Of a stretch of 64,000 bases of DNA, positions 1 through 64,000 are shown piece by piece; position 1 is the stretch's first letter; the number at the start of each line of letters is the position of its first letter. The stretch is taken from the NCBI GenBank assembly GCA_016124675.1, contig WGNG01000009.1, positions 1 through 64,000 on the forward strand, in the 5' to 3' direction. Source of the DNA: Alphaproteobacteria bacterium. Its GTDB lineage: Bacteria > Pseudomonadota > Alphaproteobacteria > Caulobacterales > Maricaulaceae. The notes under the pieces were generated by a model. It had not been told where the DNA came from. It ran no database searches and saw only the letters and a program-made list of their open reading frames with translations. Both the position numbers and the translations under genes were made by a program.

Positions 1-79
1 CCTCCTTCGTGCTCACACCGGCATCGTGCTCGCGCAGCATGCCGATAATCTGCTCTTCCGAATAACGGCTCTTTCGCAT
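1..79 (-). CDS. IS3-family transposase OrfA, N-terminal fragment (runs off the window)
   Basis: Twenty-six codons are visible, starting MRKSRYSEEQIIGMLREHDAG, which is the usual beginning of the small helix-turn-helix OrfA subunit of IS3-family elements (IS407/IS51-like). OrfA binds the IS ends, and OrfAB, made by frameshifting, is the transposase. An SD-like GAGGAGAG lies about 8 bases before the ATG. The rest of the gene is outside the window, so whether the element is intact is unknown. Confidence 0.75.
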   Translation of the reverse strand, partial: MRKSRYSEEQIIGMLREHDAGVSTKE

Positions 80-140
80 GGTCCATCCTCTCCTCGATGG
101 ACTCTACCATTCAGTGGCCGGAAATCAGGGGGCTGGGTCA
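1..140 (-). mobile_element. Left-over end of an IS3-family insertion sequence
   Basis: The element runs off the left edge of the window, so only one end is seen. It holds the start of an orfA-type transposase gene (ATG at 79, minus strand) and about 60 bases of leader. Read on the minus strand, the probable terminus begins near 140 with TGACCCAGCCCCC and continues to the GGAGAGGA ribosome-binding site. The exact end and any target duplication cannot be fixed from one end. Confidence 0.7.
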
Positions 141-332
141 CTGCCGTGGGCCGAGCAGATGGCGGCGGTGTCGGGTGGGGCAGGTAAGTGTGGTGTCGCC
201 GCCCGCCCGCATGGACCAGCGGCGTGACACAGCGCAGATTTGACAGCAGACTTTGGTGAGCAGCACAAAATCTGAAGAGAAGGAGCTCAAAACCATCGAT
301 ATTTTTTTGACAATGATAACGCAAATTGATTA

Positions 333-560
333 TCACCAAGTATGCGTCCATGTCCCACTCGATGTTTCGATAACGACTTCAATGAAGTCACACTCTCCAA
401 AAGGATTGTCGTATCTGTCTATAGGAGCCCTAGCTTGAAAATCAACTGATCTTCCAAATTGCAATGATATCGGAAAATTTGGTGCGGTAGCACGCGACCT
501 TGCGCATTCATCTAAGCATAGTGATCGTTAGCAGGAGCCGACACACCGGTCAAGCTTATT
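333..560 (-). pseudogene. Truncated copy of the C-terminal domain of the FGE-like lipoprotein at 1687-4290
   Basis: Read on the minus strand from 491 to the TGA at 333-335, this encodes 52 residues starting ATAPNFPISLQFGRSVDF and containing GECDFIEV. They align without gaps to the last 52 residues of the 1687-4290 protein (ATEPNFPISLQFGRSIDF, SECDFIEV). Around the fragment's 431-490 the DNA is almost identical to the plus strand near 4145-4205. Upstream the match weakens. GSC is still recognisable at 537-539, but an in-frame TAA follows at 528-530 and no start or FGE domain remains. It is therefore a decayed 3' remnant, inverted relative to the intact gene, left near the IS end. The bases between it and the IS (141-332) show no gene. 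Confidence 0.8.
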
Positions 561-650
561 CCAATCAGAGATACGCCCTGTGAGTGACCGTTGTGCCGAA
601 CCCGGCAGGACGATAGGCGTTTCATGTTATTCGAACCTTATGGCCTTTTG

Positions 651-1508
651 CTATGTCGAGCGACCCACATCGTATCCGATCATGAACATAGCTTTCTCAA
701 GGCGAGGAAGGCCGCATGCAGGTGATAGTGCAATCATTGAACTTACGGTGTTGAGTATGTCGCTCGCATGGCGCACCATTTTGGCGTGAAGCCTGTCTCG
801 GCGGGACCCAAATAACCTGGGGAAATTGAAATCCTCGTCCGACGGATTTCTCACCGGCGCTCCCCGGGACGATCCCCATGGAAAAGCCAAGGCTTCCGGC
901 ACAGCGCCGCGATAGCCTATCGATCGCAGATAATCCTTTGCCTGCAGGCCAAGTGCAGCGCCAACCCTGCCGTCATAAATGACCAGTTTGGCTGGATCGA
1001 AAGCCGCGTAGACCTTAGTCATTGCTGAATTCATGAGCAGGTCATCACCGTCAAAGCGGTCGAGTTCGGCTTTCATGCTCGTTAGTATGGAGTGAGCTTC
1101 TAGAATCTTGGTGCAGAGGCTTCCATTTGCTTCTTCCCGTTGCAGCCAAATAACTGATTTATCACTACCGCCTTTGCGCTGCCGCCCTACGCCTCCCCAA
1201 ACGAAGATGGATTGACAGGTATAACAGGCTAATCTATCGTCTTTATTTTGCACTGCTTTTATCAATTGCTCAGAAAGGGTCACATAATCCAATTCCGAAT
1301 TATTATCAATCCAGGAATAACGCTCGGCCGCTTGGCTTATAGAGTTACAATACCAATTTTTATCAACATTATCTAATGTCAGCTCGAAGCTCAATTGTCG
1401 CCATCTTTTCCAAGCTTTATGACGAGTGATGGGGTAACTGTGATAAAAATCTGCTTTCCACCTGCTGGCAAGGAATGCGGCGAAGCCATTCTTCCAGTCT
1501 TGATCCAT
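651..1508 (-). CDS. Unrecognised protein, 285 aa, accessory region
   Basis: An ATG at 1508 has a good GGAGGG ribosome-binding site 8 bases upstream, and the frame stays open for 285 codons. I do not recognise the family. The protein is soluble, with no signal peptide or membrane segment. It is rich in Trp in its first half and contains a CYTC pair near residue 95. A compact segment near residues 170-195 reads KVYAAFDPAKLVIYDGRVGAALG. Base composition is clearly less GC-rich than the core genes, and many codons end in A or T, so recent acquisition is likely. It is convergent with the pseudogene side and divergent from the 1687 gene. Confidence 0.7.
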   Translation of the reverse strand: MDQDWKNGFAAFLASRWKADFYHSYPITRHKAWKRWRQLSFELTLDNVDKNWYCNSISQAAERYSWIDNNSELDYVTLSEQLIKAVQNKDDRLACYTCQSIFVWGGVGRQRKGGSDKSVIWLQREEANGSLCTKILEAHSILTSMKAELDRFDGDDLLMNSAMTKVYAAFDPAKLVIYDGRVGAALGLQAKDYLRSIGYRGAVPEALAFPWGSSRGAPVRNPSDEDFNFPRLFGSRRDRLHAKMVRHASDILNTVSSMIALSPACGLPRLEKAMFMIGYDVGRST

Positions 1509-1626
1509 CGACCGATCCCTCCGACCGCTTTTCAGAGGAGCGCGCTGCAGGCTGAAGTGCGCGTTGTGTCGCCCGTGAGCTGCCCCTGGTTTCAGTTACT
1601 CGTTTCATTGGGTTCATGCCACCATC

Positions 1627-1655
1627 TTGAGCTTGCATCTGGTTGCATCTAAGTT
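1627..1655 (+). promoter_or_regulatory. Possible sigma-70 promoter for the FGE-like lipoprotein gene
   Basis: TTGAGC (1627-1632) and TAAGTT (1650-1655) are separated by 17 bases, about 32 bases before the preferred ATG at 1687. The -10 match is weak, so this is only a candidate. Confidence 0.3.
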
Positions 1656-1686
1656 TGCCCGTGATGCTTGGAGGGAGAACCACACC

Positions 1687-4290
1687 ATGACGAAAGCCAA
1701 CCGATTTCCAGGCGGCCTGAAACAGTGGGCTTTGCCCTTGTGCGCGCTGGGCGCGCTGGTTCTGGCTAATTGCTCCCCCAGCGATCGTGCTGGCAATGTG
1801 TTTCAGGACCGGTTCACGGATGGATCTGGCCAGGGCCCCGAGATGGTGGTGCTTCCCTCGGGGAGTTTCATCATGGGCTCTCCGTCGTCGGAGGCGGGGC
1901 GCAATGCGGAGCATGAAAGCCCCCAGCGGACGGTGGAGATCGGGTATCGCCTTGCTGTGGGTCGCTATGAGGTGACGGTGGATGAGTATCGCGCCTTTGT
2001 AACGGAGACCGGGCGCAGTGCGAGCGGGGGGTGCTGGACATGGGACGGTTCAGATATCGGCGAGACGGAATCCGCAAGCTGGCAATGGCCTGGATTTGTT
2101 CAATCAGGCAATCATCCCGTGACATGCGTCTCATGGGATGATGCGCTGGCTTATGTGGAGTGGCTGAACCGCAAGACTGGCCTAGTCGTAAGTCCATATC
2201 GTTATCGCCTCCTGAGCGAGGCTGAGTGGGAGTATGCGGCGCGCGCGGGCAGTACGACGGCCTTCAGCTTTGGCGATGATGAGAGCCAGCTTGGCGCCCA
2301 TGCCTGGTTTGAGGATAACTCCAACTTCAGCACGCAGCCTGTTGGTGGCAAGCGCCCCAACGGTTTCGGGCTCTACGACATGCATGGCAATGTGTGGGAG
2401 TGGGTCGAGGATTGCGGGAATGAAAGCCATGCGGGCGCACCGACCGACGGCTCGGCGCGCACAACCGGGGATTGCTCCAACCGTGTGCTCCGCGGCGGCT
2501 CGTGGGTCAACCTCCCGCAGTTCCTGCGCTCCGCCAACCGCATCGGGGTCACTCCTGGCGGCCGGGGCAGCAGCCTCGGGTTCCGTCTTGCGAGGACGCT
2601 TCCCGAAAGCTCGAGCAGTGCAGGTGCAGCGCAAGGCGGTCTGGGAAGCGATAACAACACGACTGTTTCTGATCCGTGCGCGTCAGCGCGAGCGGATTGG
2701 CCTGATATTGAGCGCGCGACTGACCGGGCGGTGGTGCAGGCGTATCGAACGCGCCTCCCCGAAGCCTGTACGACCCAGATCGACTTGGCCGATACGCGTC
2801 TGAGTGCGCTTCAGCCATCGCCGCCTCCTGCATCTGTGCCGTCATCTGCCATTGGAGCTGCAGGGGGTGTCGGGAGCGATGTGTCCGCCGAAGCGCAGAG
2901 CCGCATTGGTGAGGTGTTCCGGGACCGGTTTACAACCGGGTCGGGCCAGGGCCCCGAGATGGTTGTTCTGCAGCCGGGTAGTTTCACGATGGGTTCACCG
3001 GCGTCGGAGCCGGGGCGAGCCCTGGATGAGGGTCCCCAGCTTACTGTGCAAGTCGAGGATCGCCTCGCTGTGGGGCGCTATGAGGTGACGTTTGCGGAGT
3101 GGGACGCGTGCGTGGCTGCTGGGGGCTGTAACGGATATCGTCCCGACGATAGAGGCTGGGGCCGAGATGATCGGCCCGTGATCCGTGTGAGCTGGAATGA
3201 TGCACTGGCTTATGCAGACTGGCTCAACCAAAGCACTGGGCTGACAGGGAGTGCACATCGTTATCGTCTCCTGAGCGAGGCTGAGTGGGAGTATGCGGCG
3301 CGCGCGGGCACGACCACGGCGTACAGCTTCGGCGAAGATGCAGGCCAGCTTGGCGCCCATGCCTGGTTCGCGGAGAACTCCAACGAAAGCACGCAGCCTG
3401 TTGGCGGCAGGCGTCCCAACGCGTTCGGCCTTTACGACATGCATGGCAATGTTCAGGAATGGGTTGAGGATTGCTGGAATGATAGCCATTCAGGGGTGCC
3501 GACGGACGGCTCGGCGCAAACAAAAGGGGATTGTTCGATCCGCGTCTTCCGAGGCGGATCATGGTTTAGCGGCCCTTTAATCCTGCGCTCATCTAATCGT
3601 AACCGAGGGGCCCCGAGCACTCAGAGCAATGTTATTGGGTTCCGTCTTGCGAGGACGCTTCCCGAAAGCTCGAGCAGTGCAGGTGCAGCGCAGGGCGGTC
3701 TGGGAAGCGATAACAACACGGCTGTTTCTGATCCGTGCGCGTCAGCGCGAGCGGATTGGCCTGATATTGAGCGCGCGACTGACCGGGCGGTGGTGCAGGC
3801 GTATCGAACACGCCTCCCCGAAGCCTGTACGACCCAGATCGACTTGGCCGATGCGCGTCTGAGTGCGCTTCAGCCATCGCCGCCTCCTGCACCTGTGCCG
3901 TCATCTGCTCGTAGTGCTGCAACTGAGCAAAGGCACCAGCCATCGCCGCTTCGGGCGCAGAGGCAGCAGCCGTCGCCTGTCCGAGTGGAGAAGTACATCG
4001 AATTGGATCCCCTGTTTTTCTATCCGATTTACGTCCTTCGAGTTAGGGGGATAACAGATGACGTAGAGCTTCTGAGCATTGTGGTTGATCGCGGTAGCTG
4101 CACGCTCTCACGCGGAGGAAGCGCCCTTAGCGTCTATATGCCTGCTACAGAACCAAATTTTCCGATATCATTGCAATTTGGAAGATCAATTGATTTTATT
4201 GTAAGGAATCCTAGCAATCAATTTAGTGAGTGTGACTTTATTGAGGTCGAAGTTGAAACGACAAATGGATCTTGGACGGCTAACTGGTAG
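1687..4290 (+). CDS. Lipoprotein with two FGE/SUMF1-like (C-type-lectin fold) domains and a unique C-terminal domain
   Basis: I place the start at 1687, where GGAGGGA lies 10 bases upstream and the paralog at 4339 starts at the same residue (MTK). That gives 867 aa. A lipoprotein signal ends in LVLANC (the -1 Asn is unusual; the paralog has LAGC). FGE-like domain 1 spans about residues 53-305 and domain 2 about 425-658, with family landmarks YRLLSEAEWEYAARAG, GLYDMHGNV.EWVED, RGGSW and GFRLAR. Each is followed by a nearly identical Ser/Pro-rich linker containing DWPDIERATD. The last 100 residues form a separate beta-rich domain of lower GC content. Only the fold is inferred, not formylglycine chemistry. 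This sequence family is common among DGR target proteins, and residues 262-296 look like a DGR variable region. Likely acts at the cell surface as a binding protein. Confidence 0.85.
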   Translation: MTKANRFPGGLKQWALPLCALGALVLANCSPSDRAGNVFQDRFTDGSGQGPEMVVLPSGSFIMGSPSSEAGRNAEHESPQRTVEIGYRLAVGRYEVTVDEYRAFVTETGRSASGGCWTWDGSDIGETESASWQWPGFVQSGNHPVTCVSWDDALAYVEWLNRKTGLVVSPYRYRLLSEAEWEYAARAGSTTAFSFGDDESQLGAHAWFEDNSNFSTQPVGGKRPNGFGLYDMHGNVWEWVEDCGNESHAGAPTDGSARTTGDCSNRVLRGGSWVNLPQFLRSANRIGVTPGGRGSSLGFRLARTLPESSSSAGAAQGGLGSDNNTTVSDPCASARADWPDIERATDRAVVQAYRTRLPEACTTQIDLADTRLSALQPSPPPASVPSSAIGAAGGVGSDVSAEAQSRIGEVFRDRFTTGSGQGPEMVVLQPGSFTMGSPASEPGRALDEGPQLTVQVEDRLAVGRYEVTFAEWDACVAAGGCNGYRPDDRGWGRDDRPVIRVSWNDALAYADWLNQSTGLTGSAHRYRLLSEAEWEYAARAGTTTAYSFGEDAGQLGAHAWFAENSNESTQPVGGRRPNAFGLYDMHGNVQEWVEDCWNDSHSGVPTDGSAQTKGDCSIRVFRGGSWFSGPLILRSSNRNRGAPSTQSNVIGFRLARTLPESSSSAGAAQGGLGSDNNTAVSDPCASARADWPDIERATDRAVVQAYRTRLPEACTTQIDLADARLSALQPSPPPAPVPSSARSAATEQRHQPSPLRAQRQQPSPVRVEKYIELDPLFFYPIYVLRVRGITDDVELLSIVVDRGSCTLSRGGSALSVYMPATEPNFPISLQFGRSIDFIVRNPSNQFSECDFIEVEVETTNGSWTANW
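2470..2577 (+). other. Candidate DGR variable region, copy 1 (inside FGE domain 1)
   Basis: Aligned without gaps to 5074-5181 (constant offset 2604), this stretch differs at 20 bases in 14 codons, all at codon positions 1 or 2. Twelve of the codons are NNC, one is NAT and one is NGG. The pattern fits a template with AAC, AAT and AGG at those places. The encoded frame is RV-x-RGGSW-xxx-PQFLRSA-x-R-xxx-TPG-x-R-xxx-LGFRLAR. The 32 bases from 2575 on are identical in both genes. Confidence 0.75.
2578..2849 (+). repeat. Internal direct repeat, copy A
   Basis: About 272 bases recur at 3637-3908 (offset 1059) with roughly five mismatches. The repeat starts exactly at the GFRLAR end of each FGE-like domain and covers the linker. 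Such high identity next to much more diverged FGE domains suggests recent duplication or gene conversion of the linker. Confidence 0.9.
3637..3908 (+). repeat. Internal direct repeat, copy B
   Basis: Second copy of the linker repeat in the same gene, following FGE-like domain 2. The FGE domain just before it uses many different synonymous codons, so the shared identity begins abruptly at GGGTTCCGTC. Confidence 0.9.
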
Positions 4291-4338
4291 TTTAGCGCAT
4301 CCTTGGTGACCGGGGATGCTTGGGAGGAAAACCACGCC

Positions 4339-5214
4339 ATGACGAAACCCATCCGATTTCCAGCCGGCCTGAAACAGTGGGCTTTGCCCTTGTGCGCGCT
4401 CTGTGCGCTTGTTCTGGCCGGTTGCGCTCCTGAAACAGAGGGCCGTCGTGCTGGCGAGGTATTTCAGGACCGGTTCACGGATGGATCTGGCCAGGGTCCC
4501 GAGATGGTGGTGCTTCCCTCGGGGAGTTTCACCATGGGCTCTCCAGTGTCAGAGGCGGGGCGATTCGATTTCGAGGGCCCCCAGCAGACGGTGGAGATCG
4601 GGCATCGCCTGGCGGTTGGGCGCTATGAGGTGACGTTTGCTGAGTGGGATGCCTGCGTGGCTGATGGGGGCTGCAACGGCTATCGCCCCTACGATGAGGG
4701 CTTGGCCAGGGGCACTAGTCCGGTGATGAATGTCTCCTGGAATGATGCACAGGACTATGTGACCTGGCTGAACCGCAAGACCGGGCTGACCGGGAGCCCA
4801 TACCGCTACCGTCTCCTGAGCGAAGCTGAGTGGGAGTATGCGGCTCGGGCCGGAACGACGACGGCGTACAGCTTTGGCGATGATGCGGGGCAGCTGGGCG
4901 CCCATGCCTGGTTTGAGGATAACTCCAACTTCAGCACGCAGCCTGTTGGTGGCAGGCGTCCCAACGCGTTCGGCCTTTACGACATGCATGGCAATGTTCA
5001 GGAGTGGGTCGAGGATTGCGCGAATGAAAGCCATGCGGGCGCACCGACCGACGGCTCGGCGCGCACAACCGGGAATTGCTCCAGCCGTGTGTACCGCGGC
5101 GGCTCGTGGATCCTCGACCCGCAGTTCCTGCGCTCCGCCTTCCGCCTCTGGTTCACTCCTGGCAACCGGGACAACTTCCTCGGGTTCCGTCTTGCGAGGA
5201 CGCTTCCCGATTAG
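4339..5214 (+). CDS. Lipoprotein with one FGE/SUMF1-like domain; candidate DGR target
   Basis: The start at 4339 has a GGGAGGAAA site upstream and matches the paralog, giving 291 aa. A lipoprotein signal ends in the canonical LAGC. A single FGE-like domain fills the rest: SGSFTMGSP near residue 60, YRLLSEAEWEYAARAG, then GLYDMHGNVQEWVED, RGGSW and the terminal GFRLARTLPD. The protein stops right after the domain, as DGR target proteins usually do. Residues 246-280 are the hypervariable stretch. Among known DGR targets, the Treponema TvpA protein is also a surface lipoprotein of this fold. The first 40 codons and the leader are close copies of the gene at 1687, so the pair arose by duplication. 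Ligand unknown. Confidence 0.88.
   Translation: MTKPIRFPAGLKQWALPLCALCALVLAGCAPETEGRRAGEVFQDRFTDGSGQGPEMVVLPSGSFTMGSPVSEAGRFDFEGPQQTVEIGHRLAVGRYEVTFAEWDACVADGGCNGYRPYDEGLARGTSPVMNVSWNDAQDYVTWLNRKTGLTGSPYRYRLLSEAEWEYAARAGTTTAYSFGDDAGQLGAHAWFEDNSNFSTQPVGGRRPNAFGLYDMHGNVQEWVEDCANESHAGAPTDGSARTTGNCSSRVYRGGSWILDPQFLRSAFRLWFTPGNRDNFLGFRLARTLPD
5074..5181 (+). other. Candidate DGR variable region, copy 2 (3' end of the gene)
   Basis: This is the partner of 2470-2577. In the roughly 70 bases just before it the two genes differ at only one base, and the 32 bases 5179-5210 are identical. That GC-rich stretch, CTCGGGTTCCGTCTTGCGAG and onward, sits where an initiation-of-mutagenic-homing site would be. 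Fifteen of the 20 differences have A in one copy, and no third-position base differs. Confidence 0.78.
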
Positions 5215-5221
5215 GGAAGCG
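5201..5221 (+). promoter_or_regulatory. Perfect hairpin/cruciform just after the variable region
   Basis: CGCTTCCC (5201-5208), loop GATTA (5209-5213), GGGAAGCG (5214-5221). The stem spans the stop codon at 5212-5214. DGR targets such as the Bordetella phage mtd gene carry a similar short-loop 8-bp stem just downstream of the homing site. There is no T-run after it, so it does not look like a normal terminator. Copy 1 at 2470-2577 lacks the second arm. Confidence 0.65.
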
Positions 5222-5627
5222 GTTACATGTTGATCTGTTTACCTGTTTACCTGTTGAGACGGCGAGAGGTGGACGGTGAAGCGCTGGGTGAAGTGGCAAA
5301 CACCCCTGTCCCGCGTAGCGGGTTCGTAATTTTTCACTACTTTACGCGCCCCTACGCCCACCTCGGGTTTCTCTGGCCATATGCCTGGCGAAAGAACCGT
5401 GCCCAAAAGTGCGGTTGGCTCAAATTTACAACCGCCTGTAATAATTGGCTTTTGTTCAAGCGCACCAATTTCGTCGAGGTGCGCTCGGTTTGAGACCAGG
5501 GCGGTTCAGAGCCCGAAATCCGGGCGCTCGCCAGTCTCCGTGGTTCGCATGGCGTGCACAAACCCCTTTGAAATAAAAAGAAAAAGGGCTCCAATGGGAG
5601 TCTCGTTTCGGGTTTGCTATTGGAAAC
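5222..5627. other. Non-coding stretch between the island genes and tRNA-Ser
   Basis: About 400 bases with no convincing gene. A short direct repeat GTTTACCTGTTTACCTGTT lies near 5237-5255. Next to the tRNA, 5571-5605 on the minus strand reads as a small hairpin (CTCC/GGAG) followed by CCCTTTTTCTTTTT, a possible terminator of the tRNA gene. I saw no integrase and no second copy of the tRNA 3' end. Confidence 0.5.
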
Positions 5628-5717
5628 TGGCGGAGAGGGAGGGATTCGAACCCTCGGAACGCTTGCACGCTCAACGGTTTTCGAGACCGCCCCGATCGAC
5701 CACTCCGGCACCTCTCC
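5628..5717 (-). tRNA. tRNA-Ser(CGA)
   Basis: On the minus strand the gene starts GGAGAGGTGCCGGAGTGG and ends CCTCTCCGCCA. The acceptor stem GGAGAGG/CCTCTCC pairs fully. The T-arm contains GGTTCGAATCC, and a long variable arm typical of class II serine tRNAs is present. The anticodon loop CTCGAAA gives anticodon CGA, which reads UCG codons. The CCA end is encoded. Its 3' end faces the accessory region at 1-5627, the side where integrative elements usually insert. Confidence 0.96.
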
Positions 5718-5839
5718 GAGCAGTGTGTGCCGGTGTCGCAAAGAGCGGCGTCAAAATCAAGCGCTCAGGCGCAGATGGCCTCGACTGGCAAGCCAAGCGC
5801 TGATAGGGCTGTACCGGCTGTAACAGGAGTGTGTGCCCC

Positions 5840-6148
5840 GTGATCCGCTTTGTCCTTGCGCCGGCCTTGCTGGCGACCGTGATGCTCGGCGCGTGTGCGA
5901 CCGACGCCCGGACCGAACGCCAGGAGATGGTGGATGCCGGGCAGCTGACCGGTGTGACGTCCGATGGCGACACGGTGCGTTGCCGCACCCTTCGCCCCAC
6001 CGGCAGCCGCCTGTCGGAGCGGGTCTGCCTCACCCAGCGCGAATGGGACGACATGGAGGAGAATGCGCGCCGAACCGCCGAGGAGCGCGCCAACTCCCAG
6101 GTCGCCACGACGATCGGCGGACCGCGCGGAGGCGGCGGCCAGCCTTAG
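5840..6148 (+). CDS. Small lipoprotein of unknown function
   Basis: I prefer the GTG at 5840, which has AGGAG about 10 bases upstream; an in-frame GTG at 5831 is too close to that site. The protein is about 102 aa. It has a lipoprotein signal with lipobox LGAC, then a soluble tail with a Cys pair (VRCRTLRPTGSRLSERVCL) that may form a disulphide, and a Gly-rich end. Short proteins of this kind are common in alphaproteobacteria. No function can be named. Confidence 0.75.
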   Translation: MIRFVLAPALLATVMLGACATDARTERQEMVDAGQLTGVTSDGDTVRCRTLRPTGSRLSERVCLTQREWDDMEENARRTAEERANSQVATTIGGPRGGGGQP

Positions 6149-6216
6149 ACCGCCACAGGGGCGCCAGGCCGCGCTGCCCGTCCGGAGCAAAGACGGGCCA
6201 CGGGACGCTGCGCGCA

Positions 6217-6246
6217 TTGACTCAGCAAGGCCCATGCGCCTATATC
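6217..6246 (+). promoter_or_regulatory. Putative promoter for rplU-rpmA
   Basis: TTGACT (6217-6222) and TATATC (6241-6246) lie 18 bases apart in otherwise very GC-rich DNA, about 170 bases before rplU. Both boxes are close to the sigma-70 consensus. Confidence 0.5.
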
Positions 6247-6416
6247 GCGCGCTCGCGCTGCGGCGGGCAGGCTGAAGGGCTTGTCCGGCCGGGTGCGCCA
6301 AACCTGTTCACAACGCCGGATCGCATCAGAACCGGCGAAGAAAAAGGGCTCCGGCCCGCGAGAGAGGCGCCTTTGGCGCGGCGCGGTCACGGATCCGGGT
6401 CAAAAGGAAGAGACAC

Positions 6417-7031
6417 ATGTACGCGGTCATCAAAACCGGCGGCAAGCAATACCGGGTGACGCAAGGCGACATCCTGCGCGTGGAGAAGCTCGACGCCGAA
6501 GCGGGCGACGTGGTCACGTTCGACCAGGTGCTCATGATCGGCGGCGAGGGCAACCCCCTGGTGGGCGCTCCCGGCGTGGACGGCGCCTCGGTGACGGCCG
6601 AAGTCCTTGACGAGCGCAAGGACAAGAAGGTCATCGTCTTCAAGAAGCGCCGCCGGCAGAATTACCGCCGCAAGCGCGGCCACCGCCAGTGGATCACGGT
6701 GATCTCGATCGCCGAGATCCTGAAACCCGGCGTGAAATCTGCGCTCGGCGGCAAGAAAAAGGCGGCGAGGCCGGCTGAAGAGGCTGCGGTGGAAACCGCT
6801 CCGGCCAAGCCGGCCAAGGCGGCGGCGGGCGCGGACGATCTGACCCAGCTCAACGGCGTCGGCCCGGCCTTCGCCAGGAAGCTGGCGGACGCGGGGGTGA
6901 CCACCTTCGCCCAGGTCGCGGCCTGGATCGAGGCAGACCTTGAGCGCCTGGACGGCGAGTTCGCCGGCCTCAAGGCGAAGGCGGAATCGGGCGAGTGGAT
7001 CGCCCGGGCGAAAGAACTGGCCGGCGCGTAA
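6417..7031 (+). CDS. rplU: 50S ribosomal protein L21 with C-terminal HhH extension
   Basis: Residues 1-103 are a standard L21 (start MYAVIKTGGKQYRV, then FKKRRRQNYRRKRGHRQ), a 23S rRNA-binding protein of the large subunit. The total length is 204 aa against about 103 in most bacteria. After an Ala/Lys/Pro linker, residues 139-204 carry a helix-hairpin-helix-like module (DLTQLNGVGPAFARKLADAG). Such extensions occur in alphaproteobacteria; their role is unclear and nucleic-acid binding is inferred. A GGAAGAG site precedes the ATG. It is co-transcribed with rpmA. Confidence 0.96.
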   Translation: MYAVIKTGGKQYRVTQGDILRVEKLDAEAGDVVTFDQVLMIGGEGNPLVGAPGVDGASVTAEVLDERKDKKVIVFKKRRRQNYRRKRGHRQWITVISIAEILKPGVKSALGGKKKAARPAEEAAVETAPAKPAKAAAGADDLTQLNGVGPAFARKLADAGVTTFAQVAAWIEADLERLDGEFAGLKAKAESGEWIARAKELAGA

Positions 7032-7063
7032 CGCGTCTGCGCAAGGATTGAAGGAGAGCGGAT

Positions 7064-7333
7064 ATGGCTCACAAGAAAGCAGGCGGCTCCTCACGCAACG
7101 GCCGCGACTCTGAAGGCCGGCGCCTGGGCGTCAAGAAGTTCGGCGGCCAGGAAGTCGTTGCGGGCAATATCATCGTGCGCCAGCGCGGCACCAAGTATTA
7201 CCCCGGCGACAATGTCGGCATCGGCAAGGATCACACCCTGTTCGCCCTGACCGAGGGCCGGGTGGAGTTCCGCACCAAGGCCAACCAGCGCACGTTCGTG
7301 AGCGTTGCGCCGATGGCCGAAGCGGCCGAATAG
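7064..7333 (+). CDS. rpmA: 50S ribosomal protein L27
   Basis: 89 aa, normal length. It starts [20 protein letters not shown] with the family's conserved N-terminus, which reaches the peptidyl-transferase centre in assembled ribosomes. The [20 protein letters not shown] stretch is diagnostic. AAGGAGA lies just before the ATG. It forms the usual pair with rplU and is followed by a strong terminator. Confidence 0.98.
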
Positions 7334-7402
7334 GGCGGCGCGGCAGCACGCGGGACCGCCTCACCCGACAGGGGCGATCCGGTCCGGCGCAAGGCTGAAA
7401 AC

Positions 7403-7434
7403 AGGGGAGACGGGTCGCCCGGCTCCCCTTTTTC
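7403..7434 (+). terminator. Rho-independent terminator after rpmA
   Basis: AGGGGAG-ACGGG-TCG-CCCGG-CTCCCCT forms a long GC stem followed directly by TTTTT. Confidence 0.85.
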
Positions 7435-7476
7435 CTGCGCGCTCCCCGGCGCGCGCCGCACATCCGGAGGCCGGCC

Positions 7477-10256
<2,780 letters not shown>

Positions 10257-10260
<4 letters not shown>

Positions 10261-11528
10261 CCCATCGTGACCGCTTCGCCGCCCTGGCCGCAAACGGACG
10301 CGCCGCAAGGCGCGCGCTGGAGGCCGCAGGGCCGGACGCGCGCAGTGCTGCGCTGCGCGCTGGCGCAGCGCAAATCCGCGCGAACGCCTGCGCCATCCTG
10401 GGCATCAACGCCCGCGAGACCGACGCCGCCCGGGAACGCGGCCAGACCGGCGCCTTTGTCGACCGGCTGAGCCTTGACGGCCCCCGTCTCGAAGCGATCG
10501 CGGCGGGCGTGGAGGCCATCGCCGGCCTGCCCGATCCGGTAGGCGGCGAGCGCCGGCGCTGGACACGGCCCAACGGGCTGGAGATCAGCGAGATATCGGT
10601 TCCCATCGGACTCATCGGCGTCATCTTTGAAAGCCGGCCCAATGTCACGGCGGACGCGGCCGCGCTCTGCCTGCGGGCGGGCAATGGCGTCATCCTGCGC
10701 GGCGGCTCCGAGACATCGGGCACCAGCGCCGCGCTTGCCGACGCCATGCGCGCCGGCCTTGCCGCCGCCGGCCTGCCGCAAGACGCCATCCAGACTCCGC
10801 CCGATGCGGACCGCGCCTGGGTCACCGCCATGCTGAGCCTGGATGAGGGCGGGTGCGATCTGGTCATTCCGCGCGGCGGCAAGAATCTCGTCGCTCATGT
10901 GCGCCAGCACGCGCGCGTGCCGGTGCTGAGCCATCTTGACGGGGTGTGCCATGTCTACGTCCATGCGGGCGCGGATCCCGACAAGGCGCTGCGCATCACG
11001 CTGGATTCCAAGATGCGCCGCACCGGGGTTTGCAACGCGGCCGAGACGCTGCTCATCGATGCGGCCTGCGCGCCGGACCTGCTCCCGGTGATCGCCGGGG
11101 CGCTGGCCGGGGCCGGATGCGCCCTGCGCGGCGACGCGGCCGCGCGCGCTCTGGTTCCCGGCATGCAGGCGGCGACTGAAGAAGACTGGAATACCGAGTA
11201 TCTCGACGCCATCATGTCGGTGCGCGTGGTGGACGGGATGGACCATGCGCTGGCGCACATCGCCGCGCACGGATCGGGTCATACCGACGCCATCGTCACC
11301 GAGGACGCGCACGCCGCCGCGCGCTTCCTTGCCGGGGTGGATTCAGCGGTCGCCCTGCATAACGCCGCGACGGGATTTTCTGACGGCGGCGAGTTCGGCT
11401 TTGGCGGCGAGATCGGCATCGCCACCGGGCGGCTGCACGCGCGCGGACCGGTGGGCGCGGCCCAGCTGACCACCCACAGATACATCGTCCGCGGCGACGG
11501 CCAGGTGCGCGGATCATGGCCGCGCTGA
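10257..11528 (+). CDS. proA: Gamma-glutamyl phosphate reductase
   Basis: Second step of proline synthesis: NADPH-dependent reduction of gamma-glutamyl phosphate to glutamate semialdehyde. 423 aa, aldehyde-dehydrogenase fold. The catalytic cysteine lies in RRTGVCNAAETLLID. Other landmarks are PIGLIGVIFESRPNVT and the end GGEFGFGGEIGI. It starts with a GTG whose GTGA overlaps the proB stop and runs 13 bases into nadD, so proB, proA and nadD are translationally coupled. Confidence 0.97.
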
Positions 11529-12103
11529 AGAGCGAGCTGCTCGCCCCCGGCATGCGCGTGGGCCTCTATGGCGGCACGTTCGACCCGCCCCATGACGGGC
11601 ATGCGCACGTTGCGCGCACGGCGCTGAGACGCCTGCAGCTTGACCGGGTCTGGTGGCTGGTGAGCCCGGGCAATCCGTTCAAGGACAATCGGCCCGCGCC
11701 GCTGGAGGCGCGCCTCGCCGCCGTACGCGCCCTCGCGCCCGGGCCGCGCCATGTGATCAGCGCGCTGGAGGCGCGCCTGCCCAGCCATCGCACGGTGGAT
11801 GTCATCGCCTGGCTGCAGGCGCGCCATCGCGGGGTGCGCTTTGTCTGGATCATGGGGGCGGACGGCATGGCCGAACTGCACCGGTGGAAAGCCTGGCGCG
11901 GGATCGTGGCGCGCACGCCGCTGGCCGTGGTCGCCCGTCCCGGCGCCGGCCTCGCTGCCCGCTTCAGCCCGGCCGCGCGGGCGCTGAGCCGCAGGCAGAC
12001 CCCGGAGGGCCAGGCGCACGCTTTGGTGAACAGGGGCGCGCCCGGGTGGACATATCTGACCGAGCCCTTACATCCCCATGCGTCGCGCCTGTTGCGCGGC
12101 TGA
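11516..12103 (+). CDS. nadD: Nicotinate-nucleotide adenylyltransferase
   Basis: Joins ATP and nicotinate mononucleotide to form deamido-NAD. 195 aa. The nucleotidyltransferase motif GGTFDPPHDGH lies near residue 19, and the family sequence WWLVSPGNPFK follows. IMGADGMAELHRWKAW is the NadD-type middle motif. The ATG at 11516 overlaps proA; an internal ATG at 11552 would give a shorter N-terminus. The order proA-nadD-rsfS-rlmH is standard in alphaproteobacteria, but here egtD sits after nadD. Confidence 0.95.
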   Translation: MAALKSELLAPGMRVGLYGGTFDPPHDGHAHVARTALRRLQLDRVWWLVSPGNPFKDNRPAPLEARLAAVRALAPGPRHVISALEARLPSHRTVDVIAWLQARHRGVRFVWIMGADGMAELHRWKAWRGIVARTPLAVVARPGAGLAARFSPAARALSRRQTPEGQAHALVNRGAPGWTYLTEPLHPHASRLLRG

Positions 12104-12126
12104 CCCGCAGCAGCCTGGCCCGCGCC

Positions 12127-13125
12127 ATGACCACCTCCCCTTCTGACGCCGGCGAGCAGGCGCTCGCGTTTTTCGAAGACCTGCGCCCGCCGGCGGATGA
12201 TTTCCGCGCCGACGTGCTGGCGGGTCTCGCCAGACCGCAAAAGGCCATTCCGCCGAAGTATTTCTACGACGCCGAAGGCTCGCGCATCTTTGACCGGATC
12301 ACTGAGGCGCCCGAATACTATCCCACCCGCACCGAGCTCGCCCTTCTGGACGCCATTGGCGCGGACCTGCGCGCGCTCGCCGGGCCCGGCGCGGTGGTGC
12401 TGGAGCCGGGCGCGGGGTCCAGCGTGAAGGTGCGCAAGCTCATCGATGCACTGGACGCGCCCGCCGCCTATGTGGGCATGGACATTTCCGGCGAGCACGT
12501 GAAGGCGGCCTGCGCCGACATCGCCAGCGACCATCCCGGCATGGTGATCGGCGCGGTCTGCCACGATTTCACCCGGCCGATCGATTTGTCCGCCCTGCCG
12601 CTGCCGCCGGGCCGGCGGATCGTGTTCTTTCCCGGCTCCACTATCGGCAATTTCGAACTGATCGATGCGCGCGCCCTGCTGCGGACCCTCGCCGGCTGGC
12701 TGCGGCCCGGCGACGCGCTGGTGGTGGGCGCTGATCTGCGCAAGGACGCGCGCACGCTGGAGGCGGCCTATGACGACGCCGGCGGCGCCACGGCGGATTT
12801 CAATTTCAACCTGGTGCGGCGCATCAATACGCAGCTGGACGGCACGCTGGACCCGGCGGGCCTGCGCTACCGGGCCTTCTGGAACCCGTACCGCTCACGC
12901 ATGGAAATGTATCTGCAGGCAGTGCGCGATCAGCACTTCACGGTGGCGGGGCGCGCCTTCGTGTTGCGCGAAAGCGAGACGATCCACACCGAAAACTCGC
13001 ACAAATTCACACTCGACACCTTCCGCGACCTCGCCCGCTCGGCCGGGCTCAAGCCGCTGCGCGCCTGGCGCGCGCCCGGTGAGCCTTACTCCATACACTG
13101 GCTCGAATGCCCGCGCGAAGCGTGA
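12127..13125 (+). CDS. egtD: L-histidine N-alpha-methyltransferase EgtD
   Basis: 332 aa from the ATG at 12127; the frame is open further upstream, but that part overlaps nadD. Matches the DUF2260/EgtD family: KYFYDAEGSRIFDRITEAPEYYPTRTE near residue 45, EPGAGSSVKV as the SAM-binding loop, FFPGSTIGNF, and the C-terminal NSHKFTLD. EgtD trimethylates histidine to hercynine, the first step of ergothioneine synthesis. The usual partner egtB is not in this window. The gene is placed between nadD and rsfS and probably shares their transcript. Related histidine-unspecific methyltransferases of this family exist, so substrate assignment rests on family resemblance. Confidence 0.88.
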   Translation: MTTSPSDAGEQALAFFEDLRPPADDFRADVLAGLARPQKAIPPKYFYDAEGSRIFDRITEAPEYYPTRTELALLDAIGADLRALAGPGAVVLEPGAGSSVKVRKLIDALDAPAAYVGMDISGEHVKAACADIASDHPGMVIGAVCHDFTRPIDLSALPLPPGRRIVFFPGSTIGNFELIDARALLRTLAGWLRPGDALVVGADLRKDARTLEAAYDDAGGATADFNFNLVRRINTQLDGTLDPAGLRYRAFWNPYRSRMEMYLQAVRDQHFTVAGRAFVLRESETIHTENSHKFTLDTFRDLARSAGLKPLRAWRAPGEPYSIHWLECPREA

Positions 13126-13156
13126 TACGCTGGGCGCCGCCCGCAGATAGCCGGGC

Positions 13157-13573
13157 GTGACAGCCAAGGGAGTTAGGATTCTGTCCACTGACCTGCAACA
13201 GCGCGCACCCGCCGGCCATCCGGCGCCGGACGCGCACGGACCCCAGGCGCTGGAAGCGCTCGTCATCGCCGCCCTCGAGGACGACAAGGCCGAAGACATC
13301 GTCGCCATTGATATGGACGGCAAGTCCTCCGTCGCCGATATCGTGATCATCGCCTCGGGCCGCTCCAACCGGCATGTGGGCGCGATCTCCGACCATCTTC
13401 TGCGCAAGCTCAAGGATGCCGGCGTGGACGGCGTGCGGGCCGAAGGGCTCAAGAGCGCCGACTGGGTGCTGATCGACGCGGGCGATGTCATCATCCACGT
13501 CTTCCGCCCCGAAGTGCGCGCCTTCTACGATCTGGAAAAAATGTGGTCTGCGGCGCCGGGCGGGTCGGCCTGA
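13157..13573 (+). CDS. rsfS: Ribosome silencing factor RsfS
   Basis: Binds L14 on the large subunit and blocks subunit joining when nutrients are scarce. The family core is clear: ALEDDKAEDIVAIDMDGKSS near residue 42, then SGRSNRHVGAISDHL and DWVLIDAGDVIIHVF. The frame opens at a GTG (13157; 138 aa). An AAGGGAG sequence at 13166-13172, inside that reading, lies 8 bases before an in-frame CTG at 13181, so initiation at CTG is possible. Followed by rlmH as usual. Confidence 0.93.
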   Translation: MTAKGVRILSTDLQQRAPAGHPAPDAHGPQALEALVIAALEDDKAEDIVAIDMDGKSSVADIVIIASGRSNRHVGAISDHLLRKLKDAGVDGVRAEGLKSADWVLIDAGDVIIHVFRPEVRAFYDLEKMWSAAPGGSA

Positions 13574-13604
13574 CCCGGCGGCGGACCGCGCGCGGAGCCC
13601 GGCC

Positions 13605-14078
13605 ATGCGTGCGGAAATCCGGGCTGTAGGCCGGCTCAAAGCCGGGCCGGAACGCGAGATGGTCGATGACTACCTCGCCCGCGCCACCGCCGCCGGCCGG
13701 CCCAGCGGCCTCGGCCCGTTCACCGACCACGAAATCGATCCGCGCCGCCTCAAAGACAGGGCGGCCGAGACCGCTGCGCTGCTGGACGGGATCGATCCCG
13801 GCGCTCTGGTGTTTGCGCTGGACGAGACCGGGCGCACGATCAGCTCGGTGGATTTCGCCCGGCGCCTGGCGGGCGCCCGCGATGAAGGCGTTCGCTCGGC
13901 CGTATTCCTCATCGGCGGCGCGGACGGCCACGAACGCGCGCTTCTGCCGCCGGGAGCTGCCCTGATCAGCTATGGCGCGGCGACCTGGCCGCACAAGCTT
14001 GTTCGGGTCATGCTCGCCGAACAGCTCTATCGCGCCGCCTCGCTGATCGCCGGTTCCCCCTATCACCGGGAGGGATGA
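13605..14078 (+). CDS. rlmH: 23S rRNA (pseudouridine1915-N3)-methyltransferase
   Basis: 157 aa from the ATG at 13605 (MRAEIRAVGRLKAGPER). SPOUT-fold methyltransferase; the SAM-binding knot is seen in FLIGGADGHERALL and the end in LVRVMLAEQLYRA...SPYHREG, both characteristic. It modifies helix 69 of 23S rRNA on the assembled ribosome. It directly follows rsfS, and its TGA overlaps the ATG of the next gene by four bases. Confidence 0.96.
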   Translation: MRAEIRAVGRLKAGPEREMVDDYLARATAAGRPSGLGPFTDHEIDPRRLKDRAAETAALLDGIDPGALVFALDETGRTISSVDFARRLAGARDEGVRSAVFLIGGADGHERALLPPGAALISYGAATWPHKLVRVMLAEQLYRAASLIAGSPYHREG

Positions 14079-15469
14079 TGCTCCACGCCCTCGTCCTCGC
14101 CGCCCTTCTGGCACAGACGCCGCCTGCCGCGGCGCCGCCGCCCGATCCCGAACAGGTCGACGCGCTCGACAGCGAAGCGCAAACCCTGCGCGAGGAGGCT
14201 GAGGCGCGCCGTCTCGAAGCGGAAGCGGCCAGCGAAGAGATCGCCCTGTTGCAGCGCCGTCTCGCGGCGGCGGGCGAGGAGGTGCGCTTGCGCGAAGGCG
14301 AGGCCGGCAACGCCGTGCGCACGCTGGAGGCGCTGGAAGCCGAGCGCGCGGCGCTGGGCCGGCGCCTCGCTGAAGATCGCGGCGGGCTGGCGCGTGTGCT
14401 CGCCGCCCTGCAGCGCATCGCCATGGCCGATCCTCCGGCGCTGGCCGTGACGCCCGATGACGCGGCGGAAGCCGCGCGCGCCGCCGGACTGCTGGCCGCC
14501 CTGGCGCCCCAGCTTGAAGCGCGCGCCATGGCGGTGCGCTCGCGTCTGGCCGAGATCGAAACCCTCGAAACCCGTTTGTCCGCCCAGGCTGAAACCGTGG
14601 GCCAGGCGCGCGAGGCGCTGTCGCAGACCCGCGCCGAGGTCGACGCGCTGATCGCCCAGCGCCGCGACGCCGAACGCCGCCTGCGCGCCGAAGCCGATGA
14701 CCTGTCCGCGCGCGCCGCACGCATCGCCCGCGAGGCCGGCTCCCTGCGCGATCTCCTGGCCGACATCCGCCGCTTCGCCGCCGCCGAGCCCCGCCTCGCG
14801 CCGCGGCTGACGCCGGATCCTGCGCCCGCCACCGACCCGCTCGTCACCGCGCAGGTGACCCCCTCGCCGCGCCTGCGGCCCGACCCCGCCCTGACCGCCG
14901 CCGCAGCCCCGGACGCGGCCGCTGACGCGCCGCCCTTGCGGGCGGACGCCGGGCTCGACGCGATTCTGGCCGAGGCCGAGACCGCCGTGCGCAGCGAGGC
15001 GTCCGGCGGCGAGACCGGGCTTGTGGACGCACGCCCGCTGGCCGGTCCGATCGAGACGCTGCGCCTGGCCGATGCGCGCGGCGCCCTGCGCCCGCCGGTC
15101 AATGGCCGCCTTGTCATCCGCGCCGGAGAGCCCGGCCCCGACGGCGTCCGCCGCGACGGCGTCTGGTTCGAGGCCGGGGCGCGCGCCACGGTCACCGCGC
15201 CGTTCGACGGGGTGACGGTCTATGCCGGTCCGTTTCAGGGCTTTGACGGCATTGTGATGATCAACACGCCCGACGGCTACACGATTGTGCTAGGCGGGCT
15301 TGCATTGATCTATGCTTCGGAGGGACAGTCGCTGCTGACAGGCGAGCCGGTCGGGCTCATGAGCGAGCGTGTCAATCCGGCGCCGATGCTCTATCTTGAG
15401 ATCCGCCGCAGCACGGACGACGCCGTTGACCCCGAACAATGGCTGCGGCCTGAATTTCGCAGGGGCTGA
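14075..15469 (+). CDS. EnvC-like murein hydrolase activator with degenerate M23 domain
   Basis: 464 aa. A short hydrophobic N-terminal signal is followed by long coiled-coil segments (about residues 28-240), a Pro/Ala-rich linker, and a C-terminal LytM/M23 fold from about residue 345. The M23 domain lacks the zinc-binding His residues (the family's HGGYHTVLGGL is INTPDGYTIVLGGL here). As in EnvC, it should therefore activate periplasmic amidases rather than cut peptidoglycan. This matches its position between rlmH and ctpA in alphaproteobacteria. The role at division is inferred from the family. Confidence 0.88.
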   Translation: MMLHALVLAALLAQTPPAAAPPPDPEQVDALDSEAQTLREEAEARRLEAEAASEEIALLQRRLAAAGEEVRLREGEAGNAVRTLEALEAERAALGRRLAEDRGGLARVLAALQRIAMADPPALAVTPDDAAEAARAAGLLAALAPQLEARAMAVRSRLAEIETLETRLSAQAETVGQAREALSQTRAEVDALIAQRRDAERRLRAEADDLSARAARIAREAGSLRDLLADIRRFAAAEPRLAPRLTPDPAPATDPLVTAQVTPSPRLRPDPALTAAAAPDAAADAPPLRADAGLDAILAEAETAVRSEASGGETGLVDARPLAGPIETLRLADARGALRPPVNGRLVIRAGEPGPDGVRRDGVWFEAGARATVTAPFDGVTVYAGPFQGFDGIVMINTPDGYTIVLGGLALIYASEGQSLLTGEPVGLMSERVNPAPMLYLEIRRSTDDAVDPEQWLRPEFRRG

Positions 15470-15521
15470 CCCCTGGCATGGACTGCGCCGCCCCGACGAT
15501 GCCGAACAAGGATGACTTCAC

Positions 15522-16817
15522 ATGCGCCTCCTGATCATTGCGTCTGCTGTACTGTTCGGCATTGGCGCTGCGACCCTGGGCATATCCCAGGAAACGCCCG
15601 ACCAGCAGCGCGCGGAGACTTTCCGGCAGCTGGAGCTGTTCGGCGACGTGCTGAGCCGGGTTGAATCGGACTTTGTCGTGGAGACCGACAAGGCGCAGCT
15701 GATCGAGGCGGCCATCAACGGCATGCTCGCCTCTCTCGATCCCCACTCGCGCTATCTGCCGCCCGAAGCCTTTCAGGAAATGCAGACCACCACGCGCGGC
15801 GAGTATTTCGGCATCGGCATCGAGGTGACCTTCCGCAACGAGATGGTGACCATCGTGTCGCCCATGGCCGGCACGCCGGGCGAGGCGGCGGGGCTGGAAG
15901 CCAATGACGTGATCCTGGCGGTGGATGGGGAGAACATGGTGGGCGCCGGCATGGACGCCGCCGTGGACCGGATTCGCGGCCCCGCCGGCGAGCCGGTCAC
16001 GCTGACCATCGGACGCGAGGGCCAGGAGCCGTTTGACGTCACCGTCGTGCGCGCCGCCGTGGAGGTGCGCTCGGTGCTCTACAACATGGACGAGGACGTG
16101 CCTTACCTGCGCATCACCACGTTCAACGACAACACCACCGAGCGCACGGTCGCTGCGCTGCGCGACATGACCACCGCCAATGGCGGCCCGCTGCCCGGCC
16201 TGATCCTGGACGTGCGCTCCAATCCCGGCGGCCTTCTGGAGCAGTCGGTGTCCGTCGCGGGCCTGTTTCTCGACCGCGGCGAGGTCGTCTCCACCCGCGG
16301 GCGCGATCCGCGCGACACGCGCCGCTACAATGCCGAGGCGGGCGACATCCTGGCGGGCGCGCCGATCATCGTGCTCACCAATGCCGGCTCGGCCAGCGCC
16401 TCGGAGATCGTCGCCGGCGCGCTGCAGGACCGCGAGCGCGCGACGGTCCTTGGCCTGCCGAGCTTCGGCAAGGGCTCCATGCAGACCGTGGCCCCGCTGC
16501 GCGGCGGCCGGGACGGGGCGCTGCGGCTCACCACGGCGCGCTATTACACGCCGGCCGGGCGCTCCATCCAGGGTCAGGGCGTCATCCCGGACATCCTCGT
16601 GGCGCCCCGCCAGATCACGCCCGAAACCCGGATCATGTCGGGCGAGGCGGACCTGCGCAACGCGCTGGCCAACGAAGCGCAAGAGGCCGAACCGCCCTTC
16701 GCCTTCGAGGATATCCGCCAGCCGCCGGAAGACTGGGCGGCCAGCGCCGATTTCCAGCTGCATGTCGCACGCGAGGAATTGCGCGCCCGCATGGCGCGGC
16801 GCGAGGCGGGCCTGTAG
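15522..16817 (+). CDS. ctpA: Carboxy-terminal processing protease, S41 family
   Basis: 431 aa with an N-terminal signal or anchor (LLIIASAVLFGIGAATLGI). A PDZ domain lies near residues 85-165. The S41 catalytic domain shows the nucleophile in NAGSASASEIVAGAL (about residue 290) and the general-base lysine in SFGKGSMQT (about residue 316). GRSIQGQGVIPDI is also typical. It is a periplasmic tail-specific protease; in related bacteria it acts on envelope proteins and peptidoglycan enzymes. Placement directly after an EnvC-like factor supports a cell-wall role. Confidence 0.95.
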   Translation: MRLLIIASAVLFGIGAATLGISQETPDQQRAETFRQLELFGDVLSRVESDFVVETDKAQLIEAAINGMLASLDPHSRYLPPEAFQEMQTTTRGEYFGIGIEVTFRNEMVTIVSPMAGTPGEAAGLEANDVILAVDGENMVGAGMDAAVDRIRGPAGEPVTLTIGREGQEPFDVTVVRAAVEVRSVLYNMDEDVPYLRITTFNDNTTERTVAALRDMTTANGGPLPGLILDVRSNPGGLLEQSVSVAGLFLDRGEVVSTRGRDPRDTRRYNAEAGDILAGAPIIVLTNAGSASASEIVAGALQDRERATVLGLPSFGKGSMQTVAPLRGGRDGALRLTTARYYTPAGRSIQGQGVIPDILVAPRQITPETRIMSGEADLRNALANEAQEAEPPFAFEDIRQPPEDWAASADFQLHVAREELRARMARREAGL

Positions 16818-16862
16818 CGCGCCCCTTGCCGCCGCGCGCGCAGGCCTGCATAGACCTGCGCC

Positions 16863-18680
16863 ATGGCTGCACCTCCGCTTCTGACCCTCGCGGGCATCCG
16901 CCTGACCTTTGGCGCGACCCCGCTGCTGACCGGGGCCGACATGATTGTCGGCGCGGGCGAGCGCATTGGTCTGGTCGGGCGCAACGGATCGGGCAAATCC
17001 TCCTTCCTGAAGATCGCCGCCGGCCTCATCGAGGCCGATGGCGGCGAGCGCTTCGTCCATCCCGGCTCCACCCTGCGGTATCTGCCCCAGGAGCCCGATC
17101 TCGCCGGATTTGACACCGTCATCGCCTATGTCCGCGCCGGCCTGACCGATGGCGATGACGCCTACCGGGCAGATTATCTGTGCGAGCATCTCAGCCTTGA
17201 CCCCGAAGCCTCGCCGGCGAGCCTGTCGGGCGGCGAGGCGCGGCGTGCGGCGCTGGCGCGCTGCCTGGCGCCGCAGCCGGACATCCTCTTGCTCGACGAG
17301 CCGACCAACCATCTGGACCTGCCGGCCATCGAGTGGCTGGAGGGCGAGCTCAAATCCTGGCGCGGCGCGCTGGTGCTGATCAGCCACGACCGGCGCTTCC
17401 TGGAGACGCTGACGCGCGCCGTGGTGTGGATCGATCGCGGCGTGACGCGCCGGCTGGACAAGGGATTTGCGCATTTCGAAGCCTGGCGCGACGAGGTGTT
17501 CGCCGCCGAGGAAGCCGAGCGCCACAAGCTGTCGCGCCAGATCGCCCGCGAAGAGCACTGGATGCGCTATGGCGTGACGGCCCGGCGCACCCGCAACATG
17601 CGCCGCGTCGGCGAGTTCCAGGCCATGAAGGCCCGGCTCAAGGCCTGGCGCGGTCCGCAAGGCGGCGCCGCCATGTCGCTCAGCGATGCGGAGCGCTCGG
17701 GCAAGCTGGTCATCGAGGCCGAGGGCCTGTCCAAGCGCTTTGAGGACCGCGTCATCGCCGACGGCCTGTCCTTGCGCATCGCGCGCGGCGACCGGCTGGC
17801 GCTGATCGGGCCCAATGGCGCGGGCAAGACCACGCTGATCCGCATGCTCACCGGCCAGATGGCCCCCGATGCAGGCCAGGTGCGCCTGGGCGCCAATCTC
17901 GACATCGCCGCGCTGGACCAGAGCCGCGCCGCCCTGCAGCCGGAATGGACCGTCACCGAAGCCATCGCCCCGGGCGGCGGCGAGCGGGTCGAAGTGGGCG
18001 GCGTGTCCAAGCACGTGGCCGCCTACATGAAGGACTTCCTGTTCCAGCCCGAACAGGCGCGCACGCCCGTGCGCGCCCTGTCCGGCGGCGAGCGCGCGCG
18101 GCTGATGCTGGCGCGGGCGCTCGCCCTGCCCTCCAATCTTCTGGTGCTGGACGAGCCGACCAATGATCTCGATCTGGAGACGCTGGACCTGCTGGAAGAG
18201 CTTATCCAGGACTATGCCGGCACGGTGATCCTGGTCAGCCACGACCGCGACTTCATCGACCGCACGGCCACGGCGACGCTCGCCTATGAGAGCGATGGCG
18301 TCTGGCGCCTGTTCGCCGGCGGCTACTCGGACATGACGGCCCAGCGCGGCAGCGGCGTCTCCGCCCGCACAGCCTCGAACCCCGTCTCCGCCCGTGACGC
18401 GGCGCCCCAGCCGGGCGCACGCTCCAAATCCCAGAGCCGCGGCAAGATGTCCTTCAAGGACAAGCACGCGCTTGAATCGCTCCCGGCCGAGATCGAGACC
18501 CTCGCCGGACGCATCGCTGCGCTGGAGAGCGAGTTGTCCGACGCAAGCCTGTTCACCCGCAACCCGGCCCGCTTTGACGCCGCGACGGCTGAACTGTCCC
18601 GCCTGAGTGAGAAAAAGGCGGAACAGGAAAATCGCTGGCTGGAGCTGGAGATGCTGCGCGAGGAGATCGAAGGCGGCTAG
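16863..18680 (+). CDS. ABC-F family ATPase (Uup/EttA-like)
   Basis: 605 aa with two ABC ATPase domains and no membrane segments. The first has Walker A GRNGSGKS, signature LSGGEARRAALAR and Walker B ILLLDEPTNHLD. The second has GPNGAGKT, LSGGERARLMLAR and LLVLDEPTNDLDL. A C-terminal basic and coiled-coil extension (about residues 520-605) resembles that of Uup, which binds DNA or ribosomes. ABC-F proteins act on translating ribosomes. Start follows a GC-rich 45-base gap after ctpA. Confidence 0.93.
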   Translation: MAAPPLLTLAGIRLTFGATPLLTGADMIVGAGERIGLVGRNGSGKSSFLKIAAGLIEADGGERFVHPGSTLRYLPQEPDLAGFDTVIAYVRAGLTDGDDAYRADYLCEHLSLDPEASPASLSGGEARRAALARCLAPQPDILLLDEPTNHLDLPAIEWLEGELKSWRGALVLISHDRRFLETLTRAVVWIDRGVTRRLDKGFAHFEAWRDEVFAAEEAERHKLSRQIAREEHWMRYGVTARRTRNMRRVGEFQAMKARLKAWRGPQGGAAMSLSDAERSGKLVIEAEGLSKRFEDRVIADGLSLRIARGDRLALIGPNGAGKTTLIRMLTGQMAPDAGQVRLGANLDIAALDQSRAALQPEWTVTEAIAPGGGERVEVGGVSKHVAAYMKDFLFQPEQARTPVRALSGGERARLMLARALALPSNLLVLDEPTNDLDLETLDLLEELIQDYAGTVILVSHDRDFIDRTATATLAYESDGVWRLFAGGYSDMTAQRGSGVSARTASNPVSARDAAPQPGARSKSQSRGKMSFKDKHALESLPAEIETLAGRIAALESELSDASLFTRNPARFDAATAELSRLSEKKAEQENRWLELEMLREEIEGG

Positions 18681-18983
18681 CCTGGCAGCGCCTGATTTTA
18701 ATGATTTGAGTGGCGCGCCCCGCTGTTTCAGGCTAAAGCATTGATTGAGCTTTGGGCTTTGGAAAACGAATGTCGCGTTGCGGGCGCCGAGCGCGCACGC
18801 CGGACGGGAGGATCAGGGTTCCCGACCGATGCGGCCTTTTCCGGCGTTCATGTCCGGTACAGCCCGTGTTCATGAAGCTCGAACGGCCTGCTGCTCTATG
18901 ACGGATCGGCAGGGCAAACCGTCGCCGGCGATCGCCCCGGCTGGCGGGGGGGGGAATGGCGGGGCTTCAAGGGAACACCTTCA
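18681..18983. other. Intergenic region before the secreted repeat genes
   Basis: No gene seen. Shortly after the ABC-F stop, GCCTGA (18690-18695) and TCAGGC (about 18728-18733) could pair around a GC-rich loop but lack a T-run. A run of nine G residues occurs near 18945-18954. The promoter for the next gene should lie here; I could not pick one with confidence. Confidence 0.4.
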
Positions 18984-19451
18984 ATGATTCGCACTCTTAT
19001 GACGGCTGCCTTCGCTGCAACCGCGCTCGCGGGCGTGGCGTCTGCGCAGAATTTTTCGCTGAACCCGAACTACGGCACGGTCTCCCTGTCGGGCGGCTTC
19101 ACGCCCGATCCGTACGTGATCAACCTGCAGTCCGGCGGCTCCATCCCCGCCAGCAACATCTCGTCCAGCTGCGCAGGCTTCATCACCGACGCGCCGGACG
19201 TGCGGCTGCAGTTTTCGGCCGGCAGCCTGCCGCTGATCATCTCGACCTCGTCCTCCTCCGACACCACCCTGGTGATCAACGGTCCGGACGGATCGTGGTA
19301 TTGCGATGACGACGGCGGCGAGTACGGCCTGAACGCCTCGATCTATTTCAATAACCCGCGGTCGGGCCAGTACGACATCTGGGTCGGCACCTACGGGTCC
19401 GCCTCGCTGCGGCCTGCCCAGCTCCACATCTCCGAGCTGTACAGCCAGTAA
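18984..19451 (+). CDS. Secreted single-repeat protein (PDG..CDDD domain)
   Basis: 155 aa with an AAGGGAA site upstream and a clear Sec signal (LMTAAFAATALAGVASAQ). The mature part is one copy of a beta-rich domain with the marks GGFTPDPYVINLQSGG, SSSCAGFIT, SDTTLVINGPDGSWYCDDDGG and SGQYDIWVGTYG, ending in LHISEL. The acidic CDDD loop may bind calcium, and two Cys could pair. The next gene has four copies. It looks like bacterial pre-peptidase or adhesin-type domains, but I cannot name a function. Confidence 0.85.
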   Translation: MIRTLMTAAFAATALAGVASAQNFSLNPNYGTVSLSGGFTPDPYVINLQSGGSIPASNISSSCAGFITDAPDVRLQFSAGSLPLIISTSSSSDTTLVINGPDGSWYCDDDGGEYGLNASIYFNNPRSGQYDIWVGTYGSASLRPAQLHISELYSQ

Positions 19452-19462
19452 GGCCAAGGCAT

Positions 19463-19493
19463 CGGCCCCGCCCCTCCGGGCGGGGCCGAATTG
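19463..19493 (+). terminator. Terminator between the two repeat genes
   Basis: CGGCCCCGCCC-CTCC-GGGCGGGGCCG stem followed by AATTGCTTT. Confidence 0.75.
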
Positions 19494-19537
19494 CTTTCAC
19501 GCCCTGTCATTCCGACACCGCCTTCAAGGAGACGCTC

Positions 19538-21313
19538 ATGCCCAACCGCAATTTCCTTTTATCGATCTGTCTTGCGCCGCTGTGCGCGCTGGGCGTGTCC
19601 GCCCCGTCGCTGGCGCAGGGTTTCACCGGCGCGCCCGTCTATGGCGAGCTTGATTACACGCCGGGCGCAGAACCCGTCAGCCTGCGCGTGCGCGCCGCAG
19701 GGGCGATGTCCGCCGACCGGCTGTCTCCCGATTGCTGGGGCTATATCTCCGAACAGCCCACGGTCTCGGTGGTGCTGCGCGCCCGCGGCAATGTCCGTTT
19801 TGCGGCCGGCAGCGATACCGACACCACACTGGCCGTGCGCGCGCCGGACGGAACCATCACCTGCGATGATGATGGCGCAAACGCCGGCTACAACCCGGGC
19901 GTCGCCCTCGATAACGCGCCGTCGGGCCGCTATGACGTGTGGCTGGGCACGTTCTCGGCCGGCGTCGGCTATCCCGACGCGGTGTTTCACGTCGCCACCG
20001 ACGCTTTCATCACGGACAATCCGTACAGCGTCGCCCCGTCTGCGGATGAGACCCCGCTCCAGACCCTCAGCCTGCGCGCCGGTTTCCGCGGTGATCCCCG
20101 GAGCATCAGCGTCGTGGCCGGCGGCGCGGGCGATATGTCATCGCTCGACTGGTCATGCTATGGCGGCGCGTCCCGGGCGGCGGCCCTGGCGCTGGACTAC
20201 CAGGCGGGCAGCCTCCCGCTCTACATCTTCATGCGCTCGCAGAACGACGGAACGCTCGCCGTGCTCGCGCCCGACGGGACATTCCATTGCAATGATGACC
20301 GCATCGAGCTCAATCCCGGCGTCGCGTTCGGTCAGCCGCAAAGCGGGCGCTACCTGATCTGGACCGGCCTGCTCGACAACACTCTGCCGGCCGAGGCGGC
20401 CTCGCTGGTGATTTCCGAGATCGGCTTTGACGGGGTGGACAACCGCCTCGACGTCGCAGGACGGCCGCGTCATGGCGAGCGCCGCCTGCAGGGCGGCTTC
20501 CTGCCGGACCCGGTCGCGGTGAGCGTCATGGCTGGCGGCACGGTCGATCTGAATCTCGCCACAGAGGGCGGTGTGATCGCCGATGGCTGGTGCGTCGGCA
20601 TGGCGACCCGCGAGCCGAGCTTCCGGCTGCGCTTTGATGATCCGGCTGGTCCTTTGTTCTTCTCGCTGGCCTCGGACGCCGACACCACGCTGGCCGTCAA
20701 CTCCCCCGACGGCGCCTGGTATTGCAATGACGACATGATCGGGCTCGACCCGGTGGTGCGCTTCAACCAGGCAGAGGCGGGCGTCTATGACGTCTATGCC
20801 GGCTCCTTCGGCGGCGAGACCGCTGCGGCGACGCTGTATATTTCGGAAATCGGCGGCGGCGCCGACCCGGTCTCCAGCCAGGTCGACATCAATGCCGAGC
20901 CGCTGTTCGGCGCGGTGACCCTGGCCGCCGGCTTCCTGCCGGACCCGCATGATCTGGACGTCGCGGCAGGCGGGCCCATCGCCGCCTATGACGCGATCTA
21001 TGGCGAGGATCTGTGGTGCGCGGGCCATATCACCCGCGAGCCGACCGCCAACCTGTTCTGGGAAGGCCAGGGCGGCCCGCTCTATATCTGGGCCGAAAGC
21101 GGCGCCGACACCACCATCGCCATCAATCTGCCCGATGGCAGCTGGGCGTGCGACGACGACTTCGCCGGCAATCTGAACCCGGGGCTGGTGTTCGATAGCG
21201 CCCTGTCGGGACGCTACGACATCTATGTCGGCACGTATGGGCAAGGCATGGAAGGCGAGCCCGCGCGGCTGCGCATCTCCGAGCTGACGCCGGACTGGGC
21301 CAGCTGGGAATAG
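19538..21313 (+). CDS. Secreted protein with four PDG..CDDD repeats
   Basis: 591 aa. A Sec signal ends near ALGVSAPSLAQG. Four repeats of about 140 residues follow (roughly 27-165, 166-295, 296-430, 431-591). Each has a GGFLPDP-like opening, a Trp/Cys patch, a TTLAVxxPDGxxxCDDD loop (CNDD in two), SGRYDxxxGTF and a closing ISEIG. They are the same unit as the 155-aa neighbour. The repeat identity is at the protein level and is diverged, so duplication is old. Export to the periplasm or outside is clear; the role (matrix, adhesion or calcium-binding) is inference. Confidence 0.85.
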   Translation: MPNRNFLLSICLAPLCALGVSAPSLAQGFTGAPVYGELDYTPGAEPVSLRVRAAGAMSADRLSPDCWGYISEQPTVSVVLRARGNVRFAAGSDTDTTLAVRAPDGTITCDDDGANAGYNPGVALDNAPSGRYDVWLGTFSAGVGYPDAVFHVATDAFITDNPYSVAPSADETPLQTLSLRAGFRGDPRSISVVAGGAGDMSSLDWSCYGGASRAAALALDYQAGSLPLYIFMRSQNDGTLAVLAPDGTFHCNDDRIELNPGVAFGQPQSGRYLIWTGLLDNTLPAEAASLVISEIGFDGVDNRLDVAGRPRHGERRLQGGFLPDPVAVSVMAGGTVDLNLATEGGVIADGWCVGMATREPSFRLRFDDPAGPLFFSLASDADTTLAVNSPDGAWYCNDDMIGLDPVVRFNQAEAGVYDVYAGSFGGETAAATLYISEIGGGADPVSSQVDINAEPLFGAVTLAAGFLPDPHDLDVAAGGPIAAYDAIYGEDLWCAGHITREPTANLFWEGQGGPLYIWAESGADTTIAINLPDGSWACDDDFAGNLNPGLVFDSALSGRYDIYVGTYGQGMEGEPARLRISELTPDWASWE

Positions 21314-21338
21314 CCAGACCGCCTCGCGCCTGACACGA

Positions 21339-21373
21339 GGGCGCGTCCGGGACCTCCCGGGCGCGCCTTTGCT
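21339..21373 (+). terminator. Terminator after the four-repeat gene
   Basis: GGCGCGTCCGGG-ACCT-CCCGGGCGCGCC followed by TTTGCTTT. Confidence 0.75.
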
Positions 21374-21545
21374 TTGGGGCGCCGCCCCGCAGCCGCCCGC
21401 CCTGCTCGCCGGCCCTTGCGTTTTGGGCGGGCGCGCGTATAACCGCCGCTTCGTAAAAACAGGCCTACCCGGCCCAATCGACATGCCGGGCGGCCGCAGA
21501 CCGCGTTGAGCGCCCAGCGCTGCAACGCTCCCCAAGGAGAGCAAA

Positions 21546-21749
21546 ATGTCGAAGATGAAGACCAAAAGCGGCGCCAAAAAGCGCTTCAAGGTCACGGCTA
21601 CGGGCAAGATCCTGGCCGCTCAGTCTGGCAAGCGCCATGGCATGATCAAGCGCACCCCCAAGCAGGTGCGTCAAAAGCGCGGCACCGTCGCCCTGTCGGC
21701 GCCGGACGCGAAGATCGTCAAGCGTTCCTATTTCCCGTACAGCCGCTAG
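21546..21749 (+). CDS. rpmI: 50S ribosomal protein L35
   Basis: 67 aa, very basic. It starts [20 protein letters not shown], the family hallmark. AAGGAGA precedes the ATG. It forms the conserved pair with rplT. In many bacteria infC lies just before it, but here infC is 12 kb away. Confidence 0.98.
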
Positions 21750-21795
21750 CGCGGCCGGGACCCACCAGATTTAGCGACGTTTCAGGAGATACCCC

Positions 21796-22152
21796 ATGTC
21801 CCGCGTGTCCACCGGTCCGGCGCGTCTCGCCCGGAGAAAAAAAGTTCTTGAGCAGGCGAAAGGCTTTTACGGCCGCCGCAAGAACACCATCCGCATCGCC
21901 CGTCAGGCTGTCGAGAAGGCCGGCCAGTACGCCTATCGCGACCGCCGCGCCAAGAAGCGCGTGTTCCGCGCGCTCTGGATCCAGCGCATCAACGCCGCGG
22001 CGCGCCTCAATGGCCTCACCTATGCCAGCCTGATGAACGGCCTGAACAAGGCCGGCATCGAGCTCGACCGCAAGGTTTTGTCCGACATCGCCATCCACGA
22101 GCCCGAAGCCTTTACCGCGCTGGCCGAGCAGGCCAAGCAGGCGCTGGCGTAA
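21796..22152 (+). CDS. rplT: 50S ribosomal protein L20
   Basis: 118 aa, standard length. Family segments are [20 protein letters not shown] and [20 protein letters not shown]. It binds 23S rRNA early in 50S assembly. AGGAGA lies about 7 bases before the ATG. It follows rpmI by 46 bases and ends at a strong terminator before pheS. Confidence 0.98.
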
Positions 22153-22183
22153 GGGCTGACCGCTCTCACACCGTCTCGACAGC

Positions 22184-22213
22184 GCCCGCCTGGCCCCGCC
22201 AGGCGGGCGTTTG
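22184..22213 (+). terminator. Rho-independent terminator after rplT
   Basis: GCCCGCCTGG-CCCCG-CCAGGCGGGC stem followed by GTTTGCG; a perfect 10-bp stem. Confidence 0.75.
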
Positions 22214-22304
22214 CGTTGGCGCGCCGCCGGACGCACAAACCGGGCGCCCCAAGCGATCAAAACACGCTAGACACCGCGCGACAGACCTGAAAACCGGACC
22301 GACC

Positions 22305-23390
22305 ATGATGAGCCAGACTGCTGACCTCGACGCGCTGGAAGCGCGCCTTTCCGCCGGCATCGCCGCCGCCGCCGATCTCAAGGCGCTCGACGACATCCGT
22401 GTCGCCGCTTTGGGCAAGAAGGGCGAGGTGTCGCTGAAAATGCGCGAGCTGGGGGCCATGAGCCCGGACGAGCGCCAGGTGATGGGCCCGGCCCTCAACG
22501 GCCTGCGCGACCGGCTCAGCGCGGCCCTTGATGCGCGCAAGCAGGTGCTGGAGGACGCGGCCCTGAACGCCGCGCTGGCGTCCGAGCGCATCGACATCAC
22601 CCTGCCCGCGCGCCGCGAGCCGCAGGGCAGCCTGCACCCGGTGGCCCAGGTGATGGAGGAGCTGGCGGCGATCTTCGCCGACATGGGCTTTGCTGTCGCC
22701 GAAGGGCCGGACGTGGAGGATGATTTCCATAACTTCACCGCGCTGAACTTCCCCGCCGGCCACCCGGCGCGCGACATGCACGACACCTTCTTCATGACGC
22801 CCGGCGCAGACGGCGTGGCGAAACTGCTGCGCACCCATACCTCGCCGGTGCAGATCCGCACCCTGATGAACAACAAGCCCCCCATCCGCATCATCGCGCC
22901 GGGCCGGGTGTACCGGTGTGACTGGGACCAGACCCACACGCCCATGTTCCATCAGGTCGAGGGTCTCGTCATCGACCGCGACACCCATATGGGTCATCTC
23001 AAGGGCTGCCTCATCGATTTTCTCGCCGCCTTCTTCGAGACCGATGAGGTAGAGGCGCGCCTGCGCCCGCACCACTTCCCCTTCACCGAGCCCAGCGCCG
23101 AGATGGACGTGCGCTATGAGCGCGTGGGCGACGCGGTGAAGGTGGGGTCCGGCGACAGATGGATGGAGATTCTGGGCTGCGGGATGGTGCATCCCAATGT
23201 CATCCGCGCCTGCGGCCTCGATCCGGACGAATATCAGGGCTTCGCCTTCGGCATGGGGGTGGACCGCCTGGCCATGCTCAAATACGGCATGCCGGACCTG
23301 CGCCCCTTCTTCGAGCCCGATGCGCGCTGGCTCGCCCATTACGGCTTCAGCCCGCTTTTGCAGGCAAACCTCGCCACCAGCCTCAGCTGA
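22305..23390 (+). CDS. pheS: Phenylalanyl-tRNA synthetase alpha subunit
   Basis: 361 aa. An N-terminal coiled coil of about 90 residues is followed by the class II catalytic core: [14 protein letters not shown], motif 2 around [20 protein letters not shown], and motif 3 [17 protein letters not shown]. It forms an alpha2-beta2 enzyme with PheT and charges tRNA-Phe. Two adjacent ATGs (22305, 22308) could serve as start. pheT begins 20 bases downstream. Confidence 0.98.
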
Positions 23391-23410
23391 GCGTTCCAGG
23401 AACCCGACCG

Positions 23411-25798
23411 ATGAAATTCTCCCTCTCCTGGCTCAAACGCCATCTCGATACCGATCTCTCCATCCCGGCCCTGACCGACGCCATGACCATGGCGGGGCTC
23501 GAGATCGAGCATGTCGAGGACCCGGCGGCGCGCCTTGCCCCCTTCACCACCGCGCGCGTGATCGCGGCCGAGCCCCATCCCGACGCCGACAAGCTGCGGG
23601 TCTGCCGGGTCGACACGAAGGATGGCGAGAAACAGATCGTGTGCGGCGCGCCCAATGCGCGCGCCGGCATGACCGCCATCTACGCCCCGCTGGGCGCGTA
23701 TATCCCGGGCCTCGATTTCGCGCTGGACCCCAAGCCGCGCAAGATCAGGGGTGTGGAAAGCCATGGCATGCTGTGCTCCACGAAAGAACTCGAAGCGGGC
23801 GAGGACCATGACGGCATCGCGGACCTGACCGGTGACTGGCCGGTGGGCACGCCCGCGGCTGAGGCCCTGGGTCTCAACGATCCGGTCATCGATTTCGAGG
23901 TGACGCCCAACCGCCCCGACTGGCTGGGCGTGCATGGTATTGCGCGTGATCTCGCCGCTGCGGGCGCCGGAACCTTCAAGAGCGCGCCGGTGGGGATCGT
24001 GGCCGGCCTCTTCCCCTGCCCCGTGACCATCGAGACCGACTGGCCCGAGGCCTGTCCGGTCTTTGCCGGACGGGTGATCAAGGGCGTGAAGAACGGCCCC
24101 TCTCCCGACTGGCTGCAGCGCTGGCTCAAGGCCGTGGGCCTGCGCCCGATCAATCTCCTGGTCGATGTGACGAATTTCGTCTCATACGACCGCGCGCGCC
24201 CGCTGCACGTCTATGATTTGAGCAAGATCGGCAGAACCATCCGCGCCCGGCGCGGCGCCGGCGAGGCCGACCGGTTCGAGGCGCTGGACGGGCGCGAGTA
24301 TGATCCCGCATCCCATCACTGTGTCATCGCCGACGACACGCGCTGCCTCGGCCTCGGCGGCATCATGGGCGGCATGTATTCCGGCTGCACCGGCGACACC
24401 AAGGACGTGTTCATCGAGAGCGCCTGGTTTGATCCGGCGATCACGCGCGTCACAGGGCGCGAGACCGGCATCGACAGCGACGCCAAATACCGTTTCGAGC
24501 GCGGGGTGGACCCTGAAAGCGTGATGGACGGGCTGGAGCTCGCCACCGCGCTGATCCTCGAATATGGCGGCGGCGAGCCCAGCGAAGTGCGCGTGGCGGG
24601 CAAGGCGCCCGGGCGCCTGGCGGCCATCGAGCTCGATATCGCGCGGGTCAAGACGCTGCTGGGTCTGGACCTGCCGCCCCAGCGGATCGAGGACATCCTC
24701 ACCGCGCTGGGCTTCAAGGTGACGCGCGGCGCGGTCTGGACCGTCGCGCCCCCCAGCTGGCGGCGCGATTGCCGCGAGGCGGCGGACCTCATCGAGGAAA
24801 TCGCCCGCATCGAGGGCTATGACAAACTGCCCGCCACGCGCCTGTCCCGCCCCGAAGGCCGGCTTGATGCCCCCGCCACGCCCCTGCAGAACCGCGTGCG
24901 CGCCGCGCGCCGGGCGGTGGCCCAGCGCGGCTATCAGGAAGCGGTGACCTGGTCCTTCTGCCATCACGCCCAGGCGGCCCTGTTCGGCGGCGCCGGGCCG
25001 GGCCTGCGGCTGGCCAATCCGATCAGTTCGGAGCTGGACGTGATGCGCCCCAGCGCCCTCATCCATCTCATCACCGCGCTGGAAGCCAATGCCCGCCGGG
25101 GCCTCGGCGATGCGCGCTTCTTCGAGGCCGGGCCCATCTATCTCAATGACCAGCCCGACGGCCAGCGCACCGTCGTGGCGGCGGCCCGCCGGGTTGTCGC
25201 CTCGCGCGACTGGCGCGGCGGCGCAGCGCCCGATGTGTTCGACATCAAGGCTGATGTGCTGGCCGCACTCGCCGCCGCCGAAGCGCCGGTGGACAATCTG
25301 CAGATCACGGCGGACGCGCGTGATTGGTGGCATCCCGGCCGGTCGGGCGTCCTGCGCCTTGGCCGCAACATGATCGCGGAATTCGGCGAGATTCACCCGC
25401 GTGTCCTGAAAGCCCTCGACGTGGAGGGGCGCGTCGTCGCGTTCGAGATCGTGCTGGACGCGATCCCGGCGGCCCGCAAGAAGGCGCTGAAAGCCCGCCC
25501 GGCGCTCGCCCTGTCAGACCTGATGCCGGTGCGGCGCGATTTCGCCTTCCTGGCGCCCGATAGTCTGGCCGCAGGCGAGCTGTTGCGCGCGGTGCGCGGC
25601 GCCGACAAGGCGCTCATCACCGACGCCGCCCTGTTCGACCGCTATGCCGGTCAGGGCGTGCCGCAGGGTCATGTAAGCCTCGCCGTCGAAGTGACGCTGC
25701 AGCCCACCGGCAAGACGCTCACCGATGCCGAGATCGACGCGGCGTCCAAGGCGATCATCGCGGCGGCCGAGAAGGCCGGCGCGCGGCTGCGCAGCTAG
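23411..25798 (+). CDS. pheT: Phenylalanyl-tRNA synthetase beta subunit
   Basis: 795 aa from the ATG at 23411 (MKFSLSWLKRHLDTD). Domains in order: a tRNA-binding OB fold (about 40-150, with HPDADKLRVCRVDT), B3/4 editing domain, B5, the catalytic-like core (TRETGIDSDAKYRFERGVDP), and the C-terminal FDX-ACB domain that holds the tRNA anticodon stem. Length is normal. Upstream reading in the same frame overlaps pheS and is not coding. Confidence 0.98.
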   Translation: MKFSLSWLKRHLDTDLSIPALTDAMTMAGLEIEHVEDPAARLAPFTTARVIAAEPHPDADKLRVCRVDTKDGEKQIVCGAPNARAGMTAIYAPLGAYIPGLDFALDPKPRKIRGVESHGMLCSTKELEAGEDHDGIADLTGDWPVGTPAAEALGLNDPVIDFEVTPNRPDWLGVHGIARDLAAAGAGTFKSAPVGIVAGLFPCPVTIETDWPEACPVFAGRVIKGVKNGPSPDWLQRWLKAVGLRPINLLVDVTNFVSYDRARPLHVYDLSKIGRTIRARRGAGEADRFEALDGREYDPASHHCVIADDTRCLGLGGIMGGMYSGCTGDTKDVFIESAWFDPAITRVTGRETGIDSDAKYRFERGVDPESVMDGLELATALILEYGGGEPSEVRVAGKAPGRLAAIELDIARVKTLLGLDLPPQRIEDILTALGFKVTRGAVWTVAPPSWRRDCREAADLIEEIARIEGYDKLPATRLSRPEGRLDAPATPLQNRVRAARRAVAQRGYQEAVTWSFCHHAQAALFGGAGPGLRLANPISSELDVMRPSALIHLITALEANARRGLGDARFFEAGPIYLNDQPDGQRTVVAAARRVVASRDWRGGAAPDVFDIKADVLAALAAAEAPVDNLQITADARDWWHPGRSGVLRLGRNMIAEFGEIHPRVLKALDVEGRVVAFEIVLDAIPAARKKALKARPALALSDLMPVRRDFAFLAPDSLAAGELLRAVRGADKALITDAALFDRYAGQGVPQGHVSLAVEVTLQPTGKTLTDAEIDAASKAIIAAAEKAGARLRS

Positions 25799-25840
25799 GC
25801 TCTCGCAGGCCGCACGCCGACGTCTCTGACCGGCCGGGCT

Positions 25841-26800
25841 CTAGCCAGCCGGCGCCGCCTTGCGCGCGCGGCGCCGTTCCAGCCCCTTGCGCACCCAGCG
25901 CCGGATCAGCCAGGCGCCGGGGATGATCAGCACCAGCCAGGGCGCCAGCCCGGCGAGGAAGGTGATCAGGGCGCCCAGCGATTCGGCAAACGTCCGGCTC
26001 ATGCTGTCGATCGCCTCGCGCACGGGGTCGAAATTCGACGCCGAGGCCGGGGTGAGCAAAGGCTGGTAGTTCACGCTGAGCTCCGACATCGACACGCGCA
26101 GGCGCAGCGCCGCGATGACGCTCTCGCGCGCTTCGATGTCCGACTGGACCCGCGCCAGCTCGCGCTCCACCTGGATCAGCTCCTCCAGCCGCGCCTCGCG
26201 CTGCTCCAGCATGGCCTGCAGCCGGTCGCGCAGGGCGATGCGGGCGCGCAGGCGCGCCTCGCCGTCGACGATCTGGGTGGTGAGGTCCTCAACCCCGGTC
26301 TGCTCGGAGATCACAGACCCGCCCGCGCTCTCCAGCTCGCCCGACAGGCCCTCGCGGAAACGCGCAATCCAGGCCGGCGCCGCGCGCAGGGTGAGATGGG
26401 CGCGCGCATTCTCGGTTCCCGCGCTCTGGGTGGAGGCGTGGATGACCTGACACTGGTTCAGCCCCGCCGCCTCACACGCCGCCACATGGGCGCCATGCAG
26501 GCCGCCCAGCGCCTGGCCCGGCAAACGCACCGCATAATCGTAACGATAGGCGAGATAGGCCGCAGGCTCGCCGGCTTCGGCCGGCGCCTGTGATGCGCCG
26601 CCGCCCGATTCCATCGCCTGCTCGGCCATCATGGCCGGTGGCGGCGGCGCAGCGGCGATGCGCGAGCCGGTCACCGACGACCGCGCATTGAACTCGCCGA
26701 GCACTTCCCCGTCCGACCCGGCTCCGCCGCCGTCCGAACACCCCGCCAGCAGCGCGCACGCCAGCGCGCCTGCAAGGCCCAAACCCACCTGTCTGATCAT
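25841..26800 (-). CDS. DUF4349 lipoprotein
   Basis: 319 aa from the ATG at 26800; a longer frame to 26836 lacks the signal. A lipoprotein signal with lipobox LAGC is followed by a Gly/Ala-rich stretch. The DUF4349 core contains the conserved ISEQTGVEDLTTQIVDGEAR with a coiled coil (about 170-230) and ends with one membrane helix (LGALITFLAGLAPWLVLIIPG) and a basic tail. The family is widespread but its role is unknown; an envelope-stress link has been suggested for some members. It converges on pheT. Confidence 0.85.
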   Translation of the reverse strand: MIRQVGLGLAGALACALLAGCSDGGGAGSDGEVLGEFNARSSVTGSRIAAAPPPPAMMAEQAMESGGGASQAPAEAGEPAAYLAYRYDYAVRLPGQALGGLHGAHVAACEAAGLNQCQVIHASTQSAGTENARAHLTLRAAPAWIARFREGLSGELESAGGSVISEQTGVEDLTTQIVDGEARLRARIALRDRLQAMLEQREARLEELIQVERELARVQSDIEARESVIAALRLRVSMSELSVNYQPLLTPASASNFDPVREAIDSMSRTFAESLGALITFLAGLAPWLVLIIPGAWLIRRWVRKGLERRRARKAAPAG

Positions 26801-26871
26801 GTCCCTCTCCCGGTCCCTCGATGCGCCATGGTGCACCCGGCATTGCGGCCAGAAAAGGGGCGGATTTGGGC

Positions 26872-29727
26872 TTACTTTGCCGTGCGGCGGCGGGCGCGCT
26901 TGGGCTTGTCCTTGGTGGCGGCGATGACGGGGTTTTTGAGCTGTTCGTACAGCATGAACAAATGCTCCACCCGCTCGCGGTCCGAGGCGAAGGCCGCCTT
27001 GCGGTAAAGCCGGTCCACCGCCCGGTCATTGTCGCGATGCGCCTTGCGCAGCGCCGGCGGCATGGTGTCGGGATCATAGAGATCGGCCAGCGTGGCATCG
27101 GGAAACACCGCGCGCGCATCCAGGATCGCCTGCCCCAACGCGTCCAGCTTCGCCTTGTCGGCATCGGTGAGGGGTGGCCAGGGAAAGGTGTTGTAGACCA
27201 CACCAACGGAGTACATATAGTCGGACTTCATGCGCCCTGTAATGGCGCGCATCCAAGCCATGTGCATTGCGGATGTCAGAACGGCAAACTGCCAACGTTC
27301 TGCACTAGACAACAATCGCAGCTTATCGCTCGGGACCGTTGGCGGCTCCAGCCAGCCGATCGGGAGATACTGGCGCCGTTCGGAGCTTGTCTGCGGGACC
27401 GCGAGAAACGCTGCCTCAGGCAATACGTTGACGTGGAACAAGGTTGGCTGACCGGCAAGCGCAACGGTGACCGGGCTTCGCGCTTGGGCTGGACGATTCT
27501 GAGATTGCTCAGGTGCCCGCTCCCCTCTTCGAAATTCTGCCACCGCCTGTATCCGCTTCCTAATCTCAGGAGAGGACCGCATATCACTCGGATCAGCCTT
27601 CTGGAGGCACAGCACCCATCTAGACAGACCATTTATATATTCACGCGCACCTATAAACGGTCTGAGATACTTGTGGGCTACAGGGTCGATTGATCTCAAC
27701 GCCGCTGCTTGGTCGTCACCGAACGTGTAGTATCCTCCGTCGATTGGCTTTGAGCCAGTGATCATCTTCGGCGCCCCATTGATCGGCCTACTCACCTCCT
27801 CCACCACGACATGCGGATCCGCCAGCAAGGACGCATCGAACAGATAGGGCGACAGCGAGCCATGGCGCGATTCCACCGGCTCGCCATTAACGTGTTCATA
27901 GCTGAACAGGCGTTTCTCGGCGGGCTCGCGCCCGCGCGGGGTCAGCCCGATAATCACCACATGCACATGCGCCTTGCCGCGCGCATCCGACCCCCAGGCG
28001 AAGGTGCGGTGGGCAAAGCTGATCTCCAGCTTGCAGCGGTCAAACAATATGGGCCAGAGCTGGGCGACCTGTTCGCCTTGAGTAATGGAATTGGTCGACA
28101 CAAAGCCGATACCGGCGCGCTTGCCCCCCGCATTCACATAGGCGCCGGCCTTGATGAACCACGCGCAGACATAGTCCAGCGTGCCGCCCGACCCGCCCAG
28201 TCCGGCGATGGACCGCACCTGCTGGCGCTGCTGCGCGCTCTGGTATTTCGCGCCAATAAACGGCGGATTGCCCAGCACATAGTCGCACCGCTCCGGCGCC
28301 AGCACATCGGCCCAGTCCACCTCCAGCGCGTCGCCATGGCGGATGACGGGTGATTTCTTCAACGGGATGCGCGCATAGACCTGACCGAAGGCCTGGCTGA
28401 GCGCGTTATTCATGATGTGGTCCATCATCCACATGGCCGTTTCGGCGATGCGGGCGGGAAACTCGAACAATTCGATCCCGGCGAACTGGTCAACGTCGAC
28501 GCGCGACAGGCCGGTGACATCCAGCTTGCGCTGCAGCTGGCCTTGCGCATCGCGGTCCTCCGCCGCCAGCGCCAGCAGCACGTCCAGCTCCAGCTGGCGC
28601 AATTCGCGATAGGCGATGACCAGAAAATTGCCGCAGCCGCAGGCTGGGTCGAGAAAATGCAGGTTCGCCAGTGTGTCATGAAAGGCGCGCAGGCGCTTGT
28701 CACGCTCGCGCTTCAGGCCTTTGAGATGTTCAAATTCGGCGCGCAGCCCGTCCAGAAACAGCGGGCCGATCACCTTCATGATGTTCTTTTCGGTGGTATA
28801 GTGGGCGCCCGCCTTGCGGCGCTCGGCGCCATCCATCACCGACTGGAACAGCGAGCCGAAGATGGCCGGGCTGATTTTTTCCCAGCTGAACTCACACAAG
28901 GTGATCAGCTGGCCGCGCATGGCGGCGGTGAAGTACGGCGTCGGCAGGCGCTCGGCGAACAATTCCCCGTTCACATAAGGCAGCTGGTTCAGCTCTGCGC
29001 TGATATTGGCCTGGCGCCTGTCTTCGGGCGTATTGAGCACCTCGAAGGCTTCATTGATGAAGCTGCCGACATTGGAGCCGTCCTCGCGGGTGAAATCGCG
29101 GATCAGGTCCTCGAAAATCCCGCGCTGGAAAATGCCGGTATCGTCGGCGAACAGGCAGAACAGCAGCCGGACCAGAAACTGCTCCAGATCATGCCCCTCA
29201 TAGCGATTGCTTTTCAGCGAATCGTGCAGCTGCCCCAGGAGCTCGGCCGCCACGATGTTGACCGGGTCCTGATCTTTGAAACTGCGCTTCTCCACCCCCA
29301 TGATGAAGCCGAATTTCTCGACATGGGCGGGCAGGTCGGCCAGCGCGAAGGCGGTCTGCTCGCGCGTCTCAAGATCGTAAAGCTCAAACGTCTGGAAGTC
29401 CGACAGGAGGATGTAGCGCGGAAACTGCTCCGGCTTCAGCCCGTCGCCATACGCCAGCGCCTGTGCATAGGCGGCCTCCAGCGAGCGGCCCGCACTCTTC
29501 TGCTCCACCAGCAGCGTGCCCGGCCAGAACAGGTCGATGAACCCGCTCTTGTCGTCGAGAAGCTTGACCCGCTCCTCAAAGGTCGCCACGCGCCGGCGGC
29601 GAATGCCGAAAATCTCGAAGAACTCATTGTAGAAGGATTGCGTCTCGCCCTTCTCGTAATGGGCATCCTTCCATTCGCGCGCGAACTCCGCCGCCCGCGC
29701 CCTGACCTCGTTGAATTGAAGACGCAT
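26872..29727 (-). CDS. Type IIL (MmeI-like) restriction-modification enzyme
   Basis: 951 aa in one chain. The N-terminal nuclease region has the GFIDLFWPGTLLVEQKSAG stretch, matching the D...EXK active site. A helical linker follows. The gamma-type N6-adenine methyltransferase has motif I FLDPACGCGNFLV and motif IV NPPF. The C-terminal third, before a basic tail (KRARRR), is the target-recognition domain. Bases about 27200-27830, which encode that domain, are visibly less GC-rich than the rest, as expected when specificity domains are swapped by recombination. In this family one protein cuts and also methylates one strand for protection, so no separate partner is needed. Confidence 0.9.
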   Translation of the reverse strand: MRLQFNEVRARAAEFAREWKDAHYEKGETQSFYNEFFEIFGIRRRRVATFEERVKLLDDKSGFIDLFWPGTLLVEQKSAGRSLEAAYAQALAYGDGLKPEQFPRYILLSDFQTFELYDLETREQTAFALADLPAHVEKFGFIMGVEKRSFKDQDPVNIVAAELLGQLHDSLKSNRYEGHDLEQFLVRLLFCLFADDTGIFQRGIFEDLIRDFTREDGSNVGSFINEAFEVLNTPEDRRQANISAELNQLPYVNGELFAERLPTPYFTAAMRGQLITLCEFSWEKISPAIFGSLFQSVMDGAERRKAGAHYTTEKNIMKVIGPLFLDGLRAEFEHLKGLKRERDKRLRAFHDTLANLHFLDPACGCGNFLVIAYRELRQLELDVLLALAAEDRDAQGQLQRKLDVTGLSRVDVDQFAGIELFEFPARIAETAMWMMDHIMNNALSQAFGQVYARIPLKKSPVIRHGDALEVDWADVLAPERCDYVLGNPPFIGAKYQSAQQRQQVRSIAGLGGSGGTLDYVCAWFIKAGAYVNAGGKRAGIGFVSTNSITQGEQVAQLWPILFDRCKLEISFAHRTFAWGSDARGKAHVHVVIIGLTPRGREPAEKRLFSYEHVNGEPVESRHGSLSPYLFDASLLADPHVVVEEVSRPINGAPKMITGSKPIDGGYYTFGDDQAAALRSIDPVAHKYLRPFIGAREYINGLSRWVLCLQKADPSDMRSSPEIRKRIQAVAEFRRGERAPEQSQNRPAQARSPVTVALAGQPTLFHVNVLPEAAFLAVPQTSSERRQYLPIGWLEPPTVPSDKLRLLSSAERWQFAVLTSAMHMAWMRAITGRMKSDYMYSVGVVYNTFPWPPLTDADKAKLDALGQAILDARAVFPDATLADLYDPDTMPPALRKAHRDNDRAVDRLYRKAAFASDRERVEHLFMLYEQLKNPVIAATKDKPKRARRRTAK

Positions 29728-29802
29728 GCCGACTCACCCGCCGCTTTACTTTCGAGGCCACGCTAGGGTGCAGGCCTTGACGGATCGCTAACCGTGACGC
29801 CC

Positions 29803-30426
29803 TCACCCCGCCGCACACCCCGCCGTATTATACCCGGCGATCTTGGGCGTCCTGGGCAGATAGCCGCTCTCGATCCGGGTGATGGTGAACCCGGCCCGGG
29901 TGATCATCGCGGCGGGGTCGCGGGTGAGGTGGCAGCCGCCGGCCAGCGGCTTCCAGACCGGCTCGATGCGGCGCTGCCATCGGGCGACGCCTGCGTCAGG
30001 GGCCAGGCCATGCTCGCTGAACAATAGCTGGCCGCCGGGTTTGAGCGCCTTGCGCAGCGCGGCCAGCGCCCGGTCCGGATCGGGAATGGTGCAGGCAGTA
30101 TAGGTCAGCACGAGGGTGTCAAAGCTTTCAGGCTCCAGCGCGGCGGTCTCGGCCGGCTCGCCGCGCCAGGTCACCGGAAGCGGAAACCCGGCAATGGCCG
30201 GGGCCGCCTTGCGGCGCATGCCCTCTGACGGCTCCAGGGCGACGAGTTCGGTGATTTTCGCCGGATCGTAGAAAGCGAGATTGGTTCCGGTCCCGAACCC
30301 CACCTCCAGCACCCTTCCCCTGGCCTGCGGGATCAGGCGCGCGCGCTGTTTCATGATCTGCGGCGCGCCGCAGGCGCAGCCGATCAGATGGGGCAGGACA
30401 TGGGTCTCGTACAGCTGACCGATCAT
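29803..30426 (-). CDS. Class I SAM-dependent methyltransferase (METTL7/PMT-like)
   Basis: 207 aa. The SAM-binding loop VLEVGFGTGTNLAFY lies near residue 40, with ALEPSEGM as the acidic strand end and LKPGGQLLFSEHG as post-motif III. The N-terminal YETHVLPHLIGCACG is shared with small phospholipid- or thiol-methyltransferases. Substrate unknown. It overlaps the upstream hydrolase gene by four bases, so both come from one message. Confidence 0.85.
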   Translation of the reverse strand: MIGQLYETHVLPHLIGCACGAPQIMKQRARLIPQARGRVLEVGFGTGTNLAFYDPAKITELVALEPSEGMRRKAAPAIAGFPLPVTWRGEPAETAALEPESFDTLVLTYTACTIPDPDRALAALRKALKPGGQLLFSEHGLAPDAGVARWQRRIEPVWKPLAGGCHLTRDPAAMITRAGFTITRIESGYLPRTPKIAGYNTAGCAAG

Positions 30427-31181
30427 GCTGACATCGCCTCCACCACGCGGATCAGTTCGGCCAGATCCTCAGCTTCAGCCAGCCGGTGATCGCCGCTGCG
30501 CGTCATGGTCAGGGTGACCGGCGCATCTGGCAACTGCTCCATCAGGCGTACCGAATGGCTCCACGGCATGTCGCGGTCCTGCCAGCCCTGAAGGATGTGC
30601 ACCGGACAGGTGAGCGCGATGGGCGCCTCCAGGATCAGCCAGCGCCGCCCGTCCTCGATCAGCCGGCGGGTGATCACCTGCTGGCCGCCGGGTCCGCCGG
30701 AGCGCGTCCATTGTCCGTCGCGCATGATCGCCTCGCGCGCATGCATCGGCAGTCGCTCCCAGATCAGGGTTTCGGTGAAATCCACCGCCGGGGCGATCAG
30801 CACCATCGCCTTGACCCGTTCGGGCCGCGCCAGCGCCGCCAGCAGCGCGATCCAGCCGCCCATGGAGGAGCCGACCAGCACTTGCGGCCCTTCAGCCACC
30901 TGGTCCAAAACCGCCAGCGCATCGCTGCGCCAGCGGGTGATGCCGGCCTCGCCCCAGGCGCCGTCCGACGCGCCATGGGCAAAATAGTCAAAGCGCACCA
31001 GCGCACGCCCGCTTGCCTGCGCCCAGGCGTCCAGCGCCGTCGCCTTGACGCCCTCCATGTCCGACGCGAACCCGCCCAGGAACATCACCCCCGGCCCGCG
31101 CCCGGGCCGCTGCACATAAGCGAGGCTTGATCCGTCGCGGGTGATGAGGAACTCCGGGGCCGTGGCGGCGGGATCGGTCAT
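30423..31181 (-). CDS. Alpha/beta hydrolase
   Basis: 252 aa from the ATG at 31181 (MTDPAATAPEFL); the longer frame to 31277 is unlikely. Nucleophile elbow GSSMGGW near residue 99 holds the catalytic Ser. The late His is in SGDHRLAE and the acid probably in WQDRDMPW. Overall it resembles ABHD10/BAAT-like short hydrolases, which cleave thioesters or esters. No signal peptide, so cytoplasmic. Substrate not known. Coupled to the methyltransferase downstream. Confidence 0.87.
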   Translation of the reverse strand: MTDPAATAPEFLITRDGSSLAYVQRPGRGPGVMFLGGFASDMEGVKATALDAWAQASGRALVRFDYFAHGASDGAWGEAGITRWRSDALAVLDQVAEGPQVLVGSSMGGWIALLAALARPERVKAMVLIAPAVDFTETLIWERLPMHAREAIMRDGQWTRSGGPGGQQVITRRLIEDGRRWLILEAPIALTCPVHILQGWQDRDMPWSHSVRLMEQLPDAPVTLTMTRSGDHRLAEAEDLAELIRVVEAMSA

Positions 31182-31288
31182 GGCGGGGCCTTCTCTGGCG
31201 CAGCGGGACGGGCAGGGCGGGCAGTTGGCGCGCGCACCCGATAGGGTTACATGAGCCCGGGCCGCGCGGGGCGGCAAGACGGACGCAT

Positions 31289-32416
31289 GTGATGGTGATA
31301 CTCCAGCTCATCCCGGAACTCGACGCTGGCGGCGCCGAGCGCACCACGATCGAGATCGCCGAAGCGGTGACGCGCGCCGGCGGGCGCTGCCTGGTGGCGA
31401 GCCGGGGCGGGCGGCTTGAAGGCGCTCTGGCTGACGCCGGCGGCGCGCTCATCCGCCTCGACATGAAGACCAAGAACCCGCTGTCGATCTGGCGCAATGC
31501 GGCCCGCCTCGCACGCATCATCCGGGCCGAAGGGGTGGACATCGTCCACGCCCGCTCGCGCGCGCCGGCCTGGAGCGGGCGCTTCGCGGCGCGGCGCACC
31601 GGCGCCCGTTTCGTCACCACCTATCACGGGACGTACGGGTCGGGCTCGGGCCTCAAGCGCGCCTATAACGCGGTGATGGCCTCGGGCGAGCGGGTGATCG
31701 CCAATTCGCATTTCATCGCCGAGCATGTGCGCGCCGAGCATGGCGTGGGCGAGGACCGGCTGCGCGTCATTCCGCGCGGGGTGGATCTCGACGTGTTCGA
31801 TCCGGCTGCGGTGGCGCCAGAGCGCGTGGCGGCGATGCGCGCGCGCTGGGGCGTTGCGCCGGGCGAGGCGGTGGTCCTGCTGCCGGGCCGGCTGACGCGC
31901 TGGAAGGGCCAGGCCTTCCTGATCGAGGTGCTGGCGGACTTCGATGCGCCGGTGCGGCTTGTCTGCGCGGGCGACGCGCAGGGGCGCAGCGCTTACGAGG
32001 ATGAGCTGCGCGCGCAGGCGCAGGCCGCTTGCGTCACGCTTGTGCTGCCCGGTCATGAAACCGACATGGCGGCGGCGTACAGGGCTGCTGATGTGGTGGT
32101 CTGTCCCTCCTTGCAGCCTGAAGCCTTCGGGCGCACCGCCGCCGAGGCGCAGGCCATGGGCGCGCCGGTGATCGCCGCCGATCATGGCGGCGCGCGCGAG
32201 GTGGTCGACCATGGCAGGGCCGGGGCCGGGACCGGCTGGCGCGCCGCGCCGGGCGATGCGCAGGCCTGGCGCACAGCGCTTGCACAGGCCCTGTCGCTGA
32301 CGCCGCATGAGCGCGCGGCCCTTGCGGGCCGGGCGCGGGCGCGCGCCTGCGCGCTGTTTTCCAAGCCGGCGCTGCAAGCGCACACCTTGCAGGTCTATCG
32401 CGAACTTCTAGAGTAG
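31289..32416 (+). CDS. Glycosyltransferase family 4
   Basis: About 375 aa. The N-terminal half opens VILQLIPELDAGGAERTTIE, the acceptor-side glycine loop. The C-terminal GT-B half has VVLLPGRLTRWKGQ and the donor-binding PSLQPEAFGRTAAEAQAMG with the EX7E pattern. It transfers a sugar from a nucleotide donor, probably in LPS or polysaccharide assembly, as the next gene is a heptosyltransferase-like enzyme four bases on. The first codon may be GTG 31289 or ATG 31292. Confidence 0.9.
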   Translation: MMVILQLIPELDAGGAERTTIEIAEAVTRAGGRCLVASRGGRLEGALADAGGALIRLDMKTKNPLSIWRNAARLARIIRAEGVDIVHARSRAPAWSGRFAARRTGARFVTTYHGTYGSGSGLKRAYNAVMASGERVIANSHFIAEHVRAEHGVGEDRLRVIPRGVDLDVFDPAAVAPERVAAMRARWGVAPGEAVVLLPGRLTRWKGQAFLIEVLADFDAPVRLVCAGDAQGRSAYEDELRAQAQAACVTLVLPGHETDMAAAYRAADVVVCPSLQPEAFGRTAAEAQAMGAPVIAADHGGAREVVDHGRAGAGTGWRAAPGDAQAWRTALAQALSLTPHERAALAGRARARACALFSKPALQAHTLQVYRELLE

Positions 32417-32420
32417 CGCC

Positions 32421-33407
32421 ATGAACACGGGCGAAGCCGACAAACAACAGATTCTGGTGCTGCACGATGGCGATCTGACCAGCGTGGTGCGCATGCTGGC
32501 GGCTGCGCGCCTGATCCGCAGCCATCACCGCACCGCGCGCATCACCCTGCTCACCGGTCCCGACTATGAGGGCCTGTTGAAATACTGCCCGTATTTCAAC
32601 GCGGTGGAGACCACGATCGCCGATGCGGCCAAGAAGAATGTCTTCGAGCGCGTGAAGGCTGCGCGCAATTCGGGCTTCAGCATCGTCTATGATCTCGGCG
32701 CGCCGGGCGTGTCGGACAAGATCCGCCGGGCCATGCGCTTTGCGCGTGTGCGCTGGATTGAGGCGGCCTCCGATCCGAAGAAGCCCGGTCATCCGCTCGA
32801 TCAGGTGGCCGACAGGCTCGGCGCCGCCGGATTGTGCCGCGTCGGTCATGCGCTGGGCGAAGCGGCAGGGCCGGAGCTGGATTGGGTCGATTTCGTCGCC
32901 CGGCGCTCGCGCACGCTGGACCCGGCCTATTTCGGCCTGCAGGCGCGCTACGCCCTGTTCTGCCCGGCCGGGGATGAGAGCGCGCCCGCCCAGCGCTGGC
33001 CCAAGGAGCGCTGGGCCTCGCTGGCCCATGAGCTGCGCCAGAAAGGCGTGGAGCCCGTGATCATTGGCGGGCCGTCCACGCGCGAGCTGGGCCGCTATAT
33101 CGCCCACGTCACGCCTGGCGCGCGCGACCTGACGGGCCGCGCCAACCTCATCCAGCTGGCGGGCCTTGGCCGGCGCGCCCAGTGCGCCTTCGGCGAGGAT
33201 ATCGCGCTGTTGCATCTCATCGTCGCCGCAGGCTCGCCCGCCGTGCTGTTTCACCCGGGTGAGTCCGCACCGGTCTGGTCAGCGCCGCGCGGCTCGGCGC
33301 CCACCCTGCTGATGCATGCGCCCACCCTCGCCCAGATCAACGCCGGCGAGGCCGTGCAGGCCATGCGCTGCGCCGGTGGCTTCGCCGATGCGGGCGTGGC
33401 GGCGTGA
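32421..33407 (+). CDS. Glycosyltransferase family 9 (heptosyltransferase-like)
   Basis: 328 aa. GT9 marks are the N-terminal LVLHDGDLTSVVRMLAAARLIR, the central ARYALFCPAGDESAPAQRWPKERWA and DLTGRANLIQLAGL. The usual D/H of heptosyltransferases is partly altered (LGDL becomes HDGDL), so the donor may differ from heptose. It follows the GT4 gene by four bases. Together they suggest an LPS-core or surface-glycan step. Confidence 0.85.
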   Translation: MNTGEADKQQILVLHDGDLTSVVRMLAAARLIRSHHRTARITLLTGPDYEGLLKYCPYFNAVETTIADAAKKNVFERVKAARNSGFSIVYDLGAPGVSDKIRRAMRFARVRWIEAASDPKKPGHPLDQVADRLGAAGLCRVGHALGEAAGPELDWVDFVARRSRTLDPAYFGLQARYALFCPAGDESAPAQRWPKERWASLAHELRQKGVEPVIIGGPSTRELGRYIAHVTPGARDLTGRANLIQLAGLGRRAQCAFGEDIALLHLIVAAGSPAVLFHPGESAPVWSAPRGSAPTLLMHAPTLAQINAGEAVQAMRCAGGFADAGVAA

Positions 33408-33454
33408 GCGCCTTGCATTTGCATGCAGCCTCGCGATATTGCCTACCTGAACAG

Positions 33455-33479
33455 CGCCAGTTTCTGTATTCTGGCGTTT
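33455..33479 (+). terminator. Hairpin between the GT9 gene and infC
   Basis: CGCCAG (33455-33460) and CTGGCG (33471-33476) around a 10-base AT-rich loop, then TTTCC. It may end the glycosyltransferase message or act in the infC leader; the stem is short. Confidence 0.45.
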
Positions 33480-33507
33480 CCGGTATCAGCTTCCATGGAG
33501 AAGACGC

Positions 33508-34047
33508 ATAGCTCGACGCCCGCATGCCGCGCCACCGATCAAGAAAGACGGCCCGCGCATTAACCGGGAGATCCGCGTACCGCGGGTGCTCCTGATCGAC
33601 GAACATGGCGAGAAACAGGGGATTGTGCCCTTCGACGCGGCTCTAGCAGCCGCCGAAGAGGCTGGTCTTGATCTTGTCGAGGTGTCGCCGAACGCCGATC
33701 CGCCGGTCTGCAAGATCGTGGATTACGGCAAGCTGAAATTCCAGGAACAGAAAAAGAAGGCCGAGGCCCGCAAGAACCAGAAGACGCAGGACGTCAAGGA
33801 AATCAAGCTGCGTCCGGGCATCGACGTGCATGACTACCAGGTCAAGACGCGCGCGATGGCCAGGTTCTTTGAAGAAGGCGACAAGGTTAAGGTCACGCTG
33901 CGCTTCCGCGGCCGCGAGATGGCCCACCAGGATCGCGGCATGGACGTGATGAACCGCGTCAAGGCCGATTTCGCCGAGACCGCCAAGGTGGAGTTCGAGC
34001 CCAAGCTCGAAGGCCGCCAGATGACCATGATCCTCGCGCCGCGCTAA
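33508..34047 (+). CDS. infC: Translation initiation factor IF-3, ATA start
   Basis: The normal IF-3 N-terminus is only restored by starting at ATA (33508-33510), preceded by GGAG 7 bases earlier. The protein then begins (M)[20 protein letters not shown], as in other alphaproteobacteria, and is 179 aa. The first ATG in view (33494) is out of frame. IF-3 rejects non-AUG codons, so a rare start gives self-regulation, as known for the AUU start in E. coli. The C-terminal domain ends in [13 protein letters not shown]...MILAPR. No rpmI-rplT follows, which is unusual in wider bacteria. Confidence 0.92.
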
Positions 34048-34073
34048 AGGCGCTGCGCCAGACACGGCACGCA

Positions 34074-34104
34074 ACGGCCCGGCGTCAAGCGCCGGGCCGT
34101 TTTG
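34074..34104 (+). terminator. Terminator after infC
   Basis: ACGGCCCGGCG-TCAAG-CGCCGGGCCGT followed by TTTTG; an 11-bp perfect stem. It overlaps the end of the opposite-strand frame at 34085 and could serve both directions. Confidence 0.85.
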
Positions 34105-34543
34105 TGTTCGGGTTGCGATGATGACTGCGACCGGCCCAGCCCGCGCGCGCCGCCGCAGCCTCGCCTGCGGAGACGGGGCCCGGGCGTGCGGCTTGGATGA
34201 CATAGCCCTGGCGCACCGCATGGACCTGAACGGGAGGGCGCTCGACGCCGCCGCTGAGCGGTCCGTAAAAGAAATCCGGCGCGAGACGCACCGGACGCGC
34301 CGCCCCGGCGGGCGCATGCGCGGCGTATGGCGCCGCTTCAGCCCGATCTGTCTGCGCCCGATATGTCTGCGCCCGATATGTCTCAGCCCGATATGTCCTG
34401 GCCTGATGGGGTTGCGCCTCGCGCCGGGAGAGGGTGGGCGCCTCGTGCGGCGGCTTGTCCCCGGCGAACGGTGGCGCATCCGGCCCGCCCGCCAGGGCAG
34501 GATCGGCGTACAGCGCCAGGGCGAGGATCATCAGCCAGCTCAT
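34085..34543 (-). CDS. Possible small secreted protein with YRA-x-T repeats
   Basis: 152 aa with a hydrophobic start (MSWLMILALALYADPALAGG) that reads as a Sec signal. A repeat of about five residues (TYRAE, TYRAQ, TYRAQ, TDRAE) follows near residue 50, encoded by 15-base units. The rest is Pro/Ala-rich. I do not recognise a family. Codon use fits the genome, but the stop falls inside the infC terminator, so the gene could be spurious at its end. Confidence 0.5.
   Translation of the reverse strand: MSWLMILALALYADPALAGGPDAPPFAGDKPPHEAPTLSRREAQPHQARTYRAETYRAQTYRAQTDRAEAAPYAAHAPAGAARPVRLAPDFFYGPLSGGVERPPVQVHAVRQGYVIQAARPGPVSAGEAAAARAGWAGRSHHRNPNTKRPGA
34341..34409. repeat. 15-base tandem repeat, about 4.6 copies
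   Basis: Units read GCCCGATATGTCTGC with few changes (first unit has CTG for ATG; fourth ends CCTG). The period is a multiple of three, so the minus-strand frame keeps coding through it. Confidence 0.9.
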
Positions 34544-34598
34544 GTGTGCCAGTTTAACACAGGCATCGGCCCGTGCGAGCGTTAAGCTTGGTTAACGC

Positions 34599-34790
34599 TC
34601 AGAAATCATACGCAATGCCCTTTTTCTCCCAATCGCCGTAGCGCGTGGGCTCAGGGCCGTTGGGTCCGCCGAGCTCGGCCGCGCGCGCGGCTTCACGCGC
34701 CGCCGCCTCGCGGCGCGCCTGCGCCTCGGCCAGGGCGCGCTGGGCCGCCGGGCTCAGCGGTTTATCTTCAGTGCTGGCCGGGCTGGTCAT
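34599..34790 (-). CDS. DUF1674 protein, SDHAF4-like succinate dehydrogenase assembly factor
   Basis: 63 aa. The C-terminal signature [19 protein letters not shown] is diagnostic of DUF1674. Eukaryotic SDHAF4 helps assemble the flavinylated subunit of complex II; the bacterial members are presumed to do the same. The N-terminal half is a charged Ala-rich helix. No sdh genes are nearby. It is divergent from htpX. Confidence 0.88.
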
Positions 34791-34866
34791 CGCTTGCAGT
34801 CGGGCTCCTCTCCGCCCAGATAGATAGGGTTCACGGCCCCTTCGGCCAAGTCAGGACATCACACAC

Positions 34867-35820
34867 ATGACCGCGAACGGTTTGAGGACCTTCATGCTGC
34901 TGGCGGCGCTGACCGCGCTGTTCATGGGGGTGGGCTATCTTATCGGCGGCGCCGGCGGCGCCGTGCTGGCGCTGGGCGTGGCCGCAGCGATGAATCTGTT
35001 TGCGTTCTGGAACGCCGACAAGATCGTGCTGCGCATGCACGGGGCGCGTGAAATCGTCCCGGAGGAGCGCGATCCGCGCCTGCGCCAGTATGCCTCCGAC
35101 ACCGCACGGATGGCGCAAGGCGCCGGCCTGCCGGTCCCGCGCATCTTCGTCATCGACAATCCCCAGCCCAACGCCTTCGCCACCGGCCGCGATCCCAACA
35201 ACGCCGCCGTGGCCGCCACCACCGGCCTGCTCGCCCAGCTCAGCCGCGAGGAGGTGATGGGCGTGATGGCCCATGAGCTGGCGCACGTGAAAATGCGCGA
35301 CACGCTGACCATGACGGTCACCGCCACCATTGCCGGCGCCATCGGCTTCCTGGCCCAGTTCGCCCTGTTCTTCGGCGGCGGGCGCGAGCGCGGCGGGATC
35401 ATCGCCGCCCTGGCGCTGGCCATCCTGGCGCCCATCGCGGCGAGCCTTGTGCAGATGGCCATCTCGCGCGCGCGCGAATACGAGGCCGACAGGGTGGGCG
35501 CGGAGATTTGCGGCCAGCCGCAATGGCTCGCCAGCGCGCTGGAGAAGATCGAGCGCAGCGCCCGGCGCACCCTCAATGAAAGCGCCGAACGCCATCCGGC
35601 CACCGCCCACATGTTCATCATCAACCCGCTCAACGGCCAGGGCGCGGACAATCTGTTCTCCACCCACCCGGCCACCGCCAACCGGATCGCCCGCCTGCGC
35701 GAGCTGGGCGGCGCGGCGCCGACCCCGCCGGCCGGGCCCTGGGGTCATCGCGGACCCTGGGGCGGGGCGGTTGACGGCGATGACGCGCCGCGCAGCGGGT
35801 TTGGCGGCCCCTGGGGCTGA
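34867..35820 (+). CDS. htpX: Membrane zinc metalloprotease HtpX
   Basis: 317 aa. Two N-terminal membrane helices, the HELAH zinc motif near residue 136 ([14 protein letters not shown]), two further helices, and the distal zinc ligand in [12 protein letters not shown]. It degrades misfolded membrane proteins together with FtsH. The C-terminal 35 residues are a Gly/Pro/Trp-rich tail (WGHRGPWGG), longer than usual. No heat-shock promoter was evident. Confidence 0.95.
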
Positions 35821-35895
35821 CGCCGCGCGTCACTCCGGGTACGCAATTTTAACCATGCCGGGCCAGACTGGTCGTCTGTTCGCCAGAGGACCGGC

Positions 35896-36243
35896 ATGGC
35901 CCGCCCCGTCACCTCCCGACCTCTCATACCGGCCCTGTGCCTTATCGCCTGCCTGGCGCTCGCCGCCGGCTTGCCGGTGGCGGGCGGCGTGCTTGCAGCG
36001 CCCGCGACCGGCCAGGCCGCTGTCCTGTTCGCTCCGGGGCTTTCCGCCGCCGAGCTGACCCGCGCCGCGGCCCGCGCCGGGGTGGACATCGTGCGCTTTG
36101 GCGGCGCGCCCGGCGCGCTCATCGTCAATCTCGACCATGCCGGCCGCCGCGCCGACCTGTACGCGGCCGGCGCCTGGCTGATCGCTGACCCTGCCATTCT
36201 GGGCGCTTGCGCCCGCCTGCCTGTGGAGGAGGCCCGCCCATGA
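35896..36243 (+). CDS. Small exported protein of unknown function before a chemoreceptor
   Basis: 115 aa. A long hydrophobic start ([22 protein letters not shown]) looks like a signal or anchor. The rest is a short alpha/beta segment ([17 protein letters not shown]). The TGA overlaps the ATG of the chemoreceptor by four bases, so they are co-translated and may work together. No family recognised. Confidence 0.7.
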
Positions 36244-37700
36244 CCCGACTTCAGACCGTCCGCGCCGGCGCCCTGCGTGTCCTGTTTGCGGCCCAGTGCG
36301 CCTTCACGGCCGTCTATCTGGCCGCCGGCCTGATCATTGATCCCTCCAGGGCCCTGGCCGGGACACTGATCCTTGCAGCGGTGACCGCGCTGGCGGGCCT
36401 GTCCTGGCGGGCCGCGCCAGATGTGTGGACCACGCGCGCGGTGTTCGCGGCGGCCATGATGGCCTTCCCCGCCGCCCTCACCTTCCTGATGAGCGGCCAG
36501 GCCTGGCAGATCGACATGCACATGACGTTCTTCGCCGCCCTCGCCGCCGTCACTGTGCTGGTGGATTGGCGCGCCCTGATCGCTGCCGCCGCAACGGCGG
36601 CGATCCACCATCTGGTGCTCAATTTCGCCCTGCCGGCAGCGGTCTTCCCCGATGGCGGCGATTTGTGGCGCGTGGTGTTCCACGCCGTGGTGGTGATCGC
36701 CCAGACCGCCCTGCTGATCTGGCTGGCGCGCGGCGTGGCGCGCGCGCTGGGCGAGGCTGACGCCGCGCTCAGCCAGTCGGAAGCGGCCCGCGCCGAAGCG
36801 GCCGCGCTTCTGGAGGCGGACCGGACGCGCCAAAGCGAGATCGACCGCTCGCGCCAGACCATCGCCTCGGTGTCCAGCGCCTTTGAACAGAGCGTCACAG
36901 CCGTGCTGCGCGATCTCCAGGCGGCGTCAGGGGAGCTGGGTGGCCTCGCCTGCCAGCTGCGCGCTGACGCCGGCGCCACGCGCGCCAGCGCGGAGGGCGC
37001 CGCCGGTCAGGCGCGTGACACCAGCGCCCATGTCGAGGCGGTCGCATCGGCCGCCCAGGAGCTCGCCGCGTCGATTGCGGAGGTGACCCGCACGCTGGGC
37101 GCCGCCGACGAGATTTCCATGCGCGCTGAAACCGAAGCGGGCCGCGCGGGCAGCTCCATGGACGATCTGCACAACGCTGCACGCGAGATCGAGGACATTG
37201 CTGAACTGGTCAGCGCCATCGCCGAGCAGACCAATCTTCTGGCGCTGAACGCCACCATCGAGGCGGCCCGCGCCGGAGAGGCGGGGCGCGGCTTCGCCGT
37301 GGTGGCGAGCGAGGTCAAGCAGCTGGCGGTCCAGACTGCCCGCGCCACCGGCGACATCCGCAGCAAGATCGAAGCCATGCGCAAGGCGGCGGAGTCCGCC
37401 AACGGCGCCCTGACCGGCATCGCGCGCACCATCTGCGACATCCGCCAGGCCTCGTCCAGCGCCCGCAACGCCTTCTCCGAGCAGTCCTGCGCCACCGACG
37501 AGATCGCGCGCCTCGCGTCTGACGCGGCCAGCTCCACCGCCCGCGTCGGCGAGGAAGCCGGCGCCGTCACCGGCGCAGCAGCCCGCGCCGACGAGGCGGC
37601 GGCCCGGTTCGAGATGGCCGCCCAGGGCCTGGCGTCCGCCGCCAACCGCCTGGGCGAAGAGCTCGCGGCCTTCCGCAGCCGCCTGGCCGATGCGGCGTGA
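36240..37700 (+). CDS. Methyl-accepting chemotaxis protein
   Basis: 486 aa from the ATG at 36240. About six hydrophobic helices occupy residues 10-180 with no large periplasmic sensor domain, so sensing is likely within the membrane. A coiled coil leads into the signalling domain, whose hairpin tip reads [38 protein letters not shown] in parts; ETNLLALNA-like sequence binds CheA and CheW. No che genes are nearby. Coupled to the small upstream gene. Confidence 0.93.
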
Positions 37701-37707
37701 GCGCCCA

Positions 37708-38571
37708 TCACCCCCCAGCAGCGCTGATCAGCGCATGCCGCAGCGCCTCGCGCGCAGCGCTGTCGGGGGCGCCGGCGCGGGTGATGATTCCCGGACGTAC
37801 GGTCAGGGCGTCAAACGGTGCGCTGGCAAGGCTCAACGCCCCCTCTCCCGCCAGCCGCGCCAGCACGGGTTCGGGCGCGACCAGCACGTGGTCTGACACG
37901 GCGCACACACGCGCCAGCACAGCGTAATCATCACACACCAGGCTCGCTTCGCCCGACGGCCAGGGCCAGGCCGGCCGGCGCATGCGCGCGGGCGGCGTGG
38001 CCGAGACGAAGGGAAAATCCCCCAGCGGCGCACCTGCAAGGGCGGGATGGCCGGGCCGGACGGCGGCCGCGACCCCGGCGCCCGGCAGGGCCGTCACGTC
38101 AAGCGCCGGGTCGCCTTCCGCCGGCTCGCTGTCGCACACCGCCATGTCAAGCGCGCCGGCGCGCACCGCGTCGATCAGCGTGTCGGCGGCGCCCGACTGC
38201 ACCCGCAGCCGCACCCGGCGCCCGCCGCGATAATACGCCGCCAGCGCCATGGGCAGGAGATGGAAGGCCATGGCCGGTCCCGCGCCCAGGGTGAGCGCCC
38301 CGTCCTCGCCCGTGCGCCAGGCGCGCGCCTGCGCGGCGAGGTCTGCGCTCTGCTGCACCAGCGCCCGGGCGCGCGGCAGGATCGCCTCGCCCAGCGGCGT
38401 CAGGGCGAGGCGGCGCCCCGTGCGCTCGAACACCGCGCCGCCCAGACGCGCTTCGATCAGCGCCAGCGTGCGCGACGCCGCCGGCTGGGAGACATTGAGC
38501 GCGTGCGCCGCCGCCGTGAGCGTACCCGCCCGGGCGCAGGCGGCCAGCAGGCGCGCCTCGCGAACCTCCAT
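37708..38571 (-). CDS. LysR-family transcriptional regulator
   Basis: 287 aa. N-terminal winged helix-turn-helix begins MEVREARLLAACARAGTLTA, with ALNVSQPAASRTLALIEARLG as the recognition part. The periplasmic-binding-type effector domain follows from about residue 90. It is divergently transcribed from the hydroxylase at 38674. An inverted repeat in the shared gap supports control of that gene and of itself. The effector is unknown. Confidence 0.93.
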   Translation of the reverse strand: MEVREARLLAACARAGTLTAAAHALNVSQPAASRTLALIEARLGGAVFERTGRRLALTPLGEAILPRARALVQQSADLAAQARAWRTGEDGALTLGAGPAMAFHLLPMALAAYYRGGRRVRLRVQSGAADTLIDAVRAGALDMAVCDSEPAEGDPALDVTALPGAGVAAAVRPGHPALAGAPLGDFPFVSATPPARMRRPAWPWPSGEASLVCDDYAVLARVCAVSDHVLVAPEPVLARLAGEGALSLASAPFDALTVRPGIITRAGAPDSAAREALRHALISAAGG

Positions 38572-38574
38572 GTT

Positions 38575-38624
38575 TCATAACCTCTTTGCATGACAAAATG
38601 CCGAAATGATATTGGAGGTTATGA
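38575..38624. promoter_or_regulatory. Inverted repeats, likely LysR-type operator
   Basis: TCATAACCTC (38575-38584) is the perfect complement of GAGGTTATGA (38615-38624). Between them, GCAT-N6-ATGC (38588-38601) forms a second dyad. Their place in the divergent gap, touching the regulator's start region, fits a LysR regulator-binding site. Confidence 0.6.
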
Positions 38625-38673
38625 TGGTTCGCGTCCAGTCTGCCTCGCGCACGCTGCCGCCCGGGGAATGTCC

Positions 38674-39468
38674 ATGTCGTCATATCAGATCATCATCCCG
38701 GCGATTTTCGTCGCGTTCGCGCTTCTGGAAATCATCCTGGGCCGGTTCAATCCGAAGGAGCGGGCCGGCGCGCGCGACGCCGTCATCGAAGCGGTCTCCA
38801 CGGTGACCATTCTTCTGATCACCGTACCGGCGATCTTCGCGATCGCGCCGCTGCTGGTGGAGCTGATCCGGCCCGGCTCGGCGGGCGCGCTGGCCGTCCT
38901 GCCGGTCTGGGCGATGGCTTTGATCCTGCTCGTCGGCGACGACATGACCCAGTACTGGTGGCACCGTCTGAACCACCAGATCCCCTGGCTCTACAATCTG
39001 CACCGCGCCCACCACTCGGGCCAGTACATGAGCGTGCGCATCGTCTACCGGAACAATCTGTTCTACTACCTGCTCATGCCGGGTATCTGGATCTCGGCGG
39101 TGCTGGTCCATCTGGGGTTCGGACCGGTCTATGTGGTCTACCTGATCATCAAGATGACGGTGATCTTCGGCGCGCACTCGAGCTGGCGCTGGGATGAGCC
39201 GCTCTACCGGATCAAGGCATTGTCGCCGGTGATGTGGCTCGTCGAGCGCACCCTCTCCACCCCCGCCACCCACGCCGCCCATCACGGGCTGGACGCCACG
39301 GACGGCGTCACCCGGTACAAGGGCAATTACGGGAATCTGTTGTTCTTCTGGGACGTGCTGTTCGGCACCGCGCTGATCACGCGGCGCTATCCTGACGCCT
39401 ACGGCATCGAGAACATGACGCCGGTCAGCGCGCGCCGGGAGCTGCTCTGGCCGCTGGTGAGGAAATAG
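38674..39468 (+). CDS. Sterol desaturase/fatty acid hydroxylase family protein
   Basis: About 264 aa from the ATG at 38674, which lies 8 bases after a GGGGA; an ATG at 38668 is an alternative. Several membrane helices are present. The di-iron His boxes of the family are clear: WHRLNH, HRAHH and HAAHHG. Such integral membrane enzymes hydroxylate or desaturate lipids with oxygen. The product in this organism cannot be told; carotenoid or fatty-acid chains are options. It is probably controlled by the divergent LysR regulator. Confidence 0.9.
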   Translation: MSSYQIIIPAIFVAFALLEIILGRFNPKERAGARDAVIEAVSTVTILLITVPAIFAIAPLLVELIRPGSAGALAVLPVWAMALILLVGDDMTQYWWHRLNHQIPWLYNLHRAHHSGQYMSVRIVYRNNLFYYLLMPGIWISAVLVHLGFGPVYVVYLIIKMTVIFGAHSSWRWDEPLYRIKALSPVMWLVERTLSTPATHAAHHGLDATDGVTRYKGNYGNLLFFWDVLFGTALITRRYPDAYGIENMTPVSARRELLWPLVRK

Positions 39469-39474
39469 ATCAGA

Positions 39475-39545
39475 GCGCAATCGGCAAAAGTGGGAACCGG
39501 TTTTCGGAAAAACTGCGCGCCAGATCAAAAGCTGGAGCGTGCGGG
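39475..39545. repeat. Dispersed intergenic palindromic element (alphaproteobacterial type)
   Basis: The sequence GCAATCGGCAAAAGTGGG, AACCGGTTTTCGG and ATCAAAAGCTGGAGC matches in style a short repeat found between genes in many alphaproteobacteria. AACCGGTT is palindromic. I saw no second full copy in this window. Confidence 0.5.
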
Positions 39546-39568
39546 CTGACGCAGTCAGGACGGATACT

Positions 39569-40306
39569 CTAGCCCTTGAAAAAGGCCTCCACGTCGCGCA
39601 TCAGCGAATCGCGTGCCGCCGCGACGATTTTGGCGCCCTTCTCCGGCGTCGCCTGGGATGGGTCAGACCCGATGCGCCCGTCGGGGAAATTGCGCCGGTA
39701 ATCGGTCGCGTCCGTGAACGAGCCTTCGGGCGCAATGGCCGGGGTCATGACCACGTCCTTGATCGCCTCGGGATAGGCGTAATACGTGACCGACACTTCG
39801 GACGCCGTGGCGTGGCTGCCATCGCCCACCGGGAAGATCGACTTGCACACATCCATCACGCCCGGCAGCTCCCACCAGTTCATCTGGCGCAGCTTGTAGG
39901 GACAGGCGTCGCCATCCATCGACCAGGCCGCATAGCTTTCGGCAAACGCCGCCGAGATGGTGGCGATATTGCCGCCATGGCCGTTGAGGAAATAGATCCG
40001 GCGAAAGCCGTGGCGCACCAGCGAATCGATCCAGTCATTGATCGCCGCAATCATGGTGGAGGGCCGCAGCGTCATCGAGCCGGGAAAGCCCAGATGATGC
40101 TGGGCGACGCCCACATTGAAGGTCGGCCCCACCAGGAAGCCGCCGGCATCGCCCGCCTCGCGCGCAATGACTTCAGGGCAGATGGCGTCGGTGCCGATGA
40201 GACCGTTGGGCCCATGTTGCTCGAACGAGCCGATGGGAATGACAATGCCCCTGGAGGCCTTGAGATAGGTTTCGACCTCGGGCCAGGACGCCTGTTGGAG
40301 CTGCAT
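39569..40306 (-). CDS. Creatininase-family amidohydrolase
   Basis: 245 aa from the ATG at 40306 (MQLQQASWPEVETYLK). Metal-binding features of the family are GSFEQHGPNG near residue 27, the later ligands in VGVAQHH, and NGHGGN. Members hydrolyse cyclic amides (creatinine, or N-formyl intermediates in riboflavin and F420-type pathways); the substrate here is unknown. It is a lone gene between two intergenic repeats. Confidence 0.9.
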   Translation of the reverse strand: MQLQQASWPEVETYLKASRGIVIPIGSFEQHGPNGLIGTDAICPEVIAREAGDAGGFLVGPTFNVGVAQHHLGFPGSMTLRPSTMIAAINDWIDSLVRHGFRRIYFLNGHGGNIATISAAFAESYAAWSMDGDACPYKLRQMNWWELPGVMDVCKSIFPVGDGSHATASEVSVTYYAYPEAIKDVVMTPAIAPEGSFTDATDYRRNFPDGRIGSDPSQATPEKGAKIVAAARDSLMRDVEAFFKG

Positions 40307-40410
40307 GGCGATCCCCTTCACGCTGGGACGGACAATGCGCGCGACAGGACAACACGTTGGCGCGAAGCGCAAGCGGCGTGTTCAGGGTGGGGGGGTGGGG
40401 GGGCGGTTTG

Positions 40411-40505
40411 GCTTTCCCTCCCCCTCGCGGGGAGGGTGGCTGAGCGTTAGCGAAGCCGGGTGGGGGCGCCGCCAAAGGCGGCAACTCACAGAGCCTTCGC
40501 ACCCC
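40411..40505. repeat. GC-rich palindromic repeat (REP-like)
   Basis: CCCTCCCC-CTCGCG-GGGAGGG forms a stem, followed by GGCTGAGCGTTAGCGAAGCC and further pairing blocks (GCCGCC/GGCGGC). This sort of unit is scattered in many GC-rich genomes. It lies between two minus-strand genes and may also end transcription. Confidence 0.6.
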
Positions 40506-40506
40506 C

Positions 40507-41205
40507 TCACCCCACCTCGATCACATCGCCCGCTTTGAGCACCTTCAGCAGCGCTGCCAGATCATCGCGCGCAATGGCGATGCAGCCTTCGGTGGGCCGA
40601 TAGTCCGGGCTGGCGCAATGCAGGAAGATCGCCGAGCCGAGGCCGGGGACAGGCGGGTCGTCATTATGGCCGAGCACCACCACAATGTCATAGAGCCCGT
40701 CTTCGCGGGTCATCACCTCATGGCGGCCCGGCCAGGGCAATCTGACAGGCCGGTTATAGGCGGGGTCGGCCGGATCGTCGCACCAGCCATCATCCGGCCC
40801 GATCGGGTCGAGCACCAGCGCCGTGTCCGGGCGTTCCAGCCGGTCGGCGCGCCACAGCGCCCGGCGCACCGTCCAGGCGCCCGCGGGGGTCGCGCCATCG
40901 CCCTCGCGCTTCATCTCGGCCGCGACAACCCCGGACCGGCCGATGGCCGCGCGCACCGGACCAAAACCGTCCCCGGTCAGAACGCCGCAATGGACGTCTG
41001 GCCCGCCTTGCGGGCCGGGTGTGACATGTGGCGGGCGATCATGACCCCGAAACGCGTCCTCATGACCCCGTGCCGGGCCGTTTTGACGCCATATGAACCG
41101 GGCCTGGGCCAAATCTGTCCCCCATGGGCTGGCGGCTTTATCCCCGGGCGCTATCCCCGTGACCGGGCCACCGCTATCACGCAAAGTTTGACACCACTCA
41201 CCCAT
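40507..41205 (-). CDS. L,D-transpeptidase (YkuD-type) family protein
   Basis: The catalytic motif appears as FLHCASPDYRPTEGCIAI near the end, with His and Cys of the YkuD active site. GRSGVVAAEMKREGDGATPAG is the family's early segment. These proteins cross-link peptidoglycan or attach it to other proteins through meso-DAP. The open frame reaches ATG 41205 (232 aa), but residues before about 70 look unlike the family and no signal peptide is visible, so the real start is uncertain and may be a non-ATG codon. Confidence 0.82.
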   Translation of the reverse strand: MGEWCQTLRDSGGPVTGIAPGDKAASPWGTDLAQARFIWRQNGPARGHEDAFRGHDRPPHVTPGPQGGPDVHCGVLTGDGFGPVRAAIGRSGVVAAEMKREGDGATPAGAWTVRRALWRADRLERPDTALVLDPIGPDDGWCDDPADPAYNRPVRLPWPGRHEVMTREDGLYDIVVVLGHNDDPPVPGLGSAIFLHCASPDYRPTEGCIAIARDDLAALLKVLKAGDVIEVG

Positions 41206-41322
41206 GCGTCAATCGCCCCGCGCCGCGCCCTGCGCTAGGGGACGGCGCCCGCCAGCGCTTGCGCACGGCGGCGGAACAGGCAAGGCTGACGGCTCGATCG
41301 TCCGGCCAGGGGAGCGCCCGCC

Positions 41323-42006
41323 ATGACGAAACACACCATCCTGCTGGTCGATGACGACGACCTCTTGCGCGAAGCGCTGGCCGAGCAGTTTGGCTTTGAG
41401 GACGGGTTCGCCGTCCTGACCGCCGACGCCGCCCGCCCGGGCATGGAGCTCGCCAAATCAGAGCCGGTGGACCTGATCATCCTCGATGTCGGCCTGCCGG
41501 ATATGGACGGGCGGGAGGCCTGCCGGCATTTGCGCAAGGCCGGGATAACCACGCCGATCATTCTTCTGACCGCCCAGTCCGGCGACGCCGATCATGTGCT
41601 GGGCCTGCGCTCGGGCGCCGATGATTTTCTGGCCAAGCCGATCTCGTTCGTGGTGCTGCTCGAACGGGTGAACACCCAGCTCAAGCGCCACCAGGCCAGC
41701 GAGGATGCGGTGCTGCCGCTGGGCCCCTACCGGTTCAAGCCGGCGATGAAGCTCTTGCTCACTGCCGAGGACAGGAAGATCCGGCTGACCGAGAAAGAGA
41801 CCAGTATTCTCAGATACTTGTACCGCGCCAGCGGCAAGCCTGTGGCGCGCGAGGAGCTGCTGGACCAGGTCTGGGGCTATCACCGCGAGGCCAATACCCA
41901 CACGCTGGAAACCCATGTCTACCGCCTGCGCCAGAAGATCGAGCCCGACCCCCAGAACGCCCGCCTGCTGATCACCGAAACCGGCGGCTACCGCCTGCAA
42001 ATCTAG
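41323..42006 (+). CDS. OmpR-family response regulator (no kinase nearby)
   Basis: 227 aa. Receiver domain: ILLVDDDDLLREAL acidic pocket, phospho-acceptor Asp in LIILDVGLPDMDG (about residue 51), Thr in ILLTAQSG, and Lys in FLAKPI. The C-terminal winged helix (about 130-227) has LTEKETSILRYLYRA and THTLETHVYRLRQKIEPDP. It binds DNA once phosphorylated. No histidine kinase gene lies next to it, so it is an orphan in this window. Confidence 0.95.
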   Translation: MTKHTILLVDDDDLLREALAEQFGFEDGFAVLTADAARPGMELAKSEPVDLIILDVGLPDMDGREACRHLRKAGITTPIILLTAQSGDADHVLGLRSGADDFLAKPISFVVLLERVNTQLKRHQASEDAVLPLGPYRFKPAMKLLLTAEDRKIRLTEKETSILRYLYRASGKPVAREELLDQVWGYHREANTHTLETHVYRLRQKIEPDPQNARLLITETGGYRLQI

Positions 42007-42010
42007 GGAC

Positions 42011-42631
42011 TTAGGGCGCTGACCCAGGCGCCTCATAGCGGATCAGTATGGCCATCTGGCTGGCGCCGCCGATCTCGGGATCCACCCCGCCCATATCCTG
42101 AAACCCCGCGCCATACCCGGCCCGGCCCGCCACACGCCGCGCCCAGCCGCGAAACTCGCTGCGCGTCCATTCAAACCGGTGTTCGGGATGGCGAAACCGG
42201 TGCGCGGGGACGCCCAGGCGGCCATTATACTCGGCGTTGGGCGTGGTCAGGATCAGGGCGGGCGGGCGCGCCTCGTGCAGGATGCGCCGCTCCAGCCGGA
42301 CAAGCTCGGCGGGGCTCAGATGCTCGATGACCTCCACCATGACCACACAGTCCGCCTCGCCGATCCAGCGCCCGGCCTCGATCAGCGAGTCGTGGCGCAG
42401 GGTCACCCGCGCCTGCGCCTGCGGCCCCCCTTCAGCCAAGCGCGCGGCCAGCGCATCCAGCCGCGCGCGGCTGATCTCCACGCCGGTGATGTGGTCGATG
42501 TCCGGATCGGCGGCGAGCCGGATCAGGAAATCGCCGTCGCCGCAGCCGAGATCCGCGACCCGCCGCGCGCCCAGCGCCCGCAGGGCATTGTGCACGGCCT
42601 CAAGGCGTTCTGCGTGCAGGGGCGTGGGCAT
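42011..42631 (-). CDS. Hen1-like SAM-dependent methyltransferase, standalone
   Basis: 206 aa from the ATG at 42631 (MPTPLHAERL). The SAM loop is VADLGCGDGDFL. The Hen1 hallmarks follow: VEVIEHLSP (metal ligands E..EH), TTPNAEYN, and FRHPEHRFEWTRSEF with the later His. Hen1 methylates the 2'-O of RNA 3' ends. In bacteria it is usually paired with the Pnkp repair ligase and has a large N-terminal domain. Here only the catalytic half is present and no pnkp is near, so the substrate is open; an rRNA, tRNA fragment or unrelated small RNA are options. Confidence 0.8.
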   Translation of the reverse strand: MPTPLHAERLEAVHNALRALGARRVADLGCGDGDFLIRLAADPDIDHITGVEISRARLDALAARLAEGGPQAQARVTLRHDSLIEAGRWIGEADCVVMVEVIEHLSPAELVRLERRILHEARPPALILTTPNAEYNGRLGVPAHRFRHPEHRFEWTRSEFRGWARRVAGRAGYGAGFQDMGGVDPEIGGASQMAILIRYEAPGSAP

Positions 42632-42750
42632 GGGAGGGGTCCGTTCAGTGGGGCCGCGGTCTATAGCATGGGCGATGCGCACTCGCCGCCCCCTATCCTG
42701 CTCCCCCGGCGCACATCCCGGTCTCGCGCCCTGAATCACGCGCCGGTTTG

Positions 42751-42782
42751 TTGACTTTTTTGTATATGCTGGTCATATACAA
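42751..42782 (+). promoter_or_regulatory. brnTA promoter with overlapping operator palindrome
   Basis: TTGACT (42751-42756) and TATACA (42776-42781) form a -35/-10 pair with a long 19-base gap. The perfect dyad TTGTATATG-CTGGT-CATATACAA (42760-42782) overlaps the -10 box, the position expected for repression by BrnA alone or with BrnT. Confidence 0.65.
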
Positions 42783-42784
42783 TA

Positions 42785-43087
42785 ATGATTGACTGGGGCC
42801 GCCTCAAGGGTTTTGACTGGGACGCGGGCAACCGGCGCAAGAGCGTTGAAAAGCATGATGTCAGCCAGACCGAGGCCGAGCAGATTTTCTTCAACGAGCC
42901 TCTGCTTGTCGCCCCGGACACAAGTCACAGCCTGGAAGAGCCCCGGCTGCATGCGCTTGGCCGCACCGATGGCGGCCGCCTTTTGCATGTGAGCTTCACC
43001 CTGCGCGGCGCAGGCAGTCTGATCCGCGTCATCTCGGCGCGCGACATGAGCCGGAGAGAGCGAGCAATTTATGGCCCGGAAACCTGA
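42785..43087 (+). CDS. brnT: BrnT-family ribonuclease toxin
   Basis: 100 aa. It begins MIDWGRLKGFDWDAGNRRKS, with KHDVSQTEAEQIFF and the closing VRVISARDMSRRERAIY-type segment (IRVISARDMSRRERAIY here), all typical of BrnT, a RelE-like RNase that stops translation. The ATG lies only a few bases after the -10 box and no ribosome-binding site is seen, so the message may be leaderless. It overlaps brnA by 17 bases. Confidence 0.92.
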   Translation: MIDWGRLKGFDWDAGNRRKSVEKHDVSQTEAEQIFFNEPLLVAPDTSHSLEEPRLHALGRTDGGRLLHVSFTLRGAGSLIRVISARDMSRRERAIYGPET

Positions 43088-43337
43088 ACCCGTCCCCGTC
43101 TTCGAAACCGAGGCGGAGGAGCGCGCCTACTGGGAGAGCCACGACTCGGCTGATCATATCGACTGGTCGAAAGCAGAGCGCGTCCGCCTGCCCAATCTGA
43201 AACCCGGCGCGACCTCGATCTCCATCCGCCTGCCCGACGCGCTCCTGGAACGCATCAAGATCGCCGCCAACAAGCGCGACATGCCCTATCAATCGCTCAT
43301 CAAGGCGTGGCTGGCGGAGAAGGCAGATGCGTCCTGA
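43071..43337 (+). CDS. brnA: BrnA-family antitoxin
   Basis: 88 aa. The N-terminal part (FETEAEERAYWESHDSADHIDW) binds the toxin in known pairs. The C-terminal ribbon-helix-helix reads ISIRLPDALLERIKIAANKRDMPYQSLIKAWL and binds DNA. The start lies within brnT, which ensures coupled synthesis. It should repress its own promoter through the palindrome at 42760-42782. Confidence 0.9.
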   Translation: MARKPEPVPVFETEAEERAYWESHDSADHIDWSKAERVRLPNLKPGATSISIRLPDALLERIKIAANKRDMPYQSLIKAWLAEKADAS

Positions 43338-43349
43338 TTGGGCGCACCC

Positions 43350-44855
43350 CTACCCCATCGTCGGAATGACAAACGCCTGATCGGTCACCTCGCCGGTGGG
43401 CCAGCGCTGGGTGACGGTCTTGATCTTGGTGAAGAAGCGCACGCCTTCCATGCCATGCTGGTTGGTGTCGCCGAAGGCCGAGCGCTTCCACCCGCCAAAC
43501 GTGTGATAGGCCACCGGCACCGGGATCGGCACGTTCACGCCCACCATGCCCACATTGACCTTGGAGGCGAACTCGCGCGCCGCCAGCCCGTTGCGGGTGA
43601 AGATCGCCACGCCATTGCCATAGGGGTGCTCGCTGGGCAGGCGCGCGGCTTCCTCGAGATCCTTCGCGCGCACGATCTGCAGCACGGGGCCGAAAATCTC
43701 TTCCTGGTAGGAGCGCATGTCCGCGCGCACCCTGTCGAACAGGCTCGGCCCGATGAAGAAGCCGTTCTCATAGCCCTGCAGCGTGAAGCCGCGCCCGTCC
43801 ACGATGAGCTCGGCGCCCTCGTCCACGCCCATCTGGATATAGTTCTCCACCCGCTCTCGATGGGCGGCCGAAACCACCGGGCCGTAGGCCGCGTCCGGAT
43901 CGGTGGAGGCGCCAGGGACGAGCTTCTCGATCTCCGGCAGGAGTTTCTTGATCAGCGCATCGGCGGTCTTGTCGCCCACCGGCACGGCGACCGGCAGCGC
44001 CATGCAGCGCTCGCCCGCCGAGCCGAAGGCCGCGCCGATCAGATCGCGCGCCACCTGGTCGAGATCGGCGTCGGGCAGGATGACGGCATGGTTCTTGGCG
44101 CCGCCCATGGCCTGCACCCGCTTGCCGTTCTGCGCGCCGGTGACATAGACGTACTGGGCGATGTCGGACGAGCCCACAAAGCTCACCGCCTTGATGTCGG
44201 GATGGTGCAGGATGGCGTCCACCGCCTCCTTGTCGCCGTGCACGACGTTCAGGATGCCGTCGGGCAGGCCGGCTGCCTGCATCAGCTCGGCCAGGCGCAG
44301 CGGCACGCTGGGGTCTTTTTCCGACGGCTTGAGGATGAAGGCATTGCCGCACGCAATGGCGACGCCGAACATCCACATCGGGATCATGGCGGGGAAGTTG
44401 AACGGGGTGATCCCCGCAACCACGCCCAGCGGCTGGCGCATGGAGTAGACGTCAATACCGGGGCCAGCCCCTTCGGTGTATTCGCCCTTCATCAGGTGCG
44501 GCACGCCGCAGGCAAACTCGATCACCTCCAGTCCGCGCTGGATATCGCCCCTGGCGTCGGCGACGACCTTGCCGTGCTCGGTGGCCAGCAGATAAGCGAG
44601 ATCGTCAATCTCGCGCTCCATCAGCTCCTTGAAGCGGAACAGGACGCGCGCGCGCTTCTGGGGATTGGTGGCGCCCCAGGCCGGCTGGGCCGCCTTGGCC
44701 GCCGCCACCGCCTCGCCCATCTCCGCCGCGCTGGCGAGCGCGACGCGCGCCTGCACCGCGCCGGTATTGGGGTCGAACACATCTCCATAACGCCCTGACG
44801 TTCCGGCGACGCGCTGGCCATTGATGAAGTGGGGAATCTCGCGGGGGCCGGACAT
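43350..44855 (-). CDS. mmsA: CoA-acylating methylmalonate-semialdehyde dehydrogenase
   Basis: 501 aa, aldehyde dehydrogenase fold. Distinctive MmsA/IolA features: INGQRVAGTSGRYGDVFDP at the start, MWMFGVAIACGNAFILKPSE, and the catalytic Cys in SAGERCMALPVAV (about residue 286). It converts methylmalonate semialdehyde (valine and thymine breakdown) or malonate semialdehyde with CoA to propionyl-CoA or acetyl-CoA. No other valine genes are next to it. Confidence 0.93.
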   Translation of the reverse strand: MSGPREIPHFINGQRVAGTSGRYGDVFDPNTGAVQARVALASAAEMGEAVAAAKAAQPAWGATNPQKRARVLFRFKELMEREIDDLAYLLATEHGKVVADARGDIQRGLEVIEFACGVPHLMKGEYTEGAGPGIDVYSMRQPLGVVAGITPFNFPAMIPMWMFGVAIACGNAFILKPSEKDPSVPLRLAELMQAAGLPDGILNVVHGDKEAVDAILHHPDIKAVSFVGSSDIAQYVYVTGAQNGKRVQAMGGAKNHAVILPDADLDQVARDLIGAAFGSAGERCMALPVAVPVGDKTADALIKKLLPEIEKLVPGASTDPDAAYGPVVSAAHRERVENYIQMGVDEGAELIVDGRGFTLQGYENGFFIGPSLFDRVRADMRSYQEEIFGPVLQIVRAKDLEEAARLPSEHPYGNGVAIFTRNGLAAREFASKVNVGMVGVNVPIPVPVAYHTFGGWKRSAFGDTNQHGMEGVRFFTKIKTVTQRWPTGEVTDQAFVIPTMG

Positions 44856-44972
44856 GGGGCTTCCTCCTTGCGCCGCCTCTGGCGGGCGGCGGCTTCTGAT
44901 CTGTCGGATGAATATCGGGGCCGGTTTAGCCGCTGGCGGCGCGTGTTGTCGAGGCTGCGCGCGCGGATGTGC

Positions 44973-45347
44973 TCAGCGGCGCGCCAGCCGCGCCCTTGCG
45001 CCCTGCGGCGTCTGGCCCGACCAGCCGCGCCGGCCATCCGGCGCAGCCGTCAGCAGGACGCCGCCCATGGCGTCGAATATGGTCAGGGCGGTGCCGGCTG
45101 CATCGGCGCGCCAGAAGGCCGCCTCTCCAAGGCCGGACGGGCAGTCGGGAAACGCCAGCACCAGACCGGACGCGCCATCGGTCGTCACAAGCGACCCCTC
45201 CGGCACCGGCGACGGCGCGTCCAGCACGATGCGGCACACCGCGCCATCGAGGCGCAGCTCATAAGCGCCCGGCGCCTCGATGCTCAGGAGCGCTGCGGCG
45301 GCGATAAGGGTCGCGATCATGGAGCGCTCCGGCGTCTGGGGAACCAT
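44973..45347 (-). CDS. Inh/AprI-like periplasmic protease-inhibitor family protein
   Basis: About 124 aa from the ATG at 45347, which follows the upstream stop by one base (TAACATG); an ATG at 45320 would leave a cleaner signal (MIATLIAAAALLS). The mature part is like the Inh/Omp19 beta-barrel: GAYELRLDGAVCRIVLD, FPDCPSGLGEAAFWR, and the final GWSGQTPQGARARLARR. The two Cys fit the family disulphide. Known members block serralysin-type proteases. Its own target is unknown. Confidence 0.7.
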   Translation of the reverse strand: MVPQTPERSMIATLIAAAALLSIEAPGAYELRLDGAVCRIVLDAPSPVPEGSLVTTDGASGLVLAFPDCPSGLGEAAFWRADAAGTALTIFDAMGGVLLTAAPDGRRGWSGQTPQGARARLARR

Positions 45348-45348
45348 G

Positions 45349-45858
45349 TTACTGCGGTCCGGCGCCGCGAGTCGAGGCGGGAGCGCCGTCCCGCGTCCAG
45401 ACCCAGCCGCCAATCCCGCGCGCATGGCCCGCCAGCCGGCCCGGGCGGGTCATCAGACCGGACCAGAGGGGCACGTCCCCATCCCCGCCAAGGAGATCAA
45501 GGCGCAGGCGCTGTTCCGGCTCCAGCCGCCATCGGGTGATCTCGCCAAGCGCTGAGGGGCAATCGCCCGTGACATGGGCGGCGGCGCCTGTGTCTCCGGA
45601 CGCCAGATGCAGAATGCACGCGTCTGATCGCCAATGTCCGGCCAGCGCGTCCTGCGTGATCGCCAGCGGCGGCCCCTCCAGCAGCGAGGCGTGGCGCGGC
45701 AGCACATTGCGCGACGCCGGGGGCGACGGATCAAGGACGGGGCGCACCGGCGAGTCGCCTGCGGCGGCGCAACTTGCCCCGGCGGCAAGGGCGCCAACCC
45801 CGGCCACCCATCGTGCTGCGCGGCCCAACCTGTTGAATCGCGTTTCACCTTGCCTCAA
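45349..45858 (-). CDS. Second Inh/AprI-like protein
   Basis: 169 aa with an N-terminal signal (RWVAGVGALAAGASCAAAG; a Cys there could be lipidated). After a Pro-rich spacer comes an Inh-like core: LAGHWRSDACILHLASG, GDCPSALGEITRWRL and VPLWSGLM. It resembles the downstream gene in order of Trp and Cys marks, so the two are tandem paralogs. They sit head-to-head with the serine-protease autotransporter at 45985. Confidence 0.7.
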   Translation of the reverse strand: MRQGETRFNRLGRAARWVAGVGALAAGASCAAAGDSPVRPVLDPSPPASRNVLPRHASLLEGPPLAITQDALAGHWRSDACILHLASGDTGAAAHVTGDCPSALGEITRWRLEPEQRLRLDLLGGDGDVPLWSGLMTRPGRLAGHARGIGGWVWTRDGAPASTRGAGPQ

Positions 45859-45984
45859 GCTGTTCCTCAGCTAGGTTGATGTCGCCGTATCAATTTCGCG
45901 ACCAGCGCCTCGGCCTTTGATTGCATCGCCTCATCGCGCAAATCCGGCCTGCCTGTTCAATACACATCGCCATCGGGGACCAAC

Positions 45985-48900
45985 ATGATCAAGACACTGA
46001 AGTCCGGCCTTTACGCTGCGGCGTCCGCCGCCGTGCTCACCACGGCGCTGAACGCGCCCGCCCACGCGATCCCGTATCGTGATGATGTCGGCGACCAGGG
46101 CGCCCGGGAATTCGCCGCAGACTGGGATGGCGTCATCCAGATCTTCATGTGGAACCGCACGACCGGCGGAATTTCCTTCAATTGCACCGGTTCGATGATC
46201 AATCCCCGCACCGTGATCAGCGCCGCGCACTGCTTCAACGGCCGGCCGAACGCGGCCTATGGCGCCAACGGTCCGTTCACGCCGATCATCGCCTTCGGCC
46301 CGGACACGTTCGTGCCCCTGTTCAACTGGATCGGCACGGGCCGGCAGTTTGTCGATGATCGCAATGGCCTGACCTTCGCGCTGGATGTGCGCACGCCGGG
46401 CGAGGGCTCGTTCGGCGGGGAGCCGTTCCCGGCCGCCGACGTGGCGATGCTGACCCTGGTTGATCCGCTCTACATGCTGCCAACCTACGGCATGCTGTTC
46501 AGCCCGATCCCGGACGATGTGCTGAGCGCCGGCGTACACGTCAACATGATCGGCTACGGGACGTTCAACCGCGGCTCCAGCACCGCAGGCGCGACCATTA
46601 ACGGCCGACGCCGCGCTGGCGAAAACATGCTCGGCTTCATGGGCAATTTCAATCACTTCTTCCAGGCCATCGCGCAGGATCCTGCAAACGGCTTTGACTC
46701 TCCCTCCGACAATCAGATGCTGTACTGGGTCGATTTCGACAATCCCGACCCGCAAGGCGAGTGCGAGCGTGGCGCCGCATTCGGCTTCACCAACTCCATC
46801 ATCTGCTCGGACTATGCAGGCGGCGGGGCCTTTGTCGGCGGCGACACCGTAATTCTGCCCGGACCGTCGCTGGACCTGTTCCCGGGCGGGGCGCTGCCCA
46901 ACGAGGTCGGCACGGCGGGCGGTGATTCCGGCGGTCCGCTGATGGCGATGAACATCTTCAACAATCCGCTGATCCTGGGCGTCCTGTCGGGCGGCTTTGT
47001 GGACGGCTCGCTCCACGCGCCCGGCCAGTCCTATGGCAAGCTGAGCTATTACAATCCGCTCTTCGCCTGGCATGAATTCATCGCTGAGAACAATCCCTAC
47101 AAATACGTCACCAATACCGGCGGCGGCGACTGGTTCGACGCCTCGATCTGGCAGCAGGTGATGGACCCGAACTACTACATCTACGAGAACGGCCAGATTG
47201 TGAACGGTCTGCCCGGCACGCCGCAGCCCGGCACGAACCCCACCGATCCGTGGGGCGTCGTGTTCGACACCGATGTTCAGGATCTGCTCGCCGCCGGCGC
47301 AGCAGGCGCGGGTGCGCAAGGCCAATCGGCTCAGGACGACGCCGCTGACGGCGTTGTCGCGGTCTCCCATGCCGACGTGCGCGGCGGTGCGGCGTCAAAT
47401 GAATCGGCGGCTGATTTTGCGGCCGACGGCCTGGTGGCGCATTCGAACGCCAGCGTGCGCAGCGGCGGCCAGGGGGCTTCTGGCGCGGATGGCCAGGTCG
47501 ACGGCGAGCCTGCCGCGCTGGACGCGCCAGCCGCAGACGGCGCCGGGCACCATGGGATTGAGGGCGATCTTGTGTCCTTCGATGCGGCTCCGGCGAACAC
47601 CGGCCCCGGCGCGACCGGCTTCGTGCCGGCCAATTTCTACGCCGGCGCTGGCGCGGCCCGCTTCTACGATGTGACTTTGGCGGCGCCGGGCCGGGTGACG
47701 CTGGGCGGCGCCTTCGTCGAGATTGACAAGCTCACCATCGCCGGCGCCGGCGCCGGACTGACGATCGAGGAAGACGGGACGCTCTGGTCGATGATCCGGT
47801 CCGAGGTGTTCGCCGGAAACCTGCGGGTCGACGGCACGCTGGTCACGCGTGAGATCGTGTTGTGGGGCGGGTCGCTGACCGGTTCCGGCGTGATCGACCT
47901 GTTTGACCCGACACTCCTGTTCGGCAACGGCCAGCTGTTCAACGGCGCCCTGTTCAACGTGGCCGGCATCGTCAATCCCGGCATTGCGGATCAAGCCGGC
48001 GCCCTGTCGATGACCGGCGACTATGTCCAGACAGCAGCCGGCGCTTTCCTGATTGACTGGACCGCCACCAGCGCCAGCCGGCTCAATGCCGCCGGATCGA
48101 TTTCGCTGGACGGCGGCTTCGCCGTGAACCCGGCCGCCGGCTATATGCCGCGCTTTGGTGATCGCCGCCGGGTGATGACCTTTACCGGCGATCGGGTTGG
48201 CGGTTTCGCCAGCGCGCTGACGGACCTGCCGGGCGTGCTGTTCTTCGCGCCCGTCTATGGCGCAGGCTGGGTGGACATCCAGATCCAGGCCGCGTCCTTT
48301 GCGGGCTTCGCCAGCTATGAGACGCCGGCCCAGGCGAACCTGGCCCAGCGCCTTGACCAGCAGCGCGGCAGCCAGGCCGGCGGCGCCGGTCCGCTGGGCG
48401 GGCTCTATGACGTGATCGACCTGCTGCCTGCGGGTGCGCTGGTCGATGGCTTCGAAAACCTGGTCCCGCATGAAAGCTGGCATCTGCGCCGCACGGCCAC
48501 CCTGCACAATGAGATGTTCGCGGGCGCCCTGCGCCAGCGGATGATCCAGGCGCCGGGCGCCGCCGCCACGGGCAGGGCCGAGGCGATGTTCTCGCTTCTG
48601 GGTTCCGAAGCCGGCCAGTCCATGGACGGGGCGAGCCTTGCCGCCATCGCGCGGCAGGCGGGCGGGACAGAACCGGTCGTGCATGAAGCCGGCGAGGGCC
48701 GTTCGGTCTTCTTCTCCGGGGGTGTGATCGACGGTTCTGCAGCGACCTCGCTGGCATCGGCGGACGCCGGCATTGACGGCGCGTATGCGATGGCCGGCGC
48801 TGACTTCACGGTTGCCGACAACATCCGCCTGGGCGGCTCCATCGGTTTTGCCAGCTCGGACGCCGAGCAGGTTCTGCCGGGCGGCGGAACGGCCAGCACC

Positions 48901-49548
48901 CGCACCGAGACCCTGCAGGCCAGCGCCTATGCCACGGTGCGTCAGGGCAATTATATCGGTCTGGCCACGGCCTCCTGGGCCGAGCATGACGCCCGCACCC
49001 AGCGCTCGGCAGTGGTGGGCGGTCTGACCCTGCCTGTCACCGGCGACCTTGGCGGGCGGACGGTGGAAGCGAGCTTCACCGGCGCTTACGAGTACGTGAA
49101 CGGGGCCCTGCGGATTATCCCGTCAGCCAGCCTCAGCCTCAGCGAGACCGAGCTGTCGGGCGAACGCCTTGGCGGCTCCCCGCTGGCTGCGTTGACCCTG
49201 CGTGACGCCCGCTTCACCCGGCACGTGGCCCGGGCCGGGGCGGATCTCGGCTACAGCATCGTGGCGGGCAACGCCACCATCGAGCCGCGCGCCTATATCG
49301 GCTACGCCACCCTGCTCAGCAGCGGCGGCGAGAGCGTTGTCGGCGACTTCGCCAGCACGGGCGGAACCGGGATCATCCTGTTCGACACCGGCGTGACGCA
49401 GGACAGCGACTGGCTCGAACTGTCGGTCGGGGCCGCGGCGATCCTCGCCAACGGGGTGGAGCTCAACGCCCAGTACGCGACGCGCGAGCGCAGCAATCTG
49501 GTGCTGGAGAGCAATGTGTTCTCCGTCGGCCTGGCCTTCCGCTTCTAG
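45985..49548 (+). CDS. Autotransporter with N-terminal trypsin-like (S1) protease domain
   Basis: 1187 aa. Sec signal (SGLYAAASAAVLTTALNAPAHA). Protease domain about residues 25-380 with the triad His in ISAAHCF (near 82), Asp in ADVAMLTL (near 152) and Ser in GGDSGGPLMA (near 314). A low-complexity Ala/Asp/Gly stretch follows (430-530), then a beta-helix-like passenger, and a C-terminal autotransporter barrel from about 900 to the terminal Phe (VGLAFRF). The protein secretes its own protease domain through the outer membrane. Substrate unknown. Confidence 0.93.
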   Translation: MIKTLKSGLYAAASAAVLTTALNAPAHAIPYRDDVGDQGAREFAADWDGVIQIFMWNRTTGGISFNCTGSMINPRTVISAAHCFNGRPNAAYGANGPFTPIIAFGPDTFVPLFNWIGTGRQFVDDRNGLTFALDVRTPGEGSFGGEPFPAADVAMLTLVDPLYMLPTYGMLFSPIPDDVLSAGVHVNMIGYGTFNRGSSTAGATINGRRRAGENMLGFMGNFNHFFQAIAQDPANGFDSPSDNQMLYWVDFDNPDPQGECERGAAFGFTNSIICSDYAGGGAFVGGDTVILPGPSLDLFPGGALPNEVGTAGGDSGGPLMAMNIFNNPLILGVLSGGFVDGSLHAPGQSYGKLSYYNPLFAWHEFIAENNPYKYVTNTGGGDWFDASIWQQVMDPNYYIYENGQIVNGLPGTPQPGTNPTDPWGVVFDTDVQDLLAAGAAGAGAQGQSAQDDAADGVVAVSHADVRGGAASNESAADFAADGLVAHSNASVRSGGQGASGADGQVDGEPAALDAPAADGAGHHGIEGDLVSFDAAPANTGPGATGFVPANFYAGAGAARFYDVTLAAPGRVTLGGAFVEIDKLTIAGAGAGLTIEEDGTLWSMIRSEVFAGNLRVDGTLVTREIVLWGGSLTGSGVIDLFDPTLLFGNGQLFNGALFNVAGIVNPGIADQAGALSMTGDYVQTAAGAFLIDWTATSASRLNAAGSISLDGGFAVNPAAGYMPRFGDRRRVMTFTGDRVGGFASALTDLPGVLFFAPVYGAGWVDIQIQAASFAGFASYETPAQANLAQRLDQQRGSQAGGAGPLGGLYDVIDLLPAGALVDGFENLVPHESWHLRRTATLHNEMFAGALRQRMIQAPGAAATGRAEAMFSLLGSEAGQSMDGASLAAIARQAGGTEPVVHEAGEGRSVFFSGGVIDGSAATSLASADAGIDGAYAMAGADFTVADNIRLGGSIGFASSDAEQVLPGGGTASTRTETLQASAYATVRQGNYIGLATASWAEHDARTQRSAVVGGLTLPVTGDLGGRTVEASFTGAYEYVNGALRIIPSASLSLSETELSGERLGGSPLAALTLRDARFTRHVARAGADLGYSIVAGNATIEPRAYIGYATLLSSGGESVVGDFASTGGTGIILFDTGVTQDSDWLELSVGAAAILANGVELNAQYATRERSNLVLESNVFSVGLAFRF

Positions 49549-49579
49549 CGATCGGCCCGGCATTCATACCGGCCTGATG

Positions 49580-49613
49580 ACGCCGCCCCGGATGGCTCCG
49601 GGGCGGCGTTTTC
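49580..49613 (+). terminator. Terminator after the autotransporter
   Basis: ACGCCGCCCCGG-ATGGCT-CCGGGGCGGCGT followed by TTTTC; a perfect 12-bp stem. Confidence 0.88.
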
Positions 49614-49617
49614 ATGT

Positions 49618-50331
49618 TCAAATACCGGTCTGATTGACCCGCGCCATCAGGGCCTCGGCGCTCTCCTTGCGCTCGGAGTACCGGTCCACGAGATAGTCGG
49701 CGCAGTCGCGCGTGAGCAGGGTGAACTTCATCAGCTCCTCCATCACATCGACGATCCTGTCGTAATAGGGCGAGGGCTTCATGCGCCCGTCCGGTCCGAA
49801 TTCAGCCCAGACCTTGGCGATGGAGGACTGGTTGGGAATGGTGATCAGCCGCATCCACCGGCCCAGCACGCGCAGCTGATTGACGGCGTTGAAGCTCTGC
49901 GACCCGCCGCACACCTGCATCACCGCCAGCGTCTTTCCTTGCGTGGGCCGCACGGCGCCCAGCGATAGCGGGATCCAGTCGATCTGGGATTTCATGACGC
50001 CGGTCATGGCGCCGTGGCGCTCCGGGCTCGACCACACCATGCCCTCGCACCAGGTCACCAGCGCGCGCAGCTCGGCCACTTTGGGGTGGTCAGCCTCCGC
50101 GCCATCAGGCAAGGGCAGGCCGGACGGGTTGAAGAAACGGGTCTCGGCCCCCAGACGCTCGAGAATGCGCGCCGCCTCCTCCGCCGCCAGCCGGCTGTAC
50201 GAGACCTCCCTCAGCGACCCGTAGAGCAGGAGGATGCGCGGCCGGTGCGTGCTGCGTGCGGACGGAAACAGCTTCTGCGGCTCGGGCAGGCGGAAGGAGG
50301 CCTCGTCCATTTGCGGCGTGTCGCGGCTCAT
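49618..50331 (-). CDS. arsH: ArsH, NADPH-dependent FMN reductase
   Basis: 237 aa. FMN-binding start [20 protein letters not shown], then [20 protein letters not shown] and [19 protein letters not shown], all specific to ArsH. It oxidises trivalent organoarsenicals and reduces quinones or metals with NADPH. It is the last gene of the ars operon, five bases after acr3. Confidence 0.96.
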
Positions 50332-50335
50332 AGGC

Positions 50336-51406
50336 TCAGGTCTCCGGAAAAAGGCGCCGCGTGCGATTGGCCAGGGCGACCAGCGACAGCATCACCGGGA
50401 CCTCCACCAGCACGCCCACCACGGTGGCCAGCGCCGCGCCGGAATTGACGCCGAACATCACGATGGCCACCGCCACGGCGAGCTCGAAGAAATTCGACGT
50501 CCCGATCAGCGCGCAGGGCGCAGCAATGCGGTGCGGCGTCTTCCACGCCCAGGCCGCCGCATAGGCGAGGGCGAAAATGCCATAGGCCTGGATGAGCAGC
50601 GGAACCGCGATCATGGCGATGACCAGCGGGCGCTCCAGGATCACATCGCCCTGAAAGCCGAACAACAGCACCACCGTGGCGATCAGCCCGATCACCGAGG
50701 CCGGTTTGACCCGTCCGGTGAAGGCTGAGACCCGCGCGTCGCCGACAGGCTTGGCGTGACCGCGCGTCAGCCACAGCCGCGTTGCAATGCCTGCAAGCAG
50801 CGGGATCACCACATACAACACGGTGGACAGGATCAGCGTGTCCCAGGGCACGGCGATATCGGTGACGCCCAAGAGGATCGCCACCAGCGGCGCGAAGGCG
50901 AACACCATGATGACGTCATTGGCCGCCACCTGCACCAGCGTGTAATTCGGGTCGCCCCTGGTGAGCTGGGACCAGACGAACACCATGGCTGTGCACGGCG
51001 CGGCGCCCAAAAGGATCAGCCCGGCGATGTATTGCGTGGCGTCTTCGGGCTCGATGAAGGGCGCAAACACAAACTCGAAAAACACCACGGCAAGCCCGGC
51101 CATGGTGAAGGGCTTGATCAGCCAGTTCACCACCAGGGTGATGACCAGCCCCTTGGGCTTGTCGCTCACCCGGGCGAGGCTGGTGAAATCGACGCTGATC
51201 ATCATCGGGTACACCATCGCCCAGATCAGCACCGCCACGGGCAGGTTCACCGAGGCGTATTCCAGGCTCGCCAGAGCGCTGAAGGCGCCGGGGAACCCAT
51301 GGCCAAGGCCGACACCGGCCATGATCGCCAGCGCTACCCAGACCGAAAGCCATTTTTCAAACAGGCCGATCCCGGCGGCGGGCTTGTCCCGGGTGATATC
51401 GGTCAT
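50336..51406 (-). CDS. acr3: ACR3-family arsenite efflux transporter
   Basis: 356 aa with ten membrane helices. ACR3 marks include [25 protein letters not shown] with the conserved Cys needed for As(III), and the WLIKPFTM helix. It exports arsenite using the proton force. It overlaps arsC by four bases and lies between arsC and arsH, so all three are one transcript. Confidence 0.96.
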
Positions 51407-51885
51407 GAACAGGCCTCGTGCGCGGCTTTGAGGGCGGCGCTCAGCGCCCCGGGATCATCCGGGCCGGCGCCCGAGGCGAGCACATGCCGGATGCGCGCCT
51501 CCAGCGCCGCATACGTCGCTTCGAAGGCTGCGCGGCAGGCGTCCGGATCATCGATATGGGCGGGGTCGGGCAGGCCCCAATGGGCGCGGGATGGCGCGCC
51601 AGGCCAGACCGGGCAGGGCTCGCTGGCCGCCGAATCGCACACCGTGATCACCGCATCCATGACCGGCGCGTCCGGCGCCTCGAACGCGTCCCAGCGCTTG
51701 GAGCGAAAGCGGGCCGTGTCATGACCGTGGCGCGCCAGCGTGGCCAGCGCTTGCGGGTGCGGTTGCCCCTTGGGGTTGGACCCGGCGGAGAAAGCCGTCA
51801 CGCGCCCCTGCCCCAGCGCGGCAAACAGCGCCTCGCCCAGGATGGAGCGCGCCGAATTGCCCGTGCACAGGATCAGAACATTCAT
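51403..51885 (-). CDS. arsC: Arsenate reductase, low-molecular-weight phosphatase type
   Basis: 160 aa. The P-loop CTGNSARS (residues 7-14) holds the nucleophilic Cys and Arg; [13 protein letters not shown] carries a later Cys used for electron transfer. It reduces arsenate to arsenite with glutathione or thioredoxin. First gene of the minus-strand ars operon, facing arsR across a 112-base gap with an operator. Confidence 0.93.
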
Positions 51886-51947
51886 CGAAACACCCCCGCC
51901 ATCAAACCGGTTTTGCCGCTCATGAGCAGCCGTGATACGATTCCCAC

Positions 51948-51983
51948 TTCAACATTTCAAGAGATATTGAAATGAGCGTTGAA
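51948..51983. promoter_or_regulatory. ArsR operator, nested inverted repeats
   Basis: The inner dyad ATTTCAA-GAGATA-TTGAAAT (51954-51973) lies inside an outer dyad TTCAAC (51948-51953) and GTTGAA (51978-51983). The TTCAA spacing fits known ArsR sites. Position between arsC and arsR would let the repressor control both sides. Confidence 0.8.
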
Positions 51984-51997
51984 GCGAGACAGGGCTC

Positions 51998-52348
51998 ATG
52001 ACGGCAGACACGCTGATACCGGTCCAGGAGACACGCGCGGCGGAGGCCTCGGCGCGTCTGGGCGCGCTGGCGCACGAGACGCGGCTGACCGTGTTCCGGG
52101 CCGTGATGCGCGCCGGCCCGGACGGGCTGCCGGCGGGTGCGCTGGCCGAGGCGGCGCAGGTCAGTGCGTCCAACCTGTCATCCCATCTGAACGTACTTCT
52201 GGGCGCCGGCCTGGTCACCGTGCGCCGGGACGGCCGCCAGCGCATCTATGCGCCCGATCTCGACGCGGTGCGCGCGCTTCTGGGCTTTCTGATCAACGAG
52301 TGCTGCCAGGGCGCGCCGGAAGTCTGTGGCGGGCTGGTGCGCTGCTGA
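51998..52348 (+). CDS. arsR: ArsR-family arsenic-responsive repressor
   Basis: 116 aa. Winged helix-turn-helix: LGALAHETRLTVFRAVMRAG, then AAQVSASNLSSHLNVLLGAGLV as the DNA-reading part. C-terminal Cys residues (INECCQGAPEVCGG) are placed like the As(III) sensor of related alphaproteobacterial ArsR proteins, rather than in the usual CVC motif of helix 3. Divergent from arsC-acr3-arsH. Confidence 0.94.
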   Translation: MTADTLIPVQETRAAEASARLGALAHETRLTVFRAVMRAGPDGLPAGALAEAAQVSASNLSSHLNVLLGAGLVTVRRDGRQRIYAPDLDAVRALLGFLINECCQGAPEVCGGLVRC

Positions 52349-52459
52349 CCGCGCGCGATGAGGCCCGGCCCGGCTCCGGCCTGATTGACCCTGTCGCCGG
52401 GCTGTCATAGGGGCAGGTTAGACACGTCGCCTCGTCGCGGCCCCAGCCAGGATATCATC

Positions 52460-53755
52460 ATGCTCCATCATTTGCGCCCCTTCGCCCTGATCGGCGCCCT
52501 CTGGCTGGCCGGCTGCGCGGCGTCCCAGACCGGCGCGTCCGCCCCCGATGCGCGCGCGGGCGCGGATGAGGAGACGCTGGTGGTCCTGTTCGCGGTGGAT
52601 GGCTTGCGCTGGGACTCGCTGGAGCTCTATGACGTGCCCAATATGCGCGCCCTGGCCGCACGGGGCATGCAGGCCGAGCGCCTGATCCCCGTCACCCCCA
52701 CCTCCACCTTCGTGCAGTTCACCTCGCTGGCCACCGGCCTGTGGCCGGAGGATCACGGCATCCTCAACAACAATACCTGGGACCGCGAACTCAACGAGCG
52801 CTTCACCAATCCCCAGAGCATGCGCGATCCGCGCTGGTGGCATGGCGAACCCTTCTGGATCACGGCTGAACGCCAGGGCGTGCGCACAGCCATCCAGTTC
52901 TGGCTGGCGTCAGAGAATGCGTTTGACGGCGACCGCGCCACGCGCTGGTTCCCCTATCACCATGTGATGCCCTATGAGGACCGCCCGGCGGCGGCCATGA
53001 CCTGGCTGGACGGGCCGGAAGCCCTGCGCCCGCGCCTGATCGCGCTGTATTTCGACCAGCCTGACGGCGCCGGCCATAACTTTGGACCGGATTCAGAGGG
53101 CTATGGCGCCGAGATCAAACGCGTGGACGCCATTCTGGGCCAGATGATCGGCGCGCTGGAGGCCCGCGGCCTGCTGGAACGAACCGACTTCATCTTCCTG
53201 TCCGATCACGGCATGGCGCAGCTCAGCCCCGACCGGGTGATCACCATTGATGATCATTTCGATATCAGCACGGTCTTCATCCCCGAAGTGCACGGGCGCT
53301 GGGGCAATTCCTATCAGCCCTACATGAATCTCTACGCCGAGACCGAAGACGCCGCAGAGGCGGCCTATCAGGCGATGGCCGGCCTGCACCCGAACCTGCG
53401 TGTCTGGCGGCGCGGCGAGATGCCGGACCATATCCGCATCGATCATCCCAGCCGCGGGCCGGACGTGTTCATCATGGCGGACGCCGGCTGGATGCTGACG
53501 TCAGGACAATTGCCTGGACCGGAACGGCCCCTGACCATGCTCGGCACGCATGGCTATGACGCCAACGATCCGTCGATGCACACCGTGCTGATCGGCGCCG
53601 GCCCGTCCTTCCCGCAAGGCCAGACCACCGGCCCGGTGCATCACCTGGACCTGTACATGCTGGTGACCTGCCTTCTGGGCGTGACGCCGGTTCAGACCGA
53701 GGGTGATGCGGACGCGGTCGCGCGCCTCACCGGCGGGCGCTGCCCGGCAGACTAA
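52460..53755 (+). CDS. Nucleotide pyrophosphatase/phosphodiesterase lipoprotein (NPP type)
   Basis: 431 aa from the ATG at 52460; the frame extends upstream to 52385 but lacks the signal. Lipobox LAGC. Alkaline-phosphatase superfamily: FAVDGLRWDSLE with metal Asp, nucleophile Thr in PTSTFVQFTSLATG, YFDQPDGAGHNFGPDS and SDHGMAQ for the zinc ligands, and HGYD near the end. These enzymes cleave nucleotide or lipid phosphodiesters outside the cytoplasm. Likely phosphate or nucleotide scavenging. Confidence 0.92.
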   Translation: MLHHLRPFALIGALWLAGCAASQTGASAPDARAGADEETLVVLFAVDGLRWDSLELYDVPNMRALAARGMQAERLIPVTPTSTFVQFTSLATGLWPEDHGILNNNTWDRELNERFTNPQSMRDPRWWHGEPFWITAERQGVRTAIQFWLASENAFDGDRATRWFPYHHVMPYEDRPAAAMTWLDGPEALRPRLIALYFDQPDGAGHNFGPDSEGYGAEIKRVDAILGQMIGALEARGLLERTDFIFLSDHGMAQLSPDRVITIDDHFDISTVFIPEVHGRWGNSYQPYMNLYAETEDAAEAAYQAMAGLHPNLRVWRRGEMPDHIRIDHPSRGPDVFIMADAGWMLTSGQLPGPERPLTMLGTHGYDANDPSMHTVLIGAGPSFPQGQTTGPVHHLDLYMLVTCLLGVTPVQTEGDADAVARLTGGRCPAD

Positions 53756-54411
53756 TTGGCCACAATGATGCGGGCGGCGTCCGGCGCACGCCCGAACCGG
53801 ATGGTCTGCGCCCCGCGCAATTCGCGCGCGCCGGGGTCAAGCTGGACCACGTTTTCGAACACGCTGGCGAGCTCTACCTCGCGGCCGTCGGCGAAGACGG
53901 CGTAGGCGTCGGGCGCCGCGCCGTCGAACACGAAATCGACGCGGCGCGGCCGTGGCGCGATGAGGGCGCGCAGACCGAGCGCACGGCGCATGGCGGCGCG
54001 GGTCTGGGCGAGAGCGGCTTGCAGATCGGCGAGCGCATAGGTCTGCGCCGGCGCGCCGGTCAGGACAAATTGCACATTCACCGCGACCGCGCCCTGTGGC
54101 GCGTCGGTCGCCAGAAGCAGGCCTGCCGCCAGGCGCTCCGGCGCAGGGGGCGTCACGGCGCCGTCCGGGCCCGGCTCCAGCGCCTGCCAGTCTCCATCGC
54201 CTGCCCCCGTCCAGAAGCGCCGCTCGGTTCCGTCCGGACCCGGCGGCGTGCGCAGCTCATAGCGCAGGGAGAAGGCGCTGCGCTCGTCCTGGGGCAAAGC
54301 ATGGTATTCGCCCCAGAAGGCGAATACGCGCTCGGCAGGGATTGTGCGGGCGTCCGGCGCAGGCAGCGCCGCACCGGCGAGCAAGACAGCGGCCAGGAGA
54401 GCGGCGATCAT
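53752..54411 (-). CDS. Exported protein of unknown function
   Basis: 219 aa. Signal peptide (IAALLAAVLLAGAALPAPDA), then a beta-rich segment with ERVFAFWGEYHALP and SAFSLRYELRTPPG and a second part with RRVDFVFDGAAPDAY. I do not recognise the family. It overlaps the next gene (methyltransferase-like lipoprotein) by four bases at 54408-54411, which suggests joint action in the envelope. It converges on the phosphodiesterase, also by four bases. Confidence 0.75.
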   Translation of the reverse strand: MIAALLAAVLLAGAALPAPDARTIPAERVFAFWGEYHALPQDERSAFSLRYELRTPPGPDGTERRFWTGAGDGDWQALEPGPDGAVTPPAPERLAAGLLLATDAPQGAVAVNVQFVLTGAPAQTYALADLQAALAQTRAAMRRALGLRALIAPRPRRVDFVFDGAAPDAYAVFADGREVELASVFENVVQLDPGARELRGAQTIRFGRAPDAARIIVAN

Positions 54412-55355
54412 TCCGGCGCCGCCGGCTTGCGGAACAGAAGCGTCATGCGGTCCGATTCCCCGATCGCCTCATAGGGCGCGCGATCAAAAGACGGGTCGTG
54501 CGGCTCGCCCAGCGGCGAGGTGCGCCCCACCGGCGGCAGGGTCCACACCCCGAACGGATGGTCGGCCGTATCGGCCGGATTGGCGTTGATCTCGCTGGCC
54601 GCCACCAGTTCAAACCCGGCCTCCGCCGCCAGCGCGATCACGTAATCTTCCTGCACATAGCCCGACGCGGCGCGCGGGTCCTGCACCCGGCTGGCAGGCA
54701 GGCGGTGTTCCACCACGCCCAGAAGGCCGCCGGGCTTCAGCGCCTCGAACATCGCCTCGAACGCCGTCTCGACAAACCCGCCCGCCATCCAGTTATGGGT
54801 GTTGCGGAAAGTGACGATGGCGTCTGCAGAGCCGGGCTCAAGGTCGGTGAACCCGTCCGGGCCGAACGCCGTGAGCGTGAGTTCGCCAAATTCAGGCCGC
54901 TCAAAGCGCGCGGCAAACCGCGCGCGCAGGGCGACCGCGCCCGCATCGTCGGGCGCCACCGCCGGCCAGGCCGCCACATAGCGACCGCCATGGGCCGCGA
55001 TCCAGGGCGCCAGAATATCGGCGTACCAGCCGCCGCCGGGCCAGATCTCCACGATCGTGCCGGACGGATCGAGCGTGAAGAATTCCAGCGTGTCGGCCGG
55101 GTTGCGCGCGCTGTCGCGCGCCCGCGCCGCCGCATCACGCCACGGCGCCGCTGTCACATCACCAAGCCTCGTGAAGTCAAGGTCCTCCGCCGCCTCCGAG
55201 CCGGGCTCATGGGGCGCTGCAACGTCCTGTGCTGCTGGAGCATCCGGCGCGCCTGGCTCATCGCCAGCCGGGCCGTCACCGCCGCAGCCGGCGAGCGAGA
55301 GGCTGAGACCGGCGCAGACGGCCAGCGCGTGCAGAGGGCGGGCGGACCGGATCAT
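54408..55355 (-). CDS. Methyltransferase-like lipoprotein
   Basis: 315 aa from the ATG at 55355 (MIRSARPLHALA). Lipobox LAGC puts it in the envelope. An acidic Pro/Ala linker (residues 30-65) leads to a class I methyltransferase fold with VEIWPGGGWYADILAPW as the SAM-loop position, ADAIVTFRNTHNW, and LKPGGLLGVVEHR. It belongs to the predicted-methyltransferase group often found exported. How SAM would reach the periplasm is not clear, so another activity is possible. Confidence 0.82.
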   Translation of the reverse strand: MIRSARPLHALAVCAGLSLSLAGCGGDGPAGDEPGAPDAPAAQDVAAPHEPGSEAAEDLDFTRLGDVTAAPWRDAAARARDSARNPADTLEFFTLDPSGTIVEIWPGGGWYADILAPWIAAHGGRYVAAWPAVAPDDAGAVALRARFAARFERPEFGELTLTAFGPDGFTDLEPGSADAIVTFRNTHNWMAGGFVETAFEAMFEALKPGGLLGVVEHRLPASRVQDPRAASGYVQEDYVIALAAEAGFELVAASEINANPADTADHPFGVWTLPPVGRTSPLGEPHDPSFDRAPYEAIGESDRMTLLFRKPAAPE

Positions 55356-55429
55356 CAGACATCTCCCATTCGGCCAAGGGTGCAAGTCATGACCAAAGCC
55401 TGCCCCTCCGGCAAGTCGGCGGGGCGCCT

Positions 55430-55461
55430 CTTGAAGCGGGTGAAATCGATTCCCACATCGG
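55430..55461 (+). promoter_or_regulatory. Putative heat-shock (RpoH) promoter
   Basis: CTTG (55430-55433), 18 bases, then CCCACATCGG, close to the alphaproteobacterial RpoH form CTTG-N17/18-CYTAT. It lies about 150 bases before hsp20. Confidence 0.5.
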
Positions 55462-55469
55462 CAGCGTCA

Positions 55470-55612
55470 GGCCGCCAGACGGGGTCTGACGCCTTGCAAA
55501 CCGCCCCTCAAGTCCGGCGCTGCCCATGCGGGCCGGGCAAAGGGCAACGCAAACAGCATAAGGGCGGCGCCCCCAGGGTCCCGCCAGATCGCTTCAAAGG
55601 AGGATCAAGATG
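55470..55612 (+). ncRNA. ROSE-like RNA thermometer in the hsp20 leader
   Basis: The last hairpin, GATCGCTTCAAAGGAGGATC (55587-55606), pairs TCGCT with the AGGA of the ribosome-binding site, leaving a bulged G. This is the U(U/C)GCU signature of ROSE elements. The leader before it is long and GC-rich with more stems (GGGGTCTGACGCC region). Heating would melt the hairpin and free the site. The position upstream of an Hsp20 gene is where ROSE elements are known. Confidence 0.72.
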
Positions 55613-56083
55613 CGTACAGTCGACTTCACCCCGCTCTACCGGACCATTGTCGGTTTCGACCGCCTGGCCGACATGATCGACACCGCCGCCAAGCAGGAGA
55701 CCGGTGTCGCCTATCCCCCTTATAATATCGAGCAGGTCAGCGAGCACGAATACCTGATCGAGCTGGCGGTCGCCGGCTTCGCCGAGACCGACATCGAGGT
55801 CGAGGTGCAGGAGAATGTCCTGTCAGTGTCCGGCAAGCGCGCTGTCAATGACAGCCAGACCCCCCGCAACTACCTGCATCGCGGCATCGCCGAACGCGCG
55901 TTCGAGCGGCGCTTCCACCTCGCCGACCACATCCAGGTGCGCGATGCGCGCCTGGAGAACGGCCTTCTGACCATCCGCCTCGAGCGCGAAGTGCCCGAGG
56001 CCATGAAACCGCGCCGGATCGAGGTCAATGGCCGCGCCGGCGCCAAGCTGCTCTCCGGCTCCAGGAAGGCGAGCGCCGCCTGA
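55610..56083 (+). CDS. Hsp20-family small heat-shock protein (IbpA-like)
   Basis: 157 aa. The alpha-crystallin domain spans about residues 35-130, with YLIELAVAGFAETDIEVEVQ and the closing ARLENGLLTIRLEREVPE. An IbpA-like start (DFTPLYRTIVGFDRL) and the C-terminal RRIEVN (I-x-V) are present for oligomer contacts. It holds unfolding proteins for refolding by DnaK/ClpB. Regulation by RpoH and a ROSE thermometer is inferred from the leader. Confidence 0.95.
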   Translation: MRTVDFTPLYRTIVGFDRLADMIDTAAKQETGVAYPPYNIEQVSEHEYLIELAVAGFAETDIEVEVQENVLSVSGKRAVNDSQTPRNYLHRGIAERAFERRFHLADHIQVRDARLENGLLTIRLEREVPEAMKPRRIEVNGRAGAKLLSGSRKASAA

Positions 56084-56136
56084 TCGAGCCGCCGGGAGAG
56101 ACGCACCGGCCGGGCGCGCGACCGCCCTCCCCCCGG

Positions 56137-56166
56137 ACAGACCGGGCCCGGCCGGGCGTCTGTTTT
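56137..56166 (+). terminator. Terminator after hsp20
   Basis: ACAGAC, an inner CGGGCCCGGCCGGGC block, then GTCTGTTTTC; stem with a T-run. Confidence 0.65.
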
Positions 56167-56231
56167 CGACGATGAGTTCCCCGACCCTCCGGCGCGCCGC
56201 TCCCTGCGGCGCGCCGCTTGTCGTTCTGGAG

Positions 56232-56528
56232 TCAGCTTTTGGGATGGGTGTCGCGCCATTGCTCCATGGACTGGGAGATGGCGAAGGTCTCGCGATATTT
56301 CGGGCTGCCGGCCGGGCGCGGAGCACGGTCACGGGTCAGCTCCATGATTTCAGCCAGCTTGTTGTGCGCAGCGCCCGACTGGCCGGCCCCGATATAGGCG
56401 TGCAGCTCGACCAGCGCACTCGACAAAGGATCGTGGGCGCGGATGACGAAATAGGGCTCGTCCGCAGCGAGATCGGGATAGCAGTCATATTGTGACGGAT
56501 TGGCTTTGGAGCCGAGAGGCGCGGCCAT
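56232..56528 (-). CDS. Small conserved protein of unknown function
   Basis: 98 aa, soluble. It starts MAAPLGSKANPSQYDCYPDL and has EPYFVIRAHDPLSSALVELH, with no signal or membrane part. Residues QSGAAHNKLAEIMEL suggest helices. The composition fits the genome. I recall no named family, though short proteins with a DPLSS stretch occur in alphaproteobacteria. Confidence 0.75.
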   Translation of the reverse strand: MAAPLGSKANPSQYDCYPDLAADEPYFVIRAHDPLSSALVELHAYIGAGQSGAAHNKLAEIMELTRDRAPRPAGSPKYRETFAISQSMEQWRDTHPKS

Positions 56529-56621
56529 GGCGACAAGTCTCCCTGATGTGCGTGCAACACTGCAACGCTACACTAGCGGGCTTCGCGCGCTCACGGGAAC
56601 CGGTTTCGCAGAGGCCTGTGG

Positions 56622-57767
56622 CTAAAGCGCGTTCAGCGCCGCGTCGAGATCGGCCCACAAATCCTCCACATCCTCCAGACCGACCGACAGGCGCACGAGG
56701 CCATCGCCGACGCCAGCCTGCGCGCGCGCCTGCGCGCTCATCGCGGCATGGGTCATCAGGGCGGGAATGGAGATGAGCGATTCCACCCCGCCCAGCGACT
56801 GGGCGAGGGTGAAAAGGGCAAGCCTTTGCGAGAGCGCGCGCGCCGCATCTGTTCCGGCATGCAGCTCAAAGCTCAGAAGCGGCCCGAACCCGTCCTGCTG
56901 GCGCGCGGCGATGGCGTGGCCGGGATGATCGGCGAGGCCGGGATAATCCACCCGCGCCACAGCCCGGTGCGCGGCCAGCCGCACGGCGATCTCACCAGCG
57001 CTCTGCGACTGCACCCGCGCGCGCACTGGCAGGGTGCGCAGACCCCGCAGGGCCAGAAAGGCGTCAAACGCCGCCCCGCCCGTCCCGGCGGCATTGGCCC
57101 ACCAGGCCAGGCGCCCCGCCAGCGCCGGATCGCGGGTGCACACCACGCCGCCCACCATGTCCGAATGCCCGTTGATCAGCTTGGTGATGGAGGCCAGTGA
57201 CACGTCCGCGCCATGCTCCAGCGGGCGCTGCAACACCGGCGACAGCACGGTATTGTCCACCACGCTCAAGGCGCCCGCCTCGCGCGCCAGCGCACACGCG
57301 GCGGCCAGATCGGTCAGGCGCAGGCGCGGATTGGACGGGGTCTCGAAAAACGCCAGCGCCGCACCGGGCGCCAGCGCGCGGGCCAAAACCTCCAGATCGG
57401 TGCAGTCGGCATAGACGAGATCAAATCCGCGCTGGACCGCACGCGCATCAAACAGGCGCCGCGTGCCGCCATAGCAGTCATGGGCGCAGACAATGCGCGC
57501 GCCATGGGGCAGATCATTGAGAATGAGATCGATGGCCGCCATGCCCGACGCGGTGACCACGGCCCCGGCCGCGCCTTCAAGATCCGCAATGGCGCGCGCC
57601 AGCAGGTCGCGTCCCGGATGCGCGGTGCGGGCATAATCAAAGGGACCGGCCTGCGCCGGGTCCTCGCGGCGATAGGCCGCCGACAGGCTGACCGGCGCCA
57701 CGACCGCACCCTGGACCGGGTCGGGATTAATGCCCGCGCGCGCCGCCCGTGTGGGGATGCGGGTCAT
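56622..57767 (-). CDS. metB: Cys/Met-metabolism PLP enzyme, cystathionine gamma-synthase type
   Basis: 381 aa. PLP-binding Lys lies in SLASITKLINGHSDMVGG (about residue 196), with the family's YARTAHPGRDLLARAIADLEG near residue 45 and LIEALPG-like features absent. It should combine O-acyl-homoserine with cysteine (or sulfide) in methionine synthesis. The gene is last in a hom-metX-metB operon and overlaps metX by four bases. Exact choice between cystathionine gamma-synthase and O-acylhomoserine sulfhydrylase cannot be made by eye. Confidence 0.88.
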   Translation of the reverse strand: MTRIPTRAARAGINPDPVQGAVVAPVSLSAAYRREDPAQAGPFDYARTAHPGRDLLARAIADLEGAAGAVVTASGMAAIDLILNDLPHGARIVCAHDCYGGTRRLFDARAVQRGFDLVYADCTDLEVLARALAPGAALAFFETPSNPRLRLTDLAAACALAREAGALSVVDNTVLSPVLQRPLEHGADVSLASITKLINGHSDMVGGVVCTRDPALAGRLAWWANAAGTGGAAFDAFLALRGLRTLPVRARVQSQSAGEIAVRLAAHRAVARVDYPGLADHPGHAIAARQQDGFGPLLSFELHAGTDAARALSQRLALFTLAQSLGGVESLISIPALMTHAAMSAQARAQAGVGDGLVRLSVGLEDVEDLWADLDAALNAL

Positions 57768-58681
57768 GACCGCCCGGCCAGGAAGGCGTTGACCGCCACG
57801 GCCTCCTTGAGGAAGCCGTCATGGCCATACAGGCTGTCTATGCGGGTGACGCTGGCGCGCGGGGCGCGCGCGGCGGTGGCTTCGATATCCTCCACCGGAA
57901 CAAGCCGGTCGGAAGTGATGGCCAGGAAGCGCAGCGGAATGTCGATGGTCTCCATGGCGATATCCACCGCGTCCATGGACTGCGACAGCACCAGAAACCG
58001 CTCCGGCTGTGTCACCGCCGCATAGCGCGCGCCGCAGGCTGCCAGATAGGATTCCGCTTCGGCCGGGCTGGCGAAGCGGCCGGCGAACTCTTCCGGCGTG
58101 CGATAGGTCGTCATGGCGAGGCGCCGGGCGATGTCCAGCGCCTGCGCGCCGCGCCCGGTCTCCAGCCCCAGATGCACGATCTCGCGCTGGATGGACCGCC
58201 AGGCCGCCGCCATGGGGTGTGGCCGCGCTGCGGCGCACAGAATATCCGCCCGCACCACCCGGTCCGGCGCCGCCGCCGCGATCGCCAGCGCAATCATGCC
58301 GCCATAGCTGGCCCCGGCGAGGGCGAAGCGGCCGATCCCGGCTGTGTCGGCCAGGGCCAGAACCGCGTCGGCCTGGTCCTCCACGCTGGGAAAGGGCCGC
58401 GCCTCACAGCCCAGGAAGTCGAGCGTGAGAAAGCGCCCCTTGCGCGGGTCCAGCGCCCCGCCCGGCCCCGCCACGCCAGGCCACCAGCCCGCGCCGTCGG
58501 CGTCGGGCAGCAATCGTCTGCCGGCGGATATCCCGCCCAGCACCACGGTGACGGGCCCGTCGAGGGCGCCGGCGAGACGGCCCGACGCTTCGCACCAGGT
58601 CCCGCTGCGCGCCGCGAAACCGCACACGATATCCTCAACCGGCCACGGCGCCGGCTCGGTCTGCCGCGCCAGCGCCGTCAT
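57764..58681 (-). CDS. metX: Homoserine O-acyltransferase, MetX type
   Basis: 305 aa from the ATG at 58681 (MTALARQTEPAPW). Alpha/beta hydrolase fold with nucleophile Ser in GASYGGM (about residue 138), Asp in ITSDRLVP, and late His in LYGHDGFLKE. VTVVLGGISAGR is the oxyanion segment. It activates homoserine with an acetyl (or succinyl) group for methionine synthesis. It is shorter than classic MetX (about 370 aa). Overlaps hom by four bases. Confidence 0.87.
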   Translation of the reverse strand: MTALARQTEPAPWPVEDIVCGFAARSGTWCEASGRLAGALDGPVTVVLGGISAGRRLLPDADGAGWWPGVAGPGGALDPRKGRFLTLDFLGCEARPFPSVEDQADAVLALADTAGIGRFALAGASYGGMIALAIAAAAPDRVVRADILCAAARPHPMAAAWRSIQREIVHLGLETGRGAQALDIARRLAMTTYRTPEEFAGRFASPAEAESYLAACGARYAAVTQPERFLVLSQSMDAVDIAMETIDIPLRFLAITSDRLVPVEDIEATAARAPRASVTRIDSLYGHDGFLKEAVAVNAFLAGRS

Positions 58682-59706
58682 GAACACACCGCCGCGATCA
58701 GCCGGTGCACATCGCCCAGCATGCTGGCGGCCGTGGGGGCGCGCCCGGCGCCCTTGCCCGCCACGATCACCTGCGCGCCGCGTTGCGGGCTCAGCACCAC
58801 GCAATTGCCCTCATCGCGCGTGCGCGCCAGCGCATCGGTCTCCGCCAGCGCCTCCAGACGCACCCGCGCGCTGACCCGGGCGCCGGCGCGCTCCAGAACT
58901 GCCACCTGGCGCAGGCGGCGCGACTGGCGCGCGGCGCTGGCCGCAGCGCTGGCCGGCAGGTGCGAGATCGATTCGCGCAGGATGGATGCCGGGTCGAGGC
59001 TGACGCCCCAGGCTTCGCGGGCGATGAGGACCAGCTTGTTGGCGGCGTCGAGCCCGTCGAGATCAGCGCTCGGGTCCGCCTCGGCGAAGCCCGCTGCCTG
59101 GGCTGCCGCCACGGCCTGCCCTAGAGACTGGCCGGCGCGCAGCCGGTCGAGCACGAAATTGGACGTCCCGTTGAGCACGCCGCGCACGCGCGCAATGCCC
59201 GCCCCGGACGCGGCGAGCCGCGCCACCGTCTCCAGCACGGGCGCCCCGCCGCCCACGGCAGCCGAATGGGCGAACACGCGGCCATGCGCCCGCGCGTCCC
59301 GGATCAGATCGGGCCGGCGTGCCGCCACATCCTTGTTGGCGCTGATCACATGGCAGCCCTGCGCCACAGCCCGCGCGAGGAGCGCTTCGGCCTCCGGTCC
59401 GCCGGGCAGGGCTTCGATGACGAGATCAGGCCGGGTGGCGAAGACCGCGTCGGCATCGGTGAAGACCGGCGCCGGGAACGCGCCTTCGGGCCGCGCCCGG
59501 CGCGCCAGAATGGCGGTCAGCGCCAGTGGCGCAGGCAAACGTTCGATGACGCCGCCGCCCACCACGCCGCATCCCAGCACCACCGTGCGCAGGGGCCGCG
59601 TGGGCCAGCGCGCCGCGAAGCGCGCCTCCAGAGGGGGCTGGACGGGCGGAGACGCCGGCTCGGCGCGGGTGCGGGCAGGTTTCGGGGTGGACAACAGGAC
59701 GGTCAT
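58678..59706 (-). CDS. hom: Homoserine dehydrogenase
   Basis: 342 aa from the ATG at 59706. NAD(P) loop VVLGCGVVGGGV near residue 42, substrate part in SANKDVAARRPDLI, AAVGGGAPVLETV, and the NGTSNFVLDRL plus EADPSADLDGLDAANKLVLI motifs. It reduces aspartate semialdehyde to homoserine. There is no C-terminal ACT domain. A SAM-II riboswitch lies in its leader, so this copy is devoted to methionine and turned off by SAM. Confidence 0.93.
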   Translation of the reverse strand: MTVLLSTPKPARTRAEPASPPVQPPLEARFAARWPTRPLRTVVLGCGVVGGGVIERLPAPLALTAILARRARPEGAFPAPVFTDADAVFATRPDLVIEALPGGPEAEALLARAVAQGCHVISANKDVAARRPDLIRDARAHGRVFAHSAAVGGGAPVLETVARLAASGAGIARVRGVLNGTSNFVLDRLRAGQSLGQAVAAAQAAGFAEADPSADLDGLDAANKLVLIAREAWGVSLDPASILRESISHLPASAAASAARQSRRLRQVAVLERAGARVSARVRLEALAETDALARTRDEGNCVVLSPQRGAQVIVAGKGAGRAPTAASMLGDVHRLIAAVCS

Positions 59707-59820
59707 GGGCGGTCTCCGTTCAGGGTCTGCGCTCAGCCGCGCGAACGGAACAGGAGACGTCTCAACAGCGCCCGGCATGCACACGCCCCCGCCGGGGCGC
59801 ATCCTTCATCCAGTCGCTTC

Positions 59821-59872
59821 GCTTTAGCCGCACTTGTTCCGCGCCCGCAAGCTGAAGCTCAAATCGGCGCGC
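59821..59872 (-). ncRNA. SAM-II riboswitch
   Basis: On the minus strand: P1 arm CGCGCC, the conserved GATTTGAGC, CTTGC, closing arm GGCGCG, then AACAAGT and GCTAAAGC. These blocks in this order match the SAM-II aptamer of alphaproteobacterial methionine genes. About 115 bases separate it from the hom ATG, with a GC-rich hairpin (GCGCCCC/GGGGGCGT) in between. SAM binding should lower expression of hom-metX-metB. Confidence 0.9.
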
Positions 59873-59921
59873 TGTCAGATATAAAGATATGTTTATGTCG
59901 TGTCCAGAGGCAAAACGCGCC

Positions 59922-60947
59922 TCACAGAAGCGCCGCCGCGCCAGTGAATGTTGCGGTCAGCAGGATCAGTGAGGCCAGCGCGCACAGCGCCAATGGCCTC
60001 CAGCCGGCCTGCGTGATCCGGCGCGGATTGATCGCCAGGCCGAGCGCCGCCAGCGCCGCGCAGAACAGAAGCGAGGCGAGCCAGGCGCTGGCTTCGATCA
60101 GCCCGGCTGGCAGCGGCGCCTGCCAGGCCAGCAGGGCTGCAGCGGCGAAGCCGGTGACGAACCAGGGCGGCAGCAGTCGGCCGAGGCCCTTGGCGCCCGT
60201 CGCCCCGCCCGGCGCCAGCAGCATCAGGACCGGGGCGAGCATCGCTACGCGCAGAAGCTTTGCGCTGACGCCGGCGGCGCCCGCCTCCTCGCCCATGGCT
60301 GACGCCGCGCCTGTGGCGTGGGCGAGCTCATGCAGGGACGCCCCCGCCCATACCCCGCCGGCCAGGGCGCTCAGCCCGGCGGCATGCGCGATCACCGGGA
60401 TCGCCACCATGGCCAGACCACCCATGAGGGTGATGGCGGCCAGCGTCGTGGTGACGGTCTCCTCGCGCGCCTTGAGCGCGGCGCCCGCCGCCAGCGCAGC
60501 CGAGGCGCCGCAGATGGAGACCCCGGCGGCCATCACCCGAGCCATGTCCCGGTCCACGCCCATGAGGCGCGCCAGACCCAGCGTCGCCGCAAAGCCCATC
60601 GCCACCGCGCCGATGGCCAGACCGGCGCCCGCCCAGCCGATGGCGGCGATGTCGTGACTGCCCAGGCGCAGTCCAAGAAGCACGACCGCCGCCTTGAGCA
60701 CGGGGCCATAGGCTGCGGCGAGCCCGGCCTCCATCCAGACCGGCGTGCCGCGCAGAGCCGCCCGCACCGCCATGCCGGCCAGCAGCGCGATCGCCGGCGC
60801 GCCGAGCCAGGCCGGGCTGACACCCGCAGCAGCCAGCGCGCCGCCCGCCAGCGCCAGCGCCAGGGCGAGGCCCGGAATCAGGGGGAATGCGGCCCGCGGC
60901 CGCCAGAGGACAATCACCACAGGGCTCGATTCACAGGGCCGCGCCAT
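59922..60947 (-). CDS. YeiH/PSE-family putative sulfate exporter
   Basis: 341 aa from an internal ATG at 60947 (MARPCESS); the frame continues to 60998. About ten hydrophobic helices. Family marks: LGLRLGSHDIAAIGW, GVSICGASAALA and AHATGAASAMG. E. coli YeiH is a related membrane protein of uncertain function. Sulfur compounds are possible cargo, in keeping with the met operon next door, but this is only suggestive. Confidence 0.85.
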   Translation of the reverse strand: MARPCESSPVVIVLWRPRAAFPLIPGLALALALAGGALAAAGVSPAWLGAPAIALLAGMAVRAALRGTPVWMEAGLAAAYGPVLKAAVVLLGLRLGSHDIAAIGWAGAGLAIGAVAMGFAATLGLARLMGVDRDMARVMAAGVSICGASAALAAGAALKAREETVTTTLAAITLMGGLAMVAIPVIAHAAGLSALAGGVWAGASLHELAHATGAASAMGEEAGAAGVSAKLLRVAMLAPVLMLLAPGGATGAKGLGRLLPPWFVTGFAAAALLAWQAPLPAGLIEASAWLASLLFCAALAALGLAINPRRITQAGWRPLALCALASLILLTATFTGAAALL

Positions 60948-60957
60948 CCGCGCCGGG

Positions 60958-61224
60958 CTAGGCGTCGCCCCGGGCCCGGGACGAGACAGGCGAATCAAGG
61001 CTCGCCTGTGCCGCGCGCCCGTCGCGATGGGTCACCATGCGCCGGTGCAGATCCTCGATGCAACGCGACCCTGACTTGACGAAGAGAAACGGAAACAGGC
61101 CGTGGATCAGGCAGGCGAATCCCGCCCCGATCATGGCGAGGCCGAAGGAGGACGCTTGCACGAGGTGCTCGCCATAGGTCTCGCCTACAGAGGCCGGGTG
61201 CTCGGTGAATGCGCGCCTGATCAT
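60958..61224 (-). CDS. DUF6356-family small membrane protein
   Basis: 88 aa from the ATG at 61224 (MIRRAFTEHPASVGETYGEH). One or two hydrophobic stretches (SFGLAMIGAGFACLIHGLFPFLFVKSG parts) follow a conserved HPASVGE start. This family is widespread in alphaproteobacteria and sometimes mislabelled as capsule-related. Role unknown. Ends 11 bases before the YeiH-like gene begins. Confidence 0.8.
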   Translation of the reverse strand: MIRRAFTEHPASVGETYGEHLVQASSFGLAMIGAGFACLIHGLFPFLFVKSGSRCIEDLHRRMVTHRDGRAAQASLDSPVSSRARGDA

Positions 61225-61337
61225 GCCGGTCCATTCCTTCGCAAAGCGGTAGTACTTGGAAGAATGGCGCAATTCGCGTAGAAAAACTGTTCAAAATCAT
61301 GCGCGCAGGCGCCCAGATATAGGAAATTTTTCTAGCC

Positions 61338-61811
61338 ATGGCAGTGAAACTGGATTCGATTGATCGCAAGATCCTGCACTGGCTGCAGCAGGACTGCGAC
61401 ATGCCGATCGCCGATCTCGCTGAACGGGTCGGCCTGTCACAGACGCCCTGCTGGCGCCGGGTCAAGCGGCTGACCGAAAGCGGGGTCATCCTGCGCAAGG
61501 TGGCGCTGGCCGATCCACGCGCGCTGGGGCTGAAGCTGATCGCCTTCATCGCGGTGAAGACGAACCAGCATAATGACCGGTGGCTCGAACGCTTTGCGCG
61601 CGGTGTGTCCGGCCTGGATCATGTGCTGGAGTTTCACCGCATGAGCGGGGAGACCGATTACCTCATCAAGGTGGCCGCGCGCGACATGGAGCACTTCGAC
61701 GCGATCTACAAGGAGCTGATCCAGATCGCCGATCTCAACGACGTGTCGAGCCATTTCTCCATGGAGACGATCAAGATGAGCACGGCCTATCCGGTGCTGG
61801 AAGACCGGTGA
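61338..61811 (+). CDS. Lrp/AsnC-family transcriptional regulator
   Basis: 157 aa. Helix-turn-helix begins LDSIDRKILHWLQQDCDMPI with AERVGLSQTPCWRRVKRLTESG as the recognition helix. The RAM/ligand domain has LEFHRMSGETDYLIKVAARD. Lrp-type proteins sense amino acids. It is divergent from the DUF6356 and YeiH genes, which may be its targets. Confidence 0.95.
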   Translation: MAVKLDSIDRKILHWLQQDCDMPIADLAERVGLSQTPCWRRVKRLTESGVILRKVALADPRALGLKLIAFIAVKTNQHNDRWLERFARGVSGLDHVLEFHRMSGETDYLIKVAARDMEHFDAIYKELIQIADLNDVSSHFSMETIKMSTAYPVLEDR

Positions 61812-61824
61812 GTGCGCGCCGCGC

Positions 61825-63231
61825 CTAGTCCAGTGACTTGACGATGGACTCGGTCATCTTCTTGGCGTCGCCCAGCAGCATCAGCGTGTTGTCGCGGAAG
61901 AAGAGCGGGTTCTCGATGCCGGCATAGCCCGAGCCCATGGAGCGCTTGACGAACATCACCGTGCGCGCCTTCCAAACCTGCAACACCGGCATGCCGTAGA
62001 TCGGGCTGGTGGGATCATCCTCGGCGGCCGGATTGGTCACGTCATTGGCGCCGATGACGAAGGCCACATCCGCCGTGGCGAATTCGGCGTTGATGTCTTC
62101 CAGCTCGAACACCTCGTCATACGGCGCCTGGGCCTCGGCCAGCAGCACGTTCATATGCCCCGGCATACGGCCCGCCACCGGGTGGATCGCGTAAGAGATG
62201 TCAACGCCTTCGGCCTTGAGGGTGTCGGCCATTTCCTTCAGGGCGTGCTGGGCCTGCGCCACCGCCATGCCATAGCCTGGCACGATGATGACCTTGCCGG
62301 CGTTCTTCATGATGAAGGCCGCGTCCTCGGCCGAGCCCAGCTTCACCGCGCGGTCCACCTGGCCGTGAGCGCCGGCGGAGGCGGCGTCGGCGCCAAAGCC
62401 GCCCAGGATCACCGAGATGAAGGACCGGTTCATGCCCTTGCACATGATGTAGGACAGGATGGCGCCTGACGAGCCCACCAGCGCGCCCGTGATCAGAAGG
62501 GCGGTGTTCTCAAGGGTAAAGCCGAGCGCCGCCGCGGCCCAGCCCGAATAGGAGTTGAGCATGGACACGACCACCGGCATGTCGGCGCCGCCAATCGGGA
62601 TGATCAGAAGCACGCCCAGCACCAGCGCGATCACCGTGATGATCCAGAACGCCGTCTTGTTGTCGCCGCCGCTGGCGGTCAGGAAAACAATGAAGACTGC
62701 CGCGGCGACGCCAAGACCGAGATTGAGCCAGTGCTGTCCCTTGAACACGATAGGCGCGCCGCTCATCAGGCCTTGCAGCTTCATGAAGGCGACGACCGAG
62801 CCGGAGAAGGTGATCGCGCCGATGGCCACGCCGATGGCCAGCTCCACCAGAGACAGCGCCTTGAGCCCGCCGTCCGGCGCGGAAATCCCGAACGCCTTGG
62901 GCTCGTACAGGGCCGCAGCCGCCACCAGCACGGCGGTGAGACCGACCAGCGAGTGGAAGCCTGCCACAAGCTGGGGCATGTCGGTCATGGCGATCCGGCG
63001 CGCGATCACCGCGCCAATGCCGCCGCCGACGATCACCGCGCCCAGAATGAGGAGGATGGCGAGCCCGTTGAGTTCGACAACCCAAAGCGTGGTCCCGACC
63101 GCCACGGCCATGCCGGCCATGCCCAGATAATTGCCCTGACGCGAGGTCTCCGGGCTCGAAAGGCCCCGCAGCGCCATGATGAACAGAATCCCGGAGACGA
63201 GATACAGAAGGGCGGCGAAATCAGCACTCAT
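61825..63231 (-). CDS. pntB: NAD(P) transhydrogenase subunit beta
   Basis: 468 aa from the ATG at 63231 (MSADFAALLYLVSGIL). Nine membrane helices occupy about residues 1-270. The NADP-binding domain III follows with VIIVPGYGMAVAQAQHAL, VAGRMPGHMNVLLAEA and VIGANDVTNPAA. It couples proton flow to NADPH formation together with PntA. Normally it follows pntA2 directly; here a broken toxin gene lies between and overlaps its start by 11 bases. Confidence 0.96.
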   Translation of the reverse strand: MSADFAALLYLVSGILFIMALRGLSSPETSRQGNYLGMAGMAVAVGTTLWVVELNGLAILLILGAVIVGGGIGAVIARRIAMTDMPQLVAGFHSLVGLTAVLVAAAALYEPKAFGISAPDGGLKALSLVELAIGVAIGAITFSGSVVAFMKLQGLMSGAPIVFKGQHWLNLGLGVAAAVFIVFLTASGGDNKTAFWIITVIALVLGVLLIIPIGGADMPVVVSMLNSYSGWAAAALGFTLENTALLITGALVGSSGAILSYIMCKGMNRSFISVILGGFGADAASAGAHGQVDRAVKLGSAEDAAFIMKNAGKVIIVPGYGMAVAQAQHALKEMADTLKAEGVDISYAIHPVAGRMPGHMNVLLAEAQAPYDEVFELEDINAEFATADVAFVIGANDVTNPAAEDDPTSPIYGMPVLQVWKARTVMFVKRSMGSGYAGIENPLFFRDNTLMLLGDAKKMTESIVKSLD

Positions 63232-63572
63232 CCGGACGGTCTCCAATCGCGCGCTCGAAGCGCTCACACAGGGTTGGCAGGTGATCGCGGACCGTCGAAA
63301 CCAGCATGCCGGCGTCGACAGCGTGATAACCATGGATAATTCTGTTGCGCATGGCGATGATCTGGCTCCATGCGATGAACGGCATTGCCGCCTGATCTGC
63401 TTGCGGGACCCGGTTCGCCGCTTCCCCGATCAACTCGACGGCCCGGCAGACAGCGTAGGCTTTTTCCCTTGTTCCCAGCCAATTGCGCCGCGTCAAGTTC
63501 TCCAGGGAAGCCCAAAGCGTCGCATGCGAAAGTGAGCATATCTTTCAGATGATTTGGGGCCTTGGATTCCAT
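63221..63572 (-). pseudogene. Frameshifted HepT-like (DUF86) RNase toxin gene
   Basis: An ATG at 63572 starts MESKAPNHLKDMLTFACDA, matching the beginning of HepT. The reading continues in another frame from about 63496 as LTRRNWLGTREKAYAVCRAVELIGEAA and holds the active-site RX4-6H motif (MRNRIIHGY), ending at 63221. The two halves join only with a single-base shift near 63495-63500 (one extra base or two missing). No MntA antitoxin gene lies beside it. A 19-codon reading frame (63580-63639) precedes it and is of unknown meaning. Confidence 0.7.
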
Positions 63573-63656
63573 CAAGCCGCTACCAGCTGCGGATCGCATC
63601 CAGCACCTGAGCGAGAGAAATATCGGCGCCGTGCGTCATGGCTGGCTTGATGCTCC

Positions 63657-63986
63657 TCAATCCGGACGGCCTGGCTTGGCCGGACGTTCCTTCTTCTTGT
63701 ACATCGCCAGCATGCGTTGGGTGACGAGGAAGCCGCCAAAAATGTTGATGCTGGCCAGCAGCACGCCGAGCACGCCGAGCCCCTTGGCGAACTGGGCGCC
63801 TTCGCCGGCGGCGGCGGCCGCCGCCGCGATCAGCGCGCCGACGATGATCACCGACGATATCGCGTTGGTCACGCTCATCAGCGGCGTATGCAGGGCCGGG
63901 GTCACCGACCAGACCACATAATAGCCCACGAAAACGGCGAGCACGAAAATCGCCAGGCGGAAGACGTTGGGATCGACTGCGTCCAT
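63657..63986 (-). CDS. pntAB: NAD(P) transhydrogenase subunit alpha part 2
   Basis: 109 aa with three membrane helices: [36 protein letters not shown] and [21 protein letters not shown]. In alphaproteobacteria the alpha subunit is split in two, and this is the membrane part (domain II). It starts just inside the window, following the end of the first alpha gene. Confidence 0.95.
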
Positions 63987-63987
63987 G

Positions 63988-64000
63988 TCAGGCTCCGTAA
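63988..64000 (-). CDS. Probable last codons of pntAA (runs off the window)
   Basis: Minus strand TAC-GGA-GCC-TGA (Tyr-Gly-Ala-stop) ends one base before the pntAB ATG. The upstream gene in the family order is the NAD-binding alpha part 1. Only three codons and a stop are seen. Confidence 0.4.

Follow-up and report, generated by a model that had tools for sequence, protein, structure and literature searches.

Diversity-generating retroelements (DGRs) are bacterial hypermutation systems that scramble chosen codons. The closest described systems are the DGRs with FGE-type targets, namely those of three genomes of the same order as the genome studied here (G275, G200 and G263) and that of TvpA in Treponema denticola (PMC4891356), which have the same FGE/C-type-lectin type of target and a C-terminal variable region (VR). 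Their AAC-rich adenine sites and the codon frame RGGSW...GFR are common to the VRs of the studied genome (G000). These genomes contain a template repeat (TR) and a reverse transcriptase (RT), whereas neither was found in G000.

VR targets lacking both RT and TR have been called remnants in T. denticola isolates (PMC4891356), and DGR fragments of nanoarchaea have been called fossils or remotely diversified (PMC4372165), as stated in the excerpts of both papers. Like G000, these orphans are VR-bearing genes without core DGR parts; they differ from the present case in that G000 belongs to another bacterial order, that its VR genes appear to lie in an island at a tRNA-Ser gene and that VR genes of a same-genus genome stand beside prophage genes. 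Orphan DGR targets are therefore already known, and G000 would add another case. In the Bordetella phage BPP-1, the target carries a hairpin with a GC-rich stem of 7–10 bp immediately 3′ of the VR and with the stop codon inside it (excerpt of PMC3240598). The hairpin after one VR described below (VR3) resembles it in having a GC-rich stem just after the VR and a stop codon, but its loop is GATTA (5 nt) instead of the GRNA (4 nt) given in that excerpt, and the arms after VR1 are split, unlike those of BPP-1. Moreover, the BPP-1 target Mtd is a phage protein whereas the G000 targets are lipoprotein-like.

Two FGE-type genes with variable regions

The analysed stretch of DNA (the window, 64,000 nucleotides) contains near its start two lipoprotein-like genes with the following features.

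1687..4290, + strand: gene 1, lipoprotein-like precursor that comprises two FGE-sulfatase domains (PF03781 in two stretches, E 1.7e-117) followed by an unassigned C-terminal part
2470..2577, + strand: VR1, predicted variable region within FGE domain 1 of gene 1 (from differences to VR3 and TR adenines)
3529..3636, + strand: VR2, tail of the second FGE domain of gene 1, a third, diverged copy (from third-position changes)
4339..5214, + strand: gene 2, lipoprotein-like, with a single FGE-sulfatase domain (PF03781, E 9e-56)
5074..5181, + strand: VR3, predicted variable region of gene 2 (from differences to VR1 and TR adenines)

The N-terminus of gene 1 reads ...LVLANC, and that of gene 2 shows, in our reading, the lipobox LAGC. 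A Pfam search with the C-terminal part of gene 1 (3991-4287) gave no match, nor did Pfam and PADLOC searches with the protein at 651-1508. Matches of gene 2 in the PDB were PvdO (5hha) and TvpA (2y3c), TvpA being the second best. Gene 2 falls in the FGE-sulfatase family, and its VR region aligned without gaps to the TvpA variable region; the VR may be presented on a C-type-lectin-like fold.

VR1 and VR3 aligned without gaps and differed at 20 bases in 14 codons, of which 12 were NNC, one NAT and one NGG. One copy had A at 15 of the 20 differences, and every change altered the residue. By codon position (1/2/3), the differences numbered 11/9/0 over 36 codons, compared to 30/40/69 over 225 codons upstream (third versus first plus second positions, Fisher p = 4.4e-6). 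This confirmed the claim of the first-pass annotation that the changes are confined to first and second positions, and it rules out ordinary divergence. Between RGGSW and GFR (32 codons), 18 of the 39 differences of VR2 to VR1 were third-position changes, as were likewise 18 differences of VR2 to VR3, so that VR2 is, as judged from its sequence, an older or diverged variable-region copy.

The frame conserved for this VR/TR type is GGCTCGTGG, then CTGCGCTCCGCC, then GGGTTCCG. The 70 bases 5′ of VR1 and VR3 held a single difference (2417/5021), and 33 identical bases (2574-2606) followed the last difference within the VRs. The stretch free of third-position changes starts no later than 2407, which gives it a lead of 63 bases or more over the first variable site. 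The homogenised block begins 5′ of where related TRs begin, which speaks against reading these genes as orphan VRs and makes copying from a TR alone an insufficient explanation.

Variable sites lie on template adenines of related DGRs

The variable sites were compared with the TRs of complete DGRs that belong to other families of the same order, the genome's own TR not having been found. In G275, G200 and G263, an AAC-rich TR adjoins the RT. From RGGSW to GFR, the G275 TR has A at all 16 variable sites, compared with 11 of the 80 constant ones (p = 2e-11). The count was again 16/16 with the TRs G263a, G263b and G279, and 15/16 with that of G200. The same pattern was seen for the G275 VR against its own TR (16/17) and in G016, where no RT was found (22/23). 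This coincidence with the G275 adenines supports the earlier assignment of VR1 and VR3 to DGR-type variable regions: to the extent that sequence can tell, they are DGR-written. The AAC-rich template that had also been proposed was present in the related genomes of the order, with its adenines on the variable sites, and was not found in G000 itself. Since no TR of the writing DGR was seen, its template is one that we infer.

Search for RT, TR and Avd in G000 and across the order

A DGR had been expected in G000, and the searches did not find it. No RVT_1 gene was detected in this genome (three DGR RT proteins, used as control, matched at 59–66 bits), and there was no match to DGR RTs, including the order's own type. 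Among the TR candidates in G000, all 29 of which were scored at E<=1, none was a TR; the strong matches were the three FGE copies, and the other three were matches of 18–25 bases with E 0.75. No bAvd (PF22296) was found in G000 either. Of the four RT-bearing genomes, G200 and G263 had a match to this family above the cut-off, G275 a weak one and G279 none. RT, TR and Avd were also searched for, and not found, in G012, a same-genus genome in one contig.

Across the order, in collections with one genome per species, DGR RT matches were obtained in at least 4 of 398 genomes and matches to the VR/TR queries, some of them weak, in at least 18 of 398, both counts assuming the same 398 genomes. Together with the clean VRs without RT found in G000, G012 and G016, these counts suggest that target genes outlive or outnumber the mutating machinery in the order.

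Conserved tails, hairpin and 3′ cassette

Downstream of the variable regions, the following features were recognised.

2578..2596, + strand: IMH-like conserved 3′ stretch after VR1, GGGTTCCGTCTTGCGAGGA (VR/TR tail comparison; putative IMH role)
5182..5200, + strand: IMH-like conserved 3′ stretch after VR3 (VR/TR tail comparison; putative IMH role)
2597..2650, + strand: hairpin arms after VR1, CGCTTCCC at 2597-2604 and GGGAAGCG at 2643-2650, kept with a 38-base linker between them
5201..5221, + strand: perfect 8-bp hairpin around the stop codon, 3′ of VR3, CGCTTCCC-GATTA-GGGAAGCG
4983..5323, + strand: 3′ cassette of FGE domain end, VR3, hairpin and about 100 bp of flank, with 78–80% DNA identity to three G012 VR genes

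The IMH-like tail had the form GGAC in VR1, VR3 and most VRs. For want of a cognate TR, it was compared with TRs from other genomes, whose tails were GCAC in G275, G263a, G263b and G279, and GTAT in G200. The VRs of G348b, G382c, G443 and L142 departed from GGAC. L142 carries a known RT. In the self-comparison of loci, T-biased pairs were located in long repeats of L155.

The stem length of the VR3 hairpin was reached by none of 500 base shuffles; with dinucleotide shuffling of 5182-5260, 6 of 200 sequences folded as well as the original, and stems of 7 or more were present in 2 of 58 other FGE tails. The hairpin was intact only after VR3, the arms being split at VR1 and VR2, and the region of the VR1 arms folded no better than shuffles (z -1.0). 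No hairpin of 6 bp or more stood at that place in the VRs of the RT-bearing G275 and G200, which indicates that the hairpin is not a general mark in the clade. In G263, 7-bp stems were situated 35 and 48 bases downstream of the VRs. It seems that the 3′ cassette has been transferred from one gene body to another.

A probable island at tRNA-Ser

The inner border of the island is marked by one further feature.

5628..5717, − strand: tRNA-Ser(CGA), inner island border, beside the L21 region in 10 sister genomes fetched

The island has a GC content of 0.52–0.63, versus 0.66–0.76 further on, and in 9 sister genomes the 17.5–20 kb next to this tRNA gave no blastn match to positions 1-5621 of the window; the VR genes thus appear to lie on an imported low-GC island at tRNA-Ser. 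A duplicate of the tRNA-Ser end, expected from an att site, did not turn up within the window.

Origin of the variable regions

We consider it quite probable that VR1 and VR3 are orphan DGR variable regions, whose DGR has since been lost, was left in the donor or resides on another mobile element. The site pattern, the match to TR adenines of related DGRs, the VR-type IMH-like tail, the hairpin after VR3 and the failure to find RT, TR and Avd in the assembly agree with this, whereas the split arms at VR1, the VRs of G275 and G200 that lack such a hairpin and the missing duplicate of the tRNA-Ser end count against it. A DGR with AAC codons at the variable sites of its template would have sent mutated cDNA to the 3′ terminal part of genes for FGE-type, C-type-lectin-like lipoproteins. 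Any adenine of the template could thereby change to another base, and the remaining stretch would stay fixed. The VR-bearing genes would have been imported on the island at tRNA-Ser, and the writing DGR would have been lost, left in the donor or be carried by a mobile element outside the assembly. The genes would now hold a fixed set of ligand-binding variants at the cell surface.

Alternatively, RT and TR could reside on a visiting phage, a plasmid or a strain-variable element and the VRs could still be rewritten in trans, which we regard as unlikely although several findings agree with it. The lack of third-position differences between VR1 and VR3, against 69 of 225 codons upstream, suggests that the writing was recent relative to the gene duplication. 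G012 has three VR genes, of which one adjoins prophage-family genes and the other two have a repressor gene, or what remains of one, behind them; the viral contig L282 contains a TR and encodes a DGR RT that shares 62% identity with the G275 enzyme, and near these it has one gene 68–69% (194 aa) and one gene 77–78% (125–128 aa) identical to prophage genes of G012. Diversification in trans has been inferred elsewhere (excerpt of PMC10907252). However, the best 80 terminase-related viral contigs showed no VR, TR or DGR RT in the fetched stretch, viral contigs gave no exact IMH match and phage records held no VR-like DNA. Besides, L282 looks like a decayed phage, its terminase match extending over 62 aa only. 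VR DNA in plasmid records amounted to one weak FGE match. As proteins, FGE relatives were common, with 22 among phage records and 678 among plasmid records, all below 60% identity. Still more doubtful is the proposal that temperate phages and islands of the order carry a mobile target cassette made up of VR, hairpin and 3′ flank, and that, with RT and TR on only some of the phages, the DGR of one phage would rewrite in trans the surface lectins of many other prophages and hosts.

Loss of RT, Avd and TR in an assembly gap would fit an assembly of 23 contigs and a window whose first position is the end of a contig, within a transposase fragment; a missing piece is therefore possible, which weighs against an orphan origin. 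Yet completeness is 99.95%, and the one-contig G012 also lacks matches to all three, which makes such a gap improbable. Finally, gene conversion could have homogenised the paralogous 3′ ends, followed by positive selection on ligand-binding residues and with no retroelement involved. The tandem FGE paralogs, the homogenised block reaching beyond the VR and the apparent movement of the 3′ cassette would suit this explanation, but it accounts neither for the 16 of 16 changes on DGR template adenines of other families nor for the complete lack of silent changes among the 20. Plain gene conversion with selection is disfavoured by the match to the TR adenines of related DGRs, and we give the explanation hardly any credence.

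Should phages carry the cassette and should it be rewritten in trans, phage carriage would be linked to the diversification of surface proteins. Surveys that begin with the RT miss orphan target genes such as these, and the template adenines of other families let DGR variable regions be recognised without their own template.

Codon-Position Pattern of the Variable Regions

The first-pass annotation had read two stretches of the window, VR1 and VR3, as variable regions (VRs) of a diversity-generating retroelement (DGR). The genes that carry them, together with a third copy of the variable region (VR2), are:

1687-4290: gene 1, two FGE-sulfatase domains
2470-2577: VR1, first FGE domain of gene 1
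3529-3636: VR2, tail of the middle FGE domain of gene 1
4339-5214: gene 2, one FGE-sulfatase domain
5074-5181: VR3, in gene 2

Alignment of VR1 with VR3 was gap-free and contained 20 base differences over 14 codons, without any third-position change; the codon types first counted (12 NNC, one NAT and one NGG) were reproduced, as was the finding that one or the other copy has A at 15 of the 20 sites. Differences per codon position amounted to 11/9/0 in these 36 codons, whereas they were 30/40/69 in the 225 upstream codons of the same gene pair (Fisher p 4.4e-6). Between the conserved residue blocks RGGSW and GFR, VR2 showed 18 third-position differences to VR1 and 18 to VR3, and is therefore an older or differently derived copy.

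The N-termini of both gene products appear lipoprotein-like, the lipobox being our own reading of the sequence. Top PDB sequence matches were PvdO (5hha) and TvpA (2y3c), the latter a DGR variable protein whose alignment crosses the variable region without gaps. At 335-495, in minus-strand sense, lies an inverted, decayed partial copy of the gene 1 3' end, with arms 85% identical to 4140-4213 and 72% to 4215-4288, so another gene of the family may once have stood there in the opposite orientation.

Template Repeats in Other Genomes

Self-comparison of loci encoding related proteins, the window among them, detected a VR with an A-rich repeat in two loci, L142 and L165, and no such pair in the window; T-biased pairs in locus L155 were also flagged. 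L142, from a MAG labelled Asaia bogorensis, also carries the accessory protein bAvd and a DGR reverse transcriptase (RT) of GNLTSQ/YVDD type. On the MAG contig L165 (10540-11046), VR and template repeat (TR) are spaced by 255 bases, and no RT motif was found by pattern in 16.9 kb of this locus.

An inferred-template search of the window's order matched at least 18 of 398 genomes (E<=1e-4), the weakest of these 18 matches being perhaps plain FGE genes. Four of them (G275, G200, G263 and G279) contain template repeats that code for RGGSWNNNPxNLRSANRNRNxPTNRNNN or near forms, adjoined by an RT motif in G275, G200 and G263 and standing alone on a short contig in G279. When the G275 RT was used as query against 398 genomes of the order, only these same four were among the matches listed (E<=1e-20); the RT matches of G263 and G279 have in-frame stops. 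In the G263 locus L249 (G263:C44), a VR lies in a gene for a TIR-FGE protein, accompanied by its TR and by an RT that shows in-frame stops when the match is taken more widely; a second VR gene and a second TR stand about 2 kb off on the other strand.

Because these templates come from other families, they serve as an outside guide to the sites that a DGR would mutate. Adenines of the G275 template cover 16 of the 16 VR1/VR3 differences between RGGSW and GFR vs 11 of the 80 positions without a change (p 2e-11), which bears out the reading of both stretches as DGR variable regions; with the other four templates, 15 or 16 of the 16 fall on adenines. Across all 48 codons compared, the G275 template accounts for 19 of 20 differences and the others for 16, 16, 17 and 19, the G275 miss being the first site (2470), because this template is no longer homologous there. 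The majority adenines of the five templates (29 of 96 positions) were used for further VR pairs. Among the cleaner ones, they coincided with 22/23 differences in G016, 12/12 between two G263 targets and 11/13 between copies b and c of G012, a one-contig genome of the same genus (24 codons); between the G275 VR and its own TR the value was 16/17. Between-genome and older pairs were less clean: G012a/VR3 20/26, G012a/VR1 14/20, G382a/VR3 18/23, G382a/G348a 17/22, G348a/b 17/27, VR1/VR2 20/39 and VR3/VR2 22/41. That VR1 and VR3 are real DGR-written variable regions is strongly supported.

Search for the DGR Machinery

The genome of the window, G000 (2.88 Mb, 23 contigs, 99.95% complete), was searched for the template, DGR-type RT and avd gene that the first-pass annotation had proposed to look for, and as assembled it yielded none of them: there was no match to the Pfam RT family RVT_1, none of the 29 candidates, all of them scored, was a template repeat, and neither an order-type RT (in a search with DGR RTs) nor bAvd was found. 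Since RVT_1 detected three DGR RT proteins at 59-66 bits (cut-off 29.6), such an RT in G000 should have shown up. Within the bacterial family of the window, 39 of 137 genomes carry RVT_1. In G012 (3.03 Mb, three VR genes), RVT_1, template, order-type RT and bAvd likewise gave no match. G016, a 610-contig assembly with two clean VRs on separate contigs, was absent among the RVT_1 and order-type RT matches listed and had no bAvd. G000 as assembled holds no complete DGR, and VR1 and VR3 are best read as orphan DGR targets, of a kind already known.

Hairpin and 3' Cassette

Just after VR3, an 8-bp perfect hairpin (5201-5221) encloses the stop codon. Its stem was reached by 0 of 500 base shuffles; when 5182-5260 was shuffled by dinucleotides, 6 of 200 versions folded equally well or better. 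The G012 hairpin is identical, and in G382a, G348a and G348b the same place is taken by stems that measure 8, 9 and 7 bp and differ in their bases. Stems of at least 7 bp occur in 7 of 18 VR tails (three being G012 copies with one same hairpin) vs 2 of 58 other FGE tails. The VRs of G275 and G200 have no hairpin of 6 bp or more there, and the two G263 VRs have 7-bp stems 35 and 48 bases downstream. In BPP-1, a hairpin of this kind has been shown to direct homing, with a 4-nt GRNA loop (PMC3240598); the VR3 loop is not of that form. After VR1 both arms are kept with 38 bases between them, which looks like insertion of a linker into the loop. The TTTACCTGTT motif is repeated at 5222-5260 and also follows the VRs of G012 and G200, and similar ACCTGTT-rich DNA follows the G275 VR; it is possibly a further target-site signal.

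Between 4983 and about 5323, the window shares 78-80% DNA identity with the three G012 genes, whereas the gene bodies of G000 and G012 share 65-68% in pieces, except over one stretch of about 77 bases, where identity is 79-81%. In a tree of gene bodies (5 of 23 inner branches well supported), G012 grouped with G275, G443 and G263a (98/95), apart from G000. Both comparisons suggest that the 3' cassette was transferred from one gene body to another.

A Probable Island at tRNA-Ser and Links to Prophages

Positions 1-5621 end at tRNA-Ser(CGA). This tRNA and the L21 region also occur in the 10 fetched sister genomes (G012 and 9 of the 12 others with an L21 match besides G000; G002, G004 and G005 were left out). 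Nothing in 17.5-20 kb at the same tRNA in these nine matched 1-5621, and in G012 the VR genes alone did. GC is 0.52-0.63 in 1-5621 vs 0.66-0.76 further on. At its very start, the contig cuts into what is likely a transposase fragment (HTH_Tnp_1, 23.3 bits, slightly below cut-off), and no repeat of the tRNA-Ser end, such as an att site would leave, was found within the window. The probable island also encodes:

651-1508, minus strand: 285-aa protein, family unknown, no Pfam or PADLOC match

Downstream of each G012 VR gene stands a divergently oriented gene, or the remnant of one, that resembles a repressor. Neighbours of copy c match a CI-like repressor, a Sak4-like protein, a helicase and a terminase; portal and major head protein genes lie near the start of its contig and, if the contig ends are joined, would go with copy a. 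At the same tRNA-Ser site in G012 (L237, G012:C1:2755000-2774000), genes for type I restriction-modification and for an ATPase of defence type lie between the tRNA and the VR gene, with NsnB and PDC-M55A as best PADLOC matches. The tRNA-Ser site is likely an integration hotspot.

The viral contig L282 carries a TR and an RT 62% identical to that of G275; two nearby genes match G012 prophage genes, one at 68-69% over 194 aa and one at 77-78% over 125-128 aa, its terminase matching over 62 aa only. No VR, TR or DGR RT was found in the stretches fetched from the best 80 terminase-related viral contigs.

Timing and Possible Origin of the Orphan State

Between G000 and G012, 79 of the 294 third positions of Obg are different. 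Against G012a, VR1 and VR3 each show 9 third-position changes in 48 codons, and against one another 0 in 48, which suggests that their writing, or import on the island, postdates the species split. Such late writing or import is compatible with recent loss of the DGR, with arrival of the genes in their written form and with a DGR acting in trans.

Among the publications listed in our literature search, none was recognised as describing the VR1 and VR3 genes. A global DGR survey itself states that remote targets would escape detection (PMC8144416). Orphan or remote targets have been reported elsewhere: target genes are retained in T. denticola isolates that have neither RT nor TR (PMC4891356), nanoarchaeal DGR fragments without RT were termed fossils or remotely diversified (PMC4372165), and for Thiohalocapsa diversification in trans has been inferred (PMC10907252).
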